Shown: positions 1 through 34,464 of the stretch, piece by piece
Numbering within the stretch: the first letter of the stretch is position 1
Layout: every line of letters begins with the position of its first letter
Assembly: GCA_028279065.1 (NCBI GenBank)
Contig: JANQSY010000090.1
Location: forward strand, 1 to 34,464
Origin: Cytophagales bacterium
GTDB lineage: Bacteria; Bacteroidota; Bacteroidia; Cytophagales; CCMP332
Reading direction: 5' to 3'
Length of the DNA: 34,464 nt
The notes under the pieces: model-generated
The model's input: only the letters and a program-made list of their open reading frames with translations
Told to the model about the DNA's origin: nothing
The model's database searches: none
Translations under genes and position numbers: made by a program

Positions 1-589
1 ATTGCGATCCTTGCTTTACGAGGAAAAAATCTTCTCCATTTTGCTCCAATAGTTCCTCCGAGTACTTATTGGACAAAAAGACCTCCCTAGAACTCATAAC
101 GTACCCCTTAGAAATTTCAATCGACGCGTCAACAAGTTTCTTCCAACCGAGAGATCCAAATCTTTGATGAGCTTCCCATAATCCATCAATGGTTCCGGGT
201 ACGCCAACAGCAAGCGCCCCAAGGGTTGAAGCGTTTTTAATTACCTCTCCATCTTCGTCAAGATACATTTCCTTATGTGCAAGGGCAGGGGCTGTCTCTC
301 TGAAATCAAGAAAATGGTATTCCCCATTGGCCGTTCTGGCGAGCATAAAACCACCGCCAGCTAAATTTCCAGCATTAGGGAAGCAGGCTGCAAGGGCAAA
401 TTGGGTTGCGATCGCTGCATCGAAGGCGTTACCTCCCTTTTTTAAAATATCAACCCCGATTTCGCTTGCAAGCGGATGAGCGCAAGAAACAGCTCCATTT
501 TGGAATCTAAATTCTTTTTGGACCTTCTCTTTTTTACAACCAAAAAAAAGGACTGGGACTAATAGAAAAAAGATCTTATAGGAGCTCAT
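1..589 (-). CDS. ggt: Gamma-glutamyltransferase, N-terminal part (runs off the window)
   Basis: The reading frame starts at the ATG at 589-587 and is open to base 1, so about 196 N-terminal residues are visible and the rest lies outside. The translation begins with a lipoprotein-type signal (hydrophobic FFLLVPVLFFG, then Cys18). It then shows typical gamma-glutamyltransferase features: AVSCAHPLASEIGVDILKKG, GNAFDAAIATQFAL, NAGNLAGGGFML and a FLDFRETAP stretch, which contains the arginine that in the family contacts the glutamyl carboxylate. The family cleaves glutathione and other gamma-glutamyl compounds in the periplasm and self-processes at a downstream Thr that is not visible here. The lipobox suggests a membrane-anchored form. 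Its first 14 bases overlap the end of phoH on the same strand, suggesting co-transcription. The family call is strong; substrate is inferred from the family. Confidence 0.88.
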   Translation of the reverse strand, partial: MSSYKIFFLLVPVLFFGCKKEKVQKEFRFQNGAVSCAHPLASEIGVDILKKGGNAFDAAIATQFALAACFPNAGNLAGGGFMLARTANGEYHFLDFRETAPALAHKEMYLDEDGEVIKNASTLGALAVGVPGTIDGLWEAHQRFGSLGWKKLVDASIEISKGYVMSSREVFLSNKYSEELLEQNGEDFFLVKQGSQ

Positions 590-1910
590 TCGCCAGATTG
601 GCAAGTTCCGATCTTTCTCCTTTTTCCAGATTTACATGAGCGTAAAGATTCTGATCCTGGAACCTATCGATCAGGTAGGAGAGACCATTGGATTGCGCAT
701 CAAGATAAGGGGTGTCGATCTGCTTGATATCCCCGGTGAAAATGATCTTCGTGTTCTCACCAGCCCGGGTAATAATGGTCTTGATCTCATGAGGGGTCAG
801 GTTCTGAGCTTCATCTACGATGAAACCAATATTGGAAATACTTCTTCCCCTAATATATGCAAGGGCATTGACCACTAGCTTTTCGGAATTCAGCATTTCA
901 TTGATGGCGATAAATTCCTTGTCCTTTTCCTTAAAATGGCTTTGAATGAATTTAAGATTGTCCCAAAGGGGTTCCATGTATGGATTGATCTTGGACTTTA
1001 TATCTCCTGGAAGAAAGCCAATGTCCTTATTACTTAATGGAACTATGGGCCTTGATAGGTAGATCTGATTAAACCTTCTCCTTTGCTCCAAGAGTGAAGC
1101 AAGTGCGATCAGGGTCTTTCCTGTTCCAGCCAGACCTGTAAGGGAAACCAGTTTTATATCCTGGTGCATAATAGAGTGGATAGCAAAGGTCTGCTCGGCG
1201 TTTTTTGCTGTTATCCCGTAGACAGTTTTCTTTCCGATCTTATGGATGAACCCGTCCAGGCCATTGTAATAGGCCAAAATTGAATTGGAATCGCTTTTAA
1301 AAATGAAATACTGATTCTTGATGGGTTCTTCTTCAAAGAACTCATTCCAACTTACTGAGGAGTTTTTGTAAAGCTTGTTGATCAGTTTGGGGTCAAGGCC
1401 CTCAACGATCTTTTTGCCGGTGTAAAGCTCACTAACCTCACGGATCTTTCCGGTCTCATAATCCTCGGAAGGAAGTTCAAGAGATTTTGCTTTGACCCTA
1501 AGGTTGATATCCTTGGTAATCAGGATGACCTTTTTATTGGGTTCTTCTTCTCGAAGGCCAAGAGCAGAACTGAGGATCTTATGATCAGCGGTATTTTCTG
1601 TAAAGATGTTCTTAGTCCGGTTTTCCTTATCCCCGTTCAGTAGGACCTTGACTTTACCTTTGCTGGGGCCATTCAATGGGATCCATTCTTTCAATGAATG
1701 CTTTCCAGCAAGCTCATCAAGCCTGCGAATGAATTCTCTTGCTGCAAAGTTCTTTGTATCGCTTCCCTTTTTGAAGTTGTCCAGCTCTTCCAACACCGTA
1801 ATCGGAATGGCAATATCATTCTCTTCGAAGTTGTCAATTGAATTGTGGTCGTAAAGTATCACCGAGGTATCAAGGACGAATACCTTTTTTTTCTTGCTCT
1901 CTGTCGCCAT
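576..1910 (-). CDS. phoH: PIN-PhoH fusion protein (PhoH-like ATPase)
   Basis: A 444-residue protein of two parts. The N-terminal third is a PIN-type nuclease fold (VFVLDTSVILYDH with the first acidic residue near position 14; further acidic positions in VLEELD and TADHKILSSAL). The C-terminal half is a PhoH P-loop ATPase with Walker A GLAGTGKT (about residue 260) and Walker B GFIVDEAQN (about 365), followed by IIFTGDIKQID. PIN-PhoH proteins (PhoH2 type) are described as RNA-unwinding and RNA-cleaving enzymes, some in toxin-antitoxin-like settings. No small antitoxin-like gene is seen directly upstream; the 100 bases before the start separate it from the divergent ctlX. The ATG at 1910 is the natural start. 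Its last 14 bases overlap the ggt start. The family is clear; the cellular role is not. Confidence 0.93.
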   Translation of the reverse strand: MATESKKKKVFVLDTSVILYDHNSIDNFEENDIAIPITVLEELDNFKKGSDTKNFAAREFIRRLDELAGKHSLKEWIPLNGPSKGKVKVLLNGDKENRTKNIFTENTADHKILSSALGLREEEPNKKVILITKDINLRVKAKSLELPSEDYETGKIREVSELYTGKKIVEGLDPKLINKLYKNSSVSWNEFFEEEPIKNQYFIFKSDSNSILAYYNGLDGFIHKIGKKTVYGITAKNAEQTFAIHSIMHQDIKLVSLTGLAGTGKTLIALASLLEQRRRFNQIYLSRPIVPLSNKDIGFLPGDIKSKINPYMEPLWDNLKFIQSHFKEKDKEFIAINEMLNSEKLVVNALAYIRGRSISNIGFIVDEAQNLTPHEIKTIITRAGENTKIIFTGDIKQIDTPYLDAQSNGLSYLIDRFQDQNLYAHVNLEKGERSELANLANELL

Positions 1911-2010
1911 ATAGTCTTAAAAGCCGTGTTTAGAATTGGTCAGGTGACTAGTACAAATAATTAAAAATTAATCGGTAATTGCGCTATCATTAAGCTCCTA
2001 ATTTTCAACA

Positions 2011-2919
2011 ATGAAACAGTTGGCGGACAGATTGCTGATGATAAGGCCGAAATTCTTTGGTTCTAACTCTGAAACCTTATCCTCGAATACCTTTCAGAAA
2101 GAAATTGAAGATTCCCAAGCAGTAGCTATATCAGAAAATGCGGTGAAGGAATTTGATTCCTTCGTTACGGCTTTGGAATCTCAAGGGGTACTGGTCGATA
2201 CCTTTGAGCAGCCGAGCGATAACACTTCTCCTGATATTGTATTTCCAAACAATTGGTTCTCGGTACACCCGGAGGGTTTTTTGATCTTCTATCCCATGGA
2301 ATCAAAAACCAGGAGGACCGAAAGACTGGAAACGGTTAAGGATTATTTGATGAGGATCTACCCTGAACATGAAGTGGTGGATATGGCTTGGTTCGAGGAT
2401 GAGAATAAATACCTGGAAGGAACCGGAAGTATGGTTTTCGACCGTAAGAACAAGAGGATCTTCTGTGCTTTATCAAGCCGATCTTCTCAGGACCTTTTGA
2501 CCAGGGTTGGAGAGATTTTAAAGTATGAGGTGGTGCCATTTGAAACCGAAGAAAATGGAACCCCCATATACCATACCAATGTACTTATGTCTGTTGGCTC
2601 GGATCTGGCTGTCTTTTGCCCCGATTGCCTTAAGGATAAAAAGCTAAAAAAGAAGGTAGAATCCATGTTGAATGAAGGAAGGTCCCATGTTATCAAGATC
2701 AATGCGGACCAGCTTAATTCATTCTGTGGAAATATCCTTGAGGTAAAGAACCAAAAAGGAAAGAAGGGAGTACTCTTGTCCAGGAGTGCTAAGAATGCTT
2801 TTTCCGAAGCCCAATTGGAGGAAATGGATCATGAGAAGTTTCTTGTAGAGGCCAGTATTCCAACCATTGAGAAATACGGGGGAGGTTCAGCCAGGTGTAT
2901 GGTTTCAGAACTTTTTTAG
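2011..2919 (+). CDS. ctlX: CtlX-type arginine deiminase-related hydrolase
   Basis: A 302-residue member of the guanidino-group modifying (amidinotransferase/arginine deiminase-fold) superfamily, CtlX branch. Visible landmarks are MIRPKFFG near the N terminus, PDIVFPNNWFSVH (substrate-binding Asp/Asn loop, about 74-86), YLEGTGSMVFDR (about 133-144), the catalytic His in YHTNVLMSVG and the C-terminal nucleophile Cys296 in GGGSARCMV. CtlX proteins are annotated as citrulline-utilisation hydrolases; substrate here is inferred from similarity only. The gene is alone on the plus strand, divergent from phoH. Its stop overlaps the stop of the convergent ABC ATPase gene by 4 bases (TTAG). A later ATG (codon 10, MIRPK) is possible, but the upstream residues fit the family. 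Confidence 0.85.
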   Translation: MKQLADRLLMIRPKFFGSNSETLSSNTFQKEIEDSQAVAISENAVKEFDSFVTALESQGVLVDTFEQPSDNTSPDIVFPNNWFSVHPEGFLIFYPMESKTRRTERLETVKDYLMRIYPEHEVVDMAWFEDENKYLEGTGSMVFDRKNKRIFCALSSRSSQDLLTRVGEILKYEVVPFETEENGTPIYHTNVLMSVGSDLAVFCPDCLKDKKLKKKVESMLNEGRSHVIKINADQLNSFCGNILEVKNQKGKKGVLLSRSAKNAFSEAQLEEMDHEKFLVEASIPTIEKYGGGSARCMVSELF

Positions 2920-3689
2920 GCTTTGGTCTTTCTTCCGGTTGCTTCTGCTATCCGGCTTAGAATAGTCAACTGTCCCCCATAGGTCTTAGAAAGATTCTCT
3001 TCTGTAAAAACCTCATTTGTCGGGCCGGCTGAAATCAACCGTAGATTCAGCAGGATCAAGTACTCAAAATAATCCTGGACCGAATTAAGGTCATGATGGA
3101 CAACGATCAGGGTCTTACCCTCCTTCACCATATCCTTCATCAATGCAATAATGGATTCTTCGGAGGCTGCATCCACTCCCGCAAAGGGTTCATCAAGAAA
3201 AAATAACTCGGCTTGTTGGGCTAGTGACCTTGCGATAAATACCCTTTGCTGCTGCCCCCCGGAAAGCTCTGAGATCTGCCTTTTGCTGAATTTTTCCATC
3301 CCGACTTTTTCCAGGGACTTCATTGCAATCTCTTTGTCTGATTTCTTGGGACTCTTGAAAAGGCCTAATTGACCGTACCTCCCCATCAAGACAACCTCAA
3401 ATACGGTGGCAGGAAAATCCCAATCAACGGTATCTCTTTGAGGAACGTAGGAAACCTTTTTGCGAATATCTTCTATCTGCTCACCAAACACTTTTGCGTA
3501 GCCTCTGTCTGGTTTCTTCAGGCCCAGGATGGTATTTAGAAGCGTGGTTTTTCCAGATCCATTGGGTCCAACTATTCCGGCCAGAACGCCTTTTGGGACG
3601 TCGAAGTCGATACCCCAGAGCACAGGTTTATTGTCATAGCTGACCTTTAGGTCATGAACCTCACAGGCTATGTCTTTTCCCTGGCTCAA
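2916..3689 (-). CDS. Metal ABC transporter, ATP-binding protein (ZnuC/TroB/MntB type)
   Basis: A 257-residue ABC ATPase with Walker A GPNGSGKT, Q-loop in VSYVPQRDTVDWDFP, signature LSGGQQQR, Walker B LFFLDEPFAGVD and the switch His in VVHHD. The YVPQR.xVDWDFP.TV..VVLMGRYG segment is typical of zinc/manganese importers. The start is TTG (3689-3687), overlapping the TGA of the substrate-binding protein gene (TTGA), so translation is probably coupled; there is no better ATG nearby. It should energise import of the metal captured by the neighbouring lipoprotein. Normally one or two permease genes follow. Here the convergent ctlX comes next, so the membrane part of the transporter is missing from this operon. 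Confidence 0.93.
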   Translation of the reverse strand: MSQGKDIACEVHDLKVSYDNKPVLWGIDFDVPKGVLAGIVGPNGSGKTTLLNTILGLKKPDRGYAKVFGEQIEDIRKKVSYVPQRDTVDWDFPATVFEVVLMGRYGQLGLFKSPKKSDKEIAMKSLEKVGMEKFSKRQISELSGGQQQRVFIARSLAQQAELFFLDEPFAGVDAASEESIIALMKDMVKEGKTLIVVHHDLNSVQDYFEYLILLNLRLISAGPTNEVFTEENLSKTYGGQLTILSRIAEATGRKTKA

Positions 3690-4594
3690 CGGATAGAATT
3701 CATTATTGTATTAACATTGTGGCGGATCATACCAAGATAATCCCCTTCAGCAGTACCATCCTTCCCGAGCGCGTCGGAATAAAGTGTGCCTCCCAATTCC
3801 ACATCGTAGCCCTGGAGTTTGCACCCCTCAATTACGGCCTTTATGGCTTTTGGCGAAACGATGTTCTCAATAAAAACTGCTTTTATCTGGTTTTCTATAA
3901 TGAAACTGATAGTATTCTCTATATCCTTCAAGCCTGCTTCAGAAAGCGTGGAGATCCCCTGGAGACCAACCACCCGAATGCCATAAGCCCTTCCGAAGTA
4001 GCTAAATGCATCATGAGCGGTCACCAGAATTCTTTTTTCCTCTGGTACTGCATTCAGATTATTAGAGATCCATGAGCTTAGGTTGCTCAATGAATCCAGA
4101 TATGCGGATCTTTTTCCATTTCCCAGTTCCCATTCCTGTTGAGCGTATATGGAATCTGAAAGGCCTTGAATTCCTTCTCTCCATAGCTCCATGTCAAACC
4201 AAATATGAGGATCATACAAACCTGTATATGCTTTTGAACTTATAAGGTTTTCCTGATCCAGGAAATCTGATACAGCAAGGGTGGGTTTCTTTTTAGAAAG
4301 GTTTTTTAGGATCTCTTCCATCTTACCTTCCAATGCCAGTCCATTATACACAACGATATCCGCTTCTTTGAGCTTAGCAAGGTCTGCACTTGTTGGCTTA
4401 TACAAATGCGGATCAATTCCAGGGCCCATCAACGATTTTATTACCACCTCATCGGGCAAAAGGTTTTTCAAGCAATCCGCAATGATCCCGGTTGTAGCCG
4501 TAATTACCACTTCCTCCTTCTCAACCTTTTTTTCGCAGGAAGCCAGAGATAGAAAAGCTATTAGTATAAATGCGTTTTTGATTAGTCTATTCAT
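3686..4594 (-). CDS. Zinc/manganese-binding ABC lipoprotein (TroA/ZnuA family)
   Basis: A 302-residue cluster A-I substrate-binding protein. It has a lipoprotein signal (FILIAFLSLASC, Cys20) and the family's metal ligands in the expected places: His63 in DPHLYKP, His130 in DPHIWFD, His194 in TAHDAFSYFG and Asp274 in TLYSDALG, a His-His-His-Asp set like TroA. It lacks the long His-rich loop typical of ZnuA, so Zn or Mn cannot be decided. It would capture metal outside the inner membrane and deliver it to the ABC transporter whose ATPase gene overlaps its stop by 4 bases. A candidate promoter (TAAATTTG, complement of 4615-4622) lies 20 bases upstream of the ATG. No permease gene is adjacent. 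Confidence 0.93.
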   Translation of the reverse strand: MNRLIKNAFILIAFLSLASCEKKVEKEEVVITATTGIIADCLKNLLPDEVVIKSLMGPGIDPHLYKPTSADLAKLKEADIVVYNGLALEGKMEEILKNLSKKKPTLAVSDFLDQENLISSKAYTGLYDPHIWFDMELWREGIQGLSDSIYAQQEWELGNGKRSAYLDSLSNLSSWISNNLNAVPEEKRILVTAHDAFSYFGRAYGIRVVGLQGISTLSEAGLKDIENTISFIIENQIKAVFIENIVSPKAIKAVIEGCKLQGYDVELGGTLYSDALGKDGTAEGDYLGMIRHNVNTIMNSIR

Positions 4595-4614
4595 ATGAGT
4601 ACCAAGAATGCCGG

Positions 4615-4622
4615 CAAATTTA
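4615..4622 (-). promoter_or_regulatory. Candidate -7 promoter element for the metal ABC genes
   Basis: On the minus strand this reads TAAATTTG, an exact match to the Bacteroidota -7 consensus TAnnTTTG, 20 bases before the ATG of the metal-binding lipoprotein. No convincing -33 TTTG is seen at the right distance, so this is only a candidate. The glycosyltransferase gene upstream ends at 4624, so read-through is also possible. Confidence 0.35.
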
Positions 4623-4623
4623 C

Positions 4624-5715
4624 CTAACCGCTTAAATTGAATATTTCAGAAAGAGTACTTTTTATACGGTTTTCGGAAGACTCCCAAAGAAGATCTGGGT
4701 TTGGGGGATGAATTTGCTCTTTGTTTATCTGATCCATTTTTAAAATGGGGAAGATCTCGTTGAGATCTGAAATTATGATCCCTCCTCCATAAGCATTAAA
4801 GAAATTTTGATAGGTTTTGTTTTCTATAGTGATCAGGGTGATGCCTAAAACTATTCCCTCAAAGAATTTTGTAGGGATCCTGTTTTCAATCGCTGGATTT
4901 GGTGGGTACAATGCGAGGTTGTACCGGGCCTTCGTCATTTTCTCAAGCAATTCATTGTGACTTTTTGGAACCTCGCTAACCTGGGCTTCAAAAAATGAAT
5001 ATTTTTTGGCCAACGCCTTCACTCTATCAAGGTCCTTTTGGGAAGGACAGTGTCCATAGGTAGAGATCTTTATGTCCTTGTCCTTAATCAACTCACAGAT
5101 CATTTCGACCTGTCTTAATCCGGTCTGATCAGCAATAGTCCCGCCGTAGAAAAGGTCGTATAGTTTGGATCCTGATTTTAGGTCTTTGAAGCTTTCAAGG
5201 GCCTTGTTTTCAAGGAGGGTAGATTTCTTTTTTGTGAATCCTAGTTCTTCCTCATAGCACCTTTCAGCAAGAAAGAAATGGACTATGAATTGAGAAGAGA
5301 CCTGCTCCAGACCTCTGATGATCAAGGCTCTTATTCTTCCAGTAACTCCCTTATTCTTTTCATTCTTATAATAATTCTCCTGGATATCATAAATGATGCT
5401 CGCCCTGGCTAATAGTCTGCTAAAAAGAGCAGGAAGCAGCAATTCCCATGTAGTGATGATCAGGAGGTCTGGTTGCCTTTTGACGATAAAAAAGAAAAAA
5501 GAAAATGCTCTTAGGGTTCGTTTGAAAATTGACCTGGAATAAATGAAATCATCATTTACCTGATCTGGTTTTTGATCCTCCTCTATACATTTTGATCCGA
5601 AATAACAGATATCCCTGAACCCTGATTTGGAAATTGATGCTCCCAACTTTTTGTACATTCGCACCTCGTTAGCAGGCTTCAGAATACTGCCAATTATGAT
5701 CTTTTTCTTTTCCAA
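4624..5715 (-). CDS. Glycosyltransferase, GT-B fold (GT4-like)
   Basis: A 363-residue protein with the layout of a GT-B glycosyltransferase: an N-terminal half beginning KIIIGSILKPANEVRMYKKLG (the R.YK pattern of GT4-like enzymes), the ASIIYDIQENYY region (about 105-116), a linker entering FYGGTIADQTGL (about 189-200), and a C-terminal donor-binding segment NRIPTKFFEGIVLG (about 278-291) with the expected Glu. It should transfer a sugar from a nucleotide donor; donor and acceptor cannot be told. The start is TTG at 5715-5713, since an in-frame stop lies just upstream and the next Met (codon 20) would cut the first strand. It is divergent from dapD with only 9 bases between start codons, and 29 bases upstream of the metal-binding lipoprotein gene on the same strand. 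Confidence 0.75.
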   Translation of the reverse strand: MEKKKIIIGSILKPANEVRMYKKLGASISKSGFRDICYFGSKCIEEDQKPDQVNDDFIYSRSIFKRTLRAFSFFFFIVKRQPDLLIITTWELLLPALFSRLLARASIIYDIQENYYKNEKNKGVTGRIRALIIRGLEQVSSQFIVHFFLAERCYEEELGFTKKKSTLLENKALESFKDLKSGSKLYDLFYGGTIADQTGLRQVEMICELIKDKDIKISTYGHCPSQKDLDRVKALAKKYSFFEAQVSEVPKSHNELLEKMTKARYNLALYPPNPAIENRIPTKFFEGIVLGITLITIENKTYQNFFNAYGGGIIISDLNEIFPILKMDQINKEQIHPPNPDLLWESSENRIKSTLSEIFNLSG

Positions 5716-5724
5716 TACTCAAAG

Positions 5725-6537
5725 ATGAATCATCAGGAAATAATAGAGTCGGCTTGGGAGAACAAAGAAGAGCTTAAATCTCCAGAAACCATCCTTGCAA
5801 TTGAGGAGGTGATCGAAGAACTGGATAAGGGGAGATTAAGAGTAGCCTCCAGATCAGGCGGTGAATGGGAAGTCCATCAATGGGTAAAAAAGGCTGTTCT
5901 TCAATACTTTCCTATCAAGGGAATGAAAACGATAGGGCAGGACCCCTTTGAGTTTTTTGACAAGATCCCCCTAAAAAGTGGTTATGAGCAGCTGGGAGTG
6001 AGGGTGGTGCCTCATGCAATTGCAAGGTATGGGTCCTTTGTAGCTCCCGGGGTAGTAATGATGCCCTCCTATGTGAACATCGGCGCTTATGTTGATTCAA
6101 ACACTATGGTGGATACCTGGGCCACGGTTGGGAGTTGTGCTCAGATCGGAAAAAATGTACACCTAAGTGGGGGAGTTGGGATCGGCGGAGTTCTTGAACC
6201 TATCCAGGCATCTCCTGTTATAGTAGAAGACGGGGCTTTCATAGGATCAAGGTGCATACTTGTGGAGGGAGTAAAAATTGGAAAAGAGGCCGTTCTCGGT
6301 GCCAATGTGACCCTGACCTCGAGTTCCAGGATCATTGATGTTTCCGGGAGCAAGCCGATTGAGTACAAGGGGGAAATACCGGAGAGGTCGGTTGTTATAC
6401 CTGGTGGGATCACAAAGCAATTCCCTGCCGGAGAGTTCCAGGTCCCTGCGGCCCTGATCATTGGCAAAAGAAAAGAAAGTACTGACCTTAAAACATCCTT
6501 GAACGATGCTTTGAGGGATAATTCAATAGTGGTTTAG
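5725..6537 (+). CDS. dapD: 2,3,4,5-tetrahydropyridine-2,6-dicarboxylate N-succinyltransferase
   Basis: A 270-residue DapD, the usual length. It uses succinyl-CoA to acylate tetrahydrodipicolinate in the lysine/diaminopimelate pathway. The N-terminal helical part (MNHQEIIESAWENKEEL) is followed by a left-handed beta-helix of hexapeptide repeats (about residues 105-205), with family blocks VVPHAIARYGSF, NIGAYVDSNTMVDTWATVGSCAQIG and GGVLEPIQASPVIVEDGAFIGSRC. The ATG at 5725 sits 9 bases from the divergent glycosyltransferase start, so any promoter must lie inside that gene. Its stop overlaps the GTG start of the thioesterase gene (TAGTG). Confidence 0.97.
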   Translation: MNHQEIIESAWENKEELKSPETILAIEEVIEELDKGRLRVASRSGGEWEVHQWVKKAVLQYFPIKGMKTIGQDPFEFFDKIPLKSGYEQLGVRVVPHAIARYGSFVAPGVVMMPSYVNIGAYVDSNTMVDTWATVGSCAQIGKNVHLSGGVGIGGVLEPIQASPVIVEDGAFIGSRCILVEGVKIGKEAVLGANVTLTSSSRIIDVSGSKPIEYKGEIPERSVVIPGGITKQFPAGEFQVPAALIIGKRKESTDLKTSLNDALRDNSIVV

Positions 6538-6935
6538 TGGAAAGAATTACAACTAAGATCGCACTTGCGCAGGACCTTGGTGTTCATGGGAACCTATTTG
6601 GTGGCAACATGCTATCATGGATAGATGAGGCTGCTGCTGCCCTGGCTGCAAGGACCTGCCAATCGGCCAATATGGTCACGGTTAAGCTTGAAGAAGTGGT
6701 TTTCAAGAAGGCGGTCAAAGAGGGCTTCCTCATTCATATCTACGGGGATATTGAGCATATTGGAAATACTTCTATCAGGCTTTCGATGGAGGCTCGGAAG
6801 CATAATGTTTATACAGGACAGGAAAAGGTGGTTTGTACAACCAAGATCACCTTTGTGCACATCGATGCCCATGGGAATCCAATTCCTATCAAGGAAGAAA
6901 TAAAGAAGAAATTTCCCAGCAAAGAAGAAGCCTAG
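6537..6935 (+). CDS. Acyl-CoA thioesterase, hotdog fold (YciA-like)
   Basis: A 132-residue hotdog-fold protein with the acyl-CoA thioesterase motif DLGVHGNLFGGNMLSWIDEAA (about 13-33), where the Asp in WIDEA is the usual catalytic residue, followed by VTVKLEEVVFKKAV and DIEHIGNTSIRLSMEA. It should hydrolyse acyl-CoA thioesters to free acid and CoA; chain-length preference is unknown. The start is GTG at 6537, sharing one base with the dapD stop (TAGTG), which implies translational coupling. Its stop overlaps the stop of the convergent 3-hydroxyacyl-CoA dehydrogenase gene in a CTAG palindrome. A housekeeping editing role is as likely as a link to the CoA recycled by DapD. Confidence 0.88.
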   Translation: MERITTKIALAQDLGVHGNLFGGNMLSWIDEAAAALAARTCQSANMVTVKLEEVVFKKAVKEGFLIHIYGDIEHIGNTSIRLSMEARKHNVYTGQEKVVCTTKITFVHIDAHGNPIPIKEEIKKKFPSKEEA

Positions 6936-7819
6936 CTGAACTGTTTGGCTACCACCAGTTCCTTGGTTCCTCCCGAATAGTCGTAGAAACCGGAGCCGGA
7001 TTTTACTCCTAGATGCCCAGCCTCTACCATGTTAACAAGCAGGGGACAGGGTGCGTATTTTGGTTTTCCATGACCTTCGTGCATCACCCTGAGGATAAAC
7101 AGGCAAACATCCAGACCGATGAAATCAGCCAGTTGCAGAGGCCCCATAGGATGGGCCATTCCCAATTTCATTACTGTGTCAATTTCTATTACTCCTGCTT
7201 CTCCTTCAAAAAGGGTCTCAATGGCTTCATTGATCATGGGCATCAAGATCCTGTTGGCAACAAAACCGGGGTAATCATTAACCTCCACGGGTATTTTTCC
7301 AAGTTTTGAGGAGGTATCCAGAACCATTTTCATAACCTGATCAGTAGTTGAATAACCTTTAATGACCTCAACCAATTTCATTATTGGAACCGGATTCATA
7401 AAGTGCATCCCAATAACCTGCCCCGGCCTTCTGGTAAAGGATGCCAACTTGGTTATTGAAATGGAGGATGTATTGGTGGCTAGGATAGCAGATTCCGGTG
7501 CATTTTCATCCATTTCCCGAAAGATCTTGCCCTTTAGATCAAGGTTTTCTGTAGCTGCTTCTACCACAAGGTCTGCATTTTTCACCCCTTCACCTATTGA
7601 AGTACCCTTACTTATCCTGTTAAGGGTTTCTGTTTTGGTGTTTTCATCGATCTTTTCTTTGGCAACCAGGCGATCCAGATTCTTTTCGATGGTTTTCATT
7701 GCTCTATCCAATGCATCAGGATTTACATCGATTAGGTTGACTTCAAAGCCATTTTGAGCAAAAACGTGGGCAATGCCGTTGCCCATGGTTCCAGAACCGA
7801 TTACAGAAATATTCTTCAT
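6932..7819 (-). CDS. 3-hydroxybutyryl/3-hydroxyacyl-CoA dehydrogenase
   Basis: A 295-residue NAD-dependent dehydrogenase of the Hbd/PaaH type, about the usual length. The Rossmann motif GSGTMGNGIAHVFA is at residues 8-21, with the NAD-selecting Asp in NLIDV. Catalytic elements are NTSSISIT, GMHFMNPVPIMKLVEVI (catalytic His) and NDYPGFVANRIL. The C-terminal domain contains KLGMAHPMGPLQLADFIGLD. It oxidises 3-hydroxyacyl-CoA (or reduces the acetoacetyl form) in fatty acid, phenylacetate or butyrate metabolism; which is not decidable here. A good candidate promoter lies 41 bases upstream. It ends tail-to-tail with the thioesterase gene, 4 bases shared. Confidence 0.93.
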   Translation of the reverse strand: MKNISVIGSGTMGNGIAHVFAQNGFEVNLIDVNPDALDRAMKTIEKNLDRLVAKEKIDENTKTETLNRISKGTSIGEGVKNADLVVEAATENLDLKGKIFREMDENAPESAILATNTSSISITKLASFTRRPGQVIGMHFMNPVPIMKLVEVIKGYSTTDQVMKMVLDTSSKLGKIPVEVNDYPGFVANRILMPMINEAIETLFEGEAGVIEIDTVMKLGMAHPMGPLQLADFIGLDVCLFILRVMHEGHGKPKYAPCPLLVNMVEAGHLGVKSGSGFYDYSGGTKELVVAKQFS

Positions 7820-7860
7820 TTAGGATGATAGTCTATGGTGCATTAATTATTTTAGAAACG

Positions 7861-7889
7861 CAAAGCTAGAATTTTGAGCTGTTTAACAA
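7861..7889 (-). promoter_or_regulatory. Candidate Bacteroidota promoter for the 3-hydroxyacyl-CoA dehydrogenase gene
   Basis: Reading the minus strand, TTG (complement of 7887-7889) is followed after 18 bases by TAGCTTTG (complement of 7861-7868), an exact TAnnTTTG. The 41 bases to the ATG leave a leader of about 35 bases. Among the candidates in this window this one has the best combination of -33 and -7 elements. It is a motif match only. Confidence 0.45.
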
Positions 7890-7902
7890 GAGACCCGTCA
7901 CC

Positions 7903-8805
7903 ATGAAAAGATACCTATTTACCCTGATTTCAACCCTTTTTGTTTTATCCGCCTATGCTCAGACCCAAATTCCTTTAAGCGTAGACAAGGATAATTCCAT
8001 CTTTTCCGAAGATGTGAACAAAAGTCTTGGGGCAGGAGAGTCTCTTTTTGTAGGAAGAACTAATCAGGGTAATGATAGAAGAGCGCTTATCAAGTTTGAT
8101 TTTAGCTCGATTCCTGCGGGTTCAACTGTTGTTGGCGCCAGTTTATCCATGACGGCTACCATTGGCCAAGGTGGTTCAAGGACTATAAATATTCATGCTG
8201 TGGACAAGGATTGGGGAGAAGGAACATCCAATAATACTTCAAATCCAGGCCAAGGGGGTACCGCTACCTCAGCAGATTGTACTTGGGGCTATACTTTTTG
8301 GTCTCAAACCATGTGGACCAGCCCAGGAGGAGATTTTGGACCATCATTGGCATCGGCAAGTGTTGATGGTTCAGGAACTTATACCTGGTCCTCCCAAAAT
8401 CTTGACGACCTTATTCAGGATATTGTTGACGGGACCATATCCAATCATGGTTTCATTCTTATTGGTGATGAGAGCACCAACCAAACAGCAAAAAGATTTA
8501 ATTCAAGGGAAAGCACGGGGTCCGGCCCTGATCTAACTGTAACAGTTTCTACAACAACTTCTCTTTCTTCAGTTGTACGCGATCCAAAATTCACTATAAG
8601 CCCAAATCCGGTTTTTAATTCCTTCAAGTTGAATGGTAATATCAAGGTCGAATCCCTGGAGATCTACGACCTCAAAGGAAGCAGAGTGCTAGTTTTGAAT
8701 CCCTACTTTGAAAATCATAACGTTAAGGAATTGAACCGGGGAATTTACCTTCTGAAGATCCAGGGAGAAGGATATTCTGTTACGAAAAAACTTATAAAGA
8801 AGTAG
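7903..8805 (+). CDS. Secreted DNRLRE (CBM96-like) protein with type IX secretion tail
   Basis: A 300-residue exported protein. A Sec signal peptide (RYLFTLISTLFVLSAYA, cleavage near residue 19) is followed by a DNRLRE/CBM96-like beta-sandwich module (about 20-215) with family landmarks SLFVGRTNQGNDRRALIKFDFSSIPAG, ASLSMT, DWGEG and NHGFILIGDESTNQTAKRFNSRE. The last about 80 residues form a T9SS type A sorting domain: FTISPNPVFNSFKL, SLEIYDLKGSRVL and GIYLLKIQGEGYSVTKKLIKK. It should cross the outer membrane by the Por system and be anchored or released; CBM96 modules have been linked to polysaccharide binding, but the ligand here is unknown. It is a single gene on plus, ending one base before the convergent permease stop. 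Confidence 0.9.
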   Translation: MKRYLFTLISTLFVLSAYAQTQIPLSVDKDNSIFSEDVNKSLGAGESLFVGRTNQGNDRRALIKFDFSSIPAGSTVVGASLSMTATIGQGGSRTINIHAVDKDWGEGTSNNTSNPGQGGTATSADCTWGYTFWSQTMWTSPGGDFGPSLASASVDGSGTYTWSSQNLDDLIQDIVDGTISNHGFILIGDESTNQTAKRFNSRESTGSGPDLTVTVSTTTSLSSVVRDPKFTISPNPVFNSFKLNGNIKVESLEIYDLKGSRVLVLNPYFENHNVKELNRGIYLLKIQGEGYSVTKKLIKK

Positions 8806-8806
8806 G

Positions 8807-11041
8807 CTATTTGATATCCTTCCTGGTGTTGGTGTTGACGAATAGGATATCGCCAACCTCTTCATAACCTTTAAACACCTCGGATTCCTCATGCCGGACC
8901 ATTTCGCTTCTTAAACCCATAATTGTAAGGTCCGCATCTTTAGAGATATTATTGATCAGGGTCTTTGAGTCTTCGTTTTCCTGTTTGGGGATCATTCTGA
9001 TGTTTGAAGCCGAGATAGGAATTCTACCAGCCTTGATCAATCCCAACAACTGCTCTTTTTGGTTATCCAATTCTTTTACGGGGAAAAGTGAAAAGATTTT
9101 TATGTTGCCATTTTTCCAATCAGGATGACCGATAATTATGTAGGCCATCAGGATCATCAGATTAGCGTTTTGAAAATCATTGGGAGTTATCCAAAGATGG
9201 ATCTCGCTTTTCATGCCGAATCTCCTCTTTGAGCTTCCGAGGATCAGCACATCGAAATCACTCGACTTGGTGAGTTGGTAATTCTCAACTATAGCGTCCA
9301 GCATTTCAGGTTCATCCTTGGAATATTCAAAAAGGATGGTGTTATTCTCCTTTCCCGAAACTCCCGGAAGCTGGATCACCTGTGCAATGGCGGAGGTATA
9401 TGAGGGACTGATCAAAGTATCCAGATAGACGTTGTTCTTTGAGGCTTCGGCCATCTTAATCAGCCTGCCAAGAGCTTCTTTGGACTCATTGTGGGTTTCC
9501 TTTGACAGGTATCCATCGATCAGGTGAATGAAGGTCCCAAATCCATAACGATAGCTTATCCATCCCAGCAGTTCAAAGGCCGCAACTCTTTTGAAGCTGT
9601 CCTTGGAGATGCAGACCACCGAGGGCCTCCAGTTCTCCTTGTCAGGATCCTTATCCACTTTTTGTAAAAAGACCTGTAGCACTCTACTAAGTTGGAAGAT
9701 GACGCCTTGAAAGATCCCGGCAAGCCCTTCCTTTTCATCTTTCGATCTTGAAATGATGAGGTATAAAATTGTCATCATGATCAGGGCAAGGAATGCGTAT
9801 TTTGCGTTGATCTGGATCATCAGTATCAAACACATGACAGCTCCGAGAAGAGAGAAATACCAGCGGCTTTTGAAAGAAGGGCGATAGGAGGGATCTGATG
9901 CGAAATGCTCGAAAAAGGAGATCATGCAGATCGATCCATAGGTCAGCATGAAGAACATCGTGATAATACCAGCTACTGTATTCACATCTCCTATGATCAC
10001 GAAGATCAATGCAATCCCTGTGGTGATCATGGTGGCATTATTTGGTTCGTTGGTTTTACCCTTACCCCTTGATAGCCAATAGCTTACCCCTCTAAATGGG
10101 AGATTTTTATCTCCTGCAAGGGCCTGAAGTGTCCTTGGAGCTACCATCATTGAACCTAGGGCTGAAGAAATGGTGGCTGCTGCCAAACCGATAGGTATTA
10201 TGGGTCCCCAAATAGCAATATCGCTCATGATCAATTGCTTGTCGTGGAGATCCTCCGGACTTGCCGAGAGGTATAGTTTTAGAGCGATCGCCATATATAC
10301 CAACATTCCAAAAATGGTGGCTGCAAATGTTCCCTTGGGAATGGCATTCCTTGGATCCTTCAGATCTCCTGATAGACCTACTCCTGCTGTCATTCCGGTA
10401 AATGCCGGGAAGCAGATCGCAAAGACAAGAAAGAAGGAGTTGGGGTTGTCTACCTTTATTGTAAATGAAAAGTCGTCAGCGAGGTAAGGGTTGGTTCCAG
10501 TACCCAGAAAAAAAAGCAATAATGCTACTCCAAGGATAGCGACCACCACGTAGAGGGTTTTGACCCCAAGAGAGGCCCCCTTGCTGATCATCAGAAAGAA
10601 GAGCAGGACGAGGAACGGAATGGAAATGATCCGATAATCGTAGACGTAAATTGCGTATTTCTCTAAAAGCCATTGGAAGACAGGTTCAAATGCCTGCGCA
10701 AAGGCAATTATGTAAAACGCTACTGAGATCGCCTGAGAAAGGTAAAGGGCCGTGCCGATTGCTCCACCAACGGTCAGGCCGAATGATCTTGAAATGATAA
10801 AATATTCACCTCCTCCCTCTACTTTTTGATTCGTTGCTATTTCTGCAATGGCCATTGCTGTGGGGATGGTGACCATATGACCTAAAATGATTATTGCCCA
10901 TGCTCCCAAAAGGCCGACATTTCCAACTGCATAACCAAACCTCAGGAATAGGATGGCGCCAAGGATAGTGGAGATAGCTGTGAAAAAAACAGCGGGGGTC
11001 CCAAAGCCTTTTCGGCTATCGATTAACCTTTGAGTGGCCAT
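8807..11041 (-). CDS. SLC12-type (APC superfamily) amino acid or cation-chloride permease
   Basis: A 744-residue membrane protein. The N-terminal about 430 residues hold some 12 hydrophobic segments, starting with the GTPAVFFTAISTILGAILFLRFGYAVGN block typical of cation-chloride cotransporter (SLC12)-like APC permeases, then EGGGEYFIISRSFG and FPAFTGMTAGVGLSGDLKDPRNAIPKGT. The C-terminal about 300 residues are a cytosolic domain (VVCISKDSFKRVAAFELLGWISYRYGFGTF, FDVLILGSSKRRFG) like the SLC12 C-terminal region. Substrate cannot be inferred. Its ATG shares one base with the smc stop (TAATG), so translation is probably coupled to smc; it ends the long minus-strand gene series. Confidence 0.85.
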   Translation of the reverse strand: MATQRLIDSRKGFGTPAVFFTAISTILGAILFLRFGYAVGNVGLLGAWAIIILGHMVTIPTAMAIAEIATNQKVEGGGEYFIISRSFGLTVGGAIGTALYLSQAISVAFYIIAFAQAFEPVFQWLLEKYAIYVYDYRIISIPFLVLLFFLMISKGASLGVKTLYVVVAILGVALLLFFLGTGTNPYLADDFSFTIKVDNPNSFFLVFAICFPAFTGMTAGVGLSGDLKDPRNAIPKGTFAATIFGMLVYMAIALKLYLSASPEDLHDKQLIMSDIAIWGPIIPIGLAAATISSALGSMMVAPRTLQALAGDKNLPFRGVSYWLSRGKGKTNEPNNATMITTGIALIFVIIGDVNTVAGIITMFFMLTYGSICMISFFEHFASDPSYRPSFKSRWYFSLLGAVMCLILMIQINAKYAFLALIMMTILYLIISRSKDEKEGLAGIFQGVIFQLSRVLQVFLQKVDKDPDKENWRPSVVCISKDSFKRVAAFELLGWISYRYGFGTFIHLIDGYLSKETHNESKEALGRLIKMAEASKNNVYLDTLISPSYTSAIAQVIQLPGVSGKENNTILFEYSKDEPEMLDAIVENYQLTKSSDFDVLILGSSKRRFGMKSEIHLWITPNDFQNANLMILMAYIIIGHPDWKNGNIKIFSLFPVKELDNQKEQLLGLIKAGRIPISASNIRMIPKQENEDSKTLINNISKDADLTIMGLRSEMVRHEESEVFKGYEEVGDILFVNTNTRKDIK

Positions 11042-14000
11042 TAATTCAGGTTGCTAAGATCCACAGGGACAACCCTTGAGATCCCACTTTCCACCATGGT
11101 GATCCCATATATCATCTGGGTATTGGCCATGGTTCGTTTGTTATGGGTAACAATAATGAATTGTGACTTATTCGAGAACTCGTTGATGATGTTATTGAAC
11201 TTATCGATGTTCGCATCATCCAAGGGAGCATCCACCTCATCGAAAACACAAAATGGTGCGGGTTTTAAAAGGTAAACCGAGAACAGGAGGGAAGTCGCTG
11301 TTAAGGTTTTTTCCCCTCCCGACAATTGATTGATGGTCAACGGTCGTTTTCCTTTTGGTTTCGCAATGATCTCAATGTCGGATTCCAAGGGGTTTTCAGG
11401 ATCCGAAAGTTTGAGATCACATGTGTCCCCTTCTGAAAACAGGGTTCTGAATACGTTGATGAAGTTCTCTCGGATCCTTTCAAAGGAATTGCTAAAAGTT
11501 TCTGTAGCAACCCGATCGATCTCTTCGATGGTAGAAAGGAGTGAAGCTTTTGCCTCTTCCAGGTCTTTTCTTTGTTCAAGAATGAAGGTATGTCTCTCCT
11601 TAACCTCTTCAAATGCTTCAAGAGCCATCGGATTGATCGGACCGATCTTATCAAGCTTGGTTTTAACTGTTTCTACCTCGCCTTCAAGTTCCATTACATC
11701 CAGACCCTCTTCTAATTCCAACTTGAGAAATTCTTCAAAATCGGTTTCGAACTCAACCGAAAGCCTCTCTTTTACGGAGGTAAGATCCAGTTGGATTTGA
11801 TTTAGCTGATCTTTGTAATCAATTATAACCTGATCGGATATCTCCCTTTTCTGATTTAGTTCTCTCACTTCCCCTTCAATCTCAGTGATCTTTTCTCTGA
11901 CCGCATAATAGCCCTTTTCCGCTTCGTTCAGCTCCTTTTCAATCTTCTCCTTTTCTTCATATAGCACCAGAAGATCTGATTCCTGTACCTCTTCATTCTG
12001 GATGAGATCTTTGATCGAGGTGTCTTTTTCCTTCAGTTCTAAACTGTTCTTTTCGATCCGTTCCTGGATCTCCAAAAGAGTATTTTCCTTATAACCCTGA
12101 TCCTGAACAAGGGTCTTCAATTCATTCTCGATCCTGATCTCCTCAAATTTTGCCTTTTCCAGGGCCGTTTCTTCAAGGCTTAGATTTTCTTGAACCCTGT
12201 CCAACTCCGTTTTGGATTCTTCAAATTCTTTATGGAGAACCTTTAGCTTTGAACTAAGGATGTCCTTTTGTGGAAGGGATTTCTCGGTATCAGATTTCAA
12301 CTGCTCTATCTTTTCACCGATATAATCCTTCTTGTTTTGACCTTCGGATAGTATCTTTTTTATCTGTTCCTTCCGGCTTTCGAATTCAACCTTCTCCCTG
12401 TGTACTTTGTTCAGATCAAATTGAGCGTCGTCAAGGGGAATAGAATCATGCTGCTGCTTCAATTCCAGAAGTACCTTTTCTTTGTTTTCAAGGACCCTCT
12501 TTTGGTTTTCGCACTCTTTTTGAAGCTTGTTAACTTCCTTTTTAAGGACCTTCAGGTTCTTAATTCTCCCTATTCTCTTCCCTTCAAACAATCCCACAGA
12601 TCCACCGGAAATGGTGAATTTCTTTTGTACGACTTTGGCATCCTTGGTGATCCAGATAGAGTCCCCTGGATCATTTGGAATATCGTTTATTGAGGAAATG
12701 ATCAGAACATCGCCAAGAAGATACTGGATCAATTTCTGATAGGCTGAATCAAACTCAACCACCTCTGTTGCCGGTACCGCCTGATTCAGGATCTCAGGAA
12801 TTTGAGATTTCTTGTCCTTAATTGAGTCGAGAAGGAAAAAGTTTGCACGCCCCCGCGAAGATCCGCTAAGCAACTCGATGGCCTTAAGGGCCTCTGCCTT
12901 GTTCTTGACAACATAGTGGTTAAGAACCGGTTCAAGGTAGTTTTCTATCGCTAACCGGTTCTCCTCTGATGTGCTGATGATATCTGAAAGAAGGGGCGCC
13001 TTTTCAGCCCAGCCCTTTTCCTTGTTAAGGAACTTAATGGCTTCAGGATAGCCTTCCAGATTATCCACCATGCTCTGGGTAAGCTTGAGTTCGTTTTCCT
13101 TTGATTCAAGTTTTCTTAGAAGACGATCAAGGTTCTTGTCCTCTTCTTTTGCTTCAACTTCCTTCTTTTCGATCTCTTTGGAAAGGCTCTTTTTTTCTTC
13201 CTCGAGATTTCCAGCCCTTTCCGAAATGACCGCCTCCCGTTTTGTGATCTCATCCAACCTGGATTCAAACTCCTGAATTGTTTTCTCCTGTTCCGACTTG
13301 CTTTGCTGAGAATCATCAAGTTGGTTTTGGAGAGTGGTGATCTGTACGGCGCCGATTTCAACTACCCTTGAATGATCATCGTATTCTTTTTGGGTGGTCC
13401 GAAGGTCTTCCTCTAGTTTCCTATAGGATTCAAGTGTCTTTGAAGACCTGTCTCTCACCTCTACGGTTTTGGTCTCCTGTTGCTGTCTTGCTGCTTTGGC
13501 GACCCCAAGAGCCTTATTCAATTCAGAGTTTTCCTTTTCGATGCCTTCGATCGTAAAAGCGACCCTTTCTTTGGATTTTTTATCCTTTTCAAGTTCAGAA
13601 TGAAGACTCTCCACCCTTGAATTCAAAAAGTTAAGTCTCTCGTTCTTGATCTGTTTTTCGGATTCAGTATTCCTGATCTTCCCAAGGTGCTCGTTTAAGT
13701 GTTTTTGCTTGGTTGACAGGGCTTTTTCTTCGTTGACAAGGCTGGACTTGATCTTTTCCAATTCGGCATTTAGCTTATTGATCTTCGCTTGGATTTCCAA
13801 CTTCTTATCCTCTTCACCTTTTATGGAATTATTGGTACTGTCCAGTTTTCTTTTTTGCTCCTCGACCTTTAATCTGGCAAACTTCAGACTTAGGTCTTTG
13901 TATTGCTCCTTGAGCTCAAAATATCTTTTGGTTTGCCTGGCCTGCCTTTCAAGTGAGCGCATGTTCTTTTCAATCTCGAAAACCAGATCCTCTACTCTTT

Positions 14001-14565
14001 CTAGATCGGCATCGGTATCGTCTAGCTTTTTAAGGGTCTGCTTTTTCCGGATCTTGAACTTTGATATTCCGGCAGCCTCCTCAAATATGGCTCTCCGGGC
14101 ACCATCCTTGTTTTGCAGGATATCATCTACCATCCCGAGTTCAATGATGGAGTAGGAATCCGGCCCGATCCCGGTATCCACAAAGAGGTCCATGATATCC
14201 TTGAGCCGACAAGTGACCCCATTCAATTGGTACTCACTTTCCCCTGAACGAAAATATTTCCTGGTGGTGGTTATTTCGGAGTACTCGGTAGGAAGGATAT
14301 TTTTTGTGTTGGAGAAGGTCAGGGAGACTTCCGCCAGTTGAAGAGGTTTTCTTTTGTTAGTTCCGTTAAAGATGATGTTCTGCATCTTATCGGACCTAAG
14401 GTTCTTGATCTTTTGCTCACCAAGTACCCACCGGATCGCGTCCACGATGTTGGATTTTCCACAACCATTAGGTCCAACGATCCCGGTTACCCCTCTATCA
14501 AAATTGATTACGATCTTATCACCAAAACTTTTGAAGCCCTTGGCCTCAAGCTTTTTTAGTTCCAT
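11041..14565 (-). CDS. smc: Chromosome segregation protein SMC
   Basis: A 1174-residue SMC ATPase of normal length. The N-terminal Walker A GPNGCGKS is at 31-38. Long coiled coils (about 170-500 and 680-1000, rich in Glu/Lys/Gln) flank a hinge domain (about 505-665, starting LEGYPEAIKFLNKEKGWAEKAPLLSD). The C-terminal head has signature LSGGEKTLTATSLLFSV (about 1078) and Walker B PFCVFDEVDAPLDDAN (about 1110). As the motor of condensin it folds and segregates chromosomes with ScpA/ScpB, which are not in this window. Two short perfect palindromes lie in the 75 bases upstream. The stop overlaps the permease start by one base. Confidence 0.97.
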   Translation of the reverse strand: MELKKLEAKGFKSFGDKIVINFDRGVTGIVGPNGCGKSNIVDAIRWVLGEQKIKNLRSDKMQNIIFNGTNKRKPLQLAEVSLTFSNTKNILPTEYSEITTTRKYFRSGESEYQLNGVTCRLKDIMDLFVDTGIGPDSYSIIELGMVDDILQNKDGARRAIFEEAAGISKFKIRKKQTLKKLDDTDADLERVEDLVFEIEKNMRSLERQARQTKRYFELKEQYKDLSLKFARLKVEEQKRKLDSTNNSIKGEEDKKLEIQAKINKLNAELEKIKSSLVNEEKALSTKQKHLNEHLGKIRNTESEKQIKNERLNFLNSRVESLHSELEKDKKSKERVAFTIEGIEKENSELNKALGVAKAARQQQETKTVEVRDRSSKTLESYRKLEEDLRTTQKEYDDHSRVVEIGAVQITTLQNQLDDSQQSKSEQEKTIQEFESRLDEITKREAVISERAGNLEEEKKSLSKEIEKKEVEAKEEDKNLDRLLRKLESKENELKLTQSMVDNLEGYPEAIKFLNKEKGWAEKAPLLSDIISTSEENRLAIENYLEPVLNHYVVKNKAEALKAIELLSGSSRGRANFFLLDSIKDKKSQIPEILNQAVPATEVVEFDSAYQKLIQYLLGDVLIISSINDIPNDPGDSIWITKDAKVVQKKFTISGGSVGLFEGKRIGRIKNLKVLKKEVNKLQKECENQKRVLENKEKVLLELKQQHDSIPLDDAQFDLNKVHREKVEFESRKEQIKKILSEGQNKKDYIGEKIEQLKSDTEKSLPQKDILSSKLKVLHKEFEESKTELDRVQENLSLEETALEKAKFEEIRIENELKTLVQDQGYKENTLLEIQERIEKNSLELKEKDTSIKDLIQNEEVQESDLLVLYEEKEKIEKELNEAEKGYYAVREKITEIEGEVRELNQKREISDQVIIDYKDQLNQIQLDLTSVKERLSVEFETDFEEFLKLELEEGLDVMELEGEVETVKTKLDKIGPINPMALEAFEEVKERHTFILEQRKDLEEAKASLLSTIEEIDRVATETFSNSFERIRENFINVFRTLFSEGDTCDLKLSDPENPLESDIEIIAKPKGKRPLTINQLSGGEKTLTATSLLFSVYLLKPAPFCVFDEVDAPLDDANIDKFNNIINEFSNKSQFIIVTHNKRTMANTQMIYGITMVESGISRVVPVDLSNLN

Positions 14566-14583
14566 GTGCTGCTTCCTCTGGAA

Positions 14584-14606
14584 GCTAAATTAGCATAATA
14601 GCTATT
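14584..14606. promoter_or_regulatory. Pair of small palindromes upstream of smc
   Basis: GCTAAATTAGC (14584-14594, 5-base arms around one A) and AATAGCTATT (14597-14606, perfect) stand 2 bases apart, 19 to 41 bases before the smc ATG. They could be protein-binding sites or weak hairpins in the terB-smc gap. In AT-rich DNA they could also be chance. Confidence 0.2.
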
Positions 14607-14640
14607 CAGGAATAGAAAGGGTGGATTAAAAATTTTCCAC

Positions 14641-15051
14641 TTAGTCCGATATGAGTTCGAAAGCCTCCTGACGAATGGAATTCTCATCCATTTCAAGCTT
14701 CAGTCCATCCTCAATTGCTCTGATAAGAACGGTAACGATAATTTTTTTAAAACCTAATTTGAGGGCCACCTCAATACAGTAATCAAGTTCCTTTTGATAC
14801 AAGCGCCCATCCACCATCATCATGTTTACTACATTGAAAAGAGTCTCGAACTGCTCCTCCTTTGATTCCGGATGACTTATATCTGAGGTGTGGGGGTTTT
14901 CGATGGTTTCCTTAATCTCTTCATCCGAGAACCCCACTTTTCTTCCTATACGGTAGATCAACTCTTCTTCTCTTTCATCAAAGTGCTGATCGATCTTGGC
15001 CAGGTGTACTAAATTATTCAAATGCATAAGCGAAGATTCCTTATTATTCAT
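14641..15051 (-). CDS. TerB-like protein
   Basis: A 136-residue all-helical soluble protein that looks like a TerB/DjlA-N domain. LVHLAKIDQHFDEREEELIYRIGRKVGFSDEEI (about 15-47) matches the first acidic half (A..DG..d..E...i), and VVNMMMVDGRLYQKELDYCIEVALKLGF (about 73-100) the second. TerB domains carry clustered acidic residues thought to bind metal and are found in tellurite/stress systems and as stand-alone proteins of unknown role in Bacteroidota. There is no signal peptide. It lies between the methyltransferase gene (9-base gap) and smc (75-base gap), same strand. No other ter genes are near, so tellurite resistance should not be assumed. Confidence 0.65.
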   Translation of the reverse strand: MNNKESSLMHLNNLVHLAKIDQHFDEREEELIYRIGRKVGFSDEEIKETIENPHTSDISHPESKEEQFETLFNVVNMMMVDGRLYQKELDYCIEVALKLGFKKIIVTVLIRAIEDGLKLEMDENSIRQEAFELISD

Positions 15052-15060
15052 TTTTGGTTA

Positions 15061-15738
15061 TTAAAGGCTGGTTTTTAAAGTATTATTTCCCCTTTTCACT
15101 AAAACAATCGACCTAATAAAACCATTCAAGTATTTCCATTCTTCCTCGATCTTCCACAAACCTTTGTCAACGTACTGATCAAGGTCTGGCAAGGATAAAC
15201 GCGGAATATTGGTAGAAATTTTAAAGAAAGCATATGCCACGTGGATCAATGCCTTTTCCTTCATCATATGTCTGGACTCATTCAAGGAAAAATCTGTGAT
15301 TACCAACCGCCCATCCGCCGCGGTGCTCTGGTATGCCTTTAGCATGAATTCTTCTATTTGTCTATTTGGTAAACAATCCAAAAAGAAATTTGCCAATAAA
15401 AGATCAAATTTCATGCTAGGTCGGAGATCAAAGAAGTCAGATCTTTTTAATGAAATCATATCCTGTATTCCCAGCTCGTTGACTTTCCTTGAAGCCCTGC
15501 TCAGCATATTTTCCGAATCATCTATCCCAAGAATCAATTCTGGTTCAACCAATCTTGACTTTGGAATAAGGCTTAAAAAGCTTCCGGTACCTATGCCAGG
15601 AATGAGAATGTTTTTTCCTTCTGTTTCTAATTCAAGGAATGGATTAGCTGCGGCTTGAACCAATGATCTTCCGAAAACCATATTGGCCAGGGGGTCATAA
15701 AAATGTGAGATCAGTCCGTAGTTATTGGAATATTTCAA
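15061..15738 (-). CDS. Class I SAM-dependent methyltransferase
   Basis: A 225-residue Rossmann-fold methyltransferase. The N terminus NYGLISHFYDPLANMVFG resembles UbiE/quinone-type methyltransferases (Y...a..YD.l...vfG). Motif I is NILIPGIGTGSFLSLIP (about 43-59), the acidic residue after strand 2 is in LILGIDDSENML, motif post-I is FDLLLANFFLDCLP, and a later strand is GRLVITDFSL. The start is TTG at 15738-15736, overlapping the TGA of the UbiA-like gene (TTGA); the next Met (codon 20) would remove the conserved N-terminal helix. Coupling to a UbiA-like protein suggests methylation of a prenylated or lipid-like product, but no substrate can be named. Confidence 0.8.
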   Translation of the reverse strand: MKYSNNYGLISHFYDPLANMVFGRSLVQAAANPFLELETEGKNILIPGIGTGSFLSLIPKSRLVEPELILGIDDSENMLSRASRKVNELGIQDMISLKRSDFFDLRPSMKFDLLLANFFLDCLPNRQIEEFMLKAYQSTAADGRLVITDFSLNESRHMMKEKALIHVAYAFFKISTNIPRLSLPDLDQYVDKGLWKIEEEWKYLNGFIRSIVLVKRGNNTLKTSL

Positions 15739-16565
15739 AGAAGTATCAGGTAAGAGAATGAAAAGCTTAGGTCACCGATTACCCTATACACATCATTTTT
15801 TATAAGCCTTTCGTGAAAGAGGTAGGGTGTAATTGTTCCAAGGAAAATAAAGCCCATGACCAGTCTTGAATCCATTCCTTCAAAAATGAATAGGGCCGAA
15901 TATATATAAACCCCTATATAAGCAAGAGCAAGAAGCTTGATGATCTGTGAAACCCTGGTATATCTAATGCTAAGCATTATGCTGCTCTGGTCCTGGAGCC
16001 GGTCGATCTCATTTTCGACAAGGGAGAGAATATTGAGATTAAGGGAAGCGAGTAGGAGGAAAAGAACCAATAGCGGAAAAAAGGCTGGATGGTGAAAAGC
16101 TCCATTTGCGAATGCTGGAAGGGCAATTCCCAGTACATAAATAATGGATATCCTAAACTCCTTTCCCATGTAAGTAGAGTTGTTAGACTCGAATTTGTTG
16201 AAGATCCAATGAAGAAAAACCATGAGCAAAAGCAACACACCGAGTTGAAGAACATTCATCGGAAGCTTAGGAAGGATAAAAAGAGAGCTAAGAGTACCTA
16301 CAATCACGAAGCAGATGACCAACGGTATAAAGTACTTTTGATGCACCCTGTGCCGATGTGTTCTGGCATTTCCTTTTATAGAGTATGCGTCCTGCAGGTG
16401 GTCAAAAGAATAAACCAGCCAAACTGTTGCTCCTAAGGCTATTAAAGTAAAAGGGTCCTGCTCGATCTCAGTAAGAGAAGATATCAGCACTGCGCCACCG
16501 ACGGAACCAATCGCGACATCAATACTCAGTGAGTTAAACCATTGTAAGGCTCGAGCGAAGATCAT
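15735..16565 (-). CDS. UbiA-like polytopic membrane protein
   Basis: A 276-residue protein with about eight or nine hydrophobic segments. Two Asp-rich cytosolic loops fit the UbiA prenyltransferase pattern: SFDHLQDAYS followed by an Arg/His-rich stretch (about 53-75), and ENEIDRLQDQSS (about 185-196). In UbiA enzymes two such motifs bind the Mg-prenyl diphosphate. Here the first motif lacks the usual Asn four residues before the first Asp, so the protein is divergent and could be an uncharacterised branch. It lies 7 bases after pgk and overlaps the methyltransferase start by 4 bases. Product unknown. Confidence 0.55.
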   Translation of the reverse strand: MIFARALQWFNSLSIDVAIGSVGGAVLISSLTEIEQDPFTLIALGATVWLVYSFDHLQDAYSIKGNARTHRHRVHQKYFIPLVICFVIVGTLSSLFILPKLPMNVLQLGVLLLLMVFLHWIFNKFESNNSTYMGKEFRISIIYVLGIALPAFANGAFHHPAFFPLLVLFLLLASLNLNILSLVENEIDRLQDQSSIMLSIRYTRVSQIIKLLALAYIGVYIYSALFIFEGMDSRLVMGFIFLGTITPYLFHERLIKNDVYRVIGDLSFSFSYLILL

Positions 16566-16572
16566 TGTAGGT

Positions 16573-17757
16573 TTATTCCAGAGCCATCACTCCAGGTAAG
16601 TCTTTTCCCTCAAAATATTCCAGAAGTGCACCCCCTCCGGTTGAAACGTAGGAAACCTGATCTGAGAGGCCAAGCTTCTTGATGGCTGCGGCAGAATCAC
16701 CACCACCAATGAGTGAAAATGCTCCATTTGAAGTTGCCTTAGCAACTGCTTTTCCCACCTCAAATGTCCCACTTGCGAAATTTGAGAATTCGAAAACACC
16801 CATCGGGCCATTCCAAAGGATGGTTTTCGAAGAAAGGATCACATTGCAAAACTCATCTATCGCTTTTGGACCGATGTCAAGGCCCATAAAACCTTCTTCG
16901 ATCATATTCGAAGGCTGGATATCGCTGCGTCCATCGTTTGAAAAAGTGTCGCTTACTTTCGAATCAACTGGCAAAAAGATCCTTGTATCATGGCTTTCTG
17001 CTTTGTCCAACAGAGAATTGGCAAGGTCTAATTTGTCTTCCTCTACAAGTGAATTACCTATTTCACCCCCTGCAGCTTTTGAAAAGGTATAGGCCATTCC
17101 TCCTCCAATAATGAGATAGTCGATCCTGGGCAGAAGGTTTTCAATGATCTCCATCTTGTCGGAAACCTTAGCTCCCCCCATTATGGCGATAAAAGGTTCT
17201 TTGGCACTATTGAGGACATTATTGGCATTTTTAAGCTCTGCCTGCATTAGGAATCCAGGAGCTTTTTCGGTAAAGAAGGTGGCAATTTGGGTAGTGCTGC
17301 TATGAGCTCTGTGAGCTGATCCAAATGCATCGTTTATGTAGACATCGCCTAAGTTGGAGAATCCTTTCGCAAGCTCATTGTCCCCTTTGGTTTCTTCAGA
17401 ATGGAACCTGACATTTTCCATTAAACCAATTGTTCCCATTGCCAAAGAATTAGTGAATTCCTCGGCCTCAGTTCCAACTGAATCTGGACAGAATTCCACT
17501 GAGCTGCCCGAGAGAGAGGCCAGTTCGCTTACGACATGTTTTAGAGAAAATTTTTCCTCCGGACCATTCTTAGGTCTTCCCAGATGGGATAGGAGTATCG
17601 GTTTTCCTCCCCTTTCCAAAACAAAATTGATGGTGGGAAGAGCCGCCTTGATACGTGTATTATCAGCGACCTCGGAATTTTCATTTAAGGGGACATTGAA
17701 GTCCACCCTGACCACGACCCTTTTTCCCTCAAGGGAAAGGTCTTCTAGATTTTTCAT
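16573..17757 (-). CDS. pgk: Phosphoglycerate kinase
   Basis: A 394-residue glycolytic kinase, the standard length, converting 1,3-bisphosphoglycerate and ADP to 3-phosphoglycerate and ATP. Family blocks are KRVVVRVDFNVPLN (N terminus), LLSHLGRPK, GLMENVRFHSEE, NDAFGSAHRAHSST, FIAIMGGAKVSDKM, ILWNGPMGVFE and LIGGGDSAAAIKKLG. The ATG at 17757 gives MKNLEDLSLEGK; an in-frame TTG two codons upstream (17763) is possible but less likely. It lies 11 bases after the ferredoxin gene and 7 before the UbiA-like gene, so it is probably part of the same transcript. Confidence 0.97.
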   Translation of the reverse strand: MKNLEDLSLEGKRVVVRVDFNVPLNENSEVADNTRIKAALPTINFVLERGGKPILLSHLGRPKNGPEEKFSLKHVVSELASLSGSSVEFCPDSVGTEAEEFTNSLAMGTIGLMENVRFHSEETKGDNELAKGFSNLGDVYINDAFGSAHRAHSSTTQIATFFTEKAPGFLMQAELKNANNVLNSAKEPFIAIMGGAKVSDKMEIIENLLPRIDYLIIGGGMAYTFSKAAGGEIGNSLVEEDKLDLANSLLDKAESHDTRIFLPVDSKVSDTFSNDGRSDIQPSNMIEEGFMGLDIGPKAIDEFCNVILSSKTILWNGPMGVFEFSNFASGTFEVGKAVAKATSNGAFSLIGGGDSAAAIKKLGLSDQVSYVSTGGGALLEYFEGKDLPGVMALE

Positions 17758-17768
17758 TTCCAAAAGAA

Positions 17769-18116
17769 TTACTCCCCGTGAAGGTATTCCTTCTTGGTAA
17801 AAAGCACATCCTCAGACTCCACATTATCCGGATCTGGTATGCAGCAATCTACCGGGCAAACAGCTGCGCATTGCGGTTCTTCGTGGAATCCATGACATTC
17901 GGTGCATTTATCGGTTACGATATAGTAGAATTCATCGGACTTCGGAGTTTGGGATTTACTTGCATCTTCTTTTTCTCCTGAAGGCAACTCTATTTCCACA
18001 AGATTGGTGCCTCCTGAGTAGTTCCATTCAATCCCACCTTCATAAATTGCCGTATTTGGGCATTCGGGCTCACAAGCTCCACAGTTTATGCACTCATCTG
18101 TTATCATTATTGCCAT
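17769..18116 (-). CDS. Ferredoxin with two 4Fe-4S clusters
   Basis: A 115-residue electron carrier. [21 protein letters not shown] (from residue 4) supplies a C-x2-C-x2-C-x3-C site, and [25 protein letters not shown] the second, with a longer insert between the second and third Cys as in the YfhL/bacterial 8Fe ferredoxin group. Between them lies a 45-residue acidic insert. It is probably a low-potential donor in the cytoplasm; the partner is unknown. It is divergent from the acyl-CoA reductase gene and heads the pgk-to-permease series. A TAACTTTG element lies 54 bases upstream. Confidence 0.93.
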
Positions 18117-18128
18117 GGCAAGCTTTTT

Positions 18129-18161
18129 TTGTTAAAACCTCTTTTTCGGGAATTAAGTTTG
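18129..18161 (+). promoter_or_regulatory. Candidate promoter for the acyl-CoA reductase gene
   Basis: TTG at 18129-18131 and TAAGTTTG at 18154-18161 (exact TAnnTTTG) are 22 bases apart, a little longer than usual. Transcription would begin around 18166, leaving about 28 bases before the GTG at 18194. It faces the opposing element at 18171-18178. Confidence 0.4.
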
Positions 18162-18170
18162 ATTTTTGCG

Positions 18171-18178
18171 CAAAGTTA
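18171..18178 (-). promoter_or_regulatory. Candidate -7 element for the ferredoxin-pgk-smc series
   Basis: The minus strand reads TAACTTTG, an exact TAnnTTTG, 54 bases before the ferredoxin ATG. No clear -33 TTTG is found at 18-22 bases; a TTTG only 11 bases upstream is too close. It overlaps a perfect TTTGCGCAAA palindrome (18165-18174). Confidence 0.35.
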
Positions 18179-18193
18179 AAAACAGGTATCAAA

Positions 18194-19198
18194 GTGGATA
18201 GAAATAGGGTGATTAATTCCCTTGTAGATTTGGGAGGTAGAATGGAGGGGTGGAAGAAAGATGAAAAGCTTCTTGAAGAAGCACATCAAGAGAATCCTTG
18301 GTTCACCCAGGAATCTATTGAATTGGCTATTGCAGGTATCCAAAACTGGCTGAATAAGGAATCCCTTGATAGGTTTTCTGAAGTTTACCAGGCCGGATCC
18401 AAAAAACTGGATATTGGCATAGTCATGGCCGGTAATATACCGCTTGTAGGCTTTCATGATCTCTTATGTGTGCTTTTATCTGGTCATAACGCAATCGTCA
18501 AGCTGAGCAGTAAGGATCAGGTATTGATGAAAGCCCTGATCACTCAACTCTATCGCTTAGACCCTGATCTTGAAAACAGGGTTGGGATCAAAGACAGGTT
18601 AAATGGGATTGATGCATTTATCGGTACGGGTAGTGATAACACAAACAGGTATTTCGATTTTTATTTTGGAAAATTGCCACATGTTTTCAGAAGGAATAGA
18701 ACCTCAGTCGGGGTGATTGATAATTCGACTACCAAAGAAGAGATGCTTGAGCTGGGAAAAGACGTTTTCTCATTTTTTGGTCTTGGTTGCAGAAATGTAT
18801 CCAAGCTATTTATTGAGGATGGCTTTGAGATAGAAGCTTTAATTGAGGTTTTTCAAGCTTTTTCAGGTACTGCGGAAAACCACAAATATCACCAAAATTA
18901 TACATACAGGAAGGCGATTTATCTCACAGCCCAACAGCCTTTCCTTGATGGGGGCTTTTTCCTGTTAAAAGAACAGGAATCTCCGTTTTCAATGATCGGA
19001 GAAATAAATATTCAAAGGTTTAATGACCTAAACGAGGTCATTGAAACATTACGGAAACAGAAAAACGACATACAGACCATCTCAGGTCAAGAGTTTGCCG
19101 GATTTCCATATTCGAAATATGGATCCACACAGTTTCCGGAGGTTGATGATTTTGCCGATGGAGTTGATACTATGGCATTTTTGTGCAATGAGGTTTAG
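18194..19198 (+). CDS. LuxC-like acyl-CoA reductase
   Basis: A 334-residue protein of the LuxC/acyl-CoA reductase family (aldehyde dehydrogenase superfamily). Landmarks are LAIAGIQNWLNKESL, IGIVMAGNIPLVGFHDLLCVLLSGHNAIVKLSSKD, AFIGTGSDNTNRYFDFYFGKLPHVFRRNRTSVGVID and FFGLGCRNVSKLFI with the predicted thioester-forming Cys199. It would reduce acyl-CoA (or acyl-protein) to aldehyde with NADPH. No luxAB, luxD or luxE is near, so bioluminescence is not implied. The start is taken as GTG at 18194 (MDRNRVINSLVDLGGRM). A GTG at 18209 and an ATG at 18242 are alternatives; the open frame further upstream is antisense to the ferredoxin. It is divergent from the ferredoxin gene, a possible electron-transfer partner (inference). 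Confidence 0.85.
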   Translation: MDRNRVINSLVDLGGRMEGWKKDEKLLEEAHQENPWFTQESIELAIAGIQNWLNKESLDRFSEVYQAGSKKLDIGIVMAGNIPLVGFHDLLCVLLSGHNAIVKLSSKDQVLMKALITQLYRLDPDLENRVGIKDRLNGIDAFIGTGSDNTNRYFDFYFGKLPHVFRRNRTSVGVIDNSTTKEEMLELGKDVFSFFGLGCRNVSKLFIEDGFEIEALIEVFQAFSGTAENHKYHQNYTYRKAIYLTAQQPFLDGGFFLLKEQESPFSMIGEINIQRFNDLNEVIETLRKQKNDIQTISGQEFAGFPYSKYGSTQFPEVDDFADGVDTMAFLCNEV

Positions 19199-19213
19199 AA
19201 TGAGATAGCTTTG
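19181..19213 (+). promoter_or_regulatory. Candidate promoter for the FkbM/GT61 genes
   Basis: TTG at 19181-19183, inside the end of the reductase gene, and TAGCTTTG at 19206-19213 are 22 bases apart. If used, the transcript would carry a leader of about 100 bases before the first FkbM gene. The match is to the Bacteroidota -33/-7 consensus only. Confidence 0.35.
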
Positions 19214-19229
19214 ATCAACTTGCTCTTAA

Positions 19230-19294
19230 AATATCGATATTCTTATGAACGCATAGAAGTTTATGATTTTGTCTGATGAAATACTCCTTGGAGT
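19230..19294 (+). promoter_or_regulatory. Possible structured leader or operator before the FkbM genes
   Basis: A perfect 12-base palindrome AATATCGATATT (19230-19241) and an inverted repeat ACTCC-TT-GGAGT (19283-19294) lie in the otherwise gene-free 120 bases between the reductase and the first FkbM gene. Either may be a protein site or an RNA structure. No terminator with a U-tract is seen. Confidence 0.25.
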
Positions 19295-19318
19295 GCCACT
19301 TAATACACGTTTTTTAAT

Positions 19319-20041
19319 ATGAAAAGCCCTTTAATGAAAGTAGTAAATCGCTTTTTATACTATTTTGATTTGCGTCTGGATAGGATAAAGAGAATTGGTC
19401 AAAATCCGTTTCACGATATTGTTAATCACGAGAGAAGCAAAATAAGCGATGGAGTGATTCTGGATGTGGGTGCTAATTTGGGTCAATCTTCAGAAAGATT
19501 TCAATTTTTTTTTCCTAATAATAGGATCATCGCGTTTGAGCCAGATTCTAATTGCGTCAACATTATTGAAGCAAAATTTCAAAGCTCGGAATTAGTCAAA
19601 GTCGAAAGCTATGCCATAGGGAGTGAAGAAGGTGATACTACTTTTTTTAAATATGGATCAAGCGAACTGAATTCAATATATAAATATGGCGGCAATGAAA
19701 ATGCTGAAGTGGTCAAAGTTCCTCAAATTACATTGGATACATATTGCTTGATCAATGACATCAATGATGTTTTTATTTTGAAGACAGACACGCAGGGAAA
19801 TGATTACCATGTTCTCTTGGGCGCAAAAAATATATTGAAGTTCACAAAATATGTTTTGGTTGAGGTGGTTTTCGATGAAACATATGAGGGTACTCCTAAA
19901 TATTATTCCATTTTCAAAATTTTGGAGGATAACGGATTTAGGATTGTGAGTAGTTATAAAGTCCATTACAGGGATAACCTGGCATACTGGAGCGATTTCC
20001 TGTTTATTAATCAGAATTATTCCTATGAGAAGGGTAGTTAA
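19319..20041 (+). CDS. FkbM-family methyltransferase (first copy)
   Basis: A 240-residue FkbM-type SAM methyltransferase. Motif I is VILDVGANLGQSSERF (about 47-62), the acidic residue after strand 2 is in RIIAFEPDSNCVNII, and the family's later motif appears as VFILKTDTQGNDYHVLLGAKNI in place of the more common K-I-D-V-E-G. FkbM enzymes usually O-methylate sugars or small molecules. Here the neighbours (a second FkbM gene, GT61, polysaccharide export) point to glycan methylation. It opens the plus-strand polysaccharide region and overlaps the next gene by 17 bases. The DNA looks more AT-rich than the housekeeping genes around it. Confidence 0.83.
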   Translation: MKSPLMKVVNRFLYYFDLRLDRIKRIGQNPFHDIVNHERSKISDGVILDVGANLGQSSERFQFFFPNNRIIAFEPDSNCVNIIEAKFQSSELVKVESYAIGSEEGDTTFFKYGSSELNSIYKYGGNENAEVVKVPQITLDTYCLINDINDVFILKTDTQGNDYHVLLGAKNILKFTKYVLVEVVFDETYEGTPKYYSIFKILEDNGFRIVSSYKVHYRDNLAYWSDFLFINQNYSYEKGS

Positions 20042-20915
20042 AATTGCTGCTATTTTCGGAAATTGCCTTTATTTCCCCTTTTATATTCTCGGTCAAACCC
20101 TTAAGATACTATCTGTAAAGGATCGAACCTTTTCTTTGGTCTCGTTACTAAGGGTTTATATCGAGTACTTCTTAAAGTCAAAGATTCTGTTTGTATTTTT
20201 TAGGACTCCAATGTTATGGATCAAAGGGTTTAAGGTTTATGGAGGAAGCTATAATTCTTTACTCTTCTTGTTTGAGGAAATTTTCTTGTTCGAAGAATAT
20301 AAATTTAGTTTTCCTATTGATGGTCATCCTACATTTCTGGACTGTGGTGCCAACATAGGAATGGCCACACTCTATTTTTTTACCATTTTCCCGGAGGGAA
20401 AAGCTAGCCTTTTCGAACCGAATCCCGAAACTTATTCAATTCTGGAAAAGAATATTTCCGCTAACAACCTGAACAATGCTTCCCCTTTTCAGCTTGGCCT
20501 TGGAGAGGAGGAGGGTGAAATGGAATTTTTTCATAATTCTTTTAAGGGCTCATTCAAGAGTTCAATATTTTCTAATCGCGGAGGGGAATTATCACATACT
20601 GTTAGGTTTGGTAAATTGAGCAATTATGTGGATTCTGATGATTTCGTGATCTGCAAAATTGATGTTGAGGGATCTGAATTAAAAGTATTAAGCGAGTTAC
20701 TTCGTTCCAAAAAATTCAATCCAATTCAATTGATGCTAATTGAAGCTCATAATAACCTGGAAAATAATCTGGAAATAGTTGGACCTGCTTTGCAAACGGT
20801 AAAAGAAATGGGTTTTTCATACAAGATCCGCTCAAACTTTTCTTACAACGAAAGGTTTCATGATCTTTTTATTTATGCGTACAGAGATCAAAATGATGAG
20901 TCTAACCTGGCTTAA
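20025..20915 (+). CDS. FkbM-family methyltransferase (second copy)
   Basis: A 296-residue FkbM methyltransferase, longer than its upstream neighbour because of an N-terminal part of about 95 residues rich in aromatic and basic residues (FPFYILGQTLKILS, LLRVYIEYFLKSKILFVFF), which may associate with the membrane. Motif I is TFLDCGANIGMATLYFF (about 103-119), the post-strand-2 motif ASLFEPNPETYSIL, and the hallmark ICKIDVEGSELKVLSEL (about 209-225). It overlaps the first FkbM gene by 17 bases and the GT61 gene by about 20, so the three are translated as a unit. The two copies are quite different in sequence and probably modify different positions. Confidence 0.86.
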   Translation: MRRVVKIAAIFGNCLYFPFYILGQTLKILSVKDRTFSLVSLLRVYIEYFLKSKILFVFFRTPMLWIKGFKVYGGSYNSLLFLFEEIFLFEEYKFSFPIDGHPTFLDCGANIGMATLYFFTIFPEGKASLFEPNPETYSILEKNISANNLNNASPFQLGLGEEEGEMEFFHNSFKGSFKSSIFSNRGGELSHTVRFGKLSNYVDSDDFVICKIDVEGSELKVLSELLRSKKFNPIQLMLIEAHNNLENNLEIVGPALQTVKEMGFSYKIRSNFSYNERFHDLFIYAYRDQNDESNLA

Positions 20916-22017
20916 AGTCAAAGTTAGGAATTTAATTAATCCTCTTCTTTATTCCTTTTTTGTTACTCCAATCGAGAAGAGTAAGTCTTTTGTTAAGGAA
21001 CGGAGCATTACCGATGAAAAACTGGTTTCCATAAAAAGCAAAAGTTTCTTGGATTATCTTCCGAAGAAACTCTTCGATGGGGATCAGGGTAAATTTAAAT
21101 CCAAAAGAATAAGTGCTTTTTACTTGCATAATGTGTTTTTGGATGTAAGAAGCGGTTTTCTCTATGATAGAAATGGACTCTTGCTGCTAGAGTCTGGAAA
21201 AAACAGAAGTAGGATCTTGGCAAATGGGAAACTATTTCTGTTTAAAAGGAACTATTCTCTTAAGGCTGGAAATTGGAGTTCCATACAAACTGGCTTTAAG
21301 AATAATTGGTATCACCTATGGATCGAATCACTTTATCGATTAGTTTTATTAAATAAGCTCTCCTCTCCTTTAAAGGTATTTCTATGCAATGAAAATCAAG
21401 AAATTACCCGAATTTTGAATAAACCCTCTTTTTCTAATTTCGAATTTTTCGGGGAGAGTAGGGAACCCTTCATTAAAATAGAAAATTTTGTTTTTGTTCC
21501 ATTTTTATATGACTCATGGAATATACCCTTGTTGGATGTTAGATTGTTTTCAGAATTTGATAATCTCTTTTTGTCTGGGTTGGAATCCAGGTCTGAAAAA
21601 TGGTCTGCATTTAAAAAGGTTTACATTTCCAGAAATAGATCCTTGAAGCGCAAATGCCAGAATGAGGATCAACTAGTGAGATTTTTGAAGAAGCAAGGAG
21701 TTTCTTCTGTCAATCTCGAAGATCTATCATTGATGGACCAAATCGCCTTGTTCCACCAGGTTGAGTTCGTTGTTGGTGTTCATGGTGCTGGTCTGGTTAA
21801 TATCATATTCTCCAAAAGCTGTGTAGTCCTTGAAATATGCTCCTTGGCTATTACTCCGGTATATTTCTTTCTGGCAGAATCTCTTGATCACAGGTATTTT
21901 TACTATCTGCCTGCTGGTGCGAGTTTTAGGAGCCCGGAGGAAAGGTTTTATCGTGATGAGGATGTCTCCGTGGATATTGAAGAGTTTTCTAAGGTTTTTT
22001 TAAAAGCCACGACCTAG
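20893..22017 (+). CDS. Glycosyltransferase family 61 protein
   Basis: About 374 residues from the first of two adjacent ATGs (20893, 20896). An in-frame ATG at 20860 would lengthen the overlap with the FkbM gene to 56 bases and is less likely. GT61 hallmarks are NNWYHLWIESLYRL (about residues 140-153), KKVYISRNRSLKRKCQNEDQLVRFLKKQG, and VEFVVGVHGAGLVNIIFSKS, where the HGAG His is near residue 297. GT61 enzymes transfer xylose, arabinose or GlcNAc in eukaryotes; bacterial members are common in capsule and exopolysaccharide loci but seldom characterised. It ends the FkbM-FkbM-GT61 unit; an inverted repeat follows 16 bases after the stop. Confidence 0.85.
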   Translation: MMSLTWLKVKVRNLINPLLYSFFVTPIEKSKSFVKERSITDEKLVSIKSKSFLDYLPKKLFDGDQGKFKSKRISAFYLHNVFLDVRSGFLYDRNGLLLLESGKNRSRILANGKLFLFKRNYSLKAGNWSSIQTGFKNNWYHLWIESLYRLVLLNKLSSPLKVFLCNENQEITRILNKPSFSNFEFFGESREPFIKIENFVFVPFLYDSWNIPLLDVRLFSEFDNLFLSGLESRSEKWSAFKKVYISRNRSLKRKCQNEDQLVRFLKKQGVSSVNLEDLSLMDQIALFHQVEFVVGVHGAGLVNIIFSKSCVVLEICSLAITPVYFFLAESLDHRYFYYLPAGASFRSPEERFYRDEDVSVDIEEFSKVFLKATT

Positions 22018-22032
22018 AGCGCATACATTTAA

Positions 22033-22049
22033 GTTCTTTTGAAAAGAAC
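22033..22049 (+). terminator. Perfect inverted repeat after the GT61 gene
   Basis: GTTCTTTT-G-AAAAGAAC has 8-base perfect arms around one G, starting 16 bases after the GT61 stop. It may form a hairpin ending or pausing the transcript, or be a protein-binding dyad. There is no T-tract after it and the stem is AT-rich, so a classical Rho-independent terminator is not supported. The rest of the 162-base gap holds the candidate acn promoter and nothing else recognisable. Confidence 0.35.
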
Positions 22050-22149
22050 AACAGAATTTCGAAAATAGGGATATCTTGTAATTGGTTTTTTCAGATGTTC
22101 GTTTCCATCCTATTATGGAGTTCAGGGCTTCAGAATCCCCTTATTTTGT

Positions 22150-22157
22150 TAGATTTG
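22150..22157 (+). promoter_or_regulatory. Candidate -7 element for the aconitase gene
   Basis: TAGATTTG matches TAnnTTTG exactly and lies 22 bases before the acn ATG. No clear -33 element is found upstream. It would allow acn and the overlapping wza-like gene to be transcribed apart from the FkbM/GT61 genes. Confidence 0.4.
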
Positions 22158-22179
22158 CCTGCTTTCAGGGAAACGAGAT

Positions 22180-24447
22180 ATGGTATTCGATCTAGATATG
22201 ATACGGGAGGTTTATCAAGGCTTCCCAGGGAAAATTGAAAAGGCACGACAGGTTATTTCAAGGCCTCTCTCATTATCAGAAAAGATCCTCTATTCCCATT
22301 TGGATTCAGGGGTTCATCTAAGGGACTTTAAAAGGGGAGAGGACTATGTGGATTTTAATCCAGATAGGGTGGCAATGCAGGATGCTACAGCCCAGATGGC
22401 CCTCTTGCAATTCATGCAGGCCGGAAAGAAGAGAGTTGCGGTTCCATCCACTGTTCATGCCGATCACCTTATTCTGGCAAAAATGGGAGCTGATAAGGAT
22501 CTTCAAGACTCTCTTAATCAGAACAATGAGGTATTCAAGTTCCTGGAGTCTGTTTCCAACAAATATGGGATCGGCTTTTGGAAACCGGGGGCTGGGATCA
22601 TTCATCAGGTGGTTCTTGAAAATTATGCCTTCCCGGGAGGAATGATGATAGGGACCGATTCCCACACTGTAAATGCAGGTGGATTGGGTATGGTGGCTAT
22701 TGGAGTTGGAGGAGCGGATGCCGTGGACGTTATGGCCGGAATGCCTTGGGAATTGAAATTTCCAAAGTTGATCGGAGTTAAGCTGACCGGGAAGTTGAAT
22801 GGGTGGACTGCACCCAAAGATGTTATCCTGAAGGTTGCTGGTATCCTTACCGTTAAGGGTGGTACAGGTTGCATTGTTGAGTATTTCGGTGAAGGGGCAA
22901 AAAGCATGTCGGCTACCGGAAAGGGCACTATATGTAATATGGGTGCAGAAATTGGCGCAACGACCTCAACCTTTGGATATGATGAATCCATGCGAAAATA
23001 CCTTAATGCCACGGGAAGGGAAGGGATTGTCGAAATGGCCGATAAAGTCGCAGAGCACCTTACAGCAGATCCCGAAGTCTATGCCGAACCAGAAAAATAT
23101 TTTGACCAGTTGATAGAAATCAATCTTTCTGAGCTTGAACCTCATCTCAATGGTCCATTTACCCCGGATAGAGCAACGCCCGTTTCCCAAATGAGAGAGG
23201 AAGCTTCAAAAAACGATTGGCCCATGGATGTGGAATGGGGGTTGATCGGTTCCTGCACCAATTCCTCATATGAGGATATTTCCAGGGCTGCATCCATAGC
23301 CAAACAGGCTGTGGATAAGGGCCTGAAGACCAAAGCAGAGTTCGGTATTAACCCCGGATCAGAGCAGGTCAGGTTTACGGTTGAAAGAGATGGTTTTTTA
23401 AAAACCTTTGAAGATCTGGACGCAAGGATCTTCACCAATGCCTGCGGGCCATGTATAGGACAGTGGGCCAGGGCAGGGGCTGAGAATCAGCCTAAGAATA
23501 CCATAGTACACTCCTTCAATAGGAATTTCTCTAAAAGAGCTGACGGGAACCCCAATACCCATGCGTTTGTGGGCTCCCCTGAAATTGTTGCAGCAATTGC
23601 CATATCTGGTGATCTTGGGTTTAATCCAATGACAGATACCTTAAAGAATGAGAATGGCGAGGAAATAAAATTGGATCCTCCCACTGGATGGGAATTACCA
23701 CCAAATGGCTTCGATGTGGAGGATCCTGGATATCAGGCTCCGGCAGAGGATGGGTCAGGAGTAGAGGTCATTGTTGCTCCTGATTCGAAACGTCTACAGC
23801 TTTTGGACCCCTTCAAGCCCTGGGATGGAAAGAATATTGAGGGCATGAGATTGTTGATCAAGGCCTTTGGAAAATGTACAACGGATCATATCTCAATGGC
23901 CGGTCCATGGTTAAGGTTTAGAGGACATTTAGATAATATCTCCGATAATTGTCTTATTGGGGCTGTCAATGCGTTCAACCAGGAGACCGATAATGTAATG
24001 AATCATGTTACCGGAGAATATGGCCCTGTACCTAAAGCAGCAAGGGCTTATAAAGCTGAAGGGATCCCAACCATGGTTGTCGGAGATCATAATTATGGGG
24101 AGGGGAGTTCCCGTGAACATGCGGCCATGGAGCCCAGGCACCTAGGGGTAAGAGCTGTATTGGTAAAATCCTTTGCTCGTATCCATGAAACAAATTTGAA
24201 GAAGCAAGGGATGCTGGCATTGACTTTTGCCGAAGAGAATGATTATGATAAGATCCGTGAGGATGACCTCTTGGATCTGATCGATCTGGAATCATTTGCA
24301 GAAGGAAAACAATTAACCCTGAGGTTACGACATAGTGATGGAACGGATGAAGAAATAAAGGTAAATCATAGTTATAATGAAAGCCAGATCGATTGGTTCA
24401 GGGCAGGCTCTGCTTTGAATTTGATCAAGGCCCAAAACAATGCGTAG
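22180..24447 (+). CDS. acn: Aconitate hydratase
   Basis: A 755-residue aconitase, the length and style of the mitochondrial-type enzymes found in Bacteroidota. It isomerises citrate to isocitrate in the TCA cycle. The 4Fe-4S ligands are Cys359 in [13 protein letters not shown] and Cys422 and Cys425 in [11 protein letters not shown]. Other blocks are [33 protein letters not shown], and in the swivelling C-terminal domain [22 protein letters not shown] and [22 protein letters not shown]. The ATG at 22180 follows a TAGATTTG element. Its last 8 bases overlap the start of the polysaccharide export lipoprotein gene, and it sits between two groups of glycan genes, an unusual place for a TCA enzyme. 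Confidence 0.97.
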
Positions 24448-25387
24448 TAGGACAAGTACCCTGACACACAAAATCCTTACAACAGCCATCATGATCGTGA
24501 TGGCTTTTGCTTGTGTCCCAATTAAGAAGATTACGTATATCCAAAAGGACGACGTAAAGGCAAAGGCAAAGGATCTGAATTACGACACCCTGGTGCGCTT
24601 TTATGACCGTAGTTTTAGTAATTACAAGCTCCAACCCAATGATATCGTTGCTGTAAGAATTGGCTCGATAACGCCATCGGATTTCAACTTCATCAAAGAA
24701 TATGAACAGCAGTTGGGTCAAATAAGAAAATTGAATCAGTATGATCAAAATGATTTCCTTAACGCTGGTCAGGGAAACCAAATTGGGGGAGCTGGGGCAC
24801 AGGGAGGATTAAATGAATTCAGCGTTGGTTTGTTTCAATTTTTGGCGGACAGATATTTATCTGGGTTTCAGCTTGACAATGGTGGGGACTTATATCTGCC
24901 CAAGGTTGGAAAAGTAAATCTTTTAGGACTTGATCTTGCAAGTGCAGAAGATACTCTTGAAAACCGATTTAAAGGATTTTTCGAGTCTCCTGTGGTTAAG
25001 CTTGAGCTGATGTCATTTCAGTTCACGGTTTTTGGGGAGGTGGAGAAGGAAGGAAGGTTTACCACTTATAATACCAGGACAAGTGTATTTGATGCGATTG
25101 CAATGGCTGGGAATATGAAGGATTTTGCTGATCGGTCCAAGATCAAACTTGTCCGGTATGAAGACGGCTTGGCAAAAGTGGCTTACTTAAATACTCTTTC
25201 AGAAGATGTTCTTAGATCAGAATACTTCTATTTGCGACCTGGAGATCAAATTATTGTACCCCCTCTCAAATCCAAGACACTGTTTGAGTACCTCCTTCCG
25301 ACTGCTCCGGCACTTATTACGATGCTTAGTACGCTTACCACTCTGGTTGTCGTGGTAGTTTCTTTGAGAGGTTCAGGAGGTATGTAG
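24440..25387 (+). CDS. Wza-like polysaccharide export lipoprotein (OPX family)
   Basis: A 315-residue outer-membrane polysaccharide export protein. A basic N terminus and hydrophobic stretch ([14 protein letters not shown]) end in a lipobox Cys at residue 25. The poly-export domain ([24 protein letters not shown]) and a SLBB-like part ([33 protein letters not shown]) follow, and then [14 protein letters not shown]. The C terminus has a hydrophobic segment ([20 protein letters not shown]), as is common in Bacteroidota members, where the family may insert in the membrane. With the Wzc-like kinase 12 bases downstream it would form the envelope-spanning export channel. The ATG at 24440 overlaps the acn end by 8 bases; starting later would cut into the signal peptide. 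Confidence 0.9.
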
Positions 25388-25399
25388 TTGTTAACCTAG

Positions 25400-27802
25400 A
25401 TGAGTCAGGAAATAAAAAACATAGACAACCAAGAGGGTAGGAGTTCAAATCGGGACCTCCTGAAACTTTGGGGAAAGGTTCTGGATTCCTGGCCTCTTAT
25501 TCTTTCCTTTTTTCTTTTGGCAGTGGTTACTGCTGTTTTATTTAACAGATATACCACACCGATCTACCTGGTTAAAGGCTCTTTGGTTAAAACCAGGGAT
25601 GAAGGACAGAGCGATTTGCTTTTCGGAAGCGAGAGATCAAGTTTTTTTAGGTCAGATGCTTCCGACGTTCAAAGGGCCATAAGGATCTTAGGGTCAAGGG
25701 AATATATTCTCCAAACACTAGAAGAACTTGATTTTGAGATCGCATATTTCCTTAAAGGGGAGGTAAAGATCACTGAGGTTTATCCGAATGATAACTTTTC
25801 AGTGGAGCTCGATACTGGGTCAACAAATGTCCCCTATGGTGTTCCAATTGAATTGATCCATGAAGCAGGAAATAGTTTTTTCTTTCTTACCACAGAGGAT
25901 ACCCGATTCAATAGCAGATATCTAGATGGCAAACAGTTTGAGTTCGGAGAATGGATTTCGATAAACGGGTGCCGACTTAGGATCCAGGCCAATTCAAAAT
26001 TCCTCAAGCAAGAGAAATCCGATGAAATCCAGTTTGTCTTCCGACCTAAGGAAAGCCTGATAAAAGAATACAAAAATCTTGTTCGTGTACGGGTTGATGA
26101 TGAAACACCTAACATTTTTAATTTTTCCATTTATTCCCGAACCCCGCTGAAGGATCAACTTTTTCTTGAGAAGTTGATGACCATTGTCAAAAGAAATAAC
26201 CTTCATGAAAAAAATCGAGAGGCCGAAAACTCCCTGAAATTTATTGATGGTCAACTAAGATTGATGCTTGACACATTAAGTTATTTCCAGGGTGAGATCG
26301 ATGACTACAAGGTTAAAAACCGGGACTTTGGGCAAGCGAATATCGAGATCCTGGAAATCATCAGGGAACTTGAGCATGATAAGTCTCTGATCCTTATTGA
26401 AAACAATTATCTCGATTACCTGGAAACTTATGTCAGAGAAAAAAGGGAAAGTGAAATCTTTGCTCCGGTGGTCCTAGGTGTTGAAAATATCCTCTTAAAT
26501 GAGCTTGTTCTCGAGTACGTAAAATTCAAAAAAGAGAATAAAGTATTCTTGAACAGTGAAAACCAACAGAACCCCTTGGTTTCTATTGAAGATGCCCGAC
26601 TCACAAGGATCGAAGAAAACATCCTTGAAAATGTTTCCAACATGAGGATCGATAATGCCTCCAAGGTTGATTTCCTCGATTCAAAATTGAGATTCTACAA
26701 TAAATCACTTTACAGCTTGCAGGATGAAAAAAGAGCTATCTATGATATTATGCAATGGAACTCCCTTGTAGAGCAGATGGTCCAATTGTTATTGCAGAAG
26801 CGAACAGAGATAAGCGTGTCCATGTCTTCAACCGAATCGGATTTTGAGGTGTTGGATCCGTCGATAACTGAGTCAAAACCATACATTCCAAATAGGGAAA
26901 GGAATCTGATAATAGGACTATTGATAGGTTTGGGATTGCCAATTCTGGCCCTTTATGGTTTAGTATTGATCAACACCAAGGTGTCTATAAAGGAAGAACT
27001 CACAGAATTGACACAAATCCCGATCCTTGGGGTTGTAGGGCACAGCAACCATAGGAATTCCATGGTGGTCCAGGAAAAGCCCAAATCTTCCATTGCAGAA
27101 TCTTTTCGGTTAATTCGTTCCAATATTCATTTTTTGATCTCAGATTATGATGTGCCGGTTATTTTGTTTACCTCCTCGATTTCCGGAGAAGGAAAAACAT
27201 TTTGCTCTACAAATCTTGCATTTGCATTTGCTCAGATGGAAAAGAAGGTGATCCTAATTGGAGGTGATATGAGAAGGCCCAAGATCTTCAAGGATTTTCC
27301 TTCAGTCAATGAGTTGGGGCTAAGTGATTATCTGGCTGGAGGATTATCCAAGGAAAAACTGATCCAGGAATCGAGTTTTCCTTATTTGGACCTCATTTCA
27401 AGCGGATCGATTCCACCCAATCCAAGTGAATTATTGATGAATTCCCGGCTCGATGGTCTTATAGAAGAATTAAAGAAGGAATATGACGTTGTGATTGTTG
27501 ATTCACCGCCTAAAGGCCTGGTTACGGATGCTACTATTTGGATGAGAGTTTCTGACCTGGTTGTTTTTCTTGTACGCCAAGGAGTTACTGAAAAGGAAAT
27601 GATTAAAAACCTCGATGAGGAATATTCCAAAAAGAAAATTAATCACGTGTCCATAATCTTTAATGATATAAAGCGGAATATCCTTGGGAAATCCAACGGT
27701 TATGGATATGGTTATGGCTATGGATACGGCTATGGCTATGGGTATTATGAGGAGGATAAGGTCAAAAAGGGCTTTCTTTCAAAAATCAATCCCTTTGCAT
27801 AA
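25400..27802 (+). CDS. Wzc-like polysaccharide co-polymerase and tyrosine autokinase
   Basis: An 800-residue PCP-2a type protein. TM1 (WPLILSFFLLAVVTAVLF, about 30-48) starts the Wzz-like periplasmic part, which has long helical segments (about 260-480), and TM2 (LIIGLLIGLGLPILALYGLVLI, about 503-525) ends it. The cytoplasmic BY-kinase domain has Walker A SISGEGKT (about 593-600), Walker A' VILIGGDMRRPK (about 617-628) and Walker B VVIVDSPP (about 697-704). The C-terminal tail contains eight Gly-Tyr units plus one Tyr (27698-27748), the expected autophosphorylation cluster. Such kinases control polymer length and export by cycles of phosphorylation; no partner phosphatase gene is visible here. 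It follows the Wza-like gene by 12 bases and touches the WlbA-like gene. Confidence 0.93.
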   Translation: MSQEIKNIDNQEGRSSNRDLLKLWGKVLDSWPLILSFFLLAVVTAVLFNRYTTPIYLVKGSLVKTRDEGQSDLLFGSERSSFFRSDASDVQRAIRILGSREYILQTLEELDFEIAYFLKGEVKITEVYPNDNFSVELDTGSTNVPYGVPIELIHEAGNSFFFLTTEDTRFNSRYLDGKQFEFGEWISINGCRLRIQANSKFLKQEKSDEIQFVFRPKESLIKEYKNLVRVRVDDETPNIFNFSIYSRTPLKDQLFLEKLMTIVKRNNLHEKNREAENSLKFIDGQLRLMLDTLSYFQGEIDDYKVKNRDFGQANIEILEIIRELEHDKSLILIENNYLDYLETYVREKRESEIFAPVVLGVENILLNELVLEYVKFKKENKVFLNSENQQNPLVSIEDARLTRIEENILENVSNMRIDNASKVDFLDSKLRFYNKSLYSLQDEKRAIYDIMQWNSLVEQMVQLLLQKRTEISVSMSSTESDFEVLDPSITESKPYIPNRERNLIIGLLIGLGLPILALYGLVLINTKVSIKEELTELTQIPILGVVGHSNHRNSMVVQEKPKSSIAESFRLIRSNIHFLISDYDVPVILFTSSISGEGKTFCSTNLAFAFAQMEKKVILIGGDMRRPKIFKDFPSVNELGLSDYLAGGLSKEKLIQESSFPYLDLISSGSIPPNPSELLMNSRLDGLIEELKKEYDVVIVDSPPKGLVTDATIWMRVSDLVVFLVRQGVTEKEMIKNLDEEYSKKKINHVSIIFNDIKRNILGKSNGYGYGYGYGYGYGYGYYEEDKVKKGFLSKINPFA
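27698..27748 (+). repeat. Gly-Tyr hexanucleotide repeat in the kinase tail
   Basis: Eight tandem GGN-TAY units followed by one more TAT encode alternating Gly and Tyr near the C terminus of the Wzc-like kinase. Gly codons vary (GGT, GGA, GGC, GGG) and one Tyr is TAC. The repeat is therefore imperfect at DNA level, which suggests the protein pattern is what is kept. Confidence 0.9.
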
Positions 27803-28762
27803 ATGAGACTTTTCGGACTGGTTGGTGCTTCAGGGTATATTGCCCCAAGACATTTGAAGGCGATTAAGGATACAGGGAATTCCCTTGTTGCTGCAATGGA
27901 CCCATTTGATTGTGCAGGGGTTATGGACTCTTTTTTTCCTCGATCTGCATTTTTTACTGAGATAGAAAGGTTTGACAGGCACCTTGGTAAGATCAGGAAG
28001 AACGGGGAGGGAATAGATTTTTTTTCGGTATGTAGCCCAAACTACCTCCATGATGCACATATCCGATTTGGCCTTCGACAACATGCAGATGTGATCTGCG
28101 AAAAACCTTTAGTCCTTAACCCATGGAATATTGAAGCACTTGAGGATGCGGAGTCTGAATACGGAAAAAGGATCTATAATATTCTTCAACTCAGGCATCA
28201 TCCTACCATTTTATCCTTAAAGGAGAAGTATTCTTCGCTTACAGATAGAAAGATTGACGTTGACCTTACGTACATCACTTCAAGAGGCATATGGTACCAT
28301 GCCAGTTGGAAAGGAAATGAAAGAAAATCTGGTGGTGTGGCAACAAATATTGGGATCCATTTCTTTGATATGCTCCAATGGATATTTGGTAAGGTGCAGG
28401 AAAATAAAGTGGTGATCTCAAGTCATGATAGGGCTTCCGGTTACTTGGAGCTCGAGAAAGCCAGGGTTAGGTGGTTTCTTAGTATCAATTCCGATACATT
28501 ACCGAAAGAGGCAATTTCTGATGGAAAGAGAACATTTCGTTCGATCCAAAGCGAAGGGGAAGAATGGGAGTTTTCCGGTGGATTTGAAGATCTTCATACC
28601 CAAAGCTATAAGGCGATTTTGGAAGGGAAGGGATTTGGATTGGAAGAAGCAATGCCTTCAATCGATCTGGTTCACCAGATCCGAATAGCCAAACCTACCG
28701 GGCCGACAGGGGAATTCCATCCATTGGCAAAGCTCCCTTTGTCGAAACATCCGTTTGATTAA
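27803..28762 (+). CDS. wlbA: WlbA/WbpB-type UDP-N-acetyl-2-amino-2-deoxyglucuronate dehydrogenase
   Basis: A 319-residue Gfo/Idh/MocA oxidoreductase very like WlbA/WbpB: GLVGASGYIAPRHLKAIKDTGN at the N terminus (Rossmann glycine motif), FFTEIERFDRH, SVCSPNYLHDAHIRFGLR, the catalytic-region EKP at 100-102 (VICEKPLVLNPWNIEAL), ILQLRHHPTILSLKEK and GGVATNIGIHFFDMLQW. The family oxidises the 3-hydroxyl of UDP-GlcNAcA with NAD, a step toward UDP-diacetamido uronic acids. The partner steps (UDP-GlcNAc 6-dehydrogenase, WlbB/WbpD-type acetyltransferase) are not in the window; the DegT aminotransferase downstream could fill the WlbC/WbpE role. The ATG follows directly on the kinase stop. Confidence 0.85.
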   Translation: MRLFGLVGASGYIAPRHLKAIKDTGNSLVAAMDPFDCAGVMDSFFPRSAFFTEIERFDRHLGKIRKNGEGIDFFSVCSPNYLHDAHIRFGLRQHADVICEKPLVLNPWNIEALEDAESEYGKRIYNILQLRHHPTILSLKEKYSSLTDRKIDVDLTYITSRGIWYHASWKGNERKSGGVATNIGIHFFDMLQWIFGKVQENKVVISSHDRASGYLELEKARVRWFLSINSDTLPKEAISDGKRTFRSIQSEGEEWEFSGGFEDLHTQSYKAILEGKGFGLEEAMPSIDLVHQIRIAKPTGPTGEFHPLAKLPLSKHPFD

Positions 28763-28773
28763 AACCACCTTCT

Positions 28774-29262
28774 TTGGACTGGTTCGTTTTTTATACCAAG
28801 GCCAGATGGGAAAAAAAAGTTAACGACTATTTAATCCGTTTTGGGTATGAGCCCTTCTTGCCCCTTGTCACGGAAGTTCATCAATGGTCCGATCGGAAAA
28901 AGAAGGTAGTTGTGCCCTTGTTCCGGTCCTATATTTTCGTTCAATCATCTGAGGCTAAGATCCCTGATATTTTAAAGGTCCCAGGAATTTCCTGGTCCAT
29001 AAGAGTAGAAGGCAAACCTGCAATTCTTTCTCAAAAGGATAAGGAAAAACTCGATCGTGTTCTACAGACTGGATATACAGTTGAAGAACATGTGGGAGAA
29101 GCGGTTACAATTGGTGATAAAGTCGAAATCATAGAGGGGCCATTAACTGGGTTGAATGCAGAAGTACTTAAAAGCGACAGATCTTCGGTTTTGGTTAGAA
29201 TTCAGTCAATAGACAAAAATATTCGCCTATTAATACCCCCAGAACTGTTAAAGAAAAATTAA
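28774..29262 (+). CDS. UpxY-like transcription antiterminator (NusG paralogue)
   Basis: A 162-residue specialised NusG-like protein. The N-terminal NGN domain has DWFVFYTKARWEKKVNDYL, FLPLVTEVHQWSDRKKKVVVPLFRSYIFV and ILKVPGISWSIRVEGKPAIL. A C-terminal KOW domain follows (VTIGDKVEIIEGPLTGLNAEVLK, about 107-129). In Bacteroides, UpxY proteins bind RNA polymerase early in a capsule operon and prevent premature termination. Here the gene stands after wza-wzc-wlbA rather than first in the locus. The start is TTG at 28774, 11 bases after wlbA; DWFV/WYV is the normal N-terminal sequence of the family, and no ATG fits. Confidence 0.88.
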   Translation: MDWFVFYTKARWEKKVNDYLIRFGYEPFLPLVTEVHQWSDRKKKVVVPLFRSYIFVQSSEAKIPDILKVPGISWSIRVEGKPAILSQKDKEKLDRVLQTGYTVEEHVGEAVTIGDKVEIIEGPLTGLNAEVLKSDRSSVLVRIQSIDKNIRLLIPPELLKKN

Positions 29263-29267
29263 TGTAT

Positions 29268-29307
29268 GAGTAATTTTTTTACTCAATAAATGTTCCTAAT
29301 TTTACTC
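29268..29307. promoter_or_regulatory. Inverted repeat and direct repeats before the winged-helix gene
   Basis: TGAGTAA (29267-29273) and TTACTCA (29279-29285) form 7-base arms around five T. The octamer TTTTACTC occurs at 29277-29284 and again at 29300-29307, 23 bases apart (about two helical turns). The sites sit in the 62 bases between the UpxY stop and the winged-helix start, so they may be an operator for that protein; the hairpin could also end or pause the UpxY transcript. Confidence 0.3.
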
Positions 29308-29324
29308 GACTTAGTTCGAAGAAT

Positions 29325-29858
29325 TTGCTAGACCACCTCATTACCTCAAAGACCAGGATCAAATTATTGGTCAAATTCTTTAGCAATAAGAACTCCAGTG
29401 CATATCTGAGGAGCTTGGCTTCAGAATTTGGAGAATCCACGAATTCAATAAGAGTTGAGCTTAACCGGCTTTCAGACGCGGGATATTTGAAAGCAAAGGA
29501 ATCCGGACGAACGATCCTTTATCAGGCAAATGATAGGCATCCCATATTCTCTGAATTGCAAAATGTTGTCAGAAAGTATTTGGGACTTGATAAGATTGTC
29601 TCTGATCTGGTTCAAAAACTAGGAGATGTACATCTGGCTTTCATTACCGGGGATTATGCGAGGGGTAAGGATTCAGGTATTATTGATCTGATACTGGTTG
29701 GCAAGGTCGATATAAAGAGACTTCAATCTCTGGCCAGAAAAGTAGAAAAGCTTATTCATCGAAAGATCAGATATATGGTCTTGTCAGATGAAGAATATAT
29801 AGAAATGGAATCAAAGCTGGATCCCAGTCACGCGATCTGGCTTTGGCGTAGCGAGTAG
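29325..29858 (+). CDS. Winged-helix regulator with degenerate nucleotidyltransferase domain
   Basis: A 177-residue two-domain protein. Residues 1-70 form an ArsR-like winged helix (SKTRIKLLVKFFSN, YLRSLASEFGESTNSIRVELNRLSDAGYLKA, a beta-hairpin wing to ILYQAND). Residues about 100-165 resemble a minimal nucleotidyltransferase domain. The signature is altered: ITGDYARGKDSGIIDLILVG has GD in place of GS at 109-110, and only one Asp (121) where active enzymes have D-x-D. It is therefore probably a DNA-binding regulator with a non-catalytic or ligand-binding domain. The start is TTG at 29325; no earlier start fits. It sits between the antiterminator and the ABC exporter, so control of the polysaccharide locus is the likely role (inference). 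Confidence 0.7.
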   Translation: MLDHLITSKTRIKLLVKFFSNKNSSAYLRSLASEFGESTNSIRVELNRLSDAGYLKAKESGRTILYQANDRHPIFSELQNVVRKYLGLDKIVSDLVQKLGDVHLAFITGDYARGKDSGIIDLILVGKVDIKRLQSLARKVEKLIHRKIRYMVLSDEEYIEMESKLDPSHAIWLWRSE

Positions 29859-29883
29859 AGGATTTATCATAATTAAAAATCTG

Positions 29884-29910
29884 CTTGGTCCCTTTATGGG
29901 ACTGAGGAGG
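29884..29910 (+). promoter_or_regulatory. Hairpin overlapping a strong Shine-Dalgarno before wzm
   Basis: CTTGGTCCC (29884-29892) can pair with GGGACTGAG (29898-29906) around the loop TTTAT: nine pairs, two of them G-U. The right arm runs into GAGGAGG (29904-29910), a near-perfect Shine-Dalgarno 7 bases before the GTG at 29918. Such a strong site is rare in Bacteroidota and decides the GTG start. The hairpin would hide part of it, so it may control translation. Confidence 0.4.
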
Positions 29911-29917
29911 CGGAGCT

Positions 29918-30751
29918 GTGCAAAAGCAAGAAGAAATAACGACGGTAATACGACCTCAAAAGGGATGGGTTCCGATTGATATACCTGAGATAATCAAGTA
30001 TAGAGATTTGCTTTATTTTCTTGTAGTTCGAGGGATCAAGGCAAAATATGCCCAATCAATTCTTGGGGTAGGATGGGCAGTGCTTCAACCTCTATTCACC
30101 ACCGTGGTGTTTACTGTTGTTTTTGGGAATCTGGCAAAGGTTGGATCTGATGGGGTCCCCTATGTGATCTTTAGTTTTACCGCCATGGTGCCCTGGAATT
30201 ATTTTTCAGGAACGCTGACTGATTCTTCAAATAGTCTGGTTGCCAACGCTTCAATGATAACCAAAGTATACTTTCCAAGAGTGGTTTTACCTTTAGCATC
30301 CATTTTTTCCCGCCTTTTAGATTTTCTGATCGGGTTTATTGCGGTTGGGGGCTTTATGATATATTATCAATTTATTCCCTCTCTGAACGCTTTGTTTATA
30401 CCTCTCCTATTAATTATTCTATTGCTGACATCAATTGGATTGGGTTTGATTCTATCCTCAATGGCCGTTCAGTATCGGGATGTAAAACATGTAATGACTT
30501 TTTTGACCTCCCTGCTAATGTATGCAGCTCCGGTAGTTTATCCTGCTTCTCTTGTTCCTGAGAAATGGATTTTCCTGTATTCTTTAAATCCTATGGTGGG
30601 TGTTATTGAAGGCTTCAGAAGTGCATTGTTGGGTACCCAACCAATGCCTTGGGAAAGTATTCTGTGGGGAGGACTTGTTGCAATTATGATTTTCGTATTT
30701 GGAGCATATTACTTTAAAAAAATGGAAAGGGTTTTTGCCGATGTTGCCTGA
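29918..30751 (+). CDS. wzm: ABC-2 type polysaccharide exporter, permease (Wzm-like)
   Basis: A 277-residue inner-membrane protein with about six transmembrane segments. It opens with a cytosolic stretch including PQKGWVPIDIPEIIKYRDLLYFLVVRGIKAKYAQSILGVGWAVLQPL, the amphipathic entry typical of Wzm/TagG/KpsM permeases. Helices such as TVVFTVVFGNLA, FIAVGGFMIYYQF and LLLIILLLTSIGLGLIL follow, with the cytosolic AVQYRDVKHV motif. It should move a lipid-linked glycan across the inner membrane with the Wzt ATPase, whose start overlaps its end by 11 bases. The start is GTG, preceded by an unusually good ribosome-binding site. Confidence 0.93.
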   Translation: MQKQEEITTVIRPQKGWVPIDIPEIIKYRDLLYFLVVRGIKAKYAQSILGVGWAVLQPLFTTVVFTVVFGNLAKVGSDGVPYVIFSFTAMVPWNYFSGTLTDSSNSLVANASMITKVYFPRVVLPLASIFSRLLDFLIGFIAVGGFMIYYQFIPSLNALFIPLLLIILLLTSIGLGLILSSMAVQYRDVKHVMTFLTSLLMYAAPVVYPASLVPEKWIFLYSLNPMVGVIEGFRSALLGTQPMPWESILWGGLVAIMIFVFGAYYFKKMERVFADVA

Positions 30752-32051
30752 AAAGTCTTCAAACAGAAACCTGGCTATCGAAGTATTGAAGTTAAGCAAG
30801 CGGTATAGGATTGGACTGGCAGAAGAAAAACAGGAAACCCTTGCCCTTCAGCTAGTTCACCTTGTGAAAGCCCCAATTAGGAACTTCTTAAAGTTGCGAT
30901 CCCTTGGCAGATTTAGAAGTGAAGATGAAAGTGTTTTTTGGGCGCTTAAAGACATAGACTTTGAAGTTAAAAAGGGTGAAGTTCTTGGAATTATCGGCCA
31001 TAATGGAGCTGGAAAAAGCACCCTTCTTAAAATTTTATCCAGGATTACTGAACCAACAAAAGGAGAGATCAGGATCAGGGGGAGGGTTTCATCCCTTTTG
31101 GAAGTTGGAACAGGGTTTCATCCTGATCTGACAGGTAGGGAGAATGTTTATATGAATGGAACTATTCTGGGAATGACCCGTAAGGAGATAGATAGAAAAT
31201 TTGAAGAAATACATTCGTTCTCCGGAATTGGAAAATATATCGATACGCCGGTAAAAAGATACTCCTCTGGAATGAGGGTTAGACTTGCATTTTCGGTAGC
31301 CGCACACTTGGAACCCGAGATTTTGATCATTGACGAAGTGCTCGCAGTCGGAGATGCTGAGTTTCAAAAAAAATGCTTAGGAAAAATGGAAGATGTAGCA
31401 GGCCAGGGGAGAACAGTTCTTTTTGTAAGCCATAATATGGCGGCTGTAGAGCGCATTTGCTCTAGGGCTATTCTACTGTCCTCGGGAAAAATAGTTTTTG
31501 AGGGATCTCCGGCTGAAACAATAAATTTTTATTTATCCGGAGGGAAAGCAGAATCAAAATGGGGAAAAATTCCAAGTCATTATCCAAGGAACTCGTATCA
31601 CACAGGTATTTGCAAAATTGAAAGCATTGAATTATCCCAAAAATCCCTGAGAGATGGATATCGGTTTAGATTTGGCGAAAAAATATCTTTCGATTTAATT
31701 GTTAACAGTTCAGAAGAGCTTGGAGTAATTGTTACCCTTTCATTTATAGATCAGACTAACACACCAATTTCCTTCTCTGCATCCAATGAAATGAACCGGC
31801 AACATTTGTTTGATTTAGTTGAAGGAAAAAATAGGATCAATATTGAAGTGGACCAAACATTGCTTCCAGGAGATTATTCTATTGGCCTCAACATTTGGGA
31901 TCCTAACGGATATCCATATGACTCGATTCAATCATTTGGAAGTCTAAGTATTGAAAAGTTTGGAAAAGGAGGAAGAGGCTATCCTTGGGGAAAGAACCTT
32001 GGATTTGTAGCCTTTCAAATTGGCATAAAAAATGAATCATATGAAACTTGA
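30741..32051 (+). CDS. wzt: ABC-2 type polysaccharide exporter, ATPase (Wzt-like) with C-terminal glycan-binding domain
   Basis: About 436 residues from the ATG at 30741 (MLPEKSSNRNLAIEVL); an ATG at 30699 would overlap the permease gene by 53 bases and adds residues unlike the family. The N-terminal ABC domain has Walker A GHNGAGKST (86-94), signature YSSGMRVRLAF, Walker B ILIIDEVLAVGD and switch His in VSHNM. The region from about residue 260 is a Wzt-C-like beta-sandwich (FGEKISFDLIVNSSEELGVIVTLSFID, LLPGDYSIGLNIWDPNGYPYD), which in O9a-type systems recognises the capped end of the glycan. Its presence suggests end-recognition before export, fitting the methyltransferases in the locus. Its end overlaps the epimerase start by 11 or 20 bases. 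Confidence 0.93.
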   Translation: MLPEKSSNRNLAIEVLKLSKRYRIGLAEEKQETLALQLVHLVKAPIRNFLKLRSLGRFRSEDESVFWALKDIDFEVKKGEVLGIIGHNGAGKSTLLKILSRITEPTKGEIRIRGRVSSLLEVGTGFHPDLTGRENVYMNGTILGMTRKEIDRKFEEIHSFSGIGKYIDTPVKRYSSGMRVRLAFSVAAHLEPEILIIDEVLAVGDAEFQKKCLGKMEDVAGQGRTVLFVSHNMAAVERICSRAILLSSGKIVFEGSPAETINFYLSGGKAESKWGKIPSHYPRNSYHTGICKIESIELSQKSLRDGYRFRFGEKISFDLIVNSSEELGVIVTLSFIDQTNTPISFSASNEMNRQHLFDLVEGKNRINIEVDQTLLPGDYSIGLNIWDPNGYPYDSIQSFGSLSIEKFGKGGRGYPWGKNLGFVAFQIGIKNESYET

Positions 32052-33033
32052 AAACTCAAAGGTTTTAGTAATAGGAGGAGCGGGGTTTATTGGGAGTGCC
32101 GTTGTGAAAAGACTCCTGGATTTTAATGTAAAGGAAGTGGTTATCTATGACAATTTTGCCAGGGGCAAATTGGAAAATGTAGAAATCGCCTTGAAGGACC
32201 CCAGGTGTACAATTTTTCCTTTCGGTGGAGACATCCGGGATATCGATATTCTCGACAAGGCATTTGAGGGTGTTGATTATGTTTTTCATTTGGCCGCGAT
32301 GTGGTTACTGCATTGTAAGGATTTTCCTAGGACAGCTTTCGATGTCAACATCTATGGAACGTTCAATGTATTGGAAGCCTGCGTCAAGCATGGAATAAGG
32401 AAATTGATCTACTCCTCTTCTGCTTCTGTTTATGGAGATGCAATTGAGGTCCCCATGACCGAGGAGCATCCGTTTGCAAATAAAAATTTCTATGGGGCTA
32501 CAAAAATATCTGGGGAAGCCATGTGCACTGCCTTCAATGATCGATATGGGCTATCTGTAATCGGGTTAAGATACATGAACGCATATGGACCTGGACAAGA
32601 CCAGCATGCCGCTTACAGTGGGGTTGTTCCCATCATGTTGAATAAGATTGAAGCAAATGAAGCTCCAGTAATAAACGGTGATGGAAGCCAAGCTTATGAT
32701 TTTATATATGTCGATGATATTGCGGAATCGAATATTTGTGCTCTTGAGAGCGATAAGCAATTTGGGTTTTACAATGTGGGGACAGGGGTTCAAACAACAA
32801 TTAAGGAATTATGTGATACCATTCTAGATGAAAAGAAATCTGAGCTTAGAGTGAAATTTGTTCCATATTCTCCAGATGACGCAAGGCAACTTGTAAAGAA
32901 TAGAATTGGATCTCCTGATTTAGCAGAAAAGGATATAGGATTTAGAGCAAGCTTAAGTTTACGAGAAGGCCTTCAGAAACTAATTGATTGGAGGATAAGG
33001 GTTGGAATTGATCGGCAAAAAGTTTTAGAATGA
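32032..33033 (+). CDS. NAD-dependent sugar-nucleotide epimerase/dehydratase (extended SDR)
   Basis: A 333-residue extended short-chain dehydrogenase. The Rossmann motif GGAGFIGS is at about 15-22, with the NAD-binding Asp in VVIYDNFARGK. The catalytic Ser/Thr lies in LIYSSSASVYGD and the Tyr/Lys pair in FYGATKISGE. Substrate-side blocks are LRYMNAYGPGQDQ and YDFIYVDDIAE. It should epimerise or dehydrate a nucleotide sugar; which one cannot be said from sequence. It may start at 32032 or at the next ATG (32041), both inside the wzt end. Its stop overlaps the aminotransferase start by 4 bases (ATGA), so the pair likely works in sequence, e.g. keto-sugar formation then amination. Confidence 0.87.
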   Translation: MNHMKLENSKVLVIGGAGFIGSAVVKRLLDFNVKEVVIYDNFARGKLENVEIALKDPRCTIFPFGGDIRDIDILDKAFEGVDYVFHLAAMWLLHCKDFPRTAFDVNIYGTFNVLEACVKHGIRKLIYSSSASVYGDAIEVPMTEEHPFANKNFYGATKISGEAMCTAFNDRYGLSVIGLRYMNAYGPGQDQHAAYSGVVPIMLNKIEANEAPVINGDGSQAYDFIYVDDIAESNICALESDKQFGFYNVGTGVQTTIKELCDTILDEKKSELRVKFVPYSPDDARQLVKNRIGSPDLAEKDIGFRASLSLREGLQKLIDWRIRVGIDRQKVLE

Positions 33034-34166
33034 AAAGAAGAATTCAGATTGCCCAACCTTTTTTGGGAAAGGAAGAACATGAGGCAGCTAAAGATCCGAT
33101 CTCTTCCGGGTGGCTTACTTCCGGTCCTAAGGTCAAAGAGTTTGAGGAAAATTTCGCTGCTTACCATGGAGTGAAGCATGCTGTTGCGGTAACCAGTGCT
33201 ACAACAGCCCTTCATCTCTCGTTGGTTGCCCTAGGTGTTGGTCCCGGTGATGAAGTAATCGTTCCATCTTTTACTTGGATTGCTACAGCAAATGCTGTCA
33301 AATATGTTGGGGCTAAACCTGTATTTGTAGATATTGATTTAGAAACTTTTAACATTAAAGTAGATGATGTTAAAAGGTGCCTTACTTCCAAAACAAGGGC
33401 TATTATTCCGGTTCATTTATTTGGACTGTGTTCGGACATTGAATCTTTGAAAAAAATAGCTCCTGAAATTCCAATTGTTGAAGATGCCGCTTGTGCAGCA
33501 GGCGCAAAGTATAACGATCAATTTGCAGGAGGACTTGGTGATTTGGGGTGCTTTTCTTTCCATCCTAGAAAAATAATCACCACCGGTGAGGGTGGAATGA
33601 TCACAACTAATGATGATTATTTGGCTAGCATTTTGAAGAAGCTGAGAAACCACGGAGCGGAAATTTCAGAAGAAGAGCGCCATAGAGGACCTAAACCATA
33701 TATCCTTCCGGAATTTAATATGCTGGGGTATAATTTTAGGATGACAGATTTACAGGCTGCGATTGGCGTGAAGCAACTTGAGAAGCTGGAAAGGCTTGTA
33801 AAGCAGAGGAATGATTGGGCTAAGTTTTATAATGATCAGTTTGAACAAACCGAATGGATTCAGACTCCTAAAATACCAGAATCAGGTTTGCATAGTTTTC
33901 AATCCTATGTTATACTGATAAAGGAAAGTTTAGCTCCCTCCTCCAGGAATTCGATAATGGAAAAACTTCAAAGTTTAGGAATTTCGACTCGCCCGGGAAC
34001 TCACTCTGTTCATCTGTTAAACTATTACAAGAATCAATACGGATTCCTTCCTGAAGATTATCCCAATTCCCTTGAAGCTCACAATTCGTCAATCGCAATT
34101 CCATTACATAACTTGATGTTAGAAGAAGATTTTTTCTTTGTTTCTGATACCCTAAAGTCAATATGA
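33030..34166 (+). CDS. DegT/DnrJ/EryC1/StrS-type sugar aminotransferase
   Basis: A 378-residue PLP enzyme with the DegT layout: RIQIAQPFLGKEEHEA at the N terminus, GVKHAVAVTSATTALHLSLVALGVGPGDEVIVPSFTWIATANAVKYVGAKPVFVDID, the PLP-contact Asp in PIVEDAACAAGAKY and the Schiff-base Lys in FSFHPRKIITTGEGGMI. RNHGAE and YNFRMTDLQAAIGVKQLEKLE are typical later blocks. It would aminate a keto sugar nucleotide using glutamate. Possible donors of the substrate are the epimerase gene, which it overlaps by 4 bases, or the WlbA-like enzyme (a WlbC/WbpE-like role). It overlaps the next methyltransferase gene by 4 bases. Confidence 0.92.
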   Translation: MKRRIQIAQPFLGKEEHEAAKDPISSGWLTSGPKVKEFEENFAAYHGVKHAVAVTSATTALHLSLVALGVGPGDEVIVPSFTWIATANAVKYVGAKPVFVDIDLETFNIKVDDVKRCLTSKTRAIIPVHLFGLCSDIESLKKIAPEIPIVEDAACAAGAKYNDQFAGGLGDLGCFSFHPRKIITTGEGGMITTNDDYLASILKKLRNHGAEISEEERHRGPKPYILPEFNMLGYNFRMTDLQAAIGVKQLEKLERLVKQRNDWAKFYNDQFEQTEWIQTPKIPESGLHSFQSYVILIKESLAPSSRNSIMEKLQSLGISTRPGTHSVHLLNYYKNQYGFLPEDYPNSLEAHNSSIAIPLHNLMLEEDFFFVSDTLKSI

Positions 34167-34464
34167 TGATCGAAGGAATATTCTCTCAAAAGCTAAAAAA
34201 GCTTAAACCAAATCTTTTTGTAAAAGAACTTAACGAGATAGATGACAATCAAATTCAGACGAACAGTGTATTTTCTGATAAATGGGAAGAAGTAACCCAA
34301 GCTCAGGGACTGGATAAACTTGAATCATTCCAGAAGGAATGGTTCTTGAAGCTTTATGGTTTTAAGACAGAAGTTGACTTAAAGAGATTTTTAGAAGGAT
34401 GTGAAATTGTTTTTGACGCTGGTTGTGGAATGGGATTCAAAAGTGCTTGGTTTGCAACTCTTAG
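34163..34464 (+). CDS. Class I SAM-dependent methyltransferase, N-terminal part (runs off the window)
   Basis: The frame opens with ATG ATG at 34163 and stays open to the last base, giving about 100 residues. The first about 75 are helical and charged (KLKKLKPNLFVKELNEID, WEEVTQAQGLDKLESFQKEWFLKLYGF). The methyltransferase motif I follows at the edge: EIVFDAGCGMGFKSAWFATL. The first ATG overlaps the aminotransferase stop by 4 bases (ATGA). From context it probably modifies the glycan or a sugar precursor. Family call only, since the rest is outside. Confidence 0.7.
   Translation, partial: MMIEGIFSQKLKKLKPNLFVKELNEIDDNQIQTNSVFSDKWEEVTQAQGLDKLESFQKEWFLKLYGFKTEVDLKRFLEGCEIVFDAGCGMGFKSAWFATL

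Follow-up and report, generated by a model that had tools for sequence, protein, structure and literature searches.

Which role can a protein play that joins a DNA-binding domain to an enzyme-like domain in the middle of a polysaccharide locus? The question is raised by an ORF at positions 29325–29858 (plus strand, TTG start, 177 amino acids) of the 34,464-nucleotide stretch analysed here, which we call the window. The locus contains, in this order, genes for a Wza-type export protein, a Wzc-type kinase, a Gfo/Idh oxidoreductase, a UpxY-family antiterminator (28774–29262, plus strand) and the wHTH-MNT protein itself. They are followed by an exporter, of which the ABC-2 polysaccharide permease (29918–30751, plus strand, GTG start) is the first gene 3′ of the ORF and the Wzt-type ATPase (30699–32051, plus strand) the second, and then by genes for an epimerase and a DegT aminotransferase. 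The initial annotation had placed the gene between a UpxY-like antiterminator and the exporter, and profile searches agree: the antiterminator scored 124.9 bits against NF033644, whose cut-off is 100, and the exporter genes matched ABC-2 and Wzt families. Towards its C-terminus the Wzc-type kinase (25400–27802) has an extended GYGYGYGY run that may serve as a cluster for tyrosine phosphorylation. Judging from sequence comparisons, the product of 29325–29858 is probably an operator-binding local autorepressor of the polysaccharide operon, a reading to which we give a probability of roughly 0.78.

The protein was modelled with AlphaFold2 from 60 sequences (pLDDT 90.3, pTM 0.76). Residues 1–90 (29325–29594, plus strand) form a winged helix like that of ArsR-type repressors, with 3jth (Z 11.1) and 6o8k (Z 11.0) as matches in fold comparison and 6uvu in Foldseek (E 1.2e-4). 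The ArsR/SmtB proteins CzrA, SmtB, SqrR and HlyU have this fold in common with the window protein (Z about 10–11), which differs from them in reaching 20.1 bits against NF033788 (HTH_metalloreg), below its cut-off of 55, and in carrying an extra MNT-fold domain. The latter comprises about residues 85–177 (29577–29855, plus strand) according to the model, fold comparison and profile alignment. In fold comparison, about residues 79–177 resemble the MNT domains of HI0073 (1no5, Z 9.8) and of the HEPN-MNT antitoxin 8xeo (Z 9.7); Foldseek added the antitoxin structure 6m6u (E 4.4e-4), and profile searches matched 2rff (E 9.6e-5 and 5.7e-4). The initial annotation had described an ArsR-like domain joined to a minimal nucleotidyltransferase-like domain and had proposed the comparison with MNT folds; model and matches bear this description out. 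No convincing entry spanning both domains was present among the matches listed by the fold searches. The predicted recognition helix, residues 39–51, goes with the near-invariant motif EFxESTNxIRxELN, and given the winged-helix fold this helix would have a recognition role. Searched by itself, the regulator sequence did not reach the Pfam thresholds (for PaaX 21.9 bits, where 24.8 are required), gave no Pfam match to a UpxZ family at E 1, and had only weak matches in PHROGs (best E 9.4e-5).

The C-terminal domain has the Pol-beta-type MNT fold without the GS and D-x-D pair of an active MNT/Pol-beta nucleotidyltransferase. The degenerate site GDYARGKDSGIIDL occupies residues 109–122 (29649–29690, plus strand), where GS is changed to GD and no acidic residue stands two positions before Asp121. 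Two alignments were compared, whose rows partly represent the same lineages: a larger one of 60 sequences (the window protein and 59 of the 75 usable named relatives) and a smaller one of 38 of 39 loci (L022 omitted). Asp110, the GD in place of GS, is present in 55 of 60 rows of the larger alignment and 32 of 38 rows of the smaller, and an intact GS in a single row of each. Residue 119, which corresponds to the first Asp of D-x-D in the 2rff profile alignments, is acidic in none of the 60 and none of the 38. The first Asp may alternatively be placed at residue 118 or in a gap, the loop being shorter in this family; residue 118 is D or E in 1/60 and 4/38 rows, and in these rows the distance from the acidic residue to the kept Asp is three positions instead of two. 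The second acidic residue is retained as D or E in all 60 rows of the larger alignment and in 35 of 38 of the smaller, the other three having Q or V. Whichever placement is chosen, the canonical D-x-D pair is, by alignment, missing in nearly all members. The change is family-wide, which points to lost catalysis in the whole family, beyond the window copy. Asp116 was considered as a relocated catalytic residue and rejected: it is kept in 58/60 rows, and equals the loop Asp before the D-x-D pair in the 2rff alignment. Replacement of the GS serine by Asp and loss of the first Asp argue against canonical NTP binding, and ordinary NTP binding by the pocket looks unlikely, which bears on the initial suggestion that the protein may sense a nucleotide or nucleotide sugar. 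The absent first Asp and the exchange of GS for GD, both noticed initially in the window protein, are thus features of the branch, and no intact D-x-D site turned up in its aligned members.

The gene is single-copy in its own genome. Matches at E 1e-3 or better were found in 11 of 59 related genomes and, phylum-wide, in 34 of 198, the own genome being counted in both. A scan of genome contigs listed at least 591 stretches, 585 of those listed encoding a relative, and the named relatives are the best-scoring 80 of these; a scan with the single regulator sequence matched a pattern in 71 stretches and returned no relatives. After removal of four duplicates (L099, L108, L140, L160), 121 non-identical loci were retained, including the very weak relative L083, scored as a miss below. 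The next gene (+1) could be tallied in 103 of them, 11 loci having no ORF in range and seven an opposite ORF. It encodes a Wza-type export protein in 16 loci, a nucleotide-sugar dehydrogenase in 13, an ABC-2 exporter in 13, a NusG/UpxY protein in 12, an epimerase in 11 and a DegT protein in four. A sum of the tallies for the 25 commonest of the 59 families at this position, which may overlap, gives glycan genes or UpxY in as many as 69 of the 103 loci. The homologues therefore do not lie mostly outside glycan loci, an outcome that would have spoken against the role first suggested.

The pairing of the two domains has a precedent. PDC-M05A of PADLOC, which belongs to the putative defence pair PDC-M05, is co-linear with the window protein over residues 4–161 of 177 (98.2 bits, E 1.3e-28), and the part of PMC12988326 available to us pairs the PDC-M05A nucleotidyltransferase with a HEPN-domain protein. 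The initial annotation had linked the gene to no described scheme. This still applies to the glycan role, as the literature searched gave no description of wHTH-MNT proteins controlling glycan loci through an operator; it does not apply to the domain pairing. The PDC-M05A match also raises an alternative, in which an active or residual MNT enzyme, or an antitoxin, modifies or neutralises its toxin and DNA binding only autoregulates the toxin–antitoxin (TA) pair. Relatives with intact sites lend it some support. One genome labelled Atribacteria carries a dead-site regulator gene together with two wHTH-MNT genes with intact GS and SDID; one of these (L276) has a HEPN gene (PF05168) 57 bp downstream, and the other (L264), 31% identical to the window protein over 153 amino acids, is followed by a gene that matches AbiEi_2. 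Three plasmid relatives (L296–L298) also have intact sites and an overlapping second gene of about 145 amino acids, for which Pfam gave no match. Other inverted repeats lie upstream of these three genes (the best within 150 bp, with no chance control).

The window protein differs from these relatives and from the MNT antitoxins in several respects. The five intact relatives keep GS...SDxD, whereas the window branch is without the catalytic pair. A small second gene directly follows four of the five, whereas the dead-site branch lies mostly in glycan operons. Besides its altered site, the window protein has a fused winged helix and no HEPN neighbour, the adjoining genes being UpxY and the ABC-2 permease, so that the partner expected of a PDC-M05 system is missing there. 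HEPN families are absent from the 25 commonest of the 59 next-gene families; a single-sequence search found no HEPN near the 121 genes, a weak test that missed an HEPN-like gene seen in L048. In that locus, at about 8795–9452 and some 470 bp past the operator, a small MNT gene (GS/SDID) and the HEPN-like gene, recognised by eye, are divergently arranged. With residue 119 never acidic and glycan genes prevailing next to the regulator, we consider a TA pair at the window locus very unlikely. As the intact-site relatives occur in TA-like pairs, the dead-site family seems to be a domesticated offshoot of TA-like wHTH-MNT proteins without catalytic activity, and origin from a TA-type autoregulator that lost catalysis and partner appears the simplest reading. 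An autorepressor of the glycan operon would need an operator, and here too the branches differ: no TGAGTA site was found within 400 bp of the five intact relatives, whereas the dead-site branch has a fixed one.

This predicted operator is a 19-letter palindrome, YGAGTA-N7-TACTCR, that recurs 5′ of wHTH-MNT genes and had gone unnoticed in the initial annotation, outside whose coordinates it lies. In the window it reads TGAGTA-N7-TACTCA at 29267–29285, beginning just after the UpxY gene, which ends 4 bases before it. A putative additional half-site, TACTCG, stands between this site and the TTG start, at 29303–29308; extra half-sites of this kind were seen by eye in L014, L017 and L035. With at most one mismatch, the site was present within 1500 bp upstream in 112 of the 121 loci (perfect in 85), against seven sites in the remaining 1,255,306 bp of the same loci; these statistics ignore kinship, and the loci are not phylogenetically independent. 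Within 150 bp upstream and at up to two mismatches, 99 of 121 loci had a site, 69 of them perfect. Among 1083 other ORFs in these loci 23 had one, and dinucleotide shuffles gave 1.06 per 121 on average. Ten other ORFs had a site with at most one mismatch. In eight of these cases an oppositely directed ORF had picked up the site of the regulator; the remaining two were in L044, ahead of UpxY, and in L053, ahead of an ABC-2 gene. All 100 sites examined, preselected at two mismatches or fewer, have G at positions 2 and 4 and C at positions 16 and 18. Nine loci had no site at one mismatch or fewer, four of them (L109, L113, L125, L133) having one at two mismatches. A near site is missing in 21 loci; in 16 of these the site lies further off, 150–1474 bp upstream, in some cases past a gene. 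Spacers other than N7 gave nothing convincing in the loci without a near site; N5 matches with one mismatch occurred in L080 and L111, both with perfect N7 sites further upstream. The record labels of loci with a site at one mismatch or fewer, which may be wrong for metagenome bins, comprise Bacteroidota, Synergistota, Atribacterota, Bacillota, Marinimicrobia, Kapabacteria, Spirochaetota, Myxococcota and Caldithrix. On these comparisons, protein and predicted operator form a pair common to loci of many bacterial phyla, mostly beside glycan genes. The conserved palindrome and the glycan neighbours give computational support to the earlier suggestion that the protein regulates its own polysaccharide locus, through predicted binding.

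Whole genomes showed the same association. The window site is the only perfect one in its own genome, where the reversed control gave none. Each of the 13 regulator copies in the 11 carrying genomes (of 59) has a perfect site within 700 bp upstream, and these genomes contain 24 perfect sites where the reversed pattern has five; in the 48 genomes that lack the regulator the counts are 26 and 64, no excess. A genome-wide regulon in the own genome found no support: the other perfect 10-base cores, three in number, all fall within long ORFs, and cores with one mismatch are not enriched (61 against 136 in the reversed control). Two genomes with two regulator copies each (G035 and G049) have extra perfect sites, in L239 (5653), L241 (5831), L240 (5427) and L242 (5384). 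The one in L241 lies before an operon for a UDP-sugar dehydrogenase and Wza, identified by Pfam, and beside a Wzi gene, with L239 alike by eye; further extra sites in these genomes lie 280–390 bp from a cytidylyltransferase-like gene, and one in L243, inside a long ORF, is probably due to chance. The regulon may thus extend past the own operon in G035 and G049, an extension not visible in the genome of the window.

The position of the palindrome relative to promoter elements is informative about its action. In the 60 bp before the site, 14 of 16 exact TTGACA hexamers lie 10–13 bp from the palindrome, so that a −10 box 17 bp further falls inside it. The sequence TAnnTTTG, which we take to be the Bacteroidota −7 box, occurs inside the palindrome in 30 of 112 loci on the sense strand and in none on the antisense strand. 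Readable boxes are limited to these 16 exact TTGACA and 30 TAnnTTTG among the 112 loci; where they can be read, the operator appears mostly to cover the −10 or −7 box. In the window itself the boxes are weak and a promoter scan found none at the operator, the centre of which, TAATTTTT, is one base off TAnnTTTG. ArsR/SmtB repressors typically autoregulate from a palindrome over the promoter. A conserved operator over the gene's own promoter, as expected of an autorepressor, was found here in 112 of 121 loci, with the boxes readable in part of them. Operator and start codon are anywhere between 0 and more than 1 kb apart in the different loci, which, together with a wing and an MNT domain that could contact polymerase, would suit a ligand-responsive activator or dual regulator instead of a plain repressor. 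The readable boxes put the site on the −10/−7 region, which is where steric repressors commonly bind, and we regard activation as unlikely. In five Flavobacteriales records (L157, L165, L167, L174 and L176) the operator directly abuts the ATG, so that the transcript may be leaderless.

A second element was found downstream of the operator. The ops-like sequence GGCGGAGCTGTG (29909–29920, plus strand) overlaps the GTG start of the exporter permease and is a candidate UpxY loading site; it resembles the ops element of RfaH. In the 1.43 Mb of the 121 loci, 25 copies of the pattern GGCGRAGCYRTG are in sense and a single one in antisense orientation, and its reversed form is absent. The element is present in the window, L041, L063, L100, L105, L118, L131, L153 and others, often in the form TGGGACTGAGGA-GGCGRAGCTGTG. 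The own genome has four places with the element, the window's included. All 22 loci with an ops-like element near the regulator have it downstream of the operator. For a possible hairpin upstream of it, the mean stem was 5.1, against 3.6 in shuffles (29 sites, five of them stemless). In 30 UpxY loci without the regulator nearby, the element lies 3′ of UpxY in four, each time in sense. UpxY/UpxZ and RfaH–ops serve the same kind of operon as that of the window, which has a UpxY neighbour and an ops-like element; these systems act on elongation, whereas the window regulator is predicted to act on initiation. Possibly, then, the regulator gates initiation and UpxY gates elongation on one transcript. 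The available portions of PMC7593976 and PMC7819879 name no defined element for UpxY.

The nearness of UpxY also raises another explanation of the palindrome, in which it forms a hairpin in RNA or serves to recruit UpxY and the regulator gene simply accompanies it. UpxY is present in the fetched region of 19 of 45 loci and directly beside the regulator in 17 of these (six upstream, 11 downstream), and UpxY acts in 5′ leaders according to the part of PMC7819879 available. The palindrome follows the regulator gene instead. It was found in 19 of 19 loci with UpxY and is kept in 23 of 26 without it. The control set comprised the 30 best-scoring UpxY loci without a regulator within 1.5 kb, although at least two of the genomes (G035, G049) carry a regulator elsewhere; within 400 bp upstream none of the 30 had a site at one mismatch or fewer, and four had one at two mismatches. 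These two results led us to reject the palindrome as a UpxY target, a function that the separate ops-like element suits better. The outer bases of the palindrome arms change independently of each other (20 of 112 sites combine C with A; Fisher p 0.33), which favours a double-stranded protein site over an RNA hairpin; the hairpin was rejected on this lack of covariation. Taken as a whole, this explanation seems to us highly improbable.

The autorepressor that we favour would work as follows. A homodimer, suggested by the ArsR fold and the symmetry of the site, would grip the palindrome YGAGTA-N7-TACTCR through its winged helices. With the operator over the promoter core, the bound dimer would block RNA polymerase at a promoter serving the regulator gene together with the downstream exporter and sugar genes. 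The MNT fold, without catalysis, would be the signal-input or dimer part, and a ligand or partner would free the operator from the repressor. The transcript would then reach the ops-like element, where UpxY could load and carry the polymerase through the long operon. Bacillus PurR consists of a wHTH and a non-catalytic phosphoribosyltransferase domain. It is comparable in function, with a non-catalytic enzyme fold acting as the sensor for a repressor of the winged-helix type; this sensor has a different enzyme fold from MNT, and no homology is claimed for it.

To our knowledge, the switching of capsules and exopolysaccharides outside the well-studied Bacteroides is poorly understood. We offer tentatively, at odds short of even, a wider proposal for the family. 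A TA-type wHTH-MNT protein that lost catalysis and partner may have become a gatekeeper devoted to surface-polysaccharide loci and widespread across phyla, with TGAGTA as its operator. The dead pocket would be a new ligand sensor, perhaps for a sugar-phosphate or nucleotide-sugar precursor, in a two-gate circuit with UpxY. The family, so far without a name, comes with a predicted site of sufficient precision to list targets across many phyla, which makes the role directly testable. If the reading is true, an antitoxin-type enzyme fold would have been turned into a transcription-factor domain.
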